A stretch of DNA of 64,000 nucleotides. Origin: Bacilli bacterium. GTDB taxonomy: Bacteria; Bacillota_I; Bacilli_A; RFN20; CAG-826. Shown here one piece after another: positions 1-64,000 of the stretch. Made by a program: the position numbers and the translations under genes. The notes beneath the pieces were generated by a model. It was given only the letters and a program-made list of their open reading frames with translations, searched no databases and was not told where the DNA came from. The stretch is from NCBI GenBank assembly GCA_022653695.1, contig JALCSW010000004.1:1-64000 (forward strand). Reading direction: 5' to 3'. Numbering within the stretch: the first letter of the stretch is position 1; each line of letters begins with the position of its first letter.

Positions 1-70
1 TTGAGGCATCGAGCCTTCCTTCCTTGTAGGCCCGCACCCAAGCCAGCCTCTGCTCCTTCGTGTACCTCAT
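1..70 (-). mobile_element. 5' end of an IS3-like transposase OrfA (truncated by window edge); likely IS terminal inverted repeat in ~75-123
   Basis: Reverse complement of 1-70 reads MRYTKEQRLAWVRAYKEGRLDAS.., typical of IS3-family OrfA N-termini. Upstream AATGGACttttctGTCCAATgattggggaaca resembles an IS end. Confidence 0.55.
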
Positions 71-154
71 AAGAAAAGTGTCCTCCTTTCAATGGACTTT
101 TCTGTCCAATGATTGGGGAACACTTCATTCTTCGGGGCGCTTTTTCGTGGTTGA

Positions 155-949
155 TCAGGAGACGAGAAAGGGCCAGTTCAGGGGGATTTGGGCCCCGAGC
201 ATGCCGATGCATCCGAGCGTCAAGATGAGGACGAACAGGAAGGCCGTGAAGCCGCCGACGGAAATGATTTGCCATTTCCGGGGCAAATCGTGGACTATCA
301 CCGCGGAGAAGAAGAACGGGCAGTAGCCAATTAGAAAGATGAGATACGGCACGTTCCGCTGCCACCAGGATTTGTCCCAAGTGAGGAGGCCGGCGTAGTT
401 GAGCAGGCATTCGATGCAAACGGCCAAGACGCTGCACACAAGCGCCGGAACGACGCGGCCCATGATGGCTTTGAGTTTGGTTTTCCGCTCGTCGTGGGAA
501 AGGTTCTTTCTCCCGAGGTTGGCCTTGTAGAACATGTTGTTGGGGTCGCTGAGCCAGTTCTTGTTGCCATCCATGAACCTCGCCATCGGGTCAACCGGAC
601 TGGTTTTGAGCATGAGGCAGGTGACCGCGCCGAGGATGATGAACATGAACGAGATCTCGATGTTGTAGCCGATTAAAATCTGAAAGGCCGAACCGCCGGC
701 CGCGGTGGTGCCCCAAACCGGGCTGCCGGTCGTCGCGTAGACGATCGAGTTCCAGGTTTCGTTGAAGATATCCATAAGCCAGAAAGCCGCCGCCCCGAAG
801 ACGACGCTGTACTCCTTCTTGTGGAGAAGCCAGTAGACGATGAACATCACGATGAGGAGAAGCGGAATTATGTACCATTTCAAAGTCGAGAAAGTTTGGA
901 GGTTCTCCTCAAGTTCCCCCGGAGTCGTCGTTAAAGCGAGCCAATCCAT
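155..949 (-). CDS. Multi-pass integral membrane protein, unknown function
   Basis: 264 aa with about six hydrophobic helices. Same strand and directly downstream of the TetR gene. Confidence 0.7.
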   Translation of the reverse strand: MDWLALTTTPGELEENLQTFSTLKWYIIPLLLIVMFIVYWLLHKKEYSVVFGAAAFWLMDIFNETWNSIVYATTGSPVWGTTAAGGSAFQILIGYNIEISFMFIILGAVTCLMLKTSPVDPMARFMDGNKNWLSDPNNMFYKANLGRKNLSHDERKTKLKAIMGRVVPALVCSVLAVCIECLLNYAGLLTWDKSWWQRNVPYLIFLIGYCPFFFSAVIVHDLPRKWQIISVGGFTAFLFVLILTLGCIGMLGAQIPLNWPFLVS

Positions 950-1044
950 ATATGTGCCTCTTTTGCCTTATTCTATCACTACGAAAGGATATGTTCCGCG
1001 ACAATCCGAGGAAAAGGAGGCGATACTAGGTTTCCAATCGGTTT

Positions 1045-1677
1045 TTAACGGCGGGCGGCTTTTAAAAGGAAAGCGATATGGCTTTTGCAATAGGCGTGCG
1101 CGTCGTCGTGGGTCTTCATACCGACTTCTTTCATGGCTTGATACTGGTTGCCGCTAGGATGAATCATCGGATAAAGGCTGTAGGTGAGCATGAGCAGCGA
1201 ATCGCAAAGGCCCTCGATATCCTTGGGCGAGGCTTGGGGGAATTGGATCGAAAAACCGGCGGAAAGATCCGGAATGAGGCCCACGAAGTTCCTTTTGAAG
1301 GCGACGAGAGCGTTTTTCGGGCAATGGACTTCGATGTCGGTGAGATGGATCGAGACCATTTCCAAAAGACGCATATGGCGGAGATAGATGGCGGCAAGGC
1401 CTTCGGCCAGGAAATCCTCGCCGGCGCGTTTGATGGACAAAAAAGCCTTCATCTCCTTAGCCCAAGAGGCATACTCGCCCTTAAGGACCTCCAGCATGAT
1501 CTCCTCTTTGTTCCCGTAATAGCAATACAAAGAGGAACGGGCGATCGAAATCCGCTCCGAGATGGTTTTCATCGAGATGCTTTGGTAGTCCATCTCGTCG
1601 TACATTTTGCTGACCGTTTGGACGATTTCGGCGCGCCGTTCGGCGATTTGCTCGTCAGTGCAGGCTCTTTTTAGCAT
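1045..1677 (-). CDS. TetR/AcrR family transcriptional regulator
   Basis: N-terminal HTH ..EIVQTVSKMYDEMDYQSISMKTISERISIARSSLYCYYGNKEEI.. is a classic TetR DNA-binding domain. Confidence 0.9.
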   Translation of the reverse strand: MLKRACTDEQIAERRAEIVQTVSKMYDEMDYQSISMKTISERISIARSSLYCYYGNKEEIMLEVLKGEYASWAKEMKAFLSIKRAGEDFLAEGLAAIYLRHMRLLEMVSIHLTDIEVHCPKNALVAFKRNFVGLIPDLSAGFSIQFPQASPKDIEGLCDSLLMLTYSLYPMIHPSGNQYQAMKEVGMKTHDDAHAYCKSHIAFLLKAARR

Positions 1678-1700
1678 CTGTCTGTTCCTTAAAACAACGT

Positions 1701-1729
1701 ATTATAAAACTATGTTGACACATTGTCAA
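1701..1729 (-). promoter_or_regulatory. Consensus sigma-70/A promoter for tetR (TTGACA-N17-TATAAT, reverse strand)
   Basis: Forward TGTCAA 1724-1729 is the reverse -35 TTGACA; forward ATTATA 1701-1706 is the reverse -10 TATAAT; spacer 17. Confidence 0.8.
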
Positions 1730-1743
1730 TTTTGCTCTAGGAT
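1715..1743 (+). promoter_or_regulatory. Divergent promoter for the CMD/cupin/flavodoxin operon (TTGACA-N17-TAGGAT)
   Basis: TTGACA 1715-1720, 17-bp spacer, TAGGAT 1738-1743. Confidence 0.75.
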
Positions 1744-1761
1744 ACAAGTGACAGTGTGTCA
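1715..1761. promoter_or_regulatory. Two TetR-type operators: TTGACAcatTGTCAA (1715-1729) and TGACAgtgTGTCA (1749-1761)
   Basis: Two palindromes with the same TGACA-N3-TGTCA arms, centres 33 bp apart, next to a tetR gene. Confidence 0.75.
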
Positions 1762-1864
1762 TTAATCTCATGGAGAAGAATCACCGGGGGATAGTCAAAA
1801 GCTGTCAACGCCGAAAGGCTCCATCGAAAATCGGGCTCTTTAAGCCAAGAAAGGACAGGGTATT

Positions 1865-2191
1865 ATGAGAAAACAAACGGCTGGTCGCGATCGGTTGGGG
1901 GATTTCGCCCCACAATTCGCCGCCCTTAACGACGATGTGCTCTTCGGGGAAGTGTGGGCCCGTGAGAAGGAGCTACCCCTCAAAATCCGGAGTATCGTCA
2001 CGATATGCGTTCTCGTTGGCAAGGGGGTTCTTGATTCGTCCCTCAGATTCCATCTCACAAACGCCAAAACCAATGGGGTAAGCAAATCGGAGATGGTCGA
2101 GATTCTGACGCAATGCGCCTTTTACGCGGGGTGGCCCAACGCGTGGGCGGCTTTAATGATGGCCAAGGAGGTATATCAGGATGAAAAATGA
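1865..2191 (+). CDS. Carboxymuconolactone decarboxylase (CMD) family protein
   Basis: 108 aa; ..REKELPLKIRSIVTICVLVGKG..LRFHLTNAKTNGVSKSEMVEILTQCAFYAGWPNAWAAL.. matches the CMD fold. Confidence 0.85.
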   Translation: MRKQTAGRDRLGDFAPQFAALNDDVLFGEVWAREKELPLKIRSIVTICVLVGKGVLDSSLRFHLTNAKTNGVSKSEMVEILTQCAFYAGWPNAWAALMMAKEVYQDEK

Positions 2192-2597
2192 GATCGAAAA
2201 GGCGGGCTTTTTTGGCTTAGGGAAACCAAGCGAGGCCTACGCTGCGCATTTCGTGGGACAGAGTTACTTGAATCCGGTCGCGCTCGCCTCGGGCCTCGCC
2301 GTCTTCAACGTGACATTCGCCCCGGGTTGCCGAAACGATTGGCACGTTCATCGCGCGAGCAAGAACGGCGGTCAGATCATCATGTGCGTCAGCGGAGAGG
2401 GATGGTACCAAGAGTGGGGCAAAAAACCGGTGAGGATGGTTCCCGGCGACAGCGTCGTCGTCCCGCCGAACGTCAAGCATTGGCATGGGGCGAGCAAAGA
2501 TAGTTGGTTCGCCCACCTCGCCATCGAAGTGCCGGGCGAAGACGCCTCGACCGAATGGGGCGAGCCGGTCAGCGAAGAGGAGTACGGGAAACTATGA
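2181..2597 (+). CDS. Cupin domain protein
   Basis: ..FNVTFAPGCRNDWHVHRASKNGGQIIMCVSGEGWYQEWGKKPVRMVPGDSVVVPPNVKHWHGA.. contains both cupin motifs. Confidence 0.9.
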   Translation: MKNEIEKAGFFGLGKPSEAYAAHFVGQSYLNPVALASGLAVFNVTFAPGCRNDWHVHRASKNGGQIIMCVSGEGWYQEWGKKPVRMVPGDSVVVPPNVKHWHGASKDSWFAHLAIEVPGEDASTEWGEPVSEEEYGKL

Positions 2598-3097
2598 GCG
2601 GAGCGTTGGTCGTTTATTTTTCCTATTCCCACGGGAACACGAAAAAGATCGCCGAAAGACTCGCTTCCGCCCTCGGGGCGGACATCGAGCCGTTGCTTCC
2701 TCTCGTGCCTTACGAAGGCACCATGGATGAGGTGGTCGCGGAGGGCGAAAGGGAAGTTAACGCCAAAAAAAGCCGTCCGATCAAGCCGCTGAGCCTTGAT
2801 CCCGCCGATTATGACCTCATCGCGATAGGGACGCCCACGTGGTGGTATACGATGGCCCCGTGCGTGAAATCGTTCTTCGAGCGCTATTCCCTCAAAGGGA
2901 AAACGGTCATTCCGTTCGCGACTAACGGAGGATGGCCGGGCCGTGCCTCCAAAGACATGAATGACCTATCGCTCGGGGCGAAAGTCGTCTGCCCGATGCA
3001 GGTTCGGTTCGATTCCGGCGGCGGATCGCGCCAAATCACCCCCGAAAAGGACGTGGAAACCTGGATCGAAGACGTCGTCTCCTTGGCGAAACGCTGA
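2594..3097 (+). CDS. Flavodoxin
   Basis: In-frame ATG at 2594 overlaps the cupin stop (ATGA). MSGALVVYFSYSHGNTKKIAERLA.. and TPTWWYTMAPCVKSFFE are flavodoxin motifs. Confidence 0.88.
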   Translation: MSGALVVYFSYSHGNTKKIAERLASALGADIEPLLPLVPYEGTMDEVVAEGEREVNAKKSRPIKPLSLDPADYDLIAIGTPTWWYTMAPCVKSFFERYSLKGKTVIPFATNGGWPGRASKDMNDLSLGAKVVCPMQVRFDSGGGSRQITPEKDVETWIEDVVSLAKR

Positions 3098-3103
3098 ACC
3101 AAA

Positions 3104-3134
3104 AACGCCGACGGCCGTTTCCTCGGCGTTTTTT
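3104..3134 (+). terminator. Rho-independent terminator of the CMD-cupin-flavodoxin operon
   Basis: AACGCCGA..TCGGCGTTTTTTC. Confidence 0.8.
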
Positions 3135-3164
3135 CTTGCCATTAGTGGCAAGCCCGAGTAGAGT
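3135..3164 (+). promoter_or_regulatory. Promoter TTGCCA-N17-TAGAGT with palindrome CTTGCCAttagTGGCAAG over the -35 (putative MarR operator)
   Basis: TTGCCA 3136-3141, TAGAGT 3159-3164, 18-bp palindrome 3135-3152, directly upstream of marR. Confidence 0.6.
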
Positions 3165-3187
3165 GTTTTCGTCGTATAACTCACGGG

Positions 3188-3652
3188 GTGAGCAAAATGG
3201 TGAAAACAAGCGATCACGAACGTCAAATAAAAGAAGCGATGGCCCTCGTGGGCCGCTGTTTCGGAGGGCCCGCCCCACGGGATTTGATCGGATACGGGCA
3301 GGGGCAGATGCGCATTATCTATTACCTTATGGGTCATGGTAAGGCCAGCCCCAAGGACTTATCCTATTTCATCCATTCGGGAAGCGGTCGCATTGGCAAC
3401 GTCCTTAAGGATATGGAAAAGCGGGGCCTCATCTATCGGAAGAGCAATCCCGTCGACAAAAGGAAAACCATTGTCGGCTTGACCGCCTTAGGCAAGAAAT
3501 TGGCCCGCGACAAGGAAACGCGCTTTCGCGAAAGAATCGAATTCGTCATCGCTTCCGTCGGTGAGGATCGCTTCACAGAGTATATGAAGGAAATCAACGG
3601 TTTCCTAGACGAGATCGCGAAGGCGAAGAAGGAGAAGGAGAGCCATGTTTAA
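3188..3652 (+). CDS. MarR family transcriptional regulator
   Basis: wHTH ..LSYFIHSGSGRIGNVLKDMEKRGLIYRKSNPVDKRKTIVGLTALGKKL.. is diagnostic of MarR. Confidence 0.9.
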   Translation: MSKMVKTSDHERQIKEAMALVGRCFGGPAPRDLIGYGQGQMRIIYYLMGHGKASPKDLSYFIHSGSGRIGNVLKDMEKRGLIYRKSNPVDKRKTIVGLTALGKKLARDKETRFRERIEFVIASVGEDRFTEYMKEINGFLDEIAKAKKEKESHV

Positions 3653-5537
3653 GCTGTATCGAAACCTTAGGAGGCAGGATTGGGTTTTCGTCGCGCTCAT
3701 CATGGGTCTCACGGTGCTTCAAGTCTATTGCTCGATGACCCTTATCGATTTTCTGCAGAGCCTCATCAAAAGCATCCAGTTCCTGAACTATCATAATAAC
3801 CCCGCCCAAATCGGGGACCAGTTTTACGCCGCCTTCGTTCTCCTAGGGCAAGACGACGCCTCCCGATGGGCCGCCATCGCCGCGATGGATCTATCCTCGC
3901 TTGGGCTTGATGCCGCCTCCGTCAGCGCGATCAATTCGATCGCCGTGGCCTCCACGGGCGAAATTTGGTACTACGGGGGCTTGATGATTGGCTGCGCCGC
4001 CGGCGTCGCGGCCTGCCAAGCCCTCATCTCGGGGCTGGCTTCTTTCGTGGCCGCCGATTTAGCCACTTACACCCGCAGCCGGATCAACGAGAAGGTGTCG
4101 TCGTTCTCGTTGGCCGAAATCAACCGTTTTTCGACCGCCTCGCTGATCACGCGGACCACGAACGACATCGAAAACGCCCAAATGACCTCGCTCCTCATGA
4201 TGCGCATGGTTTTCGCGGCTCCGGTCACGGCGGTTTGGGCCATCTGCAAGATCCAAGCCTCCTCATGGCAGCTCACGGTCGTGACGGCCGTTGGCATCGT
4301 CGCCTTGGTGATCGGCCTTTTCATTATCATGGCTCTCGTGTTGCCGAAGTTCAAAATCAATCAGAAACTTCTCGACCGCATCAACGGCATCACGCGCGAG
4401 AACCTCAACGGCATCCGTGTCGTGAGGGCTTTTAACGCCGAGGATTATCAGGAGAGGAAGTTCGCGGACGTGAACGAAAAGGAGACCAAGGTCCAAATTT
4501 TCACCGGCCGCGTTCTGAGTCTCATGAATCCCCTCATGATGATCCTGATGAACGGCATTTCCTTGGCTATATATTGGGTCGGCGCCGTGCTCATCAACGG
4601 CGGTGAGCTCGACTACGCGACCGTCACGGCCTTCATGATGCTCGCCACCCAAATCATCATGGCGTTCGTGATGCTCCTTATGATGTTCATCATGTGGCCG
4701 CGGGCATCGGTTTCGGCCAAACGCATCAACGAGGTCCTCGAAACGATGACCGCCATCACGGACCCCACGGAGCCCATCATTCCGGTAGAAAAAGGCTCCA
4801 TCGCGTTCAAAGACGTGAGTTTTGGCTACCCTGACGCCTCGGACAACGTTCTTCAGCACATCAGCTTTGAGGCCAAAGAAGGCGAAACGATCGCTTTTAT
4901 CGGTTCCACCGGTTCGGGCAAATCGACGCTCGTGAACCTTATCACAAGGCTTTATGACGTCACTTCGGGCGCCGTCACGATCAATGGGGTCGACGTCCGC
5001 TCCCTTAGACAAAGCTATCTCCGCTCGGTCGTGGGCTTCGTTCCTCAAAAAGGCCTGCTCTTTTCCGGCAGCGTGGCCTCGAATGTTCGTTTTGGGGCCC
5101 CTTCCATCAGTGACGACGAAGTGAAGAAGGCCTGTCAGATCGCCTGCGCGGACGGTTTTATCTCCGAGATGGAAGGGGGTTACGGCTTTGTCGTGTCTCA
5201 AGGCGGCACGAACGTCTCAGGTGGGCAACGGCAACGCCTCTGCATTGCCAGGGCCGTCGCCATCAAGCCCCAGTTCCTCGTCTTTGACGATTCCTTCAGC
5301 GCCCTTGACTACAAAACGGACCGCCAGGTTCGCGACAATCTGGCCGAAAGCGAGGCCGCGGTGACGAAGATCATCGTCGCTCAGCGAATCGGCACCATCA
5401 TGGACGCCGACCGAATCGTCGTTCTCGACAGCGGGAAGATGGTGGGGTGCGGGAAGCATGAGGAACTGCTGCGAACTTGCCCGATTTACCGTGAGATCGC
5501 GCTCTCGCAACTCACGAAGGAGGAACTCGGTTTATGA
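3645..5537 (+). CDS. Heterodimeric ABC exporter subunit (TMD-NBD), degenerate NBD
   Basis: Walker A GSTGSGKST, VSGGQRQR, Walker B FLVFDDSFSALD; overlaps marR and the next ABC gene. Confidence 0.92.
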   Translation: MFKLYRNLRRQDWVFVALIMGLTVLQVYCSMTLIDFLQSLIKSIQFLNYHNNPAQIGDQFYAAFVLLGQDDASRWAAIAAMDLSSLGLDAASVSAINSIAVASTGEIWYYGGLMIGCAAGVAACQALISGLASFVAADLATYTRSRINEKVSSFSLAEINRFSTASLITRTTNDIENAQMTSLLMMRMVFAAPVTAVWAICKIQASSWQLTVVTAVGIVALVIGLFIIMALVLPKFKINQKLLDRINGITRENLNGIRVVRAFNAEDYQERKFADVNEKETKVQIFTGRVLSLMNPLMMILMNGISLAIYWVGAVLINGGELDYATVTAFMMLATQIIMAFVMLLMMFIMWPRASVSAKRINEVLETMTAITDPTEPIIPVEKGSIAFKDVSFGYPDASDNVLQHISFEAKEGETIAFIGSTGSGKSTLVNLITRLYDVTSGAVTINGVDVRSLRQSYLRSVVGFVPQKGLLFSGSVASNVRFGAPSISDDEVKKACQIACADGFISEMEGGYGFVVSQGGTNVSGGQRQRLCIARAVAIKPQFLVFDDSFSALDYKTDRQVRDNLAESEAAVTKIIVAQRIGTIMDADRIVVLDSGKMVGCGKHEELLRTCPIYREIALSQLTKEELGL

Positions 5538-7336
5538 GCATGGTGAGAAAAGTCTCCGCCCACCGAAAGGGCGATACGAGGGAAACCCTTCGGAAACTCG
5601 TTTCCTCGAGCCGGAAGTATTGGCCTTCCTTCGTCGTTTCGACGATCCTTTTGCTTGGGTCCGTCGTCTTCATCGTCATCGCTCCGACGTACTTGAAAGC
5701 CATGACCGACGAAATAGCCGACAAGGCGGTGTCGATGACGATCGACATCCCCTACGTCGCGAAAATAGGCTCTCTTCTGGCTGCCTTTTATGTCGGAAGC
5801 GCCCTTTTGGGGTACGCGGCCAATTTCATCATCACCGCCGCCACCCAAAAGTACTCGCGCGACCTCCGCGAAGCCATCACCGCCAAGATAAACAGGATAC
5901 CGCTTCGCTATTTCGACTCCCATGCGACGGGCGACACCCTCTCGCGCCTCACGAACGACGTCGACCAAATCGCGACCTCCCTGCAGCAGGCGGCCGGGAT
6001 GCTGATCCAATCGTTGTTGACCCTCGTGGCGGTCCTTATCGCCATGTTCGTGACCAGTTGGAGAATGGCCCTCACGGTCATGATTTCCTTGCCCCTTATG
6101 GCGCTTTTCATGCTTATGATCCTCAAGTTGGCCCAGCCGCAATTCATTAAGCGCCAAGAGCTCATCGGCAAGGTCGATGGGGTCGTTGAAGAAAACTTCT
6201 CGGGTCAAATCGTCATCAAGTGCTTCGACGCCGCGGAACGGGTCAACGCCGCCTTCGAGAAGGACAACCATCAGCTTCAGGAGACCATGGTCAAGGCCCA
6301 GTTCTTCGGCGGACTCATGATGCCGATCATGAACTTCATCTCTTATTTCGTTTACGCGGCGGTTTGCATCGCCGGCGGCCTTTTCCTCAATGCGAAGCTT
6401 GGGGTCACGATGGGGACCATCACGGCTTTCCTCGTTTACGTGAACCTCTTCCAGTCCCCTCTTAGCCAAATCGCCCAGGGGCTCAACACTTTGCAGACCG
6501 CCGCGGCGGCGAGCAAACGCGTCTTCGCGTTCTTAAGCGAAGGCGAATTGACTCCCGAGAAAACCTCCAAGCGGCTTTTCCTCGATGGGAACGGCCACGA
6601 ATCGCTCAAGGGGGCGGTCGATTTCGAGAACGTCCATTTCGGGTACGACGAGGGACGGGAGATCATCCATGGCTTTTCGTGTCACGTCAAAGCCGGCAGC
6701 AAAGTCGCGATCGTCGGGCCGACCGGGGCCGGCAAGACCACGATGGTCAACTTGCTCATGCGCTTCTACGAGATCAACTCCGGTTCCATCAAAATCGACG
6801 GGGTCCCCATTAGGGACATGAGTCGCGCCGAGATCCATGATATCTTCGGCATGGTCCTTCAGGACACGTGGATGTTCGAGGGCTCGATGCGCGAGAATAT
6901 CGTCTACAATACCGAGAGCCGAACGGAGGCCGATATCCAAAAAGTGTGCCAAGAAGCGAACATCAGCCATTTCATCGATGTCTTGCCCGATGGCCTCGAT
7001 TGCCACGTCGACGCCGGCTCCAACATTTCGGGTGGGCAGAAGCAACTGATCACAATCGCTCGGGCAATGCTAAGAAGAAACCCCCTCATGATTCTCGACG
7101 AGGCCACTTCCAACGTCGACACCCGAACCGAGGAATTGATTCAGCAAGCGATGGATAAACTCACCAAGGGCCGGACCTCTTTTGTCATCGCCCATCGCCT
7201 ATCGACGATCAAAAACGCCGATCTCATCCTCGTGATGAACGAAGGGGCCATCGTCGAACAGGGCAATCATGAGACCCTCATGGCCCAAAACGGCTTTTAC
7301 GCTTCCCTCTACAATTCGCAATTCGCGTTTATGTAA
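5534..7336 (+). CDS. Heterodimeric ABC exporter subunit (TMD-NBD), canonical NBD
   Basis: GPTGAGKTT, ISGGQKQ, LMILDEATSNVD, IAHRLSTI. Confidence 0.92.
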   Translation: MSMVRKVSAHRKGDTRETLRKLVSSSRKYWPSFVVSTILLLGSVVFIVIAPTYLKAMTDEIADKAVSMTIDIPYVAKIGSLLAAFYVGSALLGYAANFIITAATQKYSRDLREAITAKINRIPLRYFDSHATGDTLSRLTNDVDQIATSLQQAAGMLIQSLLTLVAVLIAMFVTSWRMALTVMISLPLMALFMLMILKLAQPQFIKRQELIGKVDGVVEENFSGQIVIKCFDAAERVNAAFEKDNHQLQETMVKAQFFGGLMMPIMNFISYFVYAAVCIAGGLFLNAKLGVTMGTITAFLVYVNLFQSPLSQIAQGLNTLQTAAAASKRVFAFLSEGELTPEKTSKRLFLDGNGHESLKGAVDFENVHFGYDEGREIIHGFSCHVKAGSKVAIVGPTGAGKTTMVNLLMRFYEINSGSIKIDGVPIRDMSRAEIHDIFGMVLQDTWMFEGSMRENIVYNTESRTEADIQKVCQEANISHFIDVLPDGLDCHVDAGSNISGGQKQLITIARAMLRRNPLMILDEATSNVDTRTEELIQQAMDKLTKGRTSFVIAHRLSTIKNADLILVMNEGAIVEQGNHETLMAQNGFYASLYNSQFAFM

Positions 7337-7431
7337 AAAACCTTATTGGGCGGGAAAGGGGCAACGCCCAAAAACCATTTTGTTTCCTTCAGACTATTTG
7401 GCGTATCGCGATCGTCACGATGGTGGCCTTT

Positions 7432-7824
7432 TTAGAGCGCGCCCACGATGATGACGACGCTTCCGATGAGGGACCCTACGAGAACGATGAGGGAGACCCA
7501 ACCGACGGGGCGCCTATTGAGTTTCAGTTGAAAAACGAGGTCGGCGACGTCGCAAAAGAAAACGAGGAAGAGGGCGGTCGCGAACATGGCGAGGCCCCCG
7601 ATGGCGATGGGTTTGGCGAGCAAGGCGCCCCACGTGCCGGTTGGATCGTTTAGGGCCCGTATACAAGAAGCGATTCCAAGGGCGAAGAGAACGAGGAAAA
7701 CGGAGGCGATGAGGCTTTTGACGCCGAAAACGACGCTCGTAAGGCGCTTGTCGCTGTTCTTGATCCGGTCGTATTTGGCGGACCGGTTCATGATGATATC
7801 GATGGGATTGCCGTCGCGGGACAT
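7432..7824 (-). CDS. Small integral membrane protein, unknown function
   Basis: 130 aa with three hydrophobic helices. Confidence 0.55.
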   Translation of the reverse strand: MSRDGNPIDIIMNRSAKYDRIKNSDKRLTSVVFGVKSLIASVFLVLFALGIASCIRALNDPTGTWGALLAKPIAIGGLAMFATALFLVFFCDVADLVFQLKLNRRPVGWVSLIVLVGSLIGSVVIIVGAL

Positions 7825-7942
7825 AGGAAATCTCCTTTTCTTAACTATATTCCATCGGGAATGAGGAAGAAATGGGGCGATTTGCCTCTACGCAAAAGAA
7901 AAGGCGAGCGCAATTTGCCTCCGCCTCCGCTCGCGTGAGCGG

Positions 7943-9613
7943 TCAGTCTTTCTTTTCCAAGACCATCTCTTGGGCGTACTCAAGCTGTTTTTCGGTTATT
8001 TTCCCGCCGGAGATCAAATAGGCGATCTGATGGATTTTCTCGTCGAGGGTCAGCTCTTTCATGTGGGCGTAAGTCCTCTCGCCTTTCACCTCTTTGCTGA
8101 TAAGGATGTGGTGGTCGCTTAAGGAAGCGACCTGTGGCATATGGGTGATGGCGATGACTTGGCTCGAAAGGGAAATCTCGCGGATTTTGCGGGCCATGGC
8201 TTGGGCCGTCTCCCCGCTGATGCCGGTATCGATCTCGTCGAAAATGACGGTCGAGATTTTGTTGGCTTTGATGAAAAGGGCTTTGAAGGCCAGCATGATG
8301 CGCGAGGCCTCGCCGCCGGAGATGACTTTTGAGAGGCTCTTAAGGCCTTCGCCGACGTTGGTTTCGATCAAAAAGTCGACTTTATCGATGCCATCTTCGC
8401 GAAGCGACTCATCCGCTTTCTCGGGAAGAGGCGCGAAAGCGACTTGGAATTTGGCTTTAAGAAGCAGGTCGGACATGCTGCGTTCCAGTTCCCGCTCAAT
8501 CGATTTGGCGATGCGGCGGCGGACTTTCGAAAGCTCCTCCCCTTTTTGATAAGCGTCTTTGAAAGCCTCGTCCATGGCCTTTTTCTTCGCGGCGATTTCC
8601 CCTTCGAAATCCGATTTTTCGTCAAGGGAGGAAGCGAGCTCGTCGCGATAGGCTATCAGTTCGGCGACGCTCTTGCCGTATTTCCGCTTAAGGCTTGATA
8701 GGTCGCTTTCGCGTTGCTCAAGGCCATTGAGCCGGCTGGGGTCGTAATCGATGTCGTCGAAATCCTTTTTAAGCGTCGAAAGCGCATCGTCGATTTCGTA
8801 GTAGCGTTCATCGAGCTCGTCATGGATTTTTTGGTATTCCTTTTGGTATGTCGCGAGTTTGGCGAGAAGCTTGTTGAGGTCGTAAAGCCGGTCCAAGAAG
8901 CCCTCGTCGATGATTTGGCGGGATTCCTGAGACAAGGAGAAGATGGCGTCATAGTTCTTGAGGAAGGATACTTCGGAATCGATTTCCGCTTCCTCGCCAT
9001 CGCGCAAATCCGCCGCCTTGAGTTCCTCGTACTGATAAAGGTAAAAATCGCGATTGGCGTCGAGTTTCTTTTTCTTTTCGATGATGGCTTCGTAATCGGC
9101 TTTCTTGGCTTTGTATTCGCTCAAAAGATCCGCGTAGTCTTTCTTGTAGGTGGCGGTGGTCTCGTAAGCGAGCCCGTCGATGATGCCCATGTAGTTTTCG
9201 GGATTGAGGATCTTCTCGAAATCGAATTGGTTATGGATGTCAGCCAAATACTTGCCGATTCTCGATAGGTCCGCGAGGGTGATGGCGACTCCGTTGGCTT
9301 TGATGAGGTTCTTGCTTCGCCCGATGGTGCGCTCAATGGAGATGTCCCCATCCACGAACGGGATTCCTAAATTTCGGACGATCGCCTCGAACTGCGGGCT
9401 GCGAAGAACGAACTCGCCGACGATGGTGGCCTTATCCTCGCCCGAACGGATCAGTTCGCTGGAGGCCCTGGCCCCCAAAAGAAGGGACAGCGAATCGATC
9501 ACCAGGCTTTTGCCGGCCCCGGTTTCGCCCGTCAAAACGGTGAAACCTTCTTTGAACGTGACATCCAGGTTTTCGATGATGGCCAAATTGGTGATGGCGA
9601 GCCGTTTCAACAT
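7943..9613 (-). CDS. recN: DNA repair protein RecN
   Basis: MLKRLAITNLAIIENLDVTFKEGFTVLTGETGAGKSLVIDSLSLLLG.. and C-terminal VIFDEIDTGISGETAQAMARKI..ITHMPQVAS. Confidence 0.97.
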   Translation of the reverse strand: MLKRLAITNLAIIENLDVTFKEGFTVLTGETGAGKSLVIDSLSLLLGARASSELIRSGEDKATIVGEFVLRSPQFEAIVRNLGIPFVDGDISIERTIGRSKNLIKANGVAITLADLSRIGKYLADIHNQFDFEKILNPENYMGIIDGLAYETTATYKKDYADLLSEYKAKKADYEAIIEKKKKLDANRDFYLYQYEELKAADLRDGEEAEIDSEVSFLKNYDAIFSLSQESRQIIDEGFLDRLYDLNKLLAKLATYQKEYQKIHDELDERYYEIDDALSTLKKDFDDIDYDPSRLNGLEQRESDLSSLKRKYGKSVAELIAYRDELASSLDEKSDFEGEIAAKKKAMDEAFKDAYQKGEELSKVRRRIAKSIERELERSMSDLLLKAKFQVAFAPLPEKADESLREDGIDKVDFLIETNVGEGLKSLSKVISGGEASRIMLAFKALFIKANKISTVIFDEIDTGISGETAQAMARKIREISLSSQVIAITHMPQVASLSDHHILISKEVKGERTYAHMKELTLDEKIHQIAYLISGGKITEKQLEYAQEMVLEKKD

Positions 9614-9836
9614 ACACTTGGATTATAATGCGCGCGGGTGCCTAACCCCAAGGGGTCGAATTCGAAAGTCGTGGAAACTTCGCGGAACCGACTCCGTTTT
9701 TCGGCTAACTTCCGCTCGTTGAGGGGTTCGGGGCCGATTTCCCGCCTTGCGGAAACCTTCTATGAGCCAAATCTCGATTCCCGGCTCTTTTCAAATTGGG
9801 GTTTGGGCTTTTCCGGCCCAAGGGTATACTACCCTT

Positions 9837-11213
9837 GTGGACGAAGAAGAGAAAATAGGCGTCAAAACGACTCCGTCGGAAAAAAAGAAGAACAAGCTGA
9901 AATACATCATCAGTGTTTTGGTGGTCATCGTCATGACTGGCCTTTCACTCGCCTTTTCCTTATTGGGTGGCGGCGTCAACGAGGTCTTTTCCGCGATTGG
10001 CAGCGCCAATCAACTTTGGCTTTGGGTCATGATCGGAATGGTTTTTCTGATCTATGTCATTTTGGCCTTCATCGTTTTGATTTTCGCTCGGTTGTACACC
10101 CGGCATTACAAGTTCCATCAGGCTATCGCCAATGTCATGATTGGCGCCTTCTATAGCGACGTCACCCCAAGCGCGAGCGGTGGGGAGGTGATGCAGGTCT
10201 TCACTTTGAAGAAGCAGGGGATCGACATCTCCAGCGCGGCCTCCATCATGGTCATGTGGTTTATCCTTTATCAGACTTCCCTCATCATCTTCGACGTCAT
10301 CGCTTTCATTTTCGAAGGTTCCAGCATCATGGATATCACGGCCAAGCTGAATGTCTTGGGCGGTTGGGCCCCGGAAGTGACCATGCTGCCGCTCATTATC
10401 ATCGGCTTTGTGGTCAACCTTTCCGTTTTGGGTCTGCTTTTCCTAATGAGTTATTCCCATCATTTCCATAATTTCATCATGAACAACGTGCTGGGGTTCC
10501 TTCACAAGATCAAACTTCTTAAAAACCTGGAGAAAAGCCGTGAGAACCTTCGCGTCCAGGTCGAGAACTTCAAAATTGAGCTGAAGCGCCTTCAGACCAA
10601 CATTCCGGTGACGATCCTTATCGTTCTTCTTTTCCTCTTCATGCTCCTGACCCGCTATTCGATTCCGTATGTGGCGGGTTTGGCCCTTGGCGCATATGGG
10701 GAGAGTTACCGCTTCACCTTCGCCAGTTTCTTCGAAGGGTCGTTCCTTAGCGCCTTCCACCAGATGGTGACGGGGCTCATCCCGTTGCCTGGATCGGCTG
10801 GCGTAAGCGAACTTTTCTTCAGCGTTATGTTCAGCGACTACTATCAGGCCACGGTAATCGGGGGCGTGGAGATCCGATCTTTGGCCGCCAACCTCGCCGC
10901 CGTTCAGATCCTGTGGCGTTTCGTCACCTTCTATTTGGTCCTTTTTGCCGGGGGTCTTGTCACGGCGTTCTACAAATCCCGCCCGAAAGAGAATTACGTT
11001 TACGCCAACCGGCAGACTTTCGTCAATCTGCAACTGGAGACGTTCGACGAACGCAAGCGTTTGGTGGAAACCCTTTACGAGACGAAGCAGCTTTCCAGGA
11101 AGTCGATTGTCCAGCGTTTGCGGAACGGCGAGGCTGACGAGCAATCCCCCCTTCCGCGCAAAGGCAAACGGGGATTTAAGAAAAAGCGCGACGATTTGGA
11201 GGTGGGTGACTGA
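9837..11213 (+). CDS. YbhN/AglD (LPG synthase TM-type) flippase-like membrane protein; ORF track start 9747 probably too early
   Basis: Multi-pass protein with ..FSDVTPSASGGEVMQVFTLKKQGI.. and ..GLIPLPGSAGVSELFF.. motifs of the UPF0104/YbhN family. Confidence 0.8.
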   Translation: MDEEEKIGVKTTPSEKKKNKLKYIISVLVVIVMTGLSLAFSLLGGGVNEVFSAIGSANQLWLWVMIGMVFLIYVILAFIVLIFARLYTRHYKFHQAIANVMIGAFYSDVTPSASGGEVMQVFTLKKQGIDISSAASIMVMWFILYQTSLIIFDVIAFIFEGSSIMDITAKLNVLGGWAPEVTMLPLIIIGFVVNLSVLGLLFLMSYSHHFHNFIMNNVLGFLHKIKLLKNLEKSRENLRVQVENFKIELKRLQTNIPVTILIVLLFLFMLLTRYSIPYVAGLALGAYGESYRFTFASFFEGSFLSAFHQMVTGLIPLPGSAGVSELFFSVMFSDYYQATVIGGVEIRSLAANLAAVQILWRFVTFYLVLFAGGLVTAFYKSRPKENYVYANRQTFVNLQLETFDERKRLVETLYETKQLSRKSIVQRLRNGEADEQSPLPRKGKRGFKKKRDDLEVGD

Positions 11214-12388
11214 TGAGGGTCGCGATTTTCACGGACACCTACCTTCCGCAGATCAACGGCGTCGCCACGAGTTCGTCGAATTTGTTCAAGGCCTTGAAGG
11301 CTCACGGCCACGAGGCGGTCGTCGTGACCACGAACCCGTTCGACAACGAGTTCTCTTTCGAGAATGGGATCATGCGGATTCCGGGCCTTGAGATCAAAAA
11401 GCTCTATGGCTACATCGGTGCATGGCTTTGGAACAGCGCCGCCATGAAGCAACTCGAGAAATTCCATCCGGACGTGATTCACGTCCAAACCGAGGCCGGC
11501 GTGGGGCAATTCGGGTTCCTTTCGTCCCTCAAGCTCCATTGCGCCACCGTCTATACCTTCCATACGATGATGGAGGACTACGCCTACTACTTCACCCATG
11601 GCTTTTTCGACCGGGCGGCCCGCGGCGTCGTCCGCGGTTATGTCCGTTACGAGATCATGCAAGCCGACGAATTCGTGACCCCCAGCGTCAAGATCCAGGA
11701 GTATATGCGTTCCATCGGGGTCGACGACCGCATCAACGTCATCCCAACCGGCATCGATTTCTCGAAGTTCGAGAAGAAAAACCTCGATCCCGAAAAACTG
11801 GCCGCCCTAAAAAACAAGTGCGGCATCGACGAAGGAACCTACGTCGTTCTTTCCTTGGGCCGCGTGGCCAAAGAGAAGTCGATCGACGTTTGCCTTCGCG
11901 GATATGCCAAGTTCTTAGCGACCCATCCCGAGAGGAAAACGATGTTCTTGCTCGTCGGCGGGGGGCCGGCTTTGCCTGAGTTGATCAAATTGGCCCGTTC
12001 CCTTGGTTTGGGCGGGCATTTCGTCTCGACGGGCCCCGTCCCCCCGCCCGAGGTCGCGTATTACTATGCGCTCGGGGATTGCTTCGTCAGCGCCTCCATA
12101 ACCGAAACGCAGGGCCTTACGTTCATGGAAGCCATGGCGGCTTCGCTCGTGCTGCTATGCCGTTATGACGACACCCTTTTGGGGACGATAAAAGACGGCA
12201 CGAACGGCTACTTTTTTTCCGATGAGGACGATTTCGCGGAAAAACTGCCTGGTATCATTTCGCTCCCCGTCTCTAAATTAGAGACGATAAGGGCGGAGGA
12301 GAGAAAGAGCAACGAGCCCTATTCGATCGAGCGCTTCTACGAAAGCCTTTTGGAGGTTTATAAACGTGCCATCCGCAAAAACTGGTAA
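11213..12388 (+). CDS. GT4 glycosyltransferase, likely diacylglycerol glucosyltransferase-like
   Basis: MRVAIFTDTYLPQINGVATSSSNLFKALKAHGHEV.. plus E-x7-E region ITETQGLTFMEAMAAS. Confidence 0.88.
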   Translation: MRVAIFTDTYLPQINGVATSSSNLFKALKAHGHEAVVVTTNPFDNEFSFENGIMRIPGLEIKKLYGYIGAWLWNSAAMKQLEKFHPDVIHVQTEAGVGQFGFLSSLKLHCATVYTFHTMMEDYAYYFTHGFFDRAARGVVRGYVRYEIMQADEFVTPSVKIQEYMRSIGVDDRINVIPTGIDFSKFEKKNLDPEKLAALKNKCGIDEGTYVVLSLGRVAKEKSIDVCLRGYAKFLATHPERKTMFLLVGGGPALPELIKLARSLGLGGHFVSTGPVPPPEVAYYYALGDCFVSASITETQGLTFMEAMAASLVLLCRYDDTLLGTIKDGTNGYFFSDEDDFAEKLPGIISLPVSKLETIRAEERKSNEPYSIERFYESLLEVYKRAIRKNW

Positions 12389-13154
12389 CCCCATCGTTTC
12401 CATTTCCTCGAACCGCAAAGGCCAACGGATAGTCGTTTTCGCCGATGGGACGAAGCTTTCCCTCAGCGGGAACGCGTTCACGGAAATGCCCCTTTACGTC
12501 GGAAAAAAAGTTTCGCCTCTCGAAATGCGGACGTTGCGTTCGTTCCTCGCCCGCGAAAAACTCCTGAACTACGCCTTGCGTCTTGTGTCCTTTCGGGAGT
12601 TCTCCCTCAAGGAAATGCGTGGCAAACTTCTGGCCAAATCCGGCGATCCCGCCCTCGTCAAAGAAGTGCTTTTCGACGTGCGCGAAGAGGGTTTTCTCGA
12701 TGACGCGGCCTTCGCCGCCGATTACGCCGCGAGCAAAGCCTCGCAACTCTATGGCAAAGAAAGGATCGTTCAGACGCTTCGCTTCGAAAAGGGAATCAGC
12801 CCGGAGATAATCGCCAAACTGTCTTTTCCCGAGGAAGCCGAGCACGCCCTTTGTTTCCTTAGAACCCTCGAAAGGAAGATGGCCTCTTTGCCCCTTCGCC
12901 GCCGAAAAACGAAGGCGGCGATGACGCTAAGGCGCCGGGGTTTTGACGAAGCGACGGTCGCCATGGCCCTCTCTTCGGTGAAAGAGGATCCCGCCGCTGT
13001 GGCGGGCGCCTTAAGAAAAGAGGCCGCCAAAGCCTCGCGCCGCTATGAAAAAAAGTATAATGGTTATGATTTAAGGCAAAAATGCTTCGCCTATCTCCAC
13101 GCGAAAGGCTTCGCTTCCGCCGAGATCGAGGCGATTCTGGAGGAAATGCTATGA
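12366..13154 (+). CDS. recX: RecX family regulatory protein
   Basis: Three-helix repeats ..LRLVSFREFSLKEMRGKLLAKS..VKEVLFDVREEGFLDDAAFAADYAASKA... Confidence 0.88.
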   Translation: MPSAKTGNPIVSISSNRKGQRIVVFADGTKLSLSGNAFTEMPLYVGKKVSPLEMRTLRSFLAREKLLNYALRLVSFREFSLKEMRGKLLAKSGDPALVKEVLFDVREEGFLDDAAFAADYAASKASQLYGKERIVQTLRFEKGISPEIIAKLSFPEEAEHALCFLRTLERKMASLPLRRRKTKAAMTLRRRGFDEATVAMALSSVKEDPAAVAGALRKEAAKASRRYEKKYNGYDLRQKCFAYLHAKGFASAEIEAILEEML

Positions 13155-14095
13155 ACAATATCGCGGAACTCAAAGACGGCGACAAAGTGACGGCCCCTTA
13201 TCTCGTCGTCACGGTGGACAAGGGGGTCACCTCCCAGTCGCGAAACTACCTGAACGTCAACCTGCAGGACGCTTCGGGAACGATGCTGGGCAAGAAATGG
13301 GACATCGAAGATGGCGACGCCGACCTCTTCGTGCCGGGACAAATCGTCATGATCTCGGGCGAGGTCAACGCCTATCGGGGTTCCTTGCAGATGAAGATCT
13401 TCTCCGGCTCCCCCGTGGATCAGGACAATATCGATTTCACTCGTTTCGTTCCCTCAGCCCCGGTTCCTAAGGAGGAGCTTGAGAAGAAACTGAACGCGTA
13501 TGTTGATTCCTTGACGAACGGGGACGTCAAGAAACTCACCAAGCATTTGATCGACAAGTTCCATGACAGCTACGTGACTTATCCCGCCGCGGTGCATAAC
13601 CACCACGCGTTCGCGAGCGGGCTTCTCTATCATTCGCTTTGCATGGCGGACCACGCGGAGATGGTTTGCAAGCTTTATCCCACGCTGAATCGCGATGTTT
13701 TGGTGGCGGGCGCCCTCATCCACGATTTGGGCAAGACCATCGAGCTTTCCGGGCCCGTGGCGACCCAGTTCACGCTTGAAGGGAAACTGTTGGGCCACAT
13801 ATCCATCATGCAGGCGGAAGTCCGCATCGCGGCCAAGGAGCTTGGCATGAGCGGAGAAATCCCGCTCATCATGGAGCATATGGTCCTTTCGCACCACAAC
13901 CAACCGGATTTCGGTTCGCCGGTCCCCCCTGAGACCCGGGAGGCGCTCGTCCTCTCGATGATCGATGACATGGATGCCAAAATGAACATCCTCGACAAGG
14001 CATACGCCCCCGTTAAGCCGGGCGAATGGACGGGGAAGATTTTCACGATGGACGGGCACTATTTCTATAAGCCTCTCTATTCGAAGGACGACTGA
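13151..14095 (+). CDS. yhaM: 3'-5' exoribonuclease YhaM-like (OB + HD domain)
   Basis: OB domain then HD motif ..HNHHAFASGLLYHSLCMADHAE..VAGALIHDLGKTIE..; ATG at 13151. Confidence 0.9.
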   Translation: MNNIAELKDGDKVTAPYLVVTVDKGVTSQSRNYLNVNLQDASGTMLGKKWDIEDGDADLFVPGQIVMISGEVNAYRGSLQMKIFSGSPVDQDNIDFTRFVPSAPVPKEELEKKLNAYVDSLTNGDVKKLTKHLIDKFHDSYVTYPAAVHNHHAFASGLLYHSLCMADHAEMVCKLYPTLNRDVLVAGALIHDLGKTIELSGPVATQFTLEGKLLGHISIMQAEVRIAAKELGMSGEIPLIMEHMVLSHHNQPDFGSPVPPETREALVLSMIDDMDAKMNILDKAYAPVKPGEWTGKIFTMDGHYFYKPLYSKDD

Positions 14096-14103
14096 AGAAA
14101 AAG

Positions 14104-14140
14104 AAAACCACCTCCCTCCGCCGGATTGAGGTGGTTTTTT
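14104..14140 (+). terminator. Rho-independent terminator after yhaM
   Basis: AAAACCACCTC..GAGGTGGTTTTTTC. Confidence 0.85.
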
Positions 14141-14278
14141 CTTCGCGGGGGGAGGTTTCGCATCCGTCGACTCTTCATAACTCAGCAGACTCTCCGCCTT
14201 CTCTCCCCGAAGCGCGCTTCCTATCTCCAAACCCATATTATCATAGACATATCGGGTTTGGCAAATACGCCACTTAAG

Positions 14279-14698
14279 TTACTTCTTAAGGCCCTTAGAA
14301 ATCGATTGGGCCAATAAGGGCAAATCCATGCGGCTCGTGTCCTGGCCCTTCATGGTGATTCGGAAGCCGCCCTCCCCGCCGACGTAGCGTGGGATCACGT
14401 GGACGTGAAAGTGGGGGACCGATTGGCCTGCCATCTCGCCGACGTTCGTGAGGATGTTGACGCCTTTGGCGCCCAATATCTCGACTTCGGCCCGTCCGAT
14501 TCGCTGGGCGACGTCATAGACTTTGTGGACGAGGTCCTGCGGACAGGTCAGGAAGTTGTCGTAATGAGCTTTCGGCATGACGAGGGTGTGGCCTTTCGTC
14601 GTTTGGGAAATGTCGAGAATAGCCAAAACGTCGTCGTCCTCGTAAACCTTAATGGTGGGTATTTCCCCGGCGATGATGCGGCAGAAAACGTCTTTCAT
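14279..14698 (-). CDS. HIT family protein
   Basis: FCRIIAGEIPTIKVYEDDDVLAILDIS..GQSVPHFHVHVIPR contains the HxHxH triad. Confidence 0.95.
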   Translation of the reverse strand: MKDVFCRIIAGEIPTIKVYEDDDVLAILDISQTTKGHTLVMPKAHYDNFLTCPQDLVHKVYDVAQRIGRAEVEILGAKGVNILTNVGEMAGQSVPHFHVHVIPRYVGGEGGFRITMKGQDTSRMDLPLLAQSISKGLKK

Positions 14699-14723
14699 AC
14701 GATATCCTCCAAATGAATGAACA

Positions 14724-14747
14724 AAGGGGCGGATCGCTCCGCCCCTT
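14724..14747 (-). terminator. Hairpin between lipoprotein and HIT genes (possible terminator/attenuator)
   Basis: AAGGGGCGGA-tcgc-TCCGCCCCTT, weak T-run. Confidence 0.5.
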
Positions 14748-14764
14748 ATTATAGCGTGAATCCC

Positions 14765-16495
14765 TTAATCGAAGAGATCGGGGAAAGTGGCTAAGAAATA
14801 ATCGTAAACCGTGGTGTCGTGGTAGGTGATGGCCATTTGCTCGACCCAGTGCTGGTTGGAACTGGCTTTGTAGGTCTCGCTGGTGGACATGCTGTAGGCG
14901 ACTTGGCGGGCGATCGATTCGGCGTAGATGCCGGCATAGAGCTCGTCATCGGCATGGGACTTCATGAAATCGTATCCATGGTCCTCGTCGGTCTTGCTGA
15001 TCTTCGACGAGTTCACGGCCTCATCGACCATAACCAAGTAGAAGTTGCTGCCATCCTTAAGGATGTAAGGATAGGCGTCGCCGGTTTGCGGATTCTTGGA
15101 CACAAGGTAGTAGTGGTTGCCCACGTAGGCCCCGTAAGTCGTGCCCGAGATACTGGCGAGGTCAGTGTCATCGTATTTGCCCGAGGTTTCATTCCAGACG
15201 CCGTGATCGACGCCGTTGGAAGCGATCGAACCTTTGAAAAGGCGCTTTGAATAATCGCTTGGAATCCCATCGAGCGATCCGGTGGTGTACCAGTCGGAAG
15301 TGGTCTCGTTGGTCGCCATCAAGGATTGCTCCTTGATATGGAGGCCGGCTAGAGCGGTGTAGGATCCGGAGTTGGTGAAGTCGTTGCGGATGGTCTCGAC
15401 TTCCTTTTCGCTTTCGCGGTTGGTGCTGTCGACCAACTTCATATAATCGGAGAGATAGCCGCCGAGCGTGGTTTCGTCGCATACGACGCGGGTGCGCGAC
15501 CCAAGAACCCCGTCGTCATAGGTGTAGGTGCTTGGGGTCCAGTTGGCGTCGTCATAAATCGCGTCGGCGATCGTTTGCTGCTCGACGGTGAAATTCTCGG
15601 TCGTGCCCTTGTACAGGTTGCCAAGGAAGGGGAAGCCGTAGACATCCATGTCGAGGCCGCTCGCGATGACGTCTTTGCAGTAAGCCTCCATGAGGTTGCT
15701 GACCGCGTCGGCGTGTTTGCTGTTCTCGGTCAGCTTGATGTAGTCGACCTTGCGCGCGTAACTGTTGCCAATCGCGAGGTAGTTCTCGCTATAGAGGTAT
15801 TGGGCGACAAGCTCCGTCCGGTAAACATCCGGAAGAATCTGATCCTTGATGTAGTTTTCGTAGGTTTTGAAGAGGTCGTTGAAATAGACCCCGTCGATGG
15901 GATCGACAGATCCGCTTGTGTGGTTGCTGAGGCGGATGTCGCCGACGACTTGCTTCACTTTGAAGTCGCCTTCGTCGATGCTGCCGAGTTTGTAGAAAGC
16001 CTTGACCTGGGTATCGTAGAATTTCTTTTCAAAGAAAACGCTGCGAATTTGGTAAGAGGTGTTTTTGACGTAAGTGAGGAAAGTCGCCTCGACTTTGTCG
16101 ACGACGGCGTAGTAGAAAGCCATGACCTTCTTCACGTTGCCTTCGTAGATGGCGTATTTGTCGGCATAGGCCTGAAGATCGGCCGCGTTGCCTTTTGTTA
16201 CGACATCGTAAAGGTTGCCCTCCCCATAAAACGAGCCATAGATCGACTGGCTGTAAATGAGAAGGATGTTGTTGAGTACTTTAGCGCTGTTGGTGTCACC
16301 CTCGCTGACGATGGCATCGTAGATTTTGCTCATCGTGTTGTTGGTGATCTCATCAGGGGCGGAAATGATTTGCTCATCGTAGAAATCCGAGGTTGGGCGG
16401 GCGACGACGTCGTCGCAACCAGCCAACATCGCTCCGGCGCAAAGGAGCGCCAGGACGCTGGTGATGGTTTTCTTTTTGAAATTAGCCTTTGACAT
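14765..16495 (-). CDS. Large lipoprotein, possibly related to the adjacent PrsA-like protein
   Basis: Signal peptide and lipobox ..LALLCAGAMLAGC; 576 aa extracellular. Confidence 0.75.
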   Translation of the reverse strand: MSKANFKKKTITSVLALLCAGAMLAGCDDVVARPTSDFYDEQIISAPDEITNNTMSKIYDAIVSEGDTNSAKVLNNILLIYSQSIYGSFYGEGNLYDVVTKGNAADLQAYADKYAIYEGNVKKVMAFYYAVVDKVEATFLTYVKNTSYQIRSVFFEKKFYDTQVKAFYKLGSIDEGDFKVKQVVGDIRLSNHTSGSVDPIDGVYFNDLFKTYENYIKDQILPDVYRTELVAQYLYSENYLAIGNSYARKVDYIKLTENSKHADAVSNLMEAYCKDVIASGLDMDVYGFPFLGNLYKGTTENFTVEQQTIADAIYDDANWTPSTYTYDDGVLGSRTRVVCDETTLGGYLSDYMKLVDSTNRESEKEVETIRNDFTNSGSYTALAGLHIKEQSLMATNETTSDWYTTGSLDGIPSDYSKRLFKGSIASNGVDHGVWNETSGKYDDTDLASISGTTYGAYVGNHYYLVSKNPQTGDAYPYILKDGSNFYLVMVDEAVNSSKISKTDEDHGYDFMKSHADDELYAGIYAESIARQVAYSMSTSETYKASSNQHWVEQMAITYHDTTVYDYFLATFPDLFD

Positions 16496-18572
16496 AATAG
16501 CAAGCTCCTCCCTGTTGCCACTCGGACGAAGAATGGTTTTGGTAACCTATGGCGCAGACCTCGCTGATAAGGCGTCCGTTGCCGTTGGCGTCGCGAAGAT
16601 CGCGGGCCTCGTTTTGGGCCTGAAGCATTTCGGCATAGGATTTCCAGCCGTTTGACCAAGTGGTGAAGTTGTCGTCTTTGGTGCTCTGTCTCTTCTGCTT
16701 GCAATAGTTCAGGATGGTCGCTTCGAAATCGGAATCCTGGAAAGTCAGGCTGCCGACTCCGTCAAGGCCGCCGATGAGCTTCTCAAAGAGATAAGTGCTG
16801 AGCGCGCCGTTGTAGGATTTGACCCCGCTCACGATGTCGCCGGAGCGATCGTTGTAGTCCGTGGTGGTGTTGCGGTTGTAGTTGACGTAGGTCGTAAGGG
16901 CTTCGCCGGTAGAAGTCGTCGGATATCCGGAAAGTCCTGGGATTTTCGTGGTGTAGTACTGACTGAGGGTCGCGGTGCCGTCGACGGCGCTGTCGTTCTC
17001 ATTCACCTTTTTGGCGGCGCTGTCGAACGTCGTGTCGTATTGGCTCAGCGCGTCGCGTTGGATGACCATGAAGTGGACGCCTTGGTAACTGGAGGTTCCA
17101 GCACGGGCGACCAAAACGATTTGGCCCTCGCTGTCGGTGAGGACATTATGGGCGAAGCCGGGAAGGACGTCGGTCGTGTTGACTTGGAAGCCCGGAAGGG
17201 CCTCGTAAGCGGCCGAAGGGGTCCCGTCGAAGGTTTCCCCAGTGTAGGTATCGTTATTGGTAAGGTTATAAGGAATGTCGTTCGGCGTGACGACGCAAAC
17301 GTTGCGCTTGTTGAAATATTTGTTGAAGATGATGTTGCGCGGGTAGAAAGCGCTGTTGCCTTCGTAAACCGGCAAATTGGCGCTGTCGGTTTCGATCGTG
17401 GCGGCCTTCATAAGGGCGACCGCGGCGCCGAAGGGGATTTGGCCGATGCCGGTGGTGGAGCCATCGTCATAGGTTTCGCCGTACACCTTCGCGCTTGAGA
17501 CAAGCGACCCGTCTTCGAGGGTTTGGGTCGAATCGACGTCGGCTAAGGAAGTGGCTGACTCTTTAAGACCCGGGGCCACGCGGTAGACGTTTTTCGCCCC
17601 ATAAGCGGTGGTCTGCTCCCTTTTGTTGAAAAGGGACTCGTAGGCGTAAATGCCTAATTTGAATTCGGGAACGAGGTCGTTCGACATGACTTTCGTCATC
17701 AGGCTGGTTTCCCCATAAGCTTCGGCGCTGCTGGCGTCTTCGCTGAGGGCATAAGCCAAATTGCCGAAGTTCGGGCGGGTGTCGTCGCTATAGGGCGTCA
17801 AGGTTCCGTCGCTGGCCAAACTGGCCCCGGCAAGACGAGCCACGACGGTGGCGAGTTTGGTCGCCTGGTGGGTGGTATCGGTCCCCGAAGTCTTGTCCTC
17901 GGTAAGCGTGCCTTGGGTGTATTCCTTGTCGCTGGCGGCGACTTTCACCAAAATATGCCGGATGACATAAGGCATTTGCTCTTTGATCCAGCCGGCGTTT
18001 CCGATGCCATAGGTGTCATCGTTTTTCGGCATGAACAGCTTATCGTTGTCGTCGGTGCTGAGCCCGCCGTTAGCGGCGGTCGCCCCATCTTTCATGGCAT
18101 CGATGTAGTTGCTGTAGAAGTTGGATTCGAATTTGCTTTTCTCTTCGGTATAAAGGTAGTATTCGAAAAGTTCGTCGACGTTCTTGACGCTGTGCTTGGA
18201 TAGGATCTTTTCGAATTCCTCTTGGAAGGAAGTTTTATTGGTCTTGGCGTTGTCGGTCGCGGTCGCTTTGTCGGTTTCGACGTCCTTGCGAGCGGCTTTC
18301 TTAAGGGACTCAAGCGTGGTCGCGTCGCCTTTATCGTAATAATGTCTGATCAGGACTTCGTAGACTTTGTCGAACTCTGTTGACAGCGACGAACCGGTAG
18401 TTTGGTAACTGTCATATAGATCAGTGGCGTTGTAACCAACGACGTTCCCGGCGGCATCCGTGTACGTGAAGATGTTGCCGTTATTGTCTGTCGCAGGCGT
18501 GTTGCAGGCCGATAAGCCTACCGCTGCAGTGAGCAGCGCCATCAATCCGAGCGCACAGTTTGATTTTTTCAT
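16482..18572 (-). CDS. PrsA-like foldase lipoprotein with degenerate parvulin region
   Basis: Start MKKSNCALGLMALLTAAVGLSAC (lipobox LSAC); ..MPYVIRHILVKV..FGNLAYALSED.. resembles parvulin HIL and S-x-D motifs. ORF-track N-terminus upstream of 18572 is not native. Confidence 0.7.
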   Translation of the reverse strand: MKKSNCALGLMALLTAAVGLSACNTPATDNNGNIFTYTDAAGNVVGYNATDLYDSYQTTGSSLSTEFDKVYEVLIRHYYDKGDATTLESLKKAARKDVETDKATATDNAKTNKTSFQEEFEKILSKHSVKNVDELFEYYLYTEEKSKFESNFYSNYIDAMKDGATAANGGLSTDDNDKLFMPKNDDTYGIGNAGWIKEQMPYVIRHILVKVAASDKEYTQGTLTEDKTSGTDTTHQATKLATVVARLAGASLASDGTLTPYSDDTRPNFGNLAYALSEDASSAEAYGETSLMTKVMSNDLVPEFKLGIYAYESLFNKREQTTAYGAKNVYRVAPGLKESATSLADVDSTQTLEDGSLVSSAKVYGETYDDGSTTGIGQIPFGAAVALMKAATIETDSANLPVYEGNSAFYPRNIIFNKYFNKRNVCVVTPNDIPYNLTNNDTYTGETFDGTPSAAYEALPGFQVNTTDVLPGFAHNVLTDSEGQIVLVARAGTSSYQGVHFMVIQRDALSQYDTTFDSAAKKVNENDSAVDGTATLSQYYTTKIPGLSGYPTTSTGEALTTYVNYNRNTTTDYNDRSGDIVSGVKSYNGALSTYLFEKLIGGLDGVGSLTFQDSDFEATILNYCKQKRQSTKDDNFTTWSNGWKSYAEMLQAQNEARDLRDANGNGRLISEVCAIGYQNHSSSEWQQGGACYYVKG

Positions 18573-18758
18573 GTGTGGACTCGTTCCTCCTTGCTCAAAA
18601 TGGTGCGAGTTAAGTGTATTCTCTAAAGAGAATTGGTGCAACAACTTCTTAAGGCGCGCGCCCACACGCTAAAAGTAGGTAGTCTATCGATGGTCCATCG
18701 TATTGTTTGCGGTCATAACAAACGGGTACTAAAATAAGCGTGCTTTCAGGAGTTAACG

Positions 18759-19592
18759 ATGTCACAACTTGTCATAAAAAATCTCGAAGTGGCCGTCAAA
18801 GGCCAACCCATCCTCAAAGGGGTGAACCTTACGGTCAACGAGGGCGAAACGGTAGCTTTGTTAGGACCCAACGGACATGGGAAGAGCACGTTATTGGCCG
18901 CCATCATGGGCAACCCGGCCTACAGCGTCACCGGCGGTTCCGTCGAGTTTGACGGGAAGGACATCCTAAAAACGAGTCCCGACCTTCGCAGCAAGGCCGG
19001 TTTGTTCTTGGCCATGCAGTACCCCAGCGAAATCCCCGGCCTCAATAGCGCCGATTTCCTTAAGGCGGCCATGAACGCCCATCGGGAGAAGCCCATGTCG
19101 CTTTTCGAGTTCTATAATTCGCTTCAAAACGCCTATAAGGATATGGGGATCCCCTTCGAGATGAGCAAACGTAATCTCAATGAGGGTTTTTCGGGTGGGG
19201 AGAAGAAACGGAATGAGATGCTTCAGATGCGTCTATTGTCCCCAAGGATCGCCATGCTCGATGAAATCGATTCGGGCCTTGACGTCGACGCCATGCAAAT
19301 CGTCGCGAAAGCCATCGAGAAGGAGCAGCGGAGAGGGGCCGGATTCCTGGTCGTCAGCCACTACGCCCGCCTATACGGGATCATCAAACCGACGAGGGCG
19401 GCCGTCCTCGTCAATGGCCGCGTCGCCGTCGAAGGCGGACCGGATATCATCGCCAAGATCGACACCCAAGGATACGAATGGATCAAAGAGGAATTGGGGA
19501 TCGAAATCGAGAAAGAGGAAGGGAAACCGATGAACACCGTGTCCATCGGGGTTTGCGCCACAAAGGCCAGGTTTAACGATGACAAGAAGTGA
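18759..19592 (+). CDS. sufC: Fe-S assembly ATPase SufC
   Basis: MSQLVIKNLEVAVKGQPILKGVNLTVNEGETVALLGPNGHGKSTL..FSGGEKKRNEMLQ. Confidence 0.97.
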   Translation: MSQLVIKNLEVAVKGQPILKGVNLTVNEGETVALLGPNGHGKSTLLAAIMGNPAYSVTGGSVEFDGKDILKTSPDLRSKAGLFLAMQYPSEIPGLNSADFLKAAMNAHREKPMSLFEFYNSLQNAYKDMGIPFEMSKRNLNEGFSGGEKKRNEMLQMRLLSPRIAMLDEIDSGLDVDAMQIVAKAIEKEQRRGAGFLVVSHYARLYGIIKPTRAAVLVNGRVAVEGGPDIIAKIDTQGYEWIKEELGIEIEKEEGKPMNTVSIGVCATKARFNDDKK

Positions 19593-20283
19593 AGCGGAAA
19601 GAAGAATCGTTTTCGTTGACGATCTTCCTTCGAAATTCTCCATAACGGTGGAGGAGTGCCAAACCCTTCATCTGAACATCGCCTCATTTCAGGGATTCGC
19701 CGATTCGACGATCGACGTCATCGTTAAGGATAACGGGACGATCGATGGGGCTTTTGCGGATTTTTCGCAAGGAAACGGCAAGTTCGTTTTGAATGTTCGT
19801 TTGCTCGGGGAGGGCTCGAAATGCCGTTGGCACTTGGCATGCCTCGACGGCGGCCTCTCCCAAAAGGACTTCGAGACATCCGTCTATCATGAGGCGCCTC
19901 ATACCGGGGCCCTCATGAGCAACTACGGCATCGCCCGCGACGCCGGCAGGCTTGTTTTCGCCGGCACGAGCGAAATCCGGAAAGGCTCGGCGAAGGTGAA
20001 GACGCGTCAGGAATCCAAGATCATCGTTTTCGATCAAGGAGCCATCGGAAGGGCCAGCCCAATCCTCCGCATCGGCGACAACGACGTCGAGGCGAGCCAC
20101 GCCGCAGTCGTCGGGCGGCTCAATTCCGCCCACCTCTTCTATCTTGAGAGCCGGGGCATCAGCGAAGAGGAAGCCAAGCGGCTCATCACCCTCGGTTATC
20201 TGCGGCCCATCGAGGCTTCGTTCGTTGACGAAAGTTTGGTGGCGAAAATCGAATCCGCTATCGAGGGAGGGATTCAAAAATGA
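19579..20283 (+). CDS. sufD: Short SufD
   Basis: ..RQESKIIVFDQGAIGRASPILRIGDNDVEASHAAVVGRLNSAHLFYLESRGISEEEAKRLITLGYL; 234 aa; between sufC and sufS. Confidence 0.9.
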   Translation: MTRSEAERRIVFVDDLPSKFSITVEECQTLHLNIASFQGFADSTIDVIVKDNGTIDGAFADFSQGNGKFVLNVRLLGEGSKCRWHLACLDGGLSQKDFETSVYHEAPHTGALMSNYGIARDAGRLVFAGTSEIRKGSAKVKTRQESKIIVFDQGAIGRASPILRIGDNDVEASHAAVVGRLNSAHLFYLESRGISEEEAKRLITLGYLRPIEASFVDESLVAKIESAIEGGIQK

Positions 20284-21512
20284 TCGATCCGTATGAGATT
20301 CGCAAAGATTTCCCGATGTTCCGAAACGGCATCAAGATGCAAGGCAAACCCCTTGTGTGGCTCGATAACGCCTCCACGACTTTCAAGCCCGATTGCGTTT
20401 TGGACGCGGTCAGCGCCTACTATCGGTCCGAGACCTCGAACAGCCATCGGGGCGACTACGATCTTTGCTATCAGATCGATGAGCGGATCTTGGCCTCTCG
20501 GCAATCGGTGGCCAAACTAATCGATTGCAAGCCTCAGGAAGTGGTTTTCACTTCCGGGACGACTGCCTCGATCAATCTCGTCGCTTTCGGCTGGGGGGTT
20601 AAGTACCTTAAGAAAGGCGATGAGATTCTCTTGACGCAAGCGGAGCACGCGTCGAATGTTTTGCCTTGGTACAAGGTCAGCGAGATGACGGGGGCGGCCA
20701 TAAAATTCATTCCGCTTGACAAAGACGGGCGCCTCACCGTGGACAATTTGAGGAAGGTCATAACGGATCGCACGAAAATCGTCGCCATCGCCCACGTGAC
20801 GAACGTGTTAGGCTACATCGCTCCGGCGAAGGAACTCGCCAAAGTCGCGCACGCCCATGGGGCCCTTTTGGTTCTCGACGGCGCCCAAAGCGTGCCGCAT
20901 CTGCCTACCGACGTTCAGGACCTCGATTGCGATTTCCTTTCTTTCAGCGGGCACAAACTGTGCGGTCCGACAGGGATCGGCGTTCTCTATGGCAAATTCG
21001 ATTTGCTCAAAAAAATGGATCCGTTCATGACGGGTGGTGGAATGAACGCCAAGTTCGACATGTGCGGCGACGTCGCCTATTTGGAGCCGCCGGTCAAATT
21101 TGAGGCCGGAACCCAAAACATCGAAGGCATCCTTGGCTTGAAGGCGGCCGTCGATTACATAATGAAAATCGGCCTCAAGAACATCAACGAATACGAGGAA
21201 GAGCTCAAACGATACGCGGTCTCGGAGCTCGGGAAAACCGGGAATGCGATCATTTACAATGCCAAATCGGAAGCCGGCATCGTCACTTTCAATATCAAAG
21301 ACGTCTTCGCTCAAGACGCCGCCACGTTCCTCAATAGCCGCGGCATCGCCTGCCGGAGCGGCCAGCATTGCGCGAAAATCCTGATCGACTACCTGAAAGT
21401 GGTCGCCACGGTCCGCGCCAGTTTCTATTTCTACACCACCAAGGAGGACGTTGACGCCTTGGTTGACGCCGTTAAGCACGGAAAGGAGTTTCTCGATGCC
21501 TACTTCAATTGA
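20280..21512 (+). CDS. sufS: Cysteine desulfurase SufS
   Basis: ..FSGHKLCGPTGIGVLYGK.. PLP lysine; ..RSGQHCAKILIDYL.. active-site Cys. Confidence 0.97.
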   Translation: MIDPYEIRKDFPMFRNGIKMQGKPLVWLDNASTTFKPDCVLDAVSAYYRSETSNSHRGDYDLCYQIDERILASRQSVAKLIDCKPQEVVFTSGTTASINLVAFGWGVKYLKKGDEILLTQAEHASNVLPWYKVSEMTGAAIKFIPLDKDGRLTVDNLRKVITDRTKIVAIAHVTNVLGYIAPAKELAKVAHAHGALLVLDGAQSVPHLPTDVQDLDCDFLSFSGHKLCGPTGIGVLYGKFDLLKKMDPFMTGGGMNAKFDMCGDVAYLEPPVKFEAGTQNIEGILGLKAAVDYIMKIGLKNINEYEEELKRYAVSELGKTGNAIIYNAKSEAGIVTFNIKDVFAQDAATFLNSRGIACRSGQHCAKILIDYLKVVATVRASFYFYTTKEDVDALVDAVKHGKEFLDAYFN

Positions 21513-21939
21513 AGTCACTCCCCAGATGATGAGGGAAATCATCATGGATCATTATCAGAATCCGCGCCATAAGAGCAAGCCGACGGAAAGCGGCTATCTT
21601 TCGCTTCACGCCTCCAGCACGAACTGCATCGACGATTTCGATGTGTATCTTTTGGCTAAGGATGGCAAGATCGCCGACGCCCGTTGGGAGGGCGTCGCAT
21701 GCACGATCTCGTCCGCCTCGACGGACATTCTTTGCGACCGCGTCATCGGGATGACGTTCAAAGAGGCCCGGTACGTGATCGAGCAGTATCTCAACATGAT
21801 CGGGGAAAAAGAATATGACGCTTCCGTGCTTGACGAGGCCATCGTCTTCCTCAACACCGGGAAGCAAGCCGCCCGCATCCATTGCGCGACCATGGGCTGG
21901 ACCGCTTTGAAAGAGCTGTTGGAGAAAGAGGAGAAGTAG
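21496..21939 (+). CDS. sufU: SufU scaffold/sulfur-transfer protein
   Basis: ..[45 protein letters not shown]. Confidence 0.95.
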
Positions 21940-21940
21940 G

Positions 21941-23338
21941 ATGGCGGACACGAAGTTCCTCGACGATTCCTACAAGTATGGCTTCAAAACCGACGCCAAG
22001 GTCCTTTTCACGACGGGCAAAGGCCTCAATGAGGGCGTCGTCAGGGCCATCAGCAAGCATAAGCGCGAGCCGGAATGGATGCTCGAATACCGCTTGCGGG
22101 CCCTCAAGGCCTTTGAAGCGATGCCCCTTCCCAAATTCGGTCCGGATCTTAAGTTCCTCGATTTCCCCTCTTACACCTACTACACGGGCGTGGCCAAAAA
22201 AGAAGGCACCGATTGGGACGAAGTCCCTTCGGCCGTCAAAAAGACCTTCGATCGCTTGGGCATCCCCGAAGCGGAGCAGAAGTACCTTTCGGGCGTCACC
22301 ACCCAATACGAAAGCGAAGTCGTTTATCACAACATGTTGGAAGAGGTCCAGAAGAAAGGCGTCATTTTCCTTTCCACGGACATGGCCCTTCAGACCTGCC
22401 CGGACCTCATGAAAAAATATTTCGGCACCGTAGTGCCGTTCGCCGACAACAAATTCGCGGCCTTAAACGGCGCGGTTTGGAGCGGCGGCAGTTTCATCTA
22501 TGTCCCCAAAGGCGTCCATCTCGACAAGCCGTTGCAGTCGTATTTTCGCATCAACAACGAAAAAACCGGGCAATTCGAGCGAACGCTCATCATCGTCGAT
22601 GAGGGCGCCGACATCAATTACGTCGAAGGTTGCACGGCCCCCATTTACAGCAAGGAATCGCTGCACGCGGCGGTGGTTGAGATCGTCGTTCTAAAAAATG
22701 CCCGCTGCCGTTACACGACGGTCCAAAACTGGAGCAACAACATCGTTAATTTGGTCACTCAAAGGGCTTTGGTGGAAGAAAACGGGCTCATGGAATGGGT
22801 CGATGGGAACATCGGCTCCATGCGCAACATGAAGTATCCGGCCTGCATCCTTAAGGGCGAAGGCGCCCGCGGATCGGCGATTTCGATCGCCGTCGGCGGC
22901 CACAACCAGTTTCAGGATAACGGCGCCCGGATGATCCACATCGGGAAGAACACCTCCTCGACCATCATCTCGAAATCCATTTGCAAGAACGGCGGGACCG
23001 CGAATTATCGCGGCACCGTCAGGATGGAACCGACGGCCGAGAACGGCCATTCCCACGTCGAGTGCGACACCTTGATCCTCGATGGGAAGAGCTACAGCGA
23101 CACCATTCCGACGAACGAGATCAAGAACCCCACCTCCTACATCGAACATGAGGCGACCGTCAGCAAAATAAACGAAGAGGAGCTCTTCTATCTCATGAGC
23201 CGCGGCATTTCCGAAGCCGATGCGACGCAGATGATCATCATGGGTTTCATCGAGCCTTTCTCACGCGAACTTCCGATGGAATACGCGGTCGAACTGAACC
23301 AATTGATCAAACTTGACATGAGCGATTCGATCGGCTGA
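21941..23338 (+). CDS. sufB: SufB
   Basis: ..[27 protein letters not shown]..; ends ..[22 protein letters not shown].. Confidence 0.97.
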
Positions 23339-23354
23339 AGAATTTAACGGAACC

Positions 23355-25226
23355 ATGGATTACGATGTCATTGTCGTCGGTGGTGGGCACGCGGGGGTGG
23401 AGGCTGCGTGCGCCGCGGCCCATATGGGCATGCGGACGCTTTTGTGCACCCTTGACGTCAAGATGATGGCCAACATGCCTTGCAACCCCCATATCGGCGG
23501 TTCGGCGAAAGGCATCGTGGTTCGCGAAATCGACGCTTTGGGCGGAATGATGGGCGTCGCGGCCGACCACCGTCCTTTGCAAATCAAGTTTTTGAACACG
23601 GCCAAAGGGCCGGGCGTCCAATGCCTTCGGGCTCAGGAGGACAAAATCGGCTACCCGGCGTATATGCAGTCGCTGGTTCTCGCGACCCCCAATCTCACGG
23701 TCAAGGAATGCGAAGTCAAATCGTTGCTCTATGGCGACGGGAAAGTCTTTGGCGTCGTTACGGGGGATGGCGAAAGGATATCCGCAAAGGCCGTCGTCAT
23801 CACGACGGGGACTTATATGGAGAGCACCATCATTTCCGGGGAGGATGTCCATCCGGGGGGACCGGATGGGGAAGCTTCCTCCCGGGGGTTAAGCAAATGC
23901 CTTCAGGAAATGGGGCTTGACGTTTTCCGCCTTAAGACCGGAACCCCGCCCCGTCTTAAGAAAAGCACGATCGATTTCTCCAAAATGCAGGTTCAGCTTG
24001 GGCAAGACGGCGAATTGGCTTTCTCTTTCCTGACGAAGGAATTCACGCCCCTTTCGCGGCAATTGCCCTGCTATCTTTTCTACACTTCGCCCGAAACCTT
24101 AAGGATAATCCGCGACAATTTGGACAAATCCGCCGTGTTCAATGGCCTCATCAAAGGGGTGGGGCCCCGTTATTGCCCCTCCATCGAGAGCAAAGTCGTC
24201 CGTTTCGCGGACAAACCCCGCCATCAGCTTTTCCTGGAACCGGAGACCGAATTCGGCGAATCCGTTTATCTTCAGGGCTTTTCGATGGGTTTCCCGCACG
24301 CGATCCAAGAAAGGCTCGTCCATTCGTTGCCGGGCCTTGAGCGCGCCGAGATCCTCAAGTGGTCCTACCAAATCGAGTACGACGCGATTCGCCCTTTGCA
24401 GTTCAAGCCGACTTTGGAAACCAAAAAGTACGAAGGGCTTTATGGCGCCGGCCAGATATGTGGGACGTCCGGCTACGAAGAGGCCGCCGGCCTTGGCCTA
24501 TTGGCCGGAATCAACGCTTCTTTGAAGATCCAAGGCAAGGAGCCGCTCATTTTGCGGCGGGACGAGAGCTATATTGGCGTCATGATCGACGATCTCGTCA
24601 CCAAAGGGACCGACGAGCCTTACCGCCTTATGTCGAGCCGCGCCGAATACCGTTTGCTTTTGCGTCACGACAACGCCGATCTTCGCCTTACGCCGCACGG
24701 GCGCCGAATCGGCCTCATCGGCGAAGGCCGGTATCAGGCCTTTCTAAGCAAATACAAAAGAATCGACGAGGCCATCCACATTATGGGGAAAACGAACGTC
24801 CAAGACAAAAAGGGCTGCGCCAAGTATCTTTTGGACCATGGGTTCACCGACACGGCGTGTGGGCATAAAGGGCTCGAGCTTCTGCGTCGCCCAGGGCTGA
24901 CTTACCGCGGCATTTCCCCTTTGATGCCCGAACTGAAAGGGTTTTCCTTTGACGAGGGGGAAACGTTGGCCCTTGAGACGAAAGTAAAGTACGAAGGCTA
25001 TATCGGCAAGGAGCTTAAGGATGCCGCGAACGCCCAAAAACTCGAAAAGATCAAGCTTCCGGGCGGAGTGGATTACGAGAAAATCGACGGTTTGGCCCTT
25101 GAGGCTCGCCAGAAACTTAACGCCGTTCAGCCTCTCACGATCGGCCAAGCCAGCCGAATCAGCGGAGTCAACCCCGCCGACATTTCGATTCTGATCCTTT
25201 CGCTAAAAAAGAAAGGGCTCATATGA
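23355..25226 (+). CDS. mnmG: tRNA uridine-5-carboxymethylaminomethyl modification enzyme MnmG/GidA
   Basis: MDYDVIVVGGGHAGVEAACAAAHMG..NPHIGGSAKGIVVREIDALGG. Confidence 0.98.
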   Translation: MDYDVIVVGGGHAGVEAACAAAHMGMRTLLCTLDVKMMANMPCNPHIGGSAKGIVVREIDALGGMMGVAADHRPLQIKFLNTAKGPGVQCLRAQEDKIGYPAYMQSLVLATPNLTVKECEVKSLLYGDGKVFGVVTGDGERISAKAVVITTGTYMESTIISGEDVHPGGPDGEASSRGLSKCLQEMGLDVFRLKTGTPPRLKKSTIDFSKMQVQLGQDGELAFSFLTKEFTPLSRQLPCYLFYTSPETLRIIRDNLDKSAVFNGLIKGVGPRYCPSIESKVVRFADKPRHQLFLEPETEFGESVYLQGFSMGFPHAIQERLVHSLPGLERAEILKWSYQIEYDAIRPLQFKPTLETKKYEGLYGAGQICGTSGYEEAAGLGLLAGINASLKIQGKEPLILRRDESYIGVMIDDLVTKGTDEPYRLMSSRAEYRLLLRHDNADLRLTPHGRRIGLIGEGRYQAFLSKYKRIDEAIHIMGKTNVQDKKGCAKYLLDHGFTDTACGHKGLELLRRPGLTYRGISPLMPELKGFSFDEGETLALETKVKYEGYIGKELKDAANAQKLEKIKLPGGVDYEKIDGLALEARQKLNAVQPLTIGQASRISGVNPADISILILSLKKKGLI

Positions 25227-25921
25227 CTTACGAGGAATTGGTTTCCAGCCTCGGCCCCTCGGTCGCCCTTTCCGCGGAAGCGGTTTCCAAACTTCGCCGT
25301 TTCGCCGCCCTCCTCAGCGAATGGAACGAAAAGATGAACCTGACCGCCATAACCAAGGAAAGCGAAGTGGTGGAGAAGCATTTCTATGATTGCCTTCTGC
25401 CCTGCAAATATCTGTCTTTGAAGGGGAAAAAGGTCGCCGACTTGGGAACGGGGGCGGGTTTTCCCGGCTTGGTTTGGGCCATCGTCAACCCCGAAGCCTC
25501 TTTCACCCTCATCGAGGCCACGGGAAAGAAGTGCTCCTTCCTTGAGGCCGCGGTCGAGGCCTGCGGGCTTGCTAACGTGAGGATCGTCCATAAGCGTTGC
25601 GAGGAGATGAAGGAGCGTGAGGCCTTTGATGTCGTGGTCGCGAGGGCGGTCGCCCCGATGGGAACGCTTCTTGAAATTTCCCTCCCGCTTGTCAAGGTCG
25701 GTGGGGTTTTCTTGGCGATGAAAGGGTCTGGCGGCCAAGAAGAATTTAATAAAACCGGCAAAGAAATAGAAAAGCTTGGGGCGGTTCTCAAAACCATGAA
25801 ATCCGAATCGCTCCCCAACGGCATGGGCATTCGCCGAAATTTCATTTTCCTCAAAGAAAGGCCCACGCCCAGAAAATATCCCCGCCCTTGGGCCACGATA
25901 ATCAAAAAACCTTTGGTGTGA
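25223..25921 (+). CDS. rsmG: 16S rRNA (guanine527-N7)-methyltransferase RsmG/GidB
   Basis: ..MNLTAITKESEVVEKHFYDCL..VADLGTGAGFPGL. Confidence 0.96.
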   Translation: MTYEELVSSLGPSVALSAEAVSKLRRFAALLSEWNEKMNLTAITKESEVVEKHFYDCLLPCKYLSLKGKKVADLGTGAGFPGLVWAIVNPEASFTLIEATGKKCSFLEAAVEACGLANVRIVHKRCEEMKEREAFDVVVARAVAPMGTLLEISLPLVKVGGVFLAMKGSGGQEEFNKTGKEIEKLGAVLKTMKSESLPNGMGIRRNFIFLKERPTPRKYPRPWATIIKKPLV

Positions 25922-25959
25922 AACTTTTAAAAAATGTTTCACGCGAGTAAACTTAAGCC

Positions 25960-26739
25960 ATGACTCAAATTATTTCCATCGCCAATCAGAAAGGCGGGGT
26001 CGGGAAGACGACGACCGCGATCAACCTTTCGGCCGCCTTAGCCAAACAACGCCAAAAAGTGCTTTTGATCGATTTCGACTCGCAAGGGAACGCGGGGCGG
26101 GGCCTCGGGGTCGACATCACTCTTCTCGAAAGGACCGTTTTCGACGCCCTCATCGGAAGGGTTGACGTCAATAAGTGCATTTTGCCATCGCCCCAAGAGG
26201 GGCTTTTCCTTTTGCCCAGCAACCTTAAACTCGCTTCCTTAGACGCTTTTTTTCAGGCCACCCCGAACCCCGAACCGTTTCGTCTTTTGGAGAAGGCGAT
26301 CAAGGATCTGAAGGCGGAGTATGATTACATCATCATCGATTGCCCGCCTTCGCTTGGTCTTCTTTCCCTCAATGCCCTGACCGCTTCCGACGGGGTCATC
26401 ATCCCCGTTCAGTGCGAGTATTTCGCGATGGAAGCTCTTGCCGCGATTCTTTCGACCATCACCAAAGTTCAGCACGACTACAACCCAAGGCTTCGCATCG
26501 AGGGTTTCTTGCTTACGATGTATGACCCCCGGATTAGTTTGGCGACGGAGGTAGCCACCCAAGTCCGAGGCCTCTTCAAGGAAAACACTTTCATAATCGC
26601 CATTCCGCGCAACATCTCCTTGCCGGAAAGCTGCGCCAAAGGGTTGCCCGTCGGCAGTTGGCGGCCTTCCTCCCAAGGCGCGTTGGCTTACGCCGCCCTC
26701 GCCCGTGAGGTTTTGGACCATGACCAGGAAAAGCGGTAA
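25960..26739 (+). CDS. parA: ParA/Soj chromosome partitioning ATPase
   Basis: MTQIISIANQKGGVGKTTTAINLSAALA. Confidence 0.97.
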   Translation: MTQIISIANQKGGVGKTTTAINLSAALAKQRQKVLLIDFDSQGNAGRGLGVDITLLERTVFDALIGRVDVNKCILPSPQEGLFLLPSNLKLASLDAFFQATPNPEPFRLLEKAIKDLKAEYDYIIIDCPPSLGLLSLNALTASDGVIIPVQCEYFAMEALAAILSTITKVQHDYNPRLRIEGFLLTMYDPRISLATEVATQVRGLFKENTFIIAIPRNISLPESCAKGLPVGSWRPSSQGALAYAALAREVLDHDQEKR

Positions 26740-27565
26740 GCGTTTCGTTAAGGACAGCCTTTCCGATTTGGTTCGGAAGTTTTCCAAAAACGACGTTATC
26801 GCCGAAATCGAAAAGGAATACCAATCCCAAACCGGGCGCATTTTGCCTTTGTCCGTGATCGATGACAACGCCTTCGTCAAACGAGTCCGGCTGCCCGAAG
26901 AGGCGATATCCCAAGTTTCCAAGTCCATCGCCGAGAAAGGCCTTTGGAATCCTTTGGTCGTCCGGCCTTCGGGCGGCCATTATGAATTGATCCTTGGTCG
27001 AAAGAGGTTCTACGGAGCCAAAAGATCGGGGGTCGCGAGCGTCAATTGCGTCGTCGTTGACGTGGGGGACGAAGAAACTTTGCTCATGCTTTTGGCGGAC
27101 ACCCGCGACCAAAGGAACGGCAACGTCGTTGAGATGGCTTTGGTTTATCAGGCCTTGATTCAGAAGTTCGATTATTCCCCCCAGACGTTGGCCAACTTAT
27201 CCCATCAGTCGCGGAGCCAGGTGGCCAACACGATGCGTATTCTGAAACTCCCCGACCACATCATAACCGACCTTTGCTTAGGAAAATTGTCATATGGGCA
27301 CGCGAAGGCCATCGCCTCTCTTTCCGACGAGGAGATCGAAGGCATATGCAAACTTATCCATCGGGAGAAACTCTCGGTCCGGGATACGGAGATTTTGGCC
27401 AAGCAATACTCCACGATCCCCCAAATCCAGGAATCGGAAGCCGACGACCTCAAAAGGGCGCTTGGGGCGACCGCGGTCGTCAGCCGGAGGACGTCGATTT
27501 CCATCTCTTTCGCGAGCCCGGAAAGGAAAAACGCGTTCGTCAAATCGCTTCTGAAAAAGAAATAA
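26720..27565 (+). CDS. parB: ParB/Spo0J-family protein
   Basis: Follows parA; HTH ..LANLSHQSRSQVANTMRILKLPDHI..; divergent CTPase motifs. Confidence 0.9.
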   Translation: MTRKSGKRFVKDSLSDLVRKFSKNDVIAEIEKEYQSQTGRILPLSVIDDNAFVKRVRLPEEAISQVSKSIAEKGLWNPLVVRPSGGHYELILGRKRFYGAKRSGVASVNCVVVDVGDEETLLMLLADTRDQRNGNVVEMALVYQALIQKFDYSPQTLANLSHQSRSQVANTMRILKLPDHIITDLCLGKLSYGHAKAIASLSDEEIEGICKLIHREKLSVRDTEILAKQYSTIPQIQESEADDLKRALGATAVVSRRTSISISFASPERKNAFVKSLLKKK

Positions 27566-27580
27566 GGCGTAGACGGAGGC

Positions 27581-27608
27581 TTGCGATTCGTTTATACGCG
27601 ACTATAAT
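27581..27608 (+). promoter_or_regulatory. Promoter TTGCGA-N16-TATAAT for riboswitch-ribU
   Basis: TATAAT at 27603-27608, just before the aptamer. Confidence 0.6.
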
Positions 27609-27616
27609 GAATCTAA

Positions 27617-27729
27617 CTTCAGGGCGACGATAATTACGTCGACTGGCGGTAAAGCCCGCGAGCGTGGCAGAGGCCAAGCATGATCCGGTGTGACTCCGGA
27701 GCCAACGGTATAGTCCGGATATCAGAAGC
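27617..27729 (+). ncRNA. FMN riboswitch (RFN element)
   Basis: CTTCAGGGCGACG..GACTGGCGGTAAAGCCCGCGAGC..GATCCGGTGTGACTCCGGAGCCAACGGTATAGTCCGGATATCAGAAG matches the RFN consensus; upstream of ribU. Confidence 0.96.
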
Positions 27730-27744
27730 AACTGAGATCGTTTT

Positions 27745-27772
27745 GCCCCCGAAGCGCGTTTGGGGGATTTTT
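27745..27772 (+). terminator. Riboswitch expression-platform terminator overlapping the ribU SD
   Basis: CCCCCgAAGCGCGTTtGGGGG followed by ATTTTTT then ATG (27774). Confidence 0.85.
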
Positions 27773-27773
27773 T

Positions 27774-28484
27774 ATGGGCGGTGAAGTCAGGAACTGGATT
27801 GCGTTGGCGTTCTTTTTCCTCATTTGCGTCTTGACGGTCAAAGTCTACTCTTTGCAATCGAAGGCCAAGAGTTACGATCGCGTGCGTTTTATGACGAGGG
27901 TCGCGATTTTCGGGGCGATTTCCTCGATTCTCTACGTGGTCGACATTTTTCAGATCCATTTGCCGTTTCTGCCGAGTTTCCTAGCCTTGCATTTCGATGA
28001 GATCCCCGCCTTTATCGCCGGTTTCGCCTATGGCCCTTGGGCCGGATTCGCGGTCATCGCCATCAAGACGGTCATCAAAATGCCGTTCACGAGGACCCTT
28101 TTGGTCGGCGAGTTGTCGGATTTGGTTTTCTCGACGGTCTTCGTGGTCCCGGCCGCCCTCATCTACAAAAAAAGGCGCGATCTCAAAGGGGTGGCTCTCG
28201 GTTTTGCCGTTTCCTCCGTCCTTCAGCTTATCGTGTCGGCGGTGATGAACGTGTACGCGATGCTCCCCTTTTACATCTACGTCATGGGTTTCACCAAAGA
28301 GGGGTTGCTCGCCCTTTGCCAGCTCGCCAACCCCGCCATCACGGATTTGGGCTGGACTTACGCCGCCTTCGCCGTGGTGCCGCTGAACCTCATTAAAGAC
28401 GCGGCGGTCATCGTTATGACGTTTATCGTCTATCGCAGCATCCATAAGCTCCTTCATTTCGACCATCCGCCGAAGCGGGCATAA
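27774..28484 (+). CDS. ribU: Riboflavin ECF transporter S component RibU
   Basis: Multi-pass S-component; ..FLPSFLALHFDEIPAFIAGFAYGPWAGFAVIAIKTVIK..; FMN-riboswitch controlled. Confidence 0.92.
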   Translation: MGGEVRNWIALAFFFLICVLTVKVYSLQSKAKSYDRVRFMTRVAIFGAISSILYVVDIFQIHLPFLPSFLALHFDEIPAFIAGFAYGPWAGFAVIAIKTVIKMPFTRTLLVGELSDLVFSTVFVVPAALIYKKRRDLKGVALGFAVSSVLQLIVSAVMNVYAMLPFYIYVMGFTKEGLLALCQLANPAITDLGWTYAAFAVVPLNLIKDAAVIVMTFIVYRSIHKLLHFDHPPKRA

Positions 28485-28516
28485 AAAAAGCAAGCCTTGA
28501 GGGCTCGCTTTTTTAT
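28483..28516. terminator. Bidirectional terminator between convergent ribU and ferredoxin
   Basis: AAAAAAGCaAGCCttgaGGGCTcGCTTTTTTATTTTT. Confidence 0.85.
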
Positions 28517-28527
28517 TTTTGTCGTTT

Positions 28528-28716
28528 CTACTCAACGATGATGGCGCCGGCGGGGCAATTCGCGACGGCCTCGTCGATCGCGGCATCGTCGGTCGCCGGG
28601 CCCGCTGTAGCCTGGGCCTTGCCGTCATCCCCGAACTCAAAGACGGCCGGGACGGTTCCGACGCAAAGTCCGCAACCGATGCAAAGATCTTTATTCACTG
28701 TAACTTTTTTAGCCAT
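28528..28716 (-). CDS. Ferredoxin (single 4Fe-4S)
   Basis: MAKKVTVNKDLCIGCGLCVGTVPAVFEF..VANCPAGAI. Confidence 0.95.
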   Translation of the reverse strand: MAKKVTVNKDLCIGCGLCVGTVPAVFEFGDDGKAQATAGPATDDAAIDEAVANCPAGAIIVE

Positions 28717-28745
28717 TGATATGTCCTCCCATATGGCACAAGTGG

Positions 28746-28774
28746 ATTATAGGGTTAAATAAGCGGGACTTCAA
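28746..28774 (-). promoter_or_regulatory. Ferredoxin promoter TTGAAG-N17-TATAAT (reverse strand)
   Basis: Forward CTTCAA 28769-28774 and ATTATA 28746-28751, 17-bp spacer. Confidence 0.7.
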
Positions 28775-28833
28775 TGTGACTTTTTCAAATCCCGTTTCGT
28801 TCCTACCCTTATTGAGGGTAGAATAACTCCGGT

Positions 28834-29148
28834 ATGAAAACGCGCATGGGGAAATGGTCGTCTTATCGGGATAGAATTGCCGCCATGCCTAGCGGCAAGT
28901 TCCCCGTTTCCAAACGGGCGGGGACCCCGATGGGGCTAAGCGAACGCTCTTTCGTGGGGTCTCTTTCAAAAAGCAAAAACGCGATCCGGCCCAATTCGGC
29001 GGTCGCGGCCCTTCCGAGAAAAAAATCGACCCCTTATTCCGTCTACGCCAAACGTAAGAGGGGGTGGCTGATCGCCAAGTTCGCGTTGCTGGCCTTGGTG
29101 GCGATCGGTTTCATCATTCTATGGTTTTATTGGGTCCGGAAGGCTTAA
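28834..29148 (+). CDS. Small basic protein with C-terminal TM helix, unknown
   Basis: 104 aa; ..KRKRGWLIAKFALLALVAIGFIILWFYWVRKA; immediately upstream of cmk. Confidence 0.5.
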   Translation: MKTRMGKWSSYRDRIAAMPSGKFPVSKRAGTPMGLSERSFVGSLSKSKNAIRPNSAVAALPRKKSTPYSVYAKRKRGWLIAKFALLALVAIGFIILWFYWVRKA

Positions 29149-29152
29149 AATA

Positions 29153-29842
29153 ATGGGCATGGGAAAAGTTGTTTCAGTCGCCATCGACGGCCCGGCCGCC
29201 GCTGGCAAAAGCACCGTCGCGAAGAAGGTCGCCTCTATTTTGGGTTTCACTTACATCGACACCGGCGCCATGTATCGCGCCGTCACGTGGGCCGTCATCA
29301 AAAAAGGCCTCGATCCGAAGGACGAAGACCAATCGGTTGCCCTGCTGCCGGGGATGGAAATCGAGCTTTTGCCCGATGGCCGCGTGATTTGCAACCAAGA
29401 GGATGTCACCAAAGTCATCAGGGAGCCCCTTGTTTCGGGAAACGTTAGCTATATCGCGGCCATGAAGCCCATTCGGCTGGCTCTCGTCGACATGCAGCGG
29501 GCGATGGCCCAAAAAAAATCCGTCGTCATGGACGGCCGCGACATCGGAACCTACGTTTTGCCGGACGCCGACGTGAAGATCTACCAAATCGCCTCCGTTG
29601 AGACGAGGGCGGTCCGCCGTTACGACGAGAACGTTCTCAAAGGCATCAACACCACGCTTAAGGAAGTGGAGGAGGACGTGCGCAAACGCGACTACATCGA
29701 CTCGCACCGCGAGTTCGCCCCTTTGAAGCCCGCCGTCGACAGCGTTTTGATCGATACCTCTTTCATGACGGTCGATCAGGCCGTCGACGCCGTTTTGAAA
29801 GTGATTTCCGCCAAGACCGGAATCGAAGTCCCATGTCACTAG
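29153..29842 (+). CDS. cmk: Cytidylate kinase
   Basis: VSVAIDGPAAAGKSTVAKKVASILGFTYIDTGAMYRAVTW..MDGRDIGTYVLPDADVKIYQ. Confidence 0.97.
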   Translation: MGMGKVVSVAIDGPAAAGKSTVAKKVASILGFTYIDTGAMYRAVTWAVIKKGLDPKDEDQSVALLPGMEIELLPDGRVICNQEDVTKVIREPLVSGNVSYIAAMKPIRLALVDMQRAMAQKKSVVMDGRDIGTYVLPDADVKIYQIASVETRAVRRYDENVLKGINTTLKEVEEDVRKRDYIDSHREFAPLKPAVDSVLIDTSFMTVDQAVDAVLKVISAKTGIEVPCH

Positions 29843-31140
29843 GAACGTTGGCTATCGTCGGGGCTCCTTCGGTTGGGAAATCCACCATCTTTAACCGTAT
29901 CGTCGGCGAACGTCGCTCCATCGTCGAGCAGACGCGCGGCATCACGCGGGACCGCCTTTACGCGAAAGCCGTTTGGCTCACGAAGACCTTCACCGTCATT
30001 GACACCGGCGGCATTCAGATCAAAAACGTGCCCTTTCAGGAAGAAATCCGCTCCCAGGTTGAGATAGCGATCCAGCAGGCGGACGCCATCCTTTTCTTGG
30101 TCGATGGCAAGATCGGCCTCACGGGCGACGACAGATTCATCGCCAAACTTCTTTACAAATGTCGAAAACCCGTCATTTTGGGCGTCAATAAAATCGACAA
30201 CATCAACGAAATCGGAAACAAAGCGGATTTCTACGCGCTTGGCTTTGGCGATCCAATAGCCCTTTCGGGCGCCCACGGCATCGGAATCGGGGACGCTTTG
30301 GATCTCATCATCAAAAAACTGCCGGAAAAAGAAACCCCGGATTACGGCGACGCGATTGCCTTCTCGCTCATCGGGCGTCCCAACGTCGGAAAAAGCTCGC
30401 TCGCCAATCGCCTCATTGGGGAAAAGCGCACCATCGTGAGCGATATCGCCGGGACCACGCGCGACTCCGTCGATTCGCCCTTCGAAAGGAACGGCCACCG
30501 CTACGTCGTTATCGACACGGCCGGTCTCCTCAAGCGTGGCAAAATATACGAAGCGGTGGATAAATATGCCTCCATCAGGGCCCTCTCCGCCATCGACCGC
30601 TCCGAGGTCGCGGTTCTCGTCATCGACGCGAACGCGGGGATTCTGGAGCAGGACAAGCACGTTGTCGGCTATGCCGTCGATGCCAAGAAAGCCATCGTCA
30701 TCGTGGTCAACAAATGGGATTTGGCCAAAAAAGGCCCAGACGCCCAAAAGGAATTCACCGAACGGATCCGGTCCGGATTCAAATTCCTGGATTACGCCAG
30801 CGTCGTTTTCTGCTCGGCCCTCACGGGCTCTGGCCTCGACAAAATCCTTGAGGCGATCGCCATGGCTTACGACGGTTACAACCGCCGCATCGGAACCTCG
30901 GTCCTCAATCGCCTCATCATGGACGCTCAGACTTTCAACCCCACCCCGGAATTCAACCATGGGCGCCTTAAGATCATCTACGCGAATCAAGTCGCGGTAT
31001 GTCCCCCGACTTTCGTTCTTTTCTGCAACGACCCTTCTTTCGCTCATTTCAGCTACACCCGCTACCTGGAGAACAAACTGCGCGGGGCTTACGACTTCTC
31101 AGGCAGCCCGATCAACCTCATTTACCGTCAACGCAAATAG
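29833..31140 (+). CDS. der: Ribosome biogenesis GTPase Der
   Basis: Two GTPase domains: VGAPSVGKSTIFNRIVG and IGRPNVGKSSLANRLIG, plus C-terminal KH-like domain. Confidence 0.97.
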   Translation: MSLGTLAIVGAPSVGKSTIFNRIVGERRSIVEQTRGITRDRLYAKAVWLTKTFTVIDTGGIQIKNVPFQEEIRSQVEIAIQQADAILFLVDGKIGLTGDDRFIAKLLYKCRKPVILGVNKIDNINEIGNKADFYALGFGDPIALSGAHGIGIGDALDLIIKKLPEKETPDYGDAIAFSLIGRPNVGKSSLANRLIGEKRTIVSDIAGTTRDSVDSPFERNGHRYVVIDTAGLLKRGKIYEAVDKYASIRALSAIDRSEVAVLVIDANAGILEQDKHVVGYAVDAKKAIVIVVNKWDLAKKGPDAQKEFTERIRSGFKFLDYASVVFCSALTGSGLDKILEAIAMAYDGYNRRIGTSVLNRLIMDAQTFNPTPEFNHGRLKIIYANQVAVCPPTFVLFCNDPSFAHFSYTRYLENKLRGAYDFSGSPINLIYRQRK

Positions 31141-31392
31141 GGGGTTCCTCCGTATTTTTGGATTTCCGCCCCCGCGCTCGCCTTTCTCTCTTCGGCGGGC
31201 CCTCGCTTGGGATTTTTAGCCCCTTCAAACCGTGACTGTTTTTACAATTTAAAAAAACATTCGATGGTTTGTGATAAAATTTTATTTGTTTAGTTGGCAT
31301 CGAACTTTTTTGGAACTTGTTAGCCCAATCCTCACTTAATCGCTTTAGTCGATTTCGAATGATTTGGAAGGGCTTACAAAAACTAAAAAAAG

Positions 31393-31421
31393 TTGCAAAA
31401 GCCTAGGTGCGGTGCTACTTT
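31393..31421 (+). promoter_or_regulatory. HU gene promoter TTGCAA-N17-TACTTT
   Basis: Spacing 17; RBS GGAGG and ATG follow. Confidence 0.55.
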
Positions 31422-31455
31422 GTAGGTAACCGATTTAGCATAGGAGGAATTATCC

Positions 31456-31728
31456 ATGAACAAAGCTGAATTAGTCGTCGAAGTCGCTGAGAAGGCTGAG
31501 CTCTCGAAAAGAGATGCCGAAGCCGCGATCGATGCCGTTCTTGAAGTGATCGAAGCCGCCCTCATCAAGGGTGAGATTGTCAAACTCTCGGGCTTTGGAA
31601 TTTTCGCCAAGAAACATCGTGCCGCCCGTGATGGAACCAATCCGGCCACCCAGCAGAAGATCAAGATCCCTGCCAGCGCCTCCGTTTCCTTCAAAGTCAG
31701 CAAGGCCCTAAAAGACAAGCTTAACTAA
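31456..31728 (+). CDS. hup: HU family DNA-binding protein
   Basis: MNKAELVVEVAEKAELSKRDAEAAIDAVLEVIEAAL..GFGIFAKKHRAARDGTNPATQQKIKIPAS. Confidence 0.98.
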   Translation: MNKAELVVEVAEKAELSKRDAEAAIDAVLEVIEAALIKGEIVKLSGFGIFAKKHRAARDGTNPATQQKIKIPASASVSFKVSKALKDKLN

Positions 31729-31750
31729 GCCCGGTTCTTAAAAGCCAAAA

Positions 31751-31777
31751 AGAGCCTCGCTTCGGCGGGGCTTTTCT
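31751..31777 (+). terminator. Rho-independent terminator after HU
   Basis: AGCCTCGCttcgGCGGGGCTTTTCTT. Confidence 0.85.
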
Positions 31778-31798
31778 TATGCTAAGATAAGGAAGGTT

Positions 31799-32416
31799 AT
31801 GATCGATCCCTTTTTTGACGAACTGAAGAAGACGTATAAGGCGAACGGCTATCGCCTCTATATCGTCGGCGGCTCCGTTCGCGATTCCCTGTTGGGTCGC
31901 CCTTTCTCCGACCATGATTTCGTCACCGACGCCACTCCCGATCAGGAGCGTCTTTTTTTGCCCGACGCCTCTTTCGTTTTCGCCCGTTTTGGCTCCGTTC
32001 GCCTCAAGAGGGAAGGCCAGGAGATCGACGTCACGACGTTAAGGGAGGAAGGGGGCTATGGCGATTTCAGGCATCCGTCCAAGATCGTTTTCGTGAAGGA
32101 ACCCTCCCTTGACTACAAACGCCGCGATTTCACCATCAACGCCCTTTACTTGGACGAAAATTACCACTTGCTTGATTTTTGCCATGGGGAAGACGATCTG
32201 AAGGCTCGTCTCATCCGTTTTATCGGCGACCCCTTCCTCCGCGTTCATGAGGACCCCCTTCGCATCCTTCGCGCGGAGCGTTTCATGAAGGCCCTCGGTT
32301 TCTCCCTTGAGGCGGAAACGGCGCGGGCCATCGAGGAAAACCGATTTCTTTTGCGAAAGCTAAACCCCGAGAAGGTCAAAGAGGAGGAGCGGAAGCTCCT
32401 TTCTAGTGTAAAATAG
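31799..32416 (+). CDS. Short class-II CCA tRNA nucleotidyltransferase-like protein (head+neck only)
   Basis: IVGGSVRDSLLGRPFSDHDFVTDATP..YKRRDFTINALYLDE..IGDPFLRVHEDPLRILRAERF; 205 aa. Confidence 0.85.
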   Translation: MIDPFFDELKKTYKANGYRLYIVGGSVRDSLLGRPFSDHDFVTDATPDQERLFLPDASFVFARFGSVRLKREGQEIDVTTLREEGGYGDFRHPSKIVFVKEPSLDYKRRDFTINALYLDENYHLLDFCHGEDDLKARLIRFIGDPFLRVHEDPLRILRAERFMKALGFSLEAETARAIEENRFLLRKLNPEKVKEEERKLLSSVK

Positions 32417-32420
32417 CCCT

Positions 32421-33089
32421 ATGACCAAAAGCGCATTGATGTCGGCGGTGGATTTCCGTTACGTCCTCATCGACTCTTATAAACGGATGGGCCTAAACGA
32501 AGACGAACTCGCGGTCATTCTTTCGATCGACCACCTTCTTGAGCAGGGAAACACGTTCGTGACCGCCGATAGCCTTTCGATGAAAATGACGTTCAAACCT
32601 GAGAAAATCGACAAACTGATGGTTTCCCTCGTTAACAAAGGATATTTGCTCTACGACGCTTCTTCCGGCAAGATGCGAACCTCTTTGGATGCCCTCAAAG
32701 AAAAGGTTTACCAAACGTTCCAAAAGAGCTTGGAACGCAATCAGGCCAATCTCATGAGCCAGGAGCGGAACGATCGGATTTCGAAGCTGGTCGCCTTCTT
32801 CGAAAGCAAACTTAACCGCACCCTTTCCCCCCTTGAGAACCAGACGATCGGCGAATGGCTCGACAGCGGTTATCAGGACGAGGAAATCGAGAACGCCCTT
32901 TTGGATTCCTTGGCCCAAAACAAAAAGAACCTTCGTTTCGTCGACAAGTGCCTTCGGGCCAAACGGGTTGCTTCCGACGTGGCGAAAGAAGGGGCCTCCG
33001 GAGTCACCGCAACCTGGGACAAAGACATCGAAAAGACCTTGGATCTGGCCAAGAAAATGTGGGGTGCCGACAGCGGTGGCTCCAAGTGA
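32421..33089 (+). CDS. dnaD: DnaD-like replication initiation protein
   Basis: DnaD N-terminal wH plus DnaB_2-type C-terminal FFESKLNRTLSPLENQTIGEWLDSGYQDEEIENALLDSLAQNKKNLRFVDKCL; dnaD-nth synteny. Confidence 0.88.
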   Translation: MTKSALMSAVDFRYVLIDSYKRMGLNEDELAVILSIDHLLEQGNTFVTADSLSMKMTFKPEKIDKLMVSLVNKGYLLYDASSGKMRTSLDALKEKVYQTFQKSLERNQANLMSQERNDRISKLVAFFESKLNRTLSPLENQTIGEWLDSGYQDEEIENALLDSLAQNKKNLRFVDKCLRAKRVASDVAKEGASGVTATWDKDIEKTLDLAKKMWGADSGGSK

Positions 33090-33720
33090 GGTCGTCCTAT
33101 CGTATCTAAAGAGCCGGTTCCCTGAGGCCAAATGCGCCTTGGTTTTCCATAACGATTTCGAGTGCCTGTGCGCTATCGTCATGAGCGCTCAGACGACCGA
33201 TCGGGCGGTCAATCGGGTCACGCCGCGGCTCTTTTCGGACTTCCCGACGCCCGCGGCGCTCTCGTCAGCCCCTTTGGAAAAGGTCGAAAGCGACATCCGC
33301 TCTTTGGGCCTTTATCGCTCCAAAGCCAAAAACCTCATCGCCCTCAGCAAAGCGATCCAAGGGTCTTTTGGGGGGAGAATTCCTCAGGATCGCTCTCTTT
33401 TGATGGGCCTTCCGGGAGTGGGCAAAAAGACGGCGGGCGTTTATTTGATTGAGACGAAAGGCATTCCCGCCATCCCCGTCGACACGCACGTCTCCCGCGT
33501 CGCTTCGCGTCTTGGCTATGTCAAAAAGGGGACCGATCCCGGCCGCATCGAGGAAAAGCTTGAAAGGGTGTTTCCGCAAGGCGAATGGATTTATCTCCAC
33601 CACGCGTTCGTCGAGTTCGGCCGCGCCGTTTGCCATGCCCAGAACCCCGCCTGCCGCGAATGCGGGCTTGTGGGCGTTTGCCCTTATTTCAAGAAAAACC
33701 TTTCGACCAAAGGCAAGTAA
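33064..33720 (+). CDS. nth: Endonuclease III
   Basis: HhH-GPD ..LLMGLPGVGKKTAGVYLIE..VDTHVSRVASRLG.. and CX6CX2CX5C Fe-S loop; GTG at 33064 probable. Confidence 0.95.
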   Translation: MPTAVAPSEVVLSYLKSRFPEAKCALVFHNDFECLCAIVMSAQTTDRAVNRVTPRLFSDFPTPAALSSAPLEKVESDIRSLGLYRSKAKNLIALSKAIQGSFGGRIPQDRSLLMGLPGVGKKTAGVYLIETKGIPAIPVDTHVSRVASRLGYVKKGTDPGRIEEKLERVFPQGEWIYLHHAFVEFGRAVCHAQNPACRECGLVGVCPYFKKNLSTKGK

Positions 33721-34265
33721 TCGTAACGGGGCCGATACCCTTCTTTGACGAGATGGCCGTTCTTTTGGCAATCGCGGTACGGGATCGATTTGCGGGGTTT
33801 GCATTCATAGAAATCGCAGACATAGGAGGCGTCGAGGACGTAGGTTTCCCCATGGGCGTACCAGTTGATGATGAAGAAAGCGATGCCCCCGTTTTTTTGG
33901 ACGTTTCGGAGATGCCGCACTTGCTGAGGGGCGATGTTGCCTAACGGAAAGGAGGTCTTGCTCCGGGTGGATTTGGCCTCGAAGTCAAGGTAATGGCCCT
34001 TATAGACGCCGTTATAGTCGGTCGTGCTTTGGGCTTCGAAGTAGGCTTGGGTGATTTTGGCCCCATGCGCGTAATCGACTTTCACGATGTTGATCGGGGT
34101 GGGGCGCTTATAGATGAGCGCCAACCCTTTTTCCAGGTAATATCCATTCGTGTCGTTGATGTCTTTTTCGAATCCCATCCCGCGGTTGGCCGCGCTCGGG
34201 ATTTTCCTTTTCGCGCGCTTTTCCGCGGGCACGAATTTCCGCCCATCGGGATAGCAAGGGGTCAT
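33684..34265 (-). CDS. recU: Holliday junction resolvase RecU
   Basis: ..AANRGMGFEKDINDTNGYY..HYLDFEAKSTRSKTSFPLGNIAPQQVRHL. Confidence 0.95.
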   Translation of the reverse strand: MTPCYPDGRKFVPAEKRAKRKIPSAANRGMGFEKDINDTNGYYLEKGLALIYKRPTPINIVKVDYAHGAKITQAYFEAQSTTDYNGVYKGHYLDFEAKSTRSKTSFPLGNIAPQQVRHLRNVQKNGGIAFFIINWYAHGETYVLDASYVCDFYECKPRKSIPYRDCQKNGHLVKEGYRPRYDYLPLVERFFLK

Positions 34266-35041
34266 TGCAGGGAATCCTTGATGGCGTTTTCCCAGATTAT
34301 GGGGGTCACGGTGTCGCCGTCGCTAAGTTTTCTTAAGACCGTGGCGATCGGCTTTGGCAGATGGCGGGTCAAGCACAGGGTCTTCTTGTATTCCCGCTGG
34401 ACGACGTCGGGACGATCGAGGAAAGCCTCATAGAGATCCATCAGGTTAAGGGCGTCCACCTTGGCGTCATGGGCCTTCCCTTCGAAAGGAACGCCGAAGA
34501 CCTTCAGATAGTTCGTCAGGGAATAGGGGTTGTTGTTGTCGTCGCGGACGTAAGTGGCGAGGAAGGCCGAGAAATCGAGGTAGTTCTTATGGATGTGGCG
34601 GGCGAATTCCTTGCTCGCGTCGCCCGAGCAATAGACGCTGGCCTCGATGATTTTGAGATCGAAATTGCCGAAAGTGACGAAAACGCAATTCTTGACGTTC
34701 TTTTTGAGGTATTTTTGGAAAAGCGTCATCGCCGCGGGGAAGCTGATCCCCTTCGTTTCCAGGGTCTTTTCGGTGATACCGGTCATTTTCTCGACGATGC
34801 GTCCGATTGGATGGGTGGCCTTCACATAGGCGGAGAACCCCTTGTCGCGTTTCCTGAGGCGGAGATCGTCATCGAGGAAAGCCGTGTAGGCCCCGATTTC
34901 GATCATCTCGTGGCTCAGTTGGGTGCCCTCGAGGTCCACGAAAACGAGGACGCGTTTGTCTTTGATCGCTTTCCGCAGGGCTTTCATCGAGGCAATTTTA
35001 CCACCTTCGTCCGTTTTGGCGGAAATGAGTTCCTCCTCCAT
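34262..35041 (-). CDS. DEDDh 3'-5' exonuclease (KapD/DnaQ-like)
   Basis: VFVDLEGTQ..FGNFDLKII..AHDAKVDALNL. Confidence 0.85.
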   Translation of the reverse strand: MEEELISAKTDEGGKIASMKALRKAIKDKRVLVFVDLEGTQLSHEMIEIGAYTAFLDDDLRLRKRDKGFSAYVKATHPIGRIVEKMTGITEKTLETKGISFPAAMTLFQKYLKKNVKNCVFVTFGNFDLKIIEASVYCSGDASKEFARHIHKNYLDFSAFLATYVRDDNNNPYSLTNYLKVFGVPFEGKAHDAKVDALNLMDLYEAFLDRPDVVQREYKKTLCLTRHLPKPIATVLRKLSDGDTVTPIIWENAIKDSLQ

Positions 35042-35069
35042 TGAAGAAAACCCCTATCTTCGATATAAT
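35041..35069 (+). promoter_or_regulatory. gpsB/rnpB promoter TTGAAG-N17-TATAAT
   Basis: TTGAAG 35041-35046, TATAAT 35064-35069. Confidence 0.8.
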
Positions 35070-35085
35070 CGAAGTCGACCGTCAT

Positions 35086-35505
35086 ATGAACGACAAAATC
35101 GAATTAAGCGTCAAGAAGATCCTCGATAAGAAATTCACGCCCGACGTGAAGGGTTACAACCCTGAGCAAGTCGACGCGTTCTTGGATCAGATCATCAAGG
35201 ATTACCTCGCTTTCTCCGAGATCGAAAAGGAAATGACGGCCCACATTGATTCGCTTCAAGCCTCCCTCGCCCCCCTCAAGGAGAGCGAGGAGAAAGCCAT
35301 GGCCGACGCCAAAGGCTTATGGGAGAAGAACAAACAGCTGGAAATCGACAACGCCTCCATGAGGAGCCGCCTTCAGGGAATCAGGCCCGGAGACCGACCA
35401 ACCGCGGAGAACATGCAGTACATCCAGCGGATTCGCGTCCTTGAGGATTTCCTCAACAGCGAAGGTTACGATCCCAACAATCTGAAGCGAAAGATCAGGA
35501 ATTGA
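35086..35505 (+). CDS. gpsB: GpsB/DivIVA-like cell division protein
   Basis: MNDKIELSVKKILDKKFTPDVKGYNPEQVDAFLDQIIKDY..; ORF-track start (35041) lies on the promoter -35. Confidence 0.88.
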   Translation: MNDKIELSVKKILDKKFTPDVKGYNPEQVDAFLDQIIKDYLAFSEIEKEMTAHIDSLQASLAPLKESEEKAMADAKGLWEKNKQLEIDNASMRSRLQGIRPGDRPTAENMQYIQRIRVLEDFLNSEGYDPNNLKRKIRN

Positions 35506-35836
35506 TTCCGGTCCAGGCGACCGCTGCCCGCAAGGGTAGAGGAAAGTCCATGCTCGCACGGTCTGTGACGGCCGTAGTGATTGCGCCAAGCGAAAAGATA
35601 AGCTTGGGTACGCGGGAGCGCGTAACGGCGGATGAAGGTCCCTCGCGGATCGGAGTCCCTAAGGTGCCACAGAGACGAGCTTGCCAGCGATGGCAAGGTG
35701 AAACGCGGTAAACCCCACAAGCGAGAAACCCAAATTTGGTAGGGGAAGAGAGGAAGCCCAACCGAAGGCAACCTCTCCAGCGAAAGCTGAGATTAATCGT
35801 CGCCCTCGACAGAACATGGCTTATCGGACCGGAAAC
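35504..35836 (+). ncRNA. rnpB: RNase P RNA (bacterial, B-type-like)
   Basis: GAGGAAAGTCCATGCTCGCAC (P4) and GACAGAACATGGCTTAT 3' signature; P1 closes TTCCGGTCC (35506-35514) with GGACCGGAA (35826-35834). Confidence 0.97.
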
Positions 35837-35850
35837 TCATTCAAATCGTT

Positions 35851-36474
35851 ATGAACATCCCAACCAAGATAACCGTTTCGCGAATCGTTCTCATCGGCGT
35901 TATGCTGCTGGGGCTTTTCGTGATTTCCTTCATTCCGGACTTCCCGGCCGCTTTCCTTCCCGGGACCCAAATAAGCCTCGTCTACTTCGTTTGCTTTTGG
36001 ATTTTCGCCGTGGCCGCCGTGACCGACAAAATCGATGGGACGCTGGCCCGCAAATGGCATCAGGTCACCGATTTGGGGAAGTTCCTCGATCCGGTCGCGG
36101 ACAAGCTCCTCGTCGATTCGTCCCTCATCGTTCTCACGGTTCCCGCCCTTTTTGCTCCCGACAACATCCTTGTCCCCGTTTATTGCACCGTTATCATGAT
36201 CGTCCGCGATCTGGTGGTCGACAGCCTCCGTTTCATCGCGGCGGGCAAAGGGAAGGTGCTATCCGCCAATGTCTTTGGCAAGGTTAAGACCGTGTGTCAG
36301 ATGGTCGCCATCCCGCTTTTCTTCCTCAACGATTGGCCTTTCTCCTACTTTGACGCTTCTTGGGGCCTTGGCCGCCTGTCGTATGTCTTTATGTTCGTCG
36401 CTACGCTCGCTTCGCTTATCAGCGGCGTCGTTTATCTCGTTCAGAACCGCGATGTTTTCAAGGAGGCCGAATAA
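35851..36474 (+). CDS. pgsA: CDP-diacylglycerol-glycerol-3-phosphate 3-phosphatidyltransferase
   Basis: MNIPTKITVSRIVLIGVMLL..DKIDGTLARKWHQVTDLGKFLDPVADKLL, a CDP-alcohol phosphotransferase motif. Confidence 0.96.
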   Translation: MNIPTKITVSRIVLIGVMLLGLFVISFIPDFPAAFLPGTQISLVYFVCFWIFAVAAVTDKIDGTLARKWHQVTDLGKFLDPVADKLLVDSSLIVLTVPALFAPDNILVPVYCTVIMIVRDLVVDSLRFIAAGKGKVLSANVFGKVKTVCQMVAIPLFFLNDWPFSYFDASWGLGRLSYVFMFVATLASLISGVVYLVQNRDVFKEAE

Positions 36475-36944
36475 TGGACAGTCCCGCTAAGCGCGTTATC
36501 AAGAAGATGGCAGCGAAAGGTTTGACCCTCGGTTCCGTCGAGAGCCTGACCGGTGGCCTTTTCGCCTCGGCGATTTGCGAAGTCCCGGGAGCCAGCAAAG
36601 TTTTCAAAGGCGCTCTCGTCACCTATGACAATAGCGAAAAAGTCCATTTGGCGGACGTGCTCGAGGAAAGCATAGAGAACTATGGGGTGGTCTCGGAGCA
36701 AGTGGCTGAGGAAATGGCCCTTGGGGGCGTGCGCAACCTCTTCGTCGACGTGTGCGTGTCCTTCACCGGCAACGCCGGACCGACCGCCGAAGTTGGCTCG
36801 GCCAAGGTCGGGGACGTCTATATGGCCATCGCCTTTGGCGGCGACCGCGTTTATCGTTACGCCCTTCATTTTAGGGGCCCGCGCAACCTCATTCGCCAGC
36901 AATGCGTCGACAAAGCGCTCGAGGAACTTGACGCGCTTTTGTAG
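36474..36944 (+). CDS. CinA C-terminal domain protein (nicotinamide-nucleotide amidase-like)
   Basis: GLTLGSVESLTGGLFASAICEVPGASKVFKGALVTYDN..VSFTGNAGPT. Confidence 0.93.
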   Translation: MDSPAKRVIKKMAAKGLTLGSVESLTGGLFASAICEVPGASKVFKGALVTYDNSEKVHLADVLEESIENYGVVSEQVAEEMALGGVRNLFVDVCVSFTGNAGPTAEVGSAKVGDVYMAIAFGGDRVYRYALHFRGPRNLIRQQCVDKALEELDALL

Positions 36945-36997
36945 TTTGTTTCGGTACGAATTGGCCAAACGCCACTAATTTATAGAGGAGGCACATT

Positions 36998-38047
36998 ATG
37001 GCTGCTGATACAACAAAGAGAGACGAAGCGCTCGAAGATGCCCTCAAAGCCATCGAGAAGACGTATGGCAAGGGTAGCGTGATGCGTTTGGGCGACCATG
37101 CCCGCGTCGACGTGGACGTCATTCCAAGCGGATCGCTTCTATTGGACCACGCCCTTGGGGTGGGAGGCTATCCGAAGGGCCGCATCGTGGAAATCTACGG
37201 CCCTGAAAGCTCCGGCAAGACGACCTTGGCGCTTCATGCCGTCGCCGAATGCCAAAAGAAAGGCGGCCGCGCCGCCTATGTCGACGCCGAGCACGCCATC
37301 GATCCGGATTACGCCGCTAATCTCGGCGTGAACATCGACGAGCTCATCCTTTCGCAACCCGACAGCGGCGAACAGGCTCTCGAAATCGTCGAGATGCTCG
37401 CCCAAAGCGGGGCCATTGACATCATCGTCGTCGACTCGGTGGCGGCCCTTGTCCCCCAAGCCGAACTCGATGGGGTCATGGGCGACAATCAAGTTGGCTT
37501 ACAGGCCCGCCTGATGTCGAAGGCCATGCGCAAACTCGCGGCCATCCTCGACAAAACCGGATGTTTGGTCGTCTTCATCAACCAGCTCCGCGAGAAAGTC
37601 GGCATCGTTTACGGGAACCCCGAGGTCACTACCGGGGGCCGGGCTTTGAAGTTCTATGCCACGATCCGGTTGGATCTGCGCCGCGCCGAGGCGATCAAAA
37701 ACGGCAGCGACATAATCGGCAACAGCGTCAAAATCAAGGTCGTGAAGAACAAGGTCGCGCCCCCCTTCAAGACCGCCGTAGTGGACGTCATATATGGCAA
37801 AGGCATCTCCAAAGAAGGCGAGATCCTCGATCTCGGCGTGGAATACGGCTTCATTCAGAAAACCGGGAACTGGTATGAGATCAGCGGCGAAAAGATCGGC
37901 AACGGCCGCGAGGCCACGAAGGAATACTTGCGGAACCACTCCGATGTCGAAGGCGACATCGAGGGGAAGGTTCGCGAAAAACTCAAAGGCGATCCGGAGG
38001 AAGCCAAAAAGAGCGACGGGAAGAAGGGCGAGCCGACCAAAAAATAG
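36998..38047 (+). CDS. recA: Recombinase RecA
   Basis: ..[58 protein letters not shown]. Confidence 0.99.
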
Positions 38048-38076
38048 CTTTGGCGAAGACCGTTCTGACGAACGCA

Positions 38077-38106
38077 AACCACGATTGGACGATCGTGGTT
38101 TTTTCT
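38077..38106 (+). terminator. recA terminator
   Basis: AACCACGATtggacgATCGTGGTTTTTTC. Confidence 0.85.
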
Positions 38107-38358
38107 TTGCCCTCAGCCGTTTTATCCAAAAAACACCAGTCATGGGGCCTTAATCGTTTCACGTTCGTTTTTTATTCGTAGCGCTTTTTCTTCGACCTTG
38201 CTAGAATTAAGCCGTACCTTCAGGTACTTACCACCCATAGATTTGCATTGGGTCCTCGTAATTGGCCGCAAGGCTTGCCATAAAAATACGAAGTCAATAA
38301 TTTTCAGTCTATTGGGCGTAATGTACTTTTTTGGTTCTTTAAAAGGAGTGCATCCAAA

Positions 38359-39945
38359 ATGCCTATCAACAATGTCGTGGCCCTCTCCACCGAGGGCTGG
38401 ATCGGGATCGCCGTCGGGGCGTTGGCTCTTGGGGTCATCGCGACGATCGTCGTTTTCAAGCTGATCCCTTCTTTCAAGAGGAGCAGCGCGAACAAGCAGG
38501 CCAAACAGATCCTGCGCGATGCCGAAATCAAAGCCGAGCGCATCGCCAAGAACGCGGAGATCGACGCCAAGCAGGCGGCCTTCGAATCCAAGCAGAACGC
38601 CCAAAACGAAATCCGTCAGATGAAATCCGAAATCCAGGGCGAGCAAGCCAAGCTCGATTTGCGGGAGCAGACCATCGACGCCCGCGACAACGCCCTTCTT
38701 CAGAAGGAAAACGCGCTTGACGCGAAAAACGACGATCTGAAGAACCAAATGGCTTCCTGCGATAAGAAGCAGGCCGAACTCGATTCCAAGATCGATGGCA
38801 TCATCGTCGAACTTGAGAAGGTGAGCGGCATGTCCGTGAAGGAAGCCCACGCCGAGATCATGGCCCGCGTCGAAAGCAAGATGTCCGCCGAAATCGCCGC
38901 TTACATCAAAAACCAAGAGGACGAAGCCGAGGAGACCGCCCAGGCGAAGGCCACCGATCTGCTCGGTTTGGCCTGCGATCGTTACGCCCAAGAAGTCACG
39001 ACTGAGCGCAACGTCGCCGTCATCGCCCTTCCGACCGACGAACTCAAGGGCCGCATCATCGGGCGCGAAGGCCGCAACATCCGCGTTCTCGAGCAAACCC
39101 TCGGCGTCGATCTCGTCATCGACGACACGCCGGAAGTCATCACCATCAGCTGCTTCGATCCGATCCGGCGCGAAATCGCCCGCCGCACCATGGAGTATTT
39201 GGTCAAAGACGGCCGCATTCAGCCGGGCCGCATCGAGGAAATCGCCGCCAAATTCAAACGCGACGTGCAAACCGAGACCCAAAAAGTCGGCGAAGACGCC
39301 GCCTTCAAACTCGGCCTGCCGAAAATCAGCAAGGAGCTTTGCGGTTGCCTTGGCCGCCTGAAGTACCGCACTTCCTATGGGCAGAACGCCCTTCAGCATT
39401 CGATGGAAGTCGCCAGCCTCACCGGCATGATGGCGGCCGAGCTGGGCCTTGACCAGAATCTGGCCAAGCGCGCCGGGCTTCTTCACGACATCGGAAAGGC
39501 CGTGGACTTTGAGCAGGAAGGCTCCCACGTTCAGCTCGGCGCCGATCTCGCCCGGAAATACGGCGAACCCGACGTCGTCATCAACTCGATCGAATCGCAT
39601 CACGGCGACGTGCCGGCGAAATACGTCATCGCCCATCTCGTCGCGGCGGCCGACACCCTGAGCGCCGCCCGCCCGGGCGCCCGCAGCGAGACGATGGAAA
39701 ACTACGTCAAGCGCATCACCCAGCTCGAAGACATCGCGAAGACGTTCGACGGGGTCCAGCAGGCTTATGCCATGCAGGCCGGCCGCGAGATCCGCGTCAT
39801 GGTGATCCCTGAGCGCGTCAGCGACGACCAGGCCGTTCAGATGGCCCTCAAGATGCGCGAGAAGATCGAAAGCGAAATGACTTATCCGGGCCAAATCAAG
39901 GTTTCGGTCATCCGCGAATACCGCGCGGTCGAAACGGCGAAATAG
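38359..39945 (+). CDS. rny: Ribonuclease Y
   Basis: N-terminal TM, coiled coil, KH ..GRIIGREGRNIRVLEQTLGVDLVIDDTPEVI.. and HD ..LLHDIGKAVD. Confidence 0.98.
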   Translation: MPINNVVALSTEGWIGIAVGALALGVIATIVVFKLIPSFKRSSANKQAKQILRDAEIKAERIAKNAEIDAKQAAFESKQNAQNEIRQMKSEIQGEQAKLDLREQTIDARDNALLQKENALDAKNDDLKNQMASCDKKQAELDSKIDGIIVELEKVSGMSVKEAHAEIMARVESKMSAEIAAYIKNQEDEAEETAQAKATDLLGLACDRYAQEVTTERNVAVIALPTDELKGRIIGREGRNIRVLEQTLGVDLVIDDTPEVITISCFDPIRREIARRTMEYLVKDGRIQPGRIEEIAAKFKRDVQTETQKVGEDAAFKLGLPKISKELCGCLGRLKYRTSYGQNALQHSMEVASLTGMMAAELGLDQNLAKRAGLLHDIGKAVDFEQEGSHVQLGADLARKYGEPDVVINSIESHHGDVPAKYVIAHLVAAADTLSAARPGARSETMENYVKRITQLEDIAKTFDGVQQAYAMQAGREIRVMVIPERVSDDQAVQMALKMREKIESEMTYPGQIKVSVIREYRAVETAK

Positions 39946-39956
39946 CGTCTTTGCCT

Positions 39957-40742
39957 ATGCGGATTCTCTTCTATGGGGATATCGTCGGCAAGATCGGCAG
40001 GGAGGCCATCAAGGCCTCTTTGCCGTCTTTGGTCCGGTCGAAGGGGATCGATTTCGTGATCGCCAACGGCGAGAACGCGACGCATGGGAAAGGGCTCAAC
40101 GAAAGCCACTACCACCAACTCGTTTCCTATGGGGTCGATTGTTTAACGCTAGGCAACCACTGGCATTCCAAACCGGTCATCGACGAATACATCGACGAGG
40201 CCGAGCATCTCGTCAGGCCGCTTAACCTGATCGATTGCCACCATGGCCTTGGAAGCGCCTCCTACGACGTGGATGGGGTCGAAATCAGGGTCACGAACGT
40301 GATGGGGCAGGCTTTCATGAAAGAAACCGTGGGCTCGCCCAACGAAGCGATGGAGAAACTGCTGTCCGAAATCGACCCGTGCGTCCATATCGTCGATTTC
40401 CATGCCGACAGCACGAGCGAAAAAGAAGTGTTCGCCTATCTTCTCTCGGGCCGCGTCAGCGCGGTCGTCGGGACCCACACCCACGTTCAAACCAACGACG
40501 CTAGGATCCTCGAAGGCGGGACGGCCTACATCAGCGACGTCGGCATGTGCGGGGCCGCCGATGGGGTCATCGGCTTCGAGAAGCATTCCGTCATCAACAA
40601 AGTCGTCTATGGCCAAAAAGGCATTTTCGAAATCGACGACGACGCGCAGCCAATGGTGAACGCCGTCGTCATCGACGTCGATGAGTCGACCTATCGGGCC
40701 ACTTCGATCCGAACCCTCAATCTATTGGAGAATAAGCGATGA
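39957..40742 (+). CDS. ymdB: YmdB family metallophosphoesterase
   Basis: MRILFYGDIVGKIGREAIKASLP..DFVIANGENATHGKGLN..VVGTHTHVQTND. Confidence 0.96.
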   Translation: MRILFYGDIVGKIGREAIKASLPSLVRSKGIDFVIANGENATHGKGLNESHYHQLVSYGVDCLTLGNHWHSKPVIDEYIDEAEHLVRPLNLIDCHHGLGSASYDVDGVEIRVTNVMGQAFMKETVGSPNEAMEKLLSEIDPCVHIVDFHADSTSEKEVFAYLLSGRVSAVVGTHTHVQTNDARILEGGTAYISDVGMCGAADGVIGFEKHSVINKVVYGQKGIFEIDDDAQPMVNAVVIDVDESTYRATSIRTLNLLENKR

Positions 40743-42481
40743 GTAAGTGCGTGTACCGTTCCCTGCCCGACATGAGCAAGGCCCGCAACCGGGTCGATGG
40801 GCCTTTATTTTTCGAGGGCGAAAAAAAGATCCCCGCCGAAATCGGCGCGTACGCGAAAGGCCGCCGCTTCTTCATCCGCACTTACGGCTGCCAAGCCAAC
40901 ATCCGCGACGAAGAAATCATGGCGGGATACCTTGCCTCAGCCGGTTTCTCGAGAACCGAAAACGAGTCCGAGGCCGATTTGGCGATCATCAACACCTGCG
41001 CCGTCCGGGAGAACGCGGAGGACAAGGTTTACGGCCAAATCGGGGTTTTCAAAGCCAACGCCGACAGGAACCCTTCCTTCATCCTCGCCGTTTGCGGTTG
41101 CATGATGCAGGAGGAGGGCGTGGCGGAGAAACTCACGAAAACGTACCCTTACCTTTCCCTCGTTTTCGGGACCCACAACGTGAGCGATATCCTTTCGCTT
41201 CTAAACGAGGTCATCGTTTCGCGGAAACGGCTCGTCGACGTGAAAAGCTTCCCCGGGGCAATAATCGAGGGGATGCCCTCCGTCCGCCTCGATGGCTACA
41301 AGGCGTTCGTGAACATTTCTTACGGATGCGACAAATTCTGCACCTATTGCATCGTCCCTTATACGCGAGGCCGGGAACGGAGCCGCCGCCCCGAAGCCAT
41401 CCTCAAGGAATGCGAGGATTTGGCCGAGCGCGGTTTCAAGCAGGTCACCCTTTTGGGTCAAAACGTCAATTCGTACGGCCTTGATTTTAAGGATGGGACC
41501 ACTTTCGCTTCCTTGCTTGACCAAGTGGCCGGCCTCGACATTCCGCACGTCCGTTTCCTCACCTCTTACCCGAGCCAGTTCACCGATGCGATGATCGACG
41601 TCATGGCCCGTCACCCCAACATCGACAAATGGCTTCACCTTCCGGTTCAGTCCGGCAGCGACAGCTGTCTGAAACGCATGGGCCGCCGCTACACGAGGGA
41701 AGGATACCTTGACTTAGTGAGGCGCATCAGGGCGAAGATCCCCTCCATCGCCCTCACGACCGACCTCATCGTCGGCTTCCCCAACGAAACCGCCGCCGAA
41801 TTCGAGGACACGCTGAGTTTATGCCGTGAGGTTTCCTACTCCTCCGCTTTCATGTTCATCTATTCGCCGCGCCGAGGGACCCCGGCCGCCGCCATCAAGG
41901 ACGGCGTGGGCTCCGAGGAGAAGCACGCGAGGTTCCTCCGCCTTTCTAGAGTCATCGAGGAGACCACGTCGAAGCACTCCCTCTCCATGGTTGGTGGAAC
42001 CTATTCCGTCTTGGTCGACGGCCCCAGCAAAAAGGACCCATCGGTCCTTTCGGGTTACGCCCCCAATGGCAAATTGGTCAACTTCAAAGGGCCGCTTTAC
42101 CTTAAAGGCGCCGAGGTTCCGGTCAAAATCAAGGAATCCCACACCTATAGCCTCATCGGGGAAATGGTCGGCGAGGCGATCGTCCACAAAGCCGAGGACG
42201 TCGCTTATTTGCTGAGGCGCGATCCTCTAGCGAAGGAATATCTCCGTCTTGACGAAGCGGTCCGAGGTGATCCGGAAATCAAAAAGCTCGGCGAGGACCT
42301 CGTCTCCGCCAAGAAGGCCATGGCCTTATCGATGGGGCGGAGCGAGGAATACGAGGCCGCGAAAAAGACGTATGAAGGGTTGCTTAGAAAAATCAAGAAC
42401 CATCCGCTTTTGGCCAATCGCGCCGCTTTGCAAGGGGCGGTGGAGGATATCCTCCTGCAGGTGAGGGACAGCCTGAAATGA
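40739..42481 (+). CDS. miaB: tRNA-2-methylthio-N6-dimethylallyladenosine synthase MiaB with C-terminal YlbF/YmcA-like domain
   Basis: MTTase N-domain, radical-SAM CDKFCTYCIVPYTRGRERSR, TRAM; final ~96 aa (from 42191) helical YlbF-like. Confidence 0.95.
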   Translation: MSKCVYRSLPDMSKARNRVDGPLFFEGEKKIPAEIGAYAKGRRFFIRTYGCQANIRDEEIMAGYLASAGFSRTENESEADLAIINTCAVRENAEDKVYGQIGVFKANADRNPSFILAVCGCMMQEEGVAEKLTKTYPYLSLVFGTHNVSDILSLLNEVIVSRKRLVDVKSFPGAIIEGMPSVRLDGYKAFVNISYGCDKFCTYCIVPYTRGRERSRRPEAILKECEDLAERGFKQVTLLGQNVNSYGLDFKDGTTFASLLDQVAGLDIPHVRFLTSYPSQFTDAMIDVMARHPNIDKWLHLPVQSGSDSCLKRMGRRYTREGYLDLVRRIRAKIPSIALTTDLIVGFPNETAAEFEDTLSLCREVSYSSAFMFIYSPRRGTPAAAIKDGVGSEEKHARFLRLSRVIEETTSKHSLSMVGGTYSVLVDGPSKKDPSVLSGYAPNGKLVNFKGPLYLKGAEVPVKIKESHTYSLIGEMVGEAIVHKAEDVAYLLRRDPLAKEYLRLDEAVRGDPEIKKLGEDLVSAKKAMALSMGRSEEYEAAKKTYEGLLRKIKNHPLLANRAALQGAVEDILLQVRDSLK

Positions 42482-43353
42482 CGATCGTTCTGACGGGGCC
42501 GACGGGAAGCGGCAAAAGCGAATTGGCCGTTCGCCTCGCCAAGGCCATCGACGGGGAGATCGTCAACGCCGACGCCTTTCAGGTTTACGAAGGAATCCGC
42601 ATAGCGACCGCCGCCCCCTCGGAAGAGCTTAGAGCCCAGGTTCCGCACCATCTCTACGGTTTCGTGCCGCTTGAGGAAAATTACGACATCGCCCGTTACC
42701 AAAAGGACTGCCGCAAAGCGATAAAGGGGATTTTGTCCCGCGGAAAGACGCCGATTCTCGTCGGCGGGAGCGGACTCTATATCCGCTCCGCTCTCTTCGA
42801 CTATGATTTCTCGGTGGACGCCTCAAAGGCGGATTTGGCCCCTTTCGAATCGCTTTCCGCCGAGGAACTGCACGCCAAATTGGCCGAGCTTGACCCAACT
42901 GAGGCTTCGAAAATACCCTACCAAAACACTCGGCGGACCCTTCGGGCGATCGCCATTTGCCTCGCCGCCGGGGAGAGCAAGACCGCCCTCATCGCCCGGC
43001 AAAGCCATGCCCCGGTTTTCGAGGCGATGTTCTTCGCTTTATTCAAGGAACGCGACGAATTGTACCCTCTGGTGGAAAAAAGGGTTGAGGAAATGTTCGC
43101 CGCGGGCCTTGCGGAGGAGACGATTCCGCTTGTGAGGAAGTACGGCCGCTCCCCCCACGCCTTCAAAGCGATCGGGGTCAAGGAGTTTTTCCCCTATATC
43201 GACGGCAAAGCCACGTTGGAGGAAGTCAAGGCCTCCATCAAACGGAACACCCGCCACTACGTCAAGGAGCAGGAGACTTGGTTTCGGCATCAATTCGATC
43301 TGACATACGTTTCCTCGTTAAGGGAGATAATGGATAAGTATGGGCATCGATGA
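42478..43353 (+). CDS. miaA: tRNA dimethylallyltransferase MiaA
   Basis: VLTGPTGSGKSELAVRLAKAIDGEIVNADAFQVYEG.. Confidence 0.97.
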   Translation: MTIVLTGPTGSGKSELAVRLAKAIDGEIVNADAFQVYEGIRIATAAPSEELRAQVPHHLYGFVPLEENYDIARYQKDCRKAIKGILSRGKTPILVGGSGLYIRSALFDYDFSVDASKADLAPFESLSAEELHAKLAELDPTEASKIPYQNTRRTLRAIAICLAAGESKTALIARQSHAPVFEAMFFALFKERDELYPLVEKRVEEMFAAGLAEETIPLVRKYGRSPHAFKAIGVKEFFPYIDGKATLEEVKASIKRNTRHYVKEQETWFRHQFDLTYVSSLREIMDKYGHR

Positions 43354-44023
43354 GCGAACCGCTTTGCTTTTGGGTCCCGAGGGGGTCAAGAGGCTCCGTC
43401 AAGCCACGGTGGCGGTTTTTGGTTTGGGCGGGGTCGGGGGGACCGCGTTCGAGGCCCTTTCCCGCGCCGGGGTCGGGACGCTTTACGCAATCGATTGCGA
43501 CCTCGTCGACGAAACCAACCTCAATCGGCAGATCCTTTTTTCGAGGCAAGACGTCGGATGCGGCAAGGCCGAAGCCGCCCAAAGGCGCGCCCTTTCGATC
43601 CGCGAAGACGTCAAAGTCATTCCCGAATCCTATGCCGTGTCCGCCGATTCCTTGCTCAGCCACGATTACTCCTCCTGCGATTATCTGCTTGACTGCCTGG
43701 ACGACATCGGCGCGAAAACGGCCCTGATCGAATACGCGAAATCCCATGCCATCCCCCTGATCGTTTCCCTAGGGATGGGGAACCGCATCGACGCCACGAA
43801 AGTCATCGTCACCAGCCTCGAGAAAACCCAAGGCGATCCGTTGGCCAAGAAGCTTCGGAAGGCCCTGAGGGACAAAAAAATCGATTTGTCGACCGTCCTC
43901 GTCGTTTTTTCGACGGAGGCGCCCATTAATAAAGGCCCCAAGCCGTCTTCGCTCATGATGGTCCCTTCGAGCGCCGGCCTCGCCATGGCGAGTCGCGTCA
44001 TAGATTTCCTAGAAAAGCGCTGA
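43340..44023 (+). CDS. tcdA: ThiF/HesA family, TcdA-like tRNA threonylcarbamoyladenosine dehydratase
   Basis: ..VAVFGLGGVGGTAFEALSRAGVGTLYAIDCDLVDETNLNRQ.. Confidence 0.88.
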   Translation: MGIDERTALLLGPEGVKRLRQATVAVFGLGGVGGTAFEALSRAGVGTLYAIDCDLVDETNLNRQILFSRQDVGCGKAEAAQRRALSIREDVKVIPESYAVSADSLLSHDYSSCDYLLDCLDDIGAKTALIEYAKSHAIPLIVSLGMGNRIDATKVIVTSLEKTQGDPLAKKLRKALRDKKIDLSTVLVVFSTEAPINKGPKPSSLMMVPSSAGLAMASRVIDFLEKR

Positions 44024-44081
44024 GGCGCGTAATATCCTATCTAGTATATTTTAGGAACGAAAAATCCGGAGGAGTCATTTG

Positions 44082-45698
44082 ATGTCACTTTTAAAAATCG
44101 GCGAGATCGCCCGCGAGGCGGGAATCCCTGGCGAATATGTGGAGCCATACGGCTTCTACAAGGCCAAGATCGACACGAAAATCAACGAAAAGCTCAAAAA
44201 CAGAAACGACGGGAAGCTCGTTTTGGTGACCGCCATCACGCCGACGAAGGCGGGCGAAGGGAAAACCACGACATCCATCGCCTTGGCCGAGGGTTTTGGG
44301 AAGATCGGCCAAAAAGCGCTCCTATGCCTTCGCGAGCCGGCCCTCGGCCCGGTCTTTGGCATCAAGGGCGGCGCCACGGGGGGCGGGCTGGCCTCCGTGG
44401 CCCCATCCGAGGACATCAATCTGCATTTCACGGGCGACATGCATGCGCTCACGAGCAGCATCAACCTCGTTTCGGCCGTCATCGACAACTCGATCTACCA
44501 AGGGAATCCCCTTCGCATCGATCCCGACCGCATCGTTTGGAAACGGGCGATGGACATGAACGACCGGGCCCTTCGCGAGATCACGGTCGCCCAGGGCGCC
44601 AAGAATGGGCTCGCGCGCCAGGACGGTTTCATCATCACCGTCGCGAGCGAGATGATGGCCATCATGTGCCTGGCCCGGGACAACGAGGATTTCCTCGCGC
44701 GCCTTGAGAAGATCATCGTGGCTTATGACCTCGACGGGAAGCCGCTCACCATCAAGGACCTTCGTCTCACCCATGCGATCATGAAACTCATGAAGGAGGC
44801 CCTTAAGCCGAACCTCGTCCAAACGTTGGAGAACAATCCCGTCCTTATCCATGGCGGGCCCTTCGCCAACATCGCCCACGGGTGCAACAGCCTAATCGCG
44901 ACCAAGATGGCTCTTAAGCTCGCCCCGATCGTCGTCACGGAAGCGGGCTTCGCCGCCGATCTCGGCGCCGAGAAGTTCCTTGACATCGCTTGCCGCGAAG
45001 GGGCGATGCACTGCGATTTGGCCGTTGTGGTCGCCACCGTCCGCGCCCTGAAGATGCACGGGGGGGTGCCCTTCGAGGATCTTGCTAGCGAGAACCTCGA
45101 CGCCCTCGCCAAAGGCATGCCGAACCTTGAGACGCATCTTGAGAACGTCAAGAAATACGGCGTTCCGGTCATCGTCGCCATCAACCATTTCGCGAGCGAC
45201 AGCGAAAAGGAAATCGCCTACATCGAGAAATGGTGCGACGAGCGCCACTACGAATACTCGTTCCTCGACGGTTTCGCCAAAGGCGGGGAAGGGGCGGAGG
45301 ATTTGGCCAGGAAGGTTCAGTTCATGCTGGCCAACGTCCAAAGCGATTATCACCCGATTTACGACCTCAAAGCGCCTCTGAAGCGGAAAATCGAGACCAT
45401 TTGCAAAGAGATTTACCGCGCGGGCGATGTCGTTTATGAGCCCAAAGCGGATGAGCAGTTGGCCCTTTACGAGAAGATGGGGTTCGGCGACGCCTACGTT
45501 TGCATGGCCAAGACCCCGCAATCGCTGACCGACAACCCGAAGGTTTTGGGCGCCCCGCGCGGATTCACCGTCACCATCCGCGAGGCCAACCTTTCGGCCG
45601 GGGCGAATTTCGTGGTCCCTCTTACCGGCGCCATCATGACCATGCCTGGCCTTCCGAAGCTTCCTTCGGCCGTGAAAATGGAGGATGAGCCATGGTAG
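44082..45698 (+). CDS. fhs: Formate-tetrahydrofolate ligase
   Basis: ..LVTAITPTKAGEGKTTTSIALAEGFGKIGQKALLCLREPALGPVFGIKGGATGGG. Confidence 0.98.
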   Translation: MSLLKIGEIAREAGIPGEYVEPYGFYKAKIDTKINEKLKNRNDGKLVLVTAITPTKAGEGKTTTSIALAEGFGKIGQKALLCLREPALGPVFGIKGGATGGGLASVAPSEDINLHFTGDMHALTSSINLVSAVIDNSIYQGNPLRIDPDRIVWKRAMDMNDRALREITVAQGAKNGLARQDGFIITVASEMMAIMCLARDNEDFLARLEKIIVAYDLDGKPLTIKDLRLTHAIMKLMKEALKPNLVQTLENNPVLIHGGPFANIAHGCNSLIATKMALKLAPIVVTEAGFAADLGAEKFLDIACREGAMHCDLAVVVATVRALKMHGGVPFEDLASENLDALAKGMPNLETHLENVKKYGVPVIVAINHFASDSEKEIAYIEKWCDERHYEYSFLDGFAKGGEGAEDLARKVQFMLANVQSDYHPIYDLKAPLKRKIETICKEIYRAGDVVYEPKADEQLALYEKMGFGDAYVCMAKTPQSLTDNPKVLGAPRGFTVTIREANLSAGANFVVPLTGAIMTMPGLPKLPSAVKMEDEPW

Positions 45699-45925
45699 GG
45701 GCCGCCCCCGTTTACACGCTCTTCGATGAGGTGGAGATGAAGCGGCCCCATCCCTGCTCGAGCCGTTCCAAGCGGTTTCAGATCGTGCGGCTTGGGGCGG
45801 ATATCAAGATCCGCTGCCTTGGCTGCGGGAATGTCTTGATGATCGACCGCGACGCCTTCAACCACAAATTGAAGCGGATCGTGGCCCATCACGAAGGACC
45901 CCTGCGGGTTTTGGGTCCGAAATGA
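45692..45925 (+). CDS. DUF951 protein
   Basis: ..EVEMKRPHPCSSRSKRFQIVRLGADIKIRCLGCGNVLMIDRDAFNHKLKRI. Confidence 0.9.
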   Translation: MVGAAPVYTLFDEVEMKRPHPCSSRSKRFQIVRLGADIKIRCLGCGNVLMIDRDAFNHKLKRIVAHHEGPLRVLGPK

Positions 45926-45929
45926 AACG

Positions 45930-45961
45930 AAGGCCCTATCCATTAGTGGAAGGGCCTTTTC
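45930..45961 (+). terminator. Terminator after DUF951, abutting the next start codon
   Basis: AAGGCCCT..AGGGCCTTTTC. Confidence 0.75.
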
Positions 45962-48037
45962 TTGTTCATCGCTAAAAACATCGGAAAAAAATACGTTTCG
46001 GCGGCCGGAGAGAAGTGGGCTCTGCGGCATGTCGGTTTCGTTTTGCCCGATCGCGGCCTCGTCGCCATCCGCGGCGAGAGCGGATCCGGCAAAAGCACCC
46101 TCCTCAATATCCTGGCTTCTTTGGAACGGCCGAGCGAAGGGTCCGTTTTCTTTAACGGGATCGACCTTGGGCGAATGGGCGAAAGGAATTCGGCGGATCT
46201 GCGCAACGAAAGGTTCGGCTTCCTTTTCCAGCATTTCAACCTTTTGGAAGGGCAAACCGCCCTCTATAACGTGATGCTGCCCCTTCTTATCCGGGGCGCG
46301 AGGGGCGGCGAGGCGAAAAAGAAGGCCGATGCCCTTTTCTCCCGCTTCAGGATGGAGGCTTTGGCGCTTAAAAAGGCGGGGGTCCTCTCCGGGGGCGAGA
46401 AACAGAGGGTGGCCCTTTTGCGTTCCCTCATCGGCGAGCCACTCGCGCTCTTCGCCGACGAGCCGACCGGGGCCCTAGATAAAAAGAACGAGTCGTTGGT
46501 CATGGAGGCCTTATCGAAAATCGGACGCTCCCGCCTCGTTGTCCTCGTGAGCCACAACGAGCGTTTGATCGCCCGTTACGGGGATCGTGTCTTGACTTTG
46601 GCCGATGGGGTCCTCAAGGCGGATACGGGATCGGCCTTCCTTGCCAAAACCCCTCAGGCGCCCTTAAAGGCGAAACGAAGCCGTTCGGGCCGATGGAAGA
46701 AGGCGCTTTTAAAGGCCGATTTTGAGAAAAACGCCGGCAAAAACCTCCTGTCTTTCGTCTCCGAAACCATTGGTTTCATTTCTGTTCTCCTATCCCTTTC
46801 CTTCGTCTATGGCAGTCAAAACTCGCTAAAAAAAGAAAAGCGGAAAAGCCTTCTTTATTACCAATGCTCCCTTAGCGAAAAATACGCTTACGCCATACCG
46901 GGCTCCCCCCTTAAGCTCACCAAGAGCGAACGTCCGGACCGCGAAAAGGCAAACGATGTCTTCGCGGAGGTCCCTTCCGTCTCTATCGAGAACGACTACT
47001 CGTTTTTCCTTCCCCCGTATTCTTCCTTTTGCGTTGACGGGGAGACCCACGATCCCGCCTCGATAAACCCCGTTTTCGACATCACCCTCGACGAACTGGG
47101 ACGCGAAATGGTCGTCGATGGCCGCCCTTCGCCAAGCAACGATTTCTCAACCTGTCTGGTCAATAAGGAATTGGCCGATCTATTCTCCTTTTCCATCGTC
47201 GGGAGGACGATCACCCTTGCCCATGAGGTTTCCGTGGTGGCCTATGGGGTTAGTGAGGATCTCACGTTCTCCTATTCGTTTCTAGTGGCGGGGGTGGTCA
47301 AGGAATTCTCGTTTCTCAACGCCCCTCGGATTTATTATTCGTATCCGGCGGCCCGTTCTTTTTTCCGCCGTTTCCCTCTTCCGGAAATCAGTGCGGCTTC
47401 GGGGCGGGAGCTCAGCGTCGACGATCTCGTCGGCGAGGCTCTCGGCGACGAGGCCTACGCCAACTATTCGTTTCTGTGCTTCGCCCATAGCGACGCGGAC
47501 GCCGACGGCCTTCGCCGCGTTCAGGATCGGCTTGAGGCTGAGGGGTCCTCCTGCCAGATCGCGAACGCGGTTTACGAAGTCGAGAAAGGTTTCTCCTCCT
47601 TAAGATCCGCCATCGACGATTCGATGATTCCGTTTTTGCTCATCGAAGGGCTGGCCGTGGTCTTTATCATCGGGGCGATCGCCTATTCGACCGTCATTAT
47701 GAGCCGGAAAGAATCGGCGATCCTCCGTTCGCTAGGGGCCCATTCGAGCGAAGTGGCCTCGATTTACGATTTCGAATGTCTGTTCGTGAGTGTAGGCGCC
47801 TCCGTCTTCGCCTTGGCTTTTTTGCCCGTTCTGGAACGGATCCTCAATCCGTTTTTGGAGGCCAAAACGGGCATGGAGAACCTTCTCTCATTATCTTACG
47901 GCGTCGTTTTCGGAATTCCGTTTCTCGTTGTTTTTGCGCTAATTATCCTGGCCGTGGCGTTGACGTTTCTGGGGGTTGGATTTCCCCTTTTGGCAGCCAA
48001 GCGGATGCCAATCGCGGAAAGCCTGAGAGACGAGTGA
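45962..48037 (+). CDS. MacB-type ABC transporter, ATPase-FtsX permease fusion
   Basis: NBD with RGESGSGKSTLL..LSGGEKQR..LFADEPTGALD; then TM1, ~330 aa ectodomain and C-terminal FtsX helices. TTG start. Confidence 0.88.
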   Translation: MFIAKNIGKKYVSAAGEKWALRHVGFVLPDRGLVAIRGESGSGKSTLLNILASLERPSEGSVFFNGIDLGRMGERNSADLRNERFGFLFQHFNLLEGQTALYNVMLPLLIRGARGGEAKKKADALFSRFRMEALALKKAGVLSGGEKQRVALLRSLIGEPLALFADEPTGALDKKNESLVMEALSKIGRSRLVVLVSHNERLIARYGDRVLTLADGVLKADTGSAFLAKTPQAPLKAKRSRSGRWKKALLKADFEKNAGKNLLSFVSETIGFISVLLSLSFVYGSQNSLKKEKRKSLLYYQCSLSEKYAYAIPGSPLKLTKSERPDREKANDVFAEVPSVSIENDYSFFLPPYSSFCVDGETHDPASINPVFDITLDELGREMVVDGRPSPSNDFSTCLVNKELADLFSFSIVGRTITLAHEVSVVAYGVSEDLTFSYSFLVAGVVKEFSFLNAPRIYYSYPAARSFFRRFPLPEISAASGRELSVDDLVGEALGDEAYANYSFLCFAHSDADADGLRRVQDRLEAEGSSCQIANAVYEVEKGFSSLRSAIDDSMIPFLLIEGLAVVFIIGAIAYSTVIMSRKESAILRSLGAHSSEVASIYDFECLFVSVGASVFALAFLPVLERILNPFLEAKTGMENLLSLSYGVVFGIPFLVVFALIILAVALTFLGVGFPLLAAKRMPIAESLRDE

Positions 48038-50820
48038 TCGCGGTTTCGCTAGGGAACCTCTCCAAGCGGTACGGGAAGCGGATCCTATATGAAAAGGCGA
48101 ATTGCGCCTTTCCTTCGAAAGGCCTTGTCGCCATCGTCGGCGATTCCGGAAGCGGCAAGAGCACGCTTCTTGACATCATCGCCGGAATCGATGTCGATTA
48201 TGAAGGAAGAGTCATGGTCCTTGGCCACTCGCTTAAGGAAATGAGCGAGGAAGAGCGGCGCGCCTTTCGGTTGAGGCGCATCGGTTACATAAGGCAGAAC
48301 TATGATTTGCTCGAACTCGAGAACGGCCTTGAAAACGTCTTGCTGCCTTTGGAGGCCATCAGCGAGGACCGGCCGGATTTCCTGAAGCGGAAGGCCGGTT
48401 GCCTTCTCGATTCGCTTGATATCGGCGGGAAGGCCCTTCAAAAAGCCAACACCCTCTCCGGGGGAGAGAAGCAACGCGTGGCCGTCGCCAGATCCTTGAT
48501 CAATGAGGCGGAGATCCTTTTGTGCGACGAACCGACGGGCGCCCTCGACGGGGCTAGCGCCGAAAAGATTTTCGCTTTGCTCTCTTCCCTCGCCCAAAAG
48601 CGGCTCGTCATTTTGGTGAGCCATGAGGAAAAGAGGATCGCCCACTACGCGGAGTGGATCCTGCGCTTAGATTCCGGAGGCCTCTTCGAGGAAAGCAAGG
48701 GGAGGGCGCCCCTTAAGGAAGAGGACTTCGCCATTCCCCGAAACGCGAATCTGAGGGAAGAGGCCTCAGTTCCCGTTTGGACATGGATTAGGCATGGGTT
48801 TCGCCTCAACAAAGCGAAGAGGCGGCGGACGGCGATAAGCCGCCTCGTCATTTCCTTTTCCCTTTTGTCGTTGGGCTTGTCGCTTTTCGTTTCCCGTGAT
48901 TTAGGCGCGGAAATTTCGCGGGTGTTTTCGTCTTTGGTCGGCAGCGGATCGATGGTTATGGAATCGTCCAAAGGCTCTTCTGGCCCCTTTTCGGCGACCC
49001 CGGCTGAGGAAGCGCAGGTTCAGGCGATCGCAAAGAGGCACCCAACGTATGCGGATGGGTACGGGGTGGCCTATCTAGCGGATTTCGAAGACTTCTTCCC
49101 CGACCTCCACGAGGCCTTCATCCCCATCCGAGGGCATAAATTTCTTATCCAGGATATGGGGATTCGCACCGCGGTCGATTATTTGTGGCTGGAGGATTCG
49201 GATAGCGCCTTCTTTCCGGAGCGGCCCGCTTTCATGGAAGAGGACGAAATCGCGCTAGGGCTGCCCTATGACACGATGGCGGCCCTTTGTCTCAGGCTCA
49301 GCATTCTCCGTAGTTACGAATCGTTAGGAACATACCTCGCGAATCACGACGTTCCGCTCGTCTATGCGTTGGAGAACGATTCATGGGGCTATCGCGATGA
49401 GCAGATTCTCCTCGTGCGGGCGGTCACGTCTTCGCCCCGCCCGCGCATTTATCAGACGGGGCACCTCTGGAACGCTTACCTTTTGGAGACGAAGATGAGG
49501 TTTCCCTCTTCTTCGGTCGTCGACGATTCGGCGCCGTGGGTTTTGCGCAAGGTCTTTTACGTTCACCGGAAAGGGTCCCCTTTGGCTTTCCGCGATTTCC
49601 TTCGTTCGCGCGAAGACCTTTCCGGCTACGTTTTCGACGTCGCCCGGCGAGAGTATGCGCCGAGTCTGTTTCCGGGCGCGGCCGCGACGGACCTGAAACG
49701 CTATTACGTTTTTCTGACCGACCGGGATTCCTTGGCCTCTTCGACGGTGAAAGAGGTGGCCGCCTCCGGTTATTTCCGCGGCTTCGTCTATGGGGCCTCC
49801 GGCTCGTATTTGGCGTTCCCGGAATCCCTCATGGTGGGGTTTGCGCACCCCTTTTACGTTTCCTCCTCGAAAGAGGCCATCGATCAAGTGGTCGATTCGC
49901 GAAGCGAGCAAAGCGTCGAAGAGAGCGCGTTGGACGTCGAGATGCCCGCCGAAACGGTTATGGGCTCATATCTTAAGCCGGCCTCGACATGCCTGACGAT
50001 CGCCTCCGGGTCGCCCCTTCTCTCGGGTCGGAGCCCGACATCCCTATTGGAAGTCACGCTCAGCGAAAAGCTGGATGAGCGTCTTGGCCATCCCGATTCC
50101 GTTTTCGTGGCTGGGGAAATCGCCTCGTCGGCCACATCGGCGAGAGTGAGCCGAACTTACGGCACCGCGGAATTGAAGGTCGTGGGGATTTCCAGCGATG
50201 GCGTGGAGCGGCTCGGCGTGGTCGATTCGTGGGCTTTGGATTTCTTTTCGGACGTTCTTGGAATGTCTTCTTTTTCCTTGCTTCCGAGGCAGGCGATCTT
50301 CTACGAAAAAAGCGGCGTCGACGCTTCCGATGCCCTCGAGGAGCTTGGGGAAAGACACCCCGATTGCCTTTTCAGCGACCCTTCCTCTCGTGTGAGCCAA
50401 TCCGTTTCGGCGGCCGTTTCCTACGTCGACTTGGCCCTTTATGGGGGAATGGGGGTTTGTCTAACCCTTTCCTTCCTCCTTCTTTTGGTCGTGACCATTC
50501 TCACGGTCGCCGAGAACCGGAGGGAAGGGCGCATCTTTTTTCAACTGGGGCTCTCGAAAAAGGATGCCGCGAACGCTTTTGGGGCCACCGTTTTGCTGCA
50601 TCTAGCCTCCTCTTCCCTGATTGCGGCGGGGCTTTTGGTTCTCCTGGAATTCGGCGTGGACCGACTCATCAAAAGCAGCTTCTCGGTCACCGATCCCTTC
50701 GTTTTCGACTTTTGGCCCCTTGGGGCGGTTTTTCTTTCGGCCGCCCTCTCCCTCACGCTTCTGCAGACGGCCATCGGTCTCTTCGTTTTCCGCCACGATT
50801 TCCGTCGCGACGGCCGCTAG
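48034..50820 (+). CDS. MacB-type ABC transporter, ATPase-FtsX permease fusion with large ectodomain
   Basis: GDSGSGKSTLLDIIAG..LSGGEKQRVAVARSL..LLCDEPTGALDG; ectodomain ~540 aa; native GTG at 48034 overlaps previous stop. Confidence 0.88.
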   Translation: MIAVSLGNLSKRYGKRILYEKANCAFPSKGLVAIVGDSGSGKSTLLDIIAGIDVDYEGRVMVLGHSLKEMSEEERRAFRLRRIGYIRQNYDLLELENGLENVLLPLEAISEDRPDFLKRKAGCLLDSLDIGGKALQKANTLSGGEKQRVAVARSLINEAEILLCDEPTGALDGASAEKIFALLSSLAQKRLVILVSHEEKRIAHYAEWILRLDSGGLFEESKGRAPLKEEDFAIPRNANLREEASVPVWTWIRHGFRLNKAKRRRTAISRLVISFSLLSLGLSLFVSRDLGAEISRVFSSLVGSGSMVMESSKGSSGPFSATPAEEAQVQAIAKRHPTYADGYGVAYLADFEDFFPDLHEAFIPIRGHKFLIQDMGIRTAVDYLWLEDSDSAFFPERPAFMEEDEIALGLPYDTMAALCLRLSILRSYESLGTYLANHDVPLVYALENDSWGYRDEQILLVRAVTSSPRPRIYQTGHLWNAYLLETKMRFPSSSVVDDSAPWVLRKVFYVHRKGSPLAFRDFLRSREDLSGYVFDVARREYAPSLFPGAAATDLKRYYVFLTDRDSLASSTVKEVAASGYFRGFVYGASGSYLAFPESLMVGFAHPFYVSSSKEAIDQVVDSRSEQSVEESALDVEMPAETVMGSYLKPASTCLTIASGSPLLSGRSPTSLLEVTLSEKLDERLGHPDSVFVAGEIASSATSARVSRTYGTAELKVVGISSDGVERLGVVDSWALDFFSDVLGMSSFSLLPRQAIFYEKSGVDASDALEELGERHPDCLFSDPSSRVSQSVSAAVSYVDLALYGGMGVCLTLSFLLLLVVTILTVAENRREGRIFFQLGLSKKDAANAFGATVLLHLASSSLIAAGLLVLLEFGVDRLIKSSFSVTDPFVFDFWPLGAVFLSAALSLTLLQTAIGLFVFRHDFRRDGR

Positions 50821-50956
50821 ATTTCTTTTTATTTCTTTTCCTAATGGTTTTCCTTCTCTTTTTTCGCATTTTTTGTTAACGCATTCCGTCTATAGGTGCT
50901 ATCATAACGCTCAGTTGGTTAAATAAAATTAACGAACTAGGAAGGTTAGGAGTCTC

Positions 50957-51157
50957 ATGAAGGGAACAGTTAAAATGTTCAACAAGGAGAAGGGCTACGG
51001 CTTCATTCACGGTGAAGATAACGTTGACTACTTCTTCCATTACAGTGCCTTGATCATGGATAGCTACAAGACCGCCGAGCCGGGCGAGCATGTAGAATTC
51101 GACATTCAGCAATCTGAACGTGGTCCGCGCGCTTCGAACATCAAGAAAATCGACTAA
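50957..51157 (+). CDS. Cold shock protein
   Basis: MKGTVKMFNKEKGYGFIHGEDNVDYFFHYSAL.. Confidence 0.95.
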   Translation: MKGTVKMFNKEKGYGFIHGEDNVDYFFHYSALIMDSYKTAEPGEHVEFDIQQSERGPRASNIKKID

Positions 51158-51181
51158 CTTAACTAGTTAAGAAGTCGCTTC

Positions 51182-51210
51182 AAGCCCCGCCGTTGCAGCG
51201 GGGCTTTTCT
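51182..51210 (+). terminator. Terminator after csp
   Basis: AAGCCCCGCcgttgcaGCGGGGCTTTTCTT. Confidence 0.88.
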
Positions 51211-51265
51211 TGTCTTTCATTGATGGGGGCGTAGAGATATAATCTCTAAGCGAGAAGGAAGCGGA

Positions 51266-52381
51266 ATGTCACTTAAGGCCGGTATCGTCGGGTTGCCTAA
51301 TGTTGGGAAGAGCACCCTTTTCAACGCGATCACGAATTCCCACGCCTTGGCGGAGAATTACCCTTTCGCCACCATCAACCCCAACACCGGCGTCGTCATG
51401 GTGCCCGATGAGAGGCTCGATTATCTGGCTGACATGTTCCATCCGCTCCGCAAAATCAACGCGACCTTCGATTTCTACGATATCGCCGGCCTCGTCAAAG
51501 GCGCGAGCAAAGGCGAGGGGTTGGGCAATCAGTTCTTGGCCGCCATCCGCGAATGCGACGCGATCGTCGAGGTCGTCCGCTGCTTCGACAACTCCCAGGT
51601 CCTTCGCTACAACGAAGAGCCCGTCGATCCGAAAGCCGACATCGACGTCATCAACCTCGAACTTTCGATGTCCGACCTCGATTCCGTCAACAACCGGATC
51701 GGAAAGCAGGACATCCGCTCCCGCGTGGCCCATGACAAAACCGCTCAGTACGAAATGCCGATTCTTTCCGCCCTCAAGGGCGTTCTTGAGCAGGGGATTC
51801 CGGCCCGTCTCGTCAAGGGGCTTACCCAGGAGCAGATGGACTACGCCAAAAAGAACTTCTTTTTGCTGACCACGAAACCCATTCTCTATGTCGCCAACGT
51901 GGCCGACAGCGACTATGCCGATCTTGCCGGTTGCGCGTATTACCAGACCGTGAAGTCCATCGCCGAGAGCGAGGGCGCCCAGTGCATCCCGCTTAGCTGC
52001 GAGATCGAATGCGAGATTTCCCAAATGCCTTCCCAGAGCGACCGCAAGGAGTTTCTCGAGAGCATTGGCTGCAAGGAAAGCGGCCTTGACAAACTGGTCA
52101 AGGCTTCTTACAAACTGCTCAATCTCTCGACTTTCCTCACCTGCGGGAAAGACGAATGCCGGGCATGGACGTTCCGCAACGGCATGACCGCCCCGGAATG
52201 CGCCGGTATCATCCATAGCGATTTCCAGCGTGGCTTCATCAAGGCCGAAGTCTACGATTTCAAGGATTTGGAGGCCCTCGGAAGCGAGGCCGCCGTCAAG
52301 GAAGCGGGCAAGCTCCGCAGCGAAGGAAAGGACTATTTGATGAGGGACGGCGACGTCGTCTTCTTCAAATTCAACGTATGA
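51266..52381 (+). CDS. ychF: YchF/OLA1 redox-regulated ATPase
   Basis: SLKAGIVGLPNVGKSTLFNAITNSHALAENYPFATINPNTGVV. Confidence 0.98.
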   Translation: MSLKAGIVGLPNVGKSTLFNAITNSHALAENYPFATINPNTGVVMVPDERLDYLADMFHPLRKINATFDFYDIAGLVKGASKGEGLGNQFLAAIRECDAIVEVVRCFDNSQVLRYNEEPVDPKADIDVINLELSMSDLDSVNNRIGKQDIRSRVAHDKTAQYEMPILSALKGVLEQGIPARLVKGLTQEQMDYAKKNFFLLTTKPILYVANVADSDYADLAGCAYYQTVKSIAESEGAQCIPLSCEIECEISQMPSQSDRKEFLESIGCKESGLDKLVKASYKLLNLSTFLTCGKDECRAWTFRNGMTAPECAGIIHSDFQRGFIKAEVYDFKDLEALGSEAAVKEAGKLRSEGKDYLMRDGDVVFFKFNV

Positions 52382-52863
52382 GCGATTACCGGATAGGATA
52401 CGGCGAGGATATCCATCGCCTCATCGAGGGCGACCATCTTCTTTTGGCTGGCATCAGGATTCCCTTTGGCAAAACCGCTTTGGCCCATAGCGACGGCGAC
52501 GTGGTTTACCACGCCGTGGCCGATGCTTTGCTCGGCTCTTTGGCCCTTGGCGACATCGGCGAGCTTTTTCCTCCTTCGGACGGGAAAACAACCGGCCTCG
52601 ACAGCGCCCTCATCGTCAAAAAGGCGGTGGATCTCGTTGGCGAAAACGGTTACCGGGTCGCGAACGTCGACGTCGCGATTCAGCTTGAGAAGCCGAATTT
52701 GGCCTTTTATAAGGCCGCGATGAGGGGCAATCTTTCAAGCCTCCTTGGCGTTCCTCTCGGCGCGGTTTCGGTCAAAGCCGGGACCAACGAAGGACTCGAT
52801 GCGATTGGAAAAGGCGAGGCCGCGAAAGCCGTGGCCGTCGTTTTGGTGGAGAAAGCGCAATGA
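52378..52863 (+). CDS. ispF: 2-C-methyl-D-erythritol 2,4-cyclodiphosphate synthase
   Basis: YRIGYGEDIHRLIEG..HSDGDVVYHAVADALLGSLALGDIGELFPPSD. Confidence 0.97.
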   Translation: MSDYRIGYGEDIHRLIEGDHLLLAGIRIPFGKTALAHSDGDVVYHAVADALLGSLALGDIGELFPPSDGKTTGLDSALIVKKAVDLVGENGYRVANVDVAIQLEKPNLAFYKAAMRGNLSSLLGVPLGAVSVKAGTNEGLDAIGKGEAAKAVAVVLVEKAQ

Positions 52864-54488
52864 CAAACGAGGAACGATTGAGGGAAGCCATTCTCGAGGC
52901 TGGCGGCAAGGCCGGTTTGGCTTTGGATGCGAAAGACGTCGTCATCGAGAACACCAAAGACCCATCGCATGGGGACTATGCAACGAACGTCGCGCTCCGA
53001 AGCGCGCGCAGACTTGGCTTGAAGCCCCTCGATTTGGCGAAGACCCTCAAAGATGCCATCGCTTCCCCCATCATCGAGAAAAGCGAAGTGGCCGGCCCCG
53101 GTTTCATCAACTTTTTCCTTAAGAGCGTTTCTTTGGGTAGCGTCGTTTCTACGGTCATAAAAGAAGGCCGGGATTTTGGCCGCGGAGACGCCAAAAACAA
53201 AAAAATCGACGTCGAATTCGTTTCCGCCAACCCGACGGGGGACCTTCATTTGGGCCATACCAGAGGCGCGGCTCTTGGCGACGCCATCTGCAATTTGTAC
53301 GCTTTCGCCGGATATGAGGTGACCCGCGAGTATTACGTCAATGACTGCGGAAACCAGGTTCAGCATCTGGGCAACTCCATCCGGGCCCGCTACCACGAGC
53401 TCTTTGGCGAGCCCTTATCGCTAGGGGACGACGATTACCACGGCCTCGACCTCATCGACATCGCGAAGTCCATCAAAGGGAAATACGGTGACAAATATCT
53501 CGTCGACGACGATGAGTCAAAGGGTTTTTTCATTCGTTTCGGCATCGACAGCGAACTCGCCAAAATCAAGAAGGACATGGCGGACTTCAACGTCCGCTTC
53601 GACAGGTTCTCCTATGAATCGGATATCCGCAAAGGCACCACGATTGAGGACACGATCGCCGAGCTTGACAAGAAAGGTTACGTTTACAAAAAGGATGGGG
53701 CGACCTATCTGCGGACGACTTCTTTCCTTGACGACAAGGACCGACCGATCATCAAAGCCGATGGCTGCTACACGTATTTCATGCCGGACATCTGCTACCA
53801 TTACGACAAGATGAAACGCGGCTTCGATTTGGCCGTCGACCTTTTGGGGGCCGATCACCATGGCTATATCAACCGCATGAAAAGCGCCCTCATGATGGAA
53901 GGCTATAAGAAGGATGCCCTCGAAATCGAGATTTACCAAATCGTTCGCGTCTATAAGGGCGGCGAAGAGGTCAAGATGTCGAAGCGGACCGGCAAGGCCA
54001 TCACCCATCGCGAGCTTGTCGAGGAAGTGGGGGCCGACGCCGTCCGTTACTTCTTCGTTGAGCGAAGCGGCAACACGCACCTTGATTTCAACCTTGACTT
54101 GGCTCTCTCGAAGTCAAAAGAGAATCCGGTCTATTACGCCCAGTACGCCCATGCCCGGTGCCATTCCCTTCTTCAGATGGGGAAGAATTTCCCCATCGAC
54201 GAAAGCGGTGCCCTCCTCAAGGGCGAAGGCGAGGCCCAAATTCTCAAACACTTGAGCGATTTTCCTAGTATGATAGAGGCTGCGGCTCTTGCCCGGGCCC
54301 CCTATAAAGTGGCCGGCTATATCCATGAGTTAGCCCAATCCGTGCACGAGTACTACGCTTCTACCAAAATCATCGACGTCGCCGATCCGAAAGCGACCAG
54401 CGCCCGCCTCGGCCTCGTGAAGGCCACGATGATCGTTCTTGAGAACGCTCTCGCCATCATCGGCGTCAGCGCTCCGGACAAAATGTGA
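52860..54488 (+). CDS. argS: Arginyl-tRNA synthetase
   Basis: VEFVSANPTGDLHLGHTRGAALGDAI..; KMSKRTGKAIT. Confidence 0.98.
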   Translation: MTNEERLREAILEAGGKAGLALDAKDVVIENTKDPSHGDYATNVALRSARRLGLKPLDLAKTLKDAIASPIIEKSEVAGPGFINFFLKSVSLGSVVSTVIKEGRDFGRGDAKNKKIDVEFVSANPTGDLHLGHTRGAALGDAICNLYAFAGYEVTREYYVNDCGNQVQHLGNSIRARYHELFGEPLSLGDDDYHGLDLIDIAKSIKGKYGDKYLVDDDESKGFFIRFGIDSELAKIKKDMADFNVRFDRFSYESDIRKGTTIEDTIAELDKKGYVYKKDGATYLRTTSFLDDKDRPIIKADGCYTYFMPDICYHYDKMKRGFDLAVDLLGADHHGYINRMKSALMMEGYKKDALEIEIYQIVRVYKGGEEVKMSKRTGKAITHRELVEEVGADAVRYFFVERSGNTHLDFNLDLALSKSKENPVYYAQYAHARCHSLLQMGKNFPIDESGALLKGEGEAQILKHLSDFPSMIEAAALARAPYKVAGYIHELAQSVHEYYASTKIIDVADPKATSARLGLVKATMIVLENALAIIGVSAPDKM

Positions 54489-54502
54489 AAAGGAGAAAAA
54501 CC

Positions 54503-54925
54503 ATGTTGAACACCAAGAGTCTGCTTGACGTCGCCTACGAGGAAATCAGCAAAGCGAAGGGCCCCGTTTCTTTTAAGGATCTCTACGAAACCATCGCCAA
54601 AGACCTTGAGATGAGCGATGAGGAAAAGAAAGAGCATGTCGGTCGTTTCTACACCGATATCAGCCTTGATGGGCATTTTGTGGCCCTTCCCGACGGAATG
54701 TGGGATTTACGGGCCAACCATACTTACGAGAAAGTCCACATCGACGTCAACGACGTCTATAGCGACGTCGAGACGAGCGATGATGACGCGGATGACCAGG
54801 CCGACGAAAAGGAATACAACGCCGCCGTCGAAGGCAAAGTGGTTTCAGACGATGAGGCGGAAGAATCCGAAGAGTCCAAGCCGGAAGTTATCAGCCCAGA
54901 GGATCTTGGCATCAAGAACGACTGA
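54503..54925 (+). CDS. rpoE: DNA-directed RNA polymerase delta subunit
   Basis: HARE-type N-terminal domain ..LLDVAYEEISKAKGPVSFKDLYETIAKDLEM..FYTDISLDGHFVALPDGMWDLR..; acidic C-terminal tail. Confidence 0.95.
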   Translation: MLNTKSLLDVAYEEISKAKGPVSFKDLYETIAKDLEMSDEEKKEHVGRFYTDISLDGHFVALPDGMWDLRANHTYEKVHIDVNDVYSDVETSDDDADDQADEKEYNAAVEGKVVSDDEAEESEESKPEVISPEDLGIKND

Positions 54926-54949
54926 GCTTCCTTCGTTTGGGGGAATATG

Positions 54950-54982
54950 AAAAAGCGCGGGAAGCGAAATCCCGCGCTTTTT
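54950..54982 (+). terminator. Terminator after rpoE
   Basis: AAAAGCGCGGGA..TCCCGCGCTTTTT. Confidence 0.88.
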
Positions 54983-55670
54983 ATTCGCGGTCATCTTTTT
55001 GGAACAGGAAAAGGCGGTCGAAGGGGCCTTTCGGAAGCCTTTGAAACTCGGCGCGCTTCCTGAAGATGAGACCCTTGAAAGCCTCGATCCAGTCTTTGTC
55101 CGGACGGTTGTTGCTTCGGAAAACCCCGCCGATATGGATTTCGCCTTTTCCGTTGGTCGCGCCTCCGATTCGTTTGCGGATCCCTTCGTCGATAAGGAAA
55201 TTGACTTTGAGGATCAAATGGCCGCCCTTCTCAAGGAGGCGCTCGATTTCTATGGCGTATTCCAAAGCGTTCTTAAACGGGATGACGTCGAGGAAGTTGC
55301 TGCAAATGAAGAGACCGACGCTTTCGGAGGGCAAAGAACGCAGAGCCTCGATTCGGCCGACCTTGAAGGAAACGTTCTTCAGCCCGCTTTTTTTGGCGGA
55401 GCCTTCGGCGAAGGCGACCGCGTTCCCCGAAGCGTCAAAGCCTAGGCAAACCGAAGCGGGGCAGATGAGGGCCGCATCGAGCAGAACCGAGCCTTCCCCG
55501 CATCCAAAGTCCACGATCTTTTGGGCTGAGGGGCCGTATTCCCCGATCCAGCTTTCAAGGGGCTCGCCCATCTTCACGTCTTCGTGAGTCAACTTCATCG
55601 GCGCGACGCCTTTGAAAGCGTTATCCCAGAATTCCTCGATTTTTTGGCTTTCGTTCATAGTTCTTTCCAT
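54981..55670 (-). CDS. Class I SAM-dependent methyltransferase
   Basis: ..KIVDFGCGEGSVLLDAALICPASVCLGFDASGNAVAFAEG.. Confidence 0.85.
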   Translation of the reverse strand: MERTMNESQKIEEFWDNAFKGVAPMKLTHEDVKMGEPLESWIGEYGPSAQKIVDFGCGEGSVLLDAALICPASVCLGFDASGNAVAFAEGSAKKSGLKNVSFKVGRIEALRSLPSESVGLFICSNFLDVIPFKNALEYAIEIERLLEKGGHLILKVNFLIDEGIRKRIGGATNGKGEIHIGGVFRSNNRPDKDWIEAFKGLIFRKRAEFQRLPKGPFDRLFLFQKDDRE

Positions 55671-55694
55671 CCGATTATAAAGGAAAAAAAAGAA

Positions 55695-55724
55695 AAAGGC
55701 CCAAGTTTCTCGCTTGGGCCTTCA
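55695..55724 (-). terminator. Terminator of the FAD oxidoreductase gene
   Basis: AAGGCCCAAG..CTTGGGCCTT with T-run on the minus strand. Confidence 0.8.
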
Positions 55725-55738
55725 TAAGGCTAAAACGC

Positions 55739-57130
55739 TTAGAAGAAGCGCCCGATGAGGTCACGCGAGGCCTCGCAGGTTTCTTCCATGTCGCCGAAGG
55801 CCATGACTTCGCCGGCATAGTAGGTGTTGTCCTTGCCTTGCATGGCATCTACTTTGTCATACCAGCCGGCGGCGTAATCGGCGGGGCTGAGGTGGGGGCA
55901 GTAGTAGCTTTCCTCCTCGAGCTCGACTTTGGAAACCGGGCAACCGCAGATGGCCATGTCATCAAGCGTGGTCTTGCGGGCGTAATCATAGCTCACGTCC
56001 TTGTCGCCCTGGTGGTTGCGAAGGGTGTAGGTGATGATGAGCTGGTCTTTGACGTCGCACCAGCGGTGGTAATAAACCATCATGTGGCCGCGGCGCGACG
56101 GAACCATGTTATCGAAGAAGTAAGCCGATATTTGCGGGCATTTTCCCTTCTCGACCCAGTTGGCCATCGAGATGTATTTCTCGTGGATGATCTTCCCAAA
56201 GAGGTCTTTCTCCTCCTTGCGGGCATCCGCGATTTTGGCGAACCAGTCGAGCGGAATGGTGACGATGAGTTTGTCGAAGACTTCCTCTTTTCCGTTGACC
56301 GTGACGGTGACTTTGCCACCTTTGCGGACGACTTTAGTCACTTCGCTGTTGAGGTTGGCCTTATGAAGAAGGTGGTTGTTGACCCCCTCCCAAATGGCCT
56401 GAGTGCCATCCTTCCACGTCCAAAGCCTCATGTTGACGAACTCGAGCGTGGTGGCCACGTCGAGGTATTTCATGACGTAAGCGGCGGGAACTTCGTCAAA
56501 GAAGCCATAGCCGAAACTGGTGAACGGGGCGATCCAGATCCTCATGACCGGTTCGATTTTGTTCAATTTGCAGAATTCGGTGAACGGAAGGGCCAGATCC
56601 TTGAGGTTCGGGTTCGTGCCTTCCACGTGTTGCATGTGGTTCTCAGACAGTTTTGACAGGCCTTCGTATTTGCCGTCCGCGACCCCGCGGTGGCCGTTCA
56701 CGTCGTAGCCGGCGTATTTGGTCTCCATGAGCTTCGCCAGTCTCTTGACGGATTTCTTGAGTTTAAGAAGGCCGAAAAGCTTTTTGAAGGAGAAGTCCTT
56801 TTTCGGATCGAAAGGGAAGACTTCCTTTCCTTCGTTGTTTTTGTAGATGCGGGCCATTTCCGGTCCGTCGTGGGTCGTTCCGCCGAAAATCTCGGCTTCG
56901 TTGACGGCCCAGTAGGTTTTGGCGCCCATGATCGCGCCCATCTCGATGGTACGCTTGTTCTTTTCGTCGCCATCGACCGGGAATTTCGGCGACCAGCATT
57001 TGCCGCCGACGCGATTGTCCTTTTCGTAGATGACGTAGTTTTTGTATCCCTTTTTCTCGAGATACATAGCGGCCGTGACGCCAGCCGGGCCACCGCCGAT
57101 GATGCAGATTCTCTCGTCTAGTTTTGCCAT
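55739..57130 (-). CDS. FAD-dependent amine-oxidase-like oxidoreductase
   Basis: ICIIGGGPAGVTAAMYLEKKGYKNYVIYEKDNRVGGKCWS (Rossmann motif and GG doublet). Confidence 0.85.
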   Translation of the reverse strand: MAKLDERICIIGGGPAGVTAAMYLEKKGYKNYVIYEKDNRVGGKCWSPKFPVDGDEKNKRTIEMGAIMGAKTYWAVNEAEIFGGTTHDGPEMARIYKNNEGKEVFPFDPKKDFSFKKLFGLLKLKKSVKRLAKLMETKYAGYDVNGHRGVADGKYEGLSKLSENHMQHVEGTNPNLKDLALPFTEFCKLNKIEPVMRIWIAPFTSFGYGFFDEVPAAYVMKYLDVATTLEFVNMRLWTWKDGTQAIWEGVNNHLLHKANLNSEVTKVVRKGGKVTVTVNGKEEVFDKLIVTIPLDWFAKIADARKEEKDLFGKIIHEKYISMANWVEKGKCPQISAYFFDNMVPSRRGHMMVYYHRWCDVKDQLIITYTLRNHQGDKDVSYDYARKTTLDDMAICGCPVSKVELEEESYYCPHLSPADYAAGWYDKVDAMQGKDNTYYAGEVMAFGDMEETCEASRDLIGRFF

Positions 57131-57471
57131 AGTTGCAAGATCTCCTTTCGATAAAGATAAACTGATTGGCTTTTTTCATTATATGCTTCTCGTCATTAGA
57201 CGAGGAAGTTTTTGGGACATTTGTTTATTTTCACGCTTTTTTCATCTTGTTTCAGCGGCATAATCGCGCGACGGGTTTCGCCGAAAGCGGTCTGTCTCGC
57301 CTCGTCGGCGCCCCTTTTGTTGATGCTCTGATTTTTCGGGCGCAATCCTCAGCGGATCTTCACTTTAATAAGGGATTTCCTCTTTGATAGGGGGTTAGGT
57401 TTTTGGATAATTGTGATGATTTTCCGTTTCGCGAGGTCTATGATGTAACGATTTCCTGAGGGAGGGAGAAT

Positions 57472-58251
57472 ATGTACGAGAAAGAACTAGCCGCGATGAT
57501 CAAGGCCGCCTTCGACGCGGAAAAAGTCATCATGGGCGTTTACGCCAAGCCGTTCGCCGTTGAGATCAAAAGCGACGATTCCCCCGTCACCGACGCCGAC
57601 AAGGGAGCCGATTCCCTGATCCGCCGGGAGTTAAGGAAGGCCTTCCCCCAGTATGCGTTTCTGACCGAGGAGAGCAAAGACGACAAAACCCGTCTCGCTA
57701 ATGATTGCGTGTTCATCGTCGATCCCGTCGACGGAACGAAGGAATTCGTTTCGCGTAACGGCGAATTCTGCACCAACATCGCGTTGTCTTTTAAGCACGA
57801 GGCGGTAGTGGGCGTCATCAACATCCCGGTCAGGCATGCCCTTTATTTCGCCGTCAAAGGCCAAGGCGCCTTCCGTCTTGAGGACGGCAAGGAACCGGTT
57901 CGCATCCACGTTTCCTCGAAGGATGGCAATCTGACCGCCCTGCGCAGCATCTCCTTTTTCACCGAGGCGGAAGAGGCCCTCATCCGTAAGCATAAGGATA
58001 GAATCACCCACGTCGAGAAACTCGGCGCGGCCCTTAAATTTTGCGCGATCGCCGAAGGGAAGGCCGAGGTTTCCTATCGCATGAGCCCCTCCACCAAGGA
58101 ATGGGACATCGCCGCCGGAACCATCATTCTGAAGGAGGCGGGCGGAGTGATCGAGAAACCGGACGGCACCGAATACGCCTTCAACCGCGACGACGTCTAT
58201 AACCGCGATGGCTATATGCTCGCGAACAAGCGCTCTAATCTGCTCTTCTGA
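57472..58251 (+). CDS. Inositol monophosphatase family / CysQ-like 3'(2'),5'-bisphosphate nucleotidase
   Basis: ..SPVTDADKGADSLIRREL..FLTEES..VFIVDPVDGTKEFVSRNGEFCTNIAL. Confidence 0.9.
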   Translation: MYEKELAAMIKAAFDAEKVIMGVYAKPFAVEIKSDDSPVTDADKGADSLIRRELRKAFPQYAFLTEESKDDKTRLANDCVFIVDPVDGTKEFVSRNGEFCTNIALSFKHEAVVGVINIPVRHALYFAVKGQGAFRLEDGKEPVRIHVSSKDGNLTALRSISFFTEAEEALIRKHKDRITHVEKLGAALKFCAIAEGKAEVSYRMSPSTKEWDIAAGTIILKEAGGVIEKPDGTEYAFNRDDVYNRDGYMLANKRSNLLF

Positions 58252-58327
58252 TCACAGAAGGGGATACAAGTGTAGCTTTGCCCCCTTTTCGGTTATAATC
58301 CTTTGGGTAAAAGGAAGGCGAGGGCGC

Positions 58328-58573
58328 ATGCATTTCAAGAAATCGATCGACGGACTTCCGCATATCGTCAAAATCGTTTTGGCGATCGTTCCGTTCCTTG
58401 ACCTCGTCTTCGTCGTCGCCCGCCTCGTCTATGACGTGGAAAACAAAAAGGCAATACCCCTTATTTTGGACATTCTCTGCTTTTTCGGCCTTGGGGTTCT
58501 CACTTGGATCATGGACATCGTCGACACCATCTTCGCGAATCGGATCTTCCTTTGGGAGGACTGGATCGCCTGA
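58328..58573 (+). CDS. Small membrane protein
   Basis: MHFKKSIDGLPHIVKIVLAIVPFLDLVFVVARLVYDVENKKAIPLILDILCFFGLGVLTWIMDIVDTIF; two TM helices. Confidence 0.6.
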   Translation: MHFKKSIDGLPHIVKIVLAIVPFLDLVFVVARLVYDVENKKAIPLILDILCFFGLGVLTWIMDIVDTIFANRIFLWEDWIA

Positions 58574-58639
58574 TTCGCCCCAAATAAAAAAACGCCGCCT
58601 ATTTAGGCGACGCTTATGTTGAAAAACCGTCCCGTTTTT

Positions 58640-58957
58640 TTATTTCTTTTCTTCGTTGACATTCTCTTTGGCGGCTTTTTGCCTTTCGCGCTCCGTGTAA
58701 GCGTCGAGGATGTCCTGAGGGACCTCGCCCGAAGCGTCGACGCGGATGATGCCGGGGACCTCTTCCATCAGGATGATCTCAACGCCGGCGGTGATGTCGT
58801 TATCCATGTAGATGCAGCCTTCGCAGGCCCCCATCATCCGGAGATAAACGACGCCGTCCTTGAAGCCGATATAGACGACGTCGCCCCCGTCCCGTTGCAG
58901 GAAAGGGCGGACTTTGTCGAGGACGCGTTCGATTTGCTGGTCTTTGGTTTCGGTCAT
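58640..58957 (-). CDS. NifU C-terminal-domain (Nfu) Fe-S protein
   Basis: VRPFLQRDGGDVVYIGFKDGVVYLRMMGACEGCIYMDNDITAGVE contains CxxC. Confidence 0.95.
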   Translation of the reverse strand: MTETKDQQIERVLDKVRPFLQRDGGDVVYIGFKDGVVYLRMMGACEGCIYMDNDITAGVEIILMEEVPGIIRVDASGEVPQDILDAYTERERQKAAKENVNEEKK

Positions 58958-59117
58958 GGTTGCCTAGTTATTCTAGGTTCGGGCGCGCCCGTTGACAAGC
59001 GAAGCGATCCTCAAATCGGGGAAAAGCGCCATCTCGTTCCACGAAAACGCCCGATCGCGATCGAATTTCCGTTTTTTCGTGACTTCATCCGCGTTCCCCA
59101 TATAATAATGGCGCTCC

Positions 59118-59510
59118 ATGGCTAAAGACGCTTTCCCGAAGCTGGGATTGGCCCAGCGCAAGACCCTCAGTGCCGTTTCCCTTCTTGAGGAAAAAGGCTT
59201 TTTCGGTTCTTCGGAGGGGCTCAGCAAGATCTTCGTCGGCCTTGCCGACATGGAGAGCCGTCCCTTTAAGGATCTTGCCTGCTATGGATATTGGCCCTCT
59301 TTAAGCAAGAAAAAGATTAAGGGGCGCCTTACTCAGCTCGTGCGGAAAGGATGCCTCAGAAACGTTTGGGTGGCGTCGGAGAACGATTATTTCCTCCGCC
59401 TCACCGAAATGGGTCGGGCTCTCGCCGCCACGGTGAGGCTGAGGAAGAAGCCGTTGCCTCAGGCTTCGGCCCGCACCATCATTCATTTGGAAAAGGAGAA
59501 AAAAGAATGA
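59118..59510 (+). CDS. Stand-alone RQC-like winged-helix protein
   Basis: ..GLAQRKTLSAVSLLEEKGFFGSSEGLSKIFVGLADMESRPFKDLACYGYWPSLSKKKIKGRLTQLVRKGCLRNV..YFLRLTEMGRAL.. follows the RQC pattern. Confidence 0.6.
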   Translation: MAKDAFPKLGLAQRKTLSAVSLLEEKGFFGSSEGLSKIFVGLADMESRPFKDLACYGYWPSLSKKKIKGRLTQLVRKGCLRNVWVASENDYFLRLTEMGRALAATVRLRKKPLPQASARTIIHLEKEKKE

Positions 59511-61219
59511 AAAAAGAATTGGCGAATTTCGAGGACTGGCCCTATAAGGTCCCCTCTATCAAAGGCTCGATCAGGAAGATCGGCGTTTTGCGCGCGGAGT
59601 TCAACGCCGCGAAAACGCCGCAGGAGGCCTTCTCGGCCTTCAAGAAAATGGAGCGTTTCGGGGATAAAATGGCTGACGATTGCACCCATGTTCAGGTGCT
59701 CTATTCCCTCGACACCACGAACAAGGCCTACGAAAAGGGCATGAACGTCCTTAACGAGGGGCTTCCGTTATTGAACGCTGCCTCGGTCGAGTTCACGAAG
59801 GATGTGCTGAAGAGCCCCTTCCGCGCGTATTTGGAGAAAAAACTGGGCACGTTCATCTTCACGATGTACGAATACCAGCTCAAAGGCTTCGACGAGAAAA
59901 TCATCCCCGAGATGACCGAGGAAAACAAACTCACCATGCAGTACGGGGCGGCCATCGCCTCCTGCAAAGTGGAGTTTCGGGGCAAGACCTATAACCTGCC
60001 CCAAATGGGCAAGTTCATGCAGGACAGCGACCGAGCCACCCGCAAGGAGGCCTCGAAAGCCTACTATTCCTACCTCTTGACCCGCAAGGACGAACTGGAG
60101 GGGATATTCGCCAAACTCGTCAAGATTCGCGATTCCATGGCGAAGAAACTCGGTTATGAATCCTATACCGATTTGGCGTACATCCACATGAACCGCTTCG
60201 ACTACACGCCGGAGATGGTGAAGGGCTATCGTGATCAGATCGCGGAAGTGGTGACCCCTTTAGCCAACAAACTTATGCGCGAGCAAGCCAAACGGACGGG
60301 AATTCGCACCCCTAAGATCTATGACTTGTCCTTCGCTTTCAAAAGCGGCAACCCGATCCCCCTCGGCTCGACCGAGGAAAAAGTGGCCCACGCCAAAAAG
60401 ATGTACAAGGAACTCAGCCCCGACACCGATTATTTCTTCAATTTCATGGCTGACCATCACCTCTTCTTTTTGGAGGCCAAGCCTGGCAAGCAAAGCGGGG
60501 GCTATATGACTTACTTCCCGGTCCATAAGTGCCCGATCATCTTCTCGAACTTCAACGGAACCTCGGGCGACGTGGACGTTTTGACCCACGAATTCGGCCA
60601 CTGCTTCCAAGCCTACATGGCCCGGAACATCAAAATCCCCGAGTACCGTTCCCCGACGATGGAAAGCTGCGAGATCGATTCGATGTCGATGGAGTTCTTC
60701 GCCGAGCCGTGGATGAACCTTTTCTTCGATGAGCCCGACAAATACCGCTACAAGCATCTCGCCGAATCGATCGAGTTCCTGCCATACGGGGCCACGGTCG
60801 ACGAGTTCCAGCATTGGGTTTATGCCCATCCGGAGGCCACGAACGTCGAACGGGATGAGGAATGGGCCGCCCTCGAGAGCAAATACACGCCTTACAAGGC
60901 GAAAGCCAAGGAAGGCTGCCCCGAGGCTCAGGCGGTCCCGCGGTGGATCACCCAAGGCCACATCTTTGAGAGCCCGTTCTATTACATCGACTACACTTTG
61001 GCTCAGGTTTTGGCTTTTGAGTTCTTCAATTTGGACCGCAAGGACCATGAGAGGGCCTGGAAACGCTACCTCAAGCTTTGCAAGATGGGTGGCAAGTACC
61101 CCTTCATCACGCTGATAAAGAAAGACGGCCTCAAGAACCCCTTTGAACCAGGGGTTCTTGCGAAGACCATCCGACCGCTGAGGAAAGTCTTGGCAGACTA
61201 TCACGCCGAGCGGTTTTAG
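59507..61219 (+). CDS. pepF: M3 family oligoendopeptidase F
   Basis: HEFGH zinc motif (..DVLTHEFGHCFQAY..), native ATG 59507 overlapping previous stop (ATGA). Confidence 0.96.
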   Translation: MKKELANFEDWPYKVPSIKGSIRKIGVLRAEFNAAKTPQEAFSAFKKMERFGDKMADDCTHVQVLYSLDTTNKAYEKGMNVLNEGLPLLNAASVEFTKDVLKSPFRAYLEKKLGTFIFTMYEYQLKGFDEKIIPEMTEENKLTMQYGAAIASCKVEFRGKTYNLPQMGKFMQDSDRATRKEASKAYYSYLLTRKDELEGIFAKLVKIRDSMAKKLGYESYTDLAYIHMNRFDYTPEMVKGYRDQIAEVVTPLANKLMREQAKRTGIRTPKIYDLSFAFKSGNPIPLGSTEEKVAHAKKMYKELSPDTDYFFNFMADHHLFFLEAKPGKQSGGYMTYFPVHKCPIIFSNFNGTSGDVDVLTHEFGHCFQAYMARNIKIPEYRSPTMESCEIDSMSMEFFAEPWMNLFFDEPDKYRYKHLAESIEFLPYGATVDEFQHWVYAHPEATNVERDEEWAALESKYTPYKAKAKEGCPEAQAVPRWITQGHIFESPFYYIDYTLAQVLAFEFFNLDRKDHERAWKRYLKLCKMGGKYPFITLIKKDGLKNPFEPGVLAKTIRPLRKVLADYHAERF

Positions 61220-61320
61220 TCAGCTGGCTAGGGAGCGCCCGGTTGGCCCGCTACCCCAATATCGGGGGAACTCGGCGCTTCCTAACAGGGCACAATAACC
61301 CTTTTCGAGGAGGCAAAAAA

Positions 61321-61356
61321 GCGAAATTACCTCAAGGTAATATGTAATCGCTTTTT
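61321..61356. terminator. Hairpin terminator after pepF
   Basis: AAAAAGCGAaATTACCtcaaGGTAATatgtaaTCGCTTTTT. Confidence 0.65.
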
Positions 61357-61403
61357 CCTTACCGTTTGGTAAAGGGCGACACACCCCGCCTTTCGCCTTC
61401 AGG

Positions 61404-61439
61404 ATAAAAAAAGCCCACGGACGATTGCCGTGGGCTTTG
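61404..61439 (-). terminator. Terminator of fba
   Basis: Minus strand AAAGCCCACGGcaatcgtCCGTGGGCTTTTTTT. Confidence 0.88.
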
Positions 61440-61452
61440 TTTTCGAAGGCCC

Positions 61453-62340
61453 TTATTTGACGGAGGCTTCGTAGATGGACTTGATCGAGGCGCCGAGTTT
61501 CTCGGTGAACTCCTCGTCGCTCATCTGGGCGGTGAGCCCTTCGGAGAGGGCGCGGCTGAACGAGGCGATCATCCCGTGGTTGCGGGCGAGGATCTCATTG
61601 GCTTCCTTTTGAGAGTAGCCGCCGCTCAGGGCGACGACGCGGACGCAGCAGGGGAGGTCGTTGAGTTCGTCGTAGAAGCCGTCGACGGTCGGAAGGGAAA
61701 GCTTGAACATGACTTTCTGCTCCGGGGCGAGTCTCTTCGCGTGGGCGATGAGCTCTTTCTTGAGGATGGCTTCGGCTTCTTTTTTGTCGGCGATCGTGAT
61801 GGTGACCTCCGGCTCGATGATCGGAACCATGTGGTGCGCGATGACCTTCATGGCCACCTCAAACTGCTGATCGACGACTTTGTGGATGCCTTCTTCGGCC
61901 GCTTTGTTGATGACCGAGCGCTCCTTGGTGCCGAAAATCCCGAAAGTCTCGCCCCTGCTAAGCAGGGTGTCGAGGGTTGGCATCGGTTTCATGAGGCGGA
62001 CGCCGCCTTCTTCCTCGGCGAGGCCGTTATCGATTTTCAAGAACGGGACGACGCTTTTCTTCTCCCACAGGTATTGGGCTGAGGGGATCCCCTCGATCTT
62101 GCGTTCCATCGTCGCCTTGAAGAGGATGGCGCCGAGGATGCGGTCGCCGTTGAATTCCTTGTTGGTGACGATGCGGGTCCTCATCTGATGGACGAGGTCG
62201 AACATCTCTTCCTCGTTGCTCCAGGCGTCTTCCTTGATGCCGTAAAGGGCGAGGGCTTTCGGGGTGCTGCCGCCGGACTGGTCGAGGGCGGCGATGAAGC
62301 CCTTGCCGGAATGCATCTTTTCTAATTGTTTGGCTGACAT
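61453..62340 (-). CDS. fda: Class I fructose-bisphosphate aldolase
   Basis: MSAKQLEKMHSGKGFIAALDQSGGSTPKALALYGI.. Confidence 0.96.
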   Translation of the reverse strand: MSAKQLEKMHSGKGFIAALDQSGGSTPKALALYGIKEDAWSNEEEMFDLVHQMRTRIVTNKEFNGDRILGAILFKATMERKIEGIPSAQYLWEKKSVVPFLKIDNGLAEEEGGVRLMKPMPTLDTLLSRGETFGIFGTKERSVINKAAEEGIHKVVDQQFEVAMKVIAHHMVPIIEPEVTITIADKKEAEAILKKELIAHAKRLAPEQKVMFKLSLPTVDGFYDELNDLPCCVRVVALSGGYSQKEANEILARNHGMIASFSRALSEGLTAQMSDEEFTEKLGASIKSIYEASVK

Positions 62341-62417
62341 ATTGAAATTGATCTATTTCCTTTCGGTGATATTCTATCGCATCTTCCTTCCTCTTACATA
62401 GTAAGAGATTTCGGGGC

Positions 62418-63905
62418 TCACTCCCCGAACTTCGCGGTGAGGTAACGGATATAGGGCTCCGATGTCAGCGGGGAGCCCGTCACCTTCCTGGTCCAATCCC
62501 CCGGTTCCATCCAGTCGTAGCGGAAATCGTTGTCCGCGAACCATTTGAGGATCGCCGCGAAATCGCCTTTCCGCAGGCGTTCCCTGAAACCGATGTCCCT
62601 CTCCATCCTTTCCTCGATCATGGCGCCGTAGATGTTGCCCAAGGCGTAAGAGGGGAAGTATCCCCATAAGGCTTCCGACCAATGAGTGTCCTGCATGCAG
62701 CCGTCTTTGTCGTCAGGAACCTCGACGCCGAGGTATTCGCGGTATTTCCTTTTCCAGATGGCGGGTACGTCCCCGCCTTCGATTTTCCCGTTGATGAGGT
62801 CGCGCTCGATCTCGTAACGGATGATGATGTGGAGGCAATAGGAAAGCTCGTCGGCCTCGCAACGGATGAGCCACGGCTCGATTTTGTTGAGGAGCCGGTA
62901 GAAGGTGAGGTCGTCGATCCCCGCGATTTCGGGGTCGAGGGTCTCCGCGGCCGCCTTTTTTAAGAAGGGCGCGAATTCCTCGCTCCGCCCGACGATGTTC
63001 TCATAGAAACGGCTGTGGGTTTCGCAGATGGCCGCGGTGGCCGCCGATTCGACGTAATTGCCGTACATCTCCCGCGGCTTGTTCTGGAATTCCAGGCAGT
63101 GGCCCCCTTCGTGCAGGCACGTGAAGACGTTGCTCCGCCAATCCTCGACGAGGAATTTGGTGGTCAGGCGGGCGTCGTGGCGGAAATCGTCGTTGCTGAA
63201 AGGATGGGCGCTTTCCATGAGGCAGCCCCCTTGGAGGTCGTAACCGATAATGGAGAGCATGCGGTAAGATAGTTCCTTTTGCTTGGAGACGGGGTAAGCC
63301 TTGATCGGGGGCAAGGCATAGGTTTTCTGTTTCCTTTTGGCTATGGCGAGCAATTCGACCAGCCGCTTTTTGAGCGGGAGGAAAATCGCGTCAAGGTACT
63401 CTTCGGTCTCGCCCGGCTCATAATTGTCAAGGCAGGCGTCGTAGCGGGTCTTCATGCCCGGCTTGCGTTCCAAATCCGCCACATGGCGCGACAGATCGAT
63501 CAGTTTCTGCCAATAAGGGAGCCAACTCCCGAAATCGTCGGCGGGGCGATATTTCCGCCACATCTCGTTGGACAAACTGATGGCTGATTGGTATTTCGCG
63601 TAATCCTCGAGCGGCATTTTCCCAAGGAGCTCGACTTCGTTGAAAAGCATGCGGAAAAGGCGTTTTTCCATGGGGGAGGCGCTAGGATCGCTTAGCCCTT
63701 CCTTGACAAGCCGGGCGTATTCCTCGTTTTGGCATATCTCCGCCATCTGGCCGGAATAGTAGTCGAGGAGACTAGCTTCATCGCCGAGGCCTTTCTCGGG
63801 GCAAAGCGTCGCGATGTCATAGTAAAGAATGGCGTTCGTGTGCTTGAGGCGCCGTTCCTTTTCTAGATAAGGCAGAAGTTTCTTGAAGGCTGAGCAATGG
63901 TTCAT
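62418..63905 (-). CDS. M32 family carboxypeptidase
   Basis: HEGGH zinc motif (..FTCLHEGGHCLEFQ..) and M32 architecture; native ATG probably 63905 (MNHCSAFKKLL). Confidence 0.93.
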   Translation of the reverse strand: MNHCSAFKKLLPYLEKERRLKHTNAILYYDIATLCPEKGLGDEASLLDYYSGQMAEICQNEEYARLVKEGLSDPSASPMEKRLFRMLFNEVELLGKMPLEDYAKYQSAISLSNEMWRKYRPADDFGSWLPYWQKLIDLSRHVADLERKPGMKTRYDACLDNYEPGETEEYLDAIFLPLKKRLVELLAIAKRKQKTYALPPIKAYPVSKQKELSYRMLSIIGYDLQGGCLMESAHPFSNDDFRHDARLTTKFLVEDWRSNVFTCLHEGGHCLEFQNKPREMYGNYVESAATAAICETHSRFYENIVGRSEEFAPFLKKAAAETLDPEIAGIDDLTFYRLLNKIEPWLIRCEADELSYCLHIIIRYEIERDLINGKIEGGDVPAIWKRKYREYLGVEVPDDKDGCMQDTHWSEALWGYFPSYALGNIYGAMIEERMERDIGFRERLRKGDFAAILKWFADNDFRYDWMEPGDWTRKVTGSPLTSEPYIRYLTAKFGE

Positions 63906-64000
63906 GTTAACGATCCTTTCATCTCGATTATGATGCCATAATCGCGGGAAAGATAAAGCGGAGAGCGGTTCCGCGCTCCCATTTTGGTTAGACAAACGGG

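Follow-up and report, generated by a model that had tools for sequence, protein, structure and literature searches.

A MiaB protein with a C-terminal RicA/YmcA-type domain, encoded in the RNase Y operon of a Bacilli bacterium

The miaB locus and the MiaB part of the fusion protein

The window analyzed here (the whole stretch of 64,000 nucleotides from contig JALCSW010000004.1, assembly GCA_022653695.1 of a Bacilli bacterium) encodes a MiaB protein with an additional C-terminal domain; its features and those of the neighboring genes are listed in Table 1. The fusion gene overlaps the upstream ymdB and the downstream miaA by an ATGA each, and rny, ymdB and miaB either overlap or lie a few bases apart, with rny located two genes upstream of miaB. 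Together with the conservation of the gene order recA-rny-ymdB-miaB-miaA in related genomes, this spacing bears out the rny-ymdB-miaB operon block proposed in the initial annotation of the sequence. The product of MiaA, i6A37, is the substrate of MiaB, and RNase Y is the nuclease served by RicA, RicF and RicT in Bacillus subtilis. Downstream of miaA we observed a ThiF/E1-like frame (43340-44023, named by resemblance only), which is kept at this position in several relatives.

Table 1. Coordinates of the miaB-ricA fusion gene, its domains and neighboring genes in the window
Feature	Position	Strand	Remarks
rny, RNase Y (RNase_Y_N, KH, HD), 528 aa	38359..39945	+	
ymdB phosphoesterase, 263 aa	39951..40742	+	
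miaB-ricA fusion gene	40739..42481	+	580 aa, single uninterrupted open frame
UPF0004 (methylthiotransferase N-terminal) domain	40865..41170	+	residues 43-144 of MiaB
Radical SAM domain of MiaB	41309..41821	+	residues 191-361
TRAM domain of MiaB	41984..42169	+	residues 416-477
TRAM-RicA junction	42170..42178	+	~3 residues: last TRAM strand (471-476) to first RicA helix (480); corresponds to the miaB stop and overlapping ricA start of unfused relatives
RicA/YmcA-type Com_YlbF domain	42179..42478	+	residues 481-580, five predicted helices, no cysteine
miaA, tRNA dimethylallyltransferase	42478..43353	+	start inside miaB stop

The first 477 residues correspond to an ordinary MiaB, comprising the UPF0004, Radical SAM and TRAM domains. 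The protein scores 497.7 bits with the curated equivalog model TIGR01574 (cut-off 355.3), and both the Fe-S cysteines of the UPF0004 domain (C51, C87 and C121) and the CxxxCxxC motif of the Radical SAM domain (C197/C201/C204) are invariant in an alignment of 51 sequences. The best PDB fold matches of this part are MiaB crystal structures. In score, in the six metal-binding cysteines and in fold it thus resembles the known MiaB (PDB 7mjv-7mjz), whose models and structures, however, do not cover the extra C-terminal domain of ~100 aa.

Identity of the C-terminal domain

The initial annotation had taken the region that follows TRAM for a YlbF/YmcA (RicA)-like domain, an assignment that the profile and fold comparisons uphold and narrow down to RicA over RicF. 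The Pfam family Com_YlbF (PF06133), whose members in Firmicutes include RicA (YmcA), RicF (YlbF) and YheA, matches residues 481-577 (42179-42469) with an E-value of 1.4e-6 and 29.2 bits when the whole protein is searched, and with 3.8e-8 and 34.2 bits when the tail is searched alone, the gathering cut-off being 23.9 bits; the model is covered over positions 1-98 or 1-99 of its 105. In an alignment of fused tails and free RicA proteins, 67 of the 70 members have a Com_YlbF match. A single-sequence search of PDB sequences with the tail gave nothing significant, the tail having diverged too far. A profile built from the fused tails of the two main genera only, with free RicA left out, retrieved B. 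subtilis RicA first among PDB entries (6prh and 2pih, 9.1e-7 and 1.6e-6), with RicF (0.0055) and a DUF964 protein (0.018) behind it; an alignment profile containing Bacillus RicA sequences was set aside as evidence. The window tail scores 63.5 bits with a profile of free RicA versus 18.8 bits with a RicF profile, and the RicA profile is preferred in all fused tails compared (54/54). RicF has the Pfam family and the fold in common with the tail, but stays a separate gene, and this ranking and the difference in score rule it out as the identity of the tail.

The AlphaFold2 (AF2) model of the tail comprises five confident helices (mean pLDDT 94.1), i.e. a folded domain. In a Foldseek search its eleven best PDB matches are all Com_YlbF proteins, with the RicA-RicF crystal complex on top and query-normalised TM-scores of 0.61-0.67 to 6prk, 2pih and 6prh (probability 1.00). 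The individual E-values are weak (best 2.7e-3), with probabilities of 0.91-1.00 across the eleven matches, and it is the consistency of the list, not any single E-value, that counts. In the model of the full-length fusion (mean pLDDT 89.9, pTM 0.86) the last TRAM strand ends at residue 476 and the first RicA helix begins at 480; therefore the RicA domain is predicted to be held close to the TRAM domain by a linker of ~3 residues.

On sequence and predicted fold we regard the C-terminal domain as an orthologue of RicA/YmcA by descent, and we consider this identification strong. Like RicA of B. subtilis (2pih, 6prh, 6prk), it is a Com_YlbF domain of helical fold that directly follows miaB in a genome also encoding RicF, RicT and RNase Y; unlike B. 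subtilis RicA, it forms the C-terminal end of a MiaB protein instead of a protein of its own.

When the window is compared with its nearest relative (G015), the tail has a dN/dS of 0.069 and the core one of 0.074. In other close pairs the tail ratio is 0.07-0.20 where it could be computed, and in several pairs the tail evolves faster than the core. Since these ratios are low, we conclude from the substitution pattern that the tail is maintained by purifying selection. A chance or disordered tail was considered and ruled out by the conservation of the tail across many species, by purifying selection and by the confident fold. Near the former ricA position, 9 of 54 fused genes have an in-frame start accompanied by a ribosome-binding-like site; in the window gene the only candidate is a TTG, with GAGG at a distance of 11 nt. 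It thus appears unlikely in general, though it may occur in single cases, that free RicA is made from an internal start.

Origin and spread of the fusion

In nearly all loci examined of unfused relatives, the end of miaB is overlapped by, or directly adjoins, a free ricA gene of 91-115 aa, in keeping with the earlier statement that ricA lies beside miaB in B. subtilis. The overlap is most commonly 8 nt, nearly always with a +1 offset; a typical unfused junction (L188) reads GGAGAATTAGTTAATGAATAA, with the miaB stop within the overlap. A GGAGA motif, often present at free-ricA junctions (L033-L039, L166-L206), lies within the codons for the conserved Gly-Glu pair at the end of TRAM and is likely the ribosome-binding site of free ricA. 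In the fused genes the miaB stop is gone and both frames agree, and their junctions lie several substitutions, not one indel, away from those of the free relatives. An ancestral, co-translated and overlapping miaB-ricA pair would have lost the miaB stop by a change that also shifted the frame at the overlap, welding the two proteins with almost no linker.

The survey of related genomes suggested in the initial annotation found the fusion, with no internal stop, in 68 of 279 genomes of the order. It is present in 36 of 37 species of the genus of the window (g1), where the exceptional genome has a miaB cut short at 432 aa, and in 29 of 31 species of the sister genus g21, i.e. in 65 of 68 species of the two genera across deep divergence. 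Three further fused species (L032/G203, L167/G180 and L184/G207) are isolated within otherwise unfused genera; the closest tree relative of L032/G203 (L172) is unfused, and the three fusions look like independent events. The MiaB tree, obtained by a short search with SH-aLRT support only, requires five state changes, for which the simplest reading is four gains (in the common ancestor of g1 and g21, in G203, in G180 and in G207) and one loss (in G114). In the latter, a g21 genome (L191/G114), miaB (ending in GELA) and ricA are again in two frames with a +1 overlap; the gene may truly have split again, or the assembly may be at fault.

All fused cases in a 392-genome sample of the phylum fall within one family. 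The sources of named records are roe deer omasum, goat and buffalo rumen and horse faeces, and several of them are identical in MiaB to g1 or g21 genomes; Candidatus Fiminaster equi, of the same family, is unfused. A record titled Chryseobacterium sp. ISL-80 (L086, JAGGQZ010000001.1) has a Bacillaceae-like miaB, 49% to the window, is listed next to Neobacillus and is probably mislabelled or contaminated.

The genomes concerned, from uncultured gut bacteria, are metagenome-assembled and each of the three isolated fusions is known from a single assembly, which raises the question of whether an assembly indel has joined two genes. Such an artefact is hardly credible given the number of uninterrupted fusions in the order, the several substitutions that separate the junctions, and the agreement between the window and G015, whose synonymous changes run through the tail; for the two main genera we reject it. 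From the comparison of junctions we conclude that the fusion arose from an overlapping miaB-ricA pair; it is real and old, and it arose several times.

Why the fusion exists is a separate matter. In a small genome, overlapping genes forming so very short a pair may have fused neutrally, with each half working as before and nothing fixed beyond the stoichiometry of the two proteins; we lean slightly towards this explanation, which is compatible with a bifunctional protein. In nearly all relatives the two genes overlap with a common frame offset, so that the ancestral pair was only a small change away from fusion; on the tree the fusion was gained about four times and undone once; and the position of GGAGA inside the TRAM codons of miaB suggests that production of the two proteins was probably coupled before the fusion. 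The long retention of the fused state in g1 and g21 speaks against neutrality, although persistence alone is no proof of benefit.

Partners of the fused RicA and the possible working of the complex

The only two Com_YlbF loci in the genome of the window are the MiaB tail and a free protein of 121 aa. The latter is encoded beside rsmD and coaD (neighbors named by resemblance), which is where ylbF lies in B. subtilis. Because of this context we identify the protein as RicF, and its score with a RicF profile agrees. The initial annotation had named a separate complete RicA elsewhere as an argument against a fused RicA; neither a second RicA nor a third Com_YlbF locus was found in the genome (1.29 Mb, 79% complete), although at this completeness a second ricA may lie in the missing part. 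The free RicF is no objection to the fusion of RicA, because the Ric complex needs RicF anyway. A RicF-specific profile finds a match in 20 of 20 genomes tested, fused lineages included (weakly in G029), which speaks against a loss of RicF in some species of the genus. Wherever a suitable profile was applied, the fused genomes have both RicF and RicT, and nearly all the remaining ones have them too; the two g1 genomes that gave no match in the RicF/RicT survey are incomplete. In a sub-group of g1 (G018, G022, G025, G032 and G011) RicT (L224-L228), RicF and the fused tails (L124, L126-L129) have jointly diverged, the tails falling below Pfam significance, which suggests that RicT, RicF and fused RicA are evolving together there.

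RicT of the window genome and of 39 relatives has the exact motif CX4CCX30CX4CC with six cysteines (40/40 cases). As described for B. subtilis and its relatives, RicT by itself holds cluster 1, whereas the ligands of cluster 2 are RicT C167, RicF C134 and C146, and RicA C141 (PMC6751060). RicA or RicF of Geobacillus stearothermophilus without the C-terminal tails cannot hold RicT (PMC6751060), and formation of the RicT-RNase Y complex in B. subtilis requires cluster 2 (PMC10470536). The C-terminal tail of ~30 aa in B. subtilis RicA, whose C141 binds RicT and completes cluster 2, has no counterpart in the window RicA, which lacks cysteines and stops right after the last helix. RicF of the window genome lacks cysteines as well, including equivalents of C134 and C146. 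A C-terminal cysteine is present in 17 of 21 sampled RicA proteins of the Bacillaceae type. In the sampled order, free RicA proteins (L033-L039, L166-L210) do not have the cysteine-bearing C-terminal tail of Bacillus RicA, and the C-terminal cysteine pair is absent from most of the RicF proteins examined (e.g. L001 and L213), while RicT keeps its six. The Ric system of this order is thus apparently without the known cluster-2 ligands. Because unfused relatives also lack the RicA tail, its loss predates the fusion. Judging from these residues, cluster 1 is probably kept, while cluster 2 could not be built in the known way and the window RicA could not serve as a ligand as B. subtilis RicA does. 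With the RicA tail and the cysteines of both RicA and RicF missing, the loading of RicT must either work differently in its details or have been lost.

These observations bear on the coupling between Fe-S status, tRNA modification and mRNA decay at which the initial annotation had hinted. Such regulation, in which the Fe-S/SAM status or tRNA engagement of MiaB would control the availability of RicA and the targeting of RNase Y, we consider unlikely. It agrees with both Fe-S cluster motifs of MiaB, all six cysteines of RicT and the short modelled linker between TRAM and RicA, but the shared cluster lacks its ligands from RicA and RicF, those from RicA since before the fusion. Because the RicA cysteines are already absent from unfused relatives, the fusion is not the carrier of an Fe-S link; what stands of the suggestion is that MiaB and RicT are both Fe-S proteins, and beyond this the sequences lend Fe-S coupling no specific support. 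A switch in which the tRNA-bound, Fe-S or SAM state of MiaB would gate RicA-RicF pairing and RicT loading, without the shared cluster 2, appears to us very improbable.

The absence of the tail and cysteines from RicA, and the strong divergence of the fused tails in part of the genus, could also mean that the domain has left the Ric complex and become an accessory module of MiaB, e.g. for dimerisation or tRNA handling. We find this quite doubtful, as RicF and RicT are retained alongside the fusion and every fused tail compared still scores as RicA.

Instead, we regard it as quite probable that MiaB-RicA is a bifunctional protein, in which the RicA half continues to form a pair with RicF and, with it, loads RicT onto RNase Y. 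The MiaB half would carry out the methylthiolation of i6A37 in tRNA. By analogy with B. subtilis, on which heterodimer formation, RicT loading and RNase Y targeting are all modelled, the RicA half would form a heterodimer with the free RicF encoded elsewhere in the genome, which in turn would load RicT onto the RNase Y encoded in the same operon as the fusion. The fusion would most likely fix equal amounts of the two proteins. A link of the Ric complex to the translation machinery would make sense, since ribosomal RNA is among the targets to which the Y-complex of B. subtilis guides RNase Y under stress (PMC13230545).

The conserved synteny of miaB and ricA has been noted before (PMC6751060). 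We found no mention of a MiaB-RicA fusion in the open-access literature searched, and a Staphylococcus aureus paper on the iron control of miaB does not mention ymcA or operons. The architecture is therefore new to the literature searched, although both of its halves are known proteins that were already neighbors. A recurrent and stably kept fusion is a stronger hint than gene order that the two proteins occur at the same place or in matched amounts in the cell, and the single MiaB-RicA polypeptide offers a ready tool to ask whether MiaB meets the Ric complex. In turn, a Ric system that lacks the cluster-2 ligands of RicA and RicF but possesses a six-cysteine RicT allows the purpose of cluster 2 to be asked.
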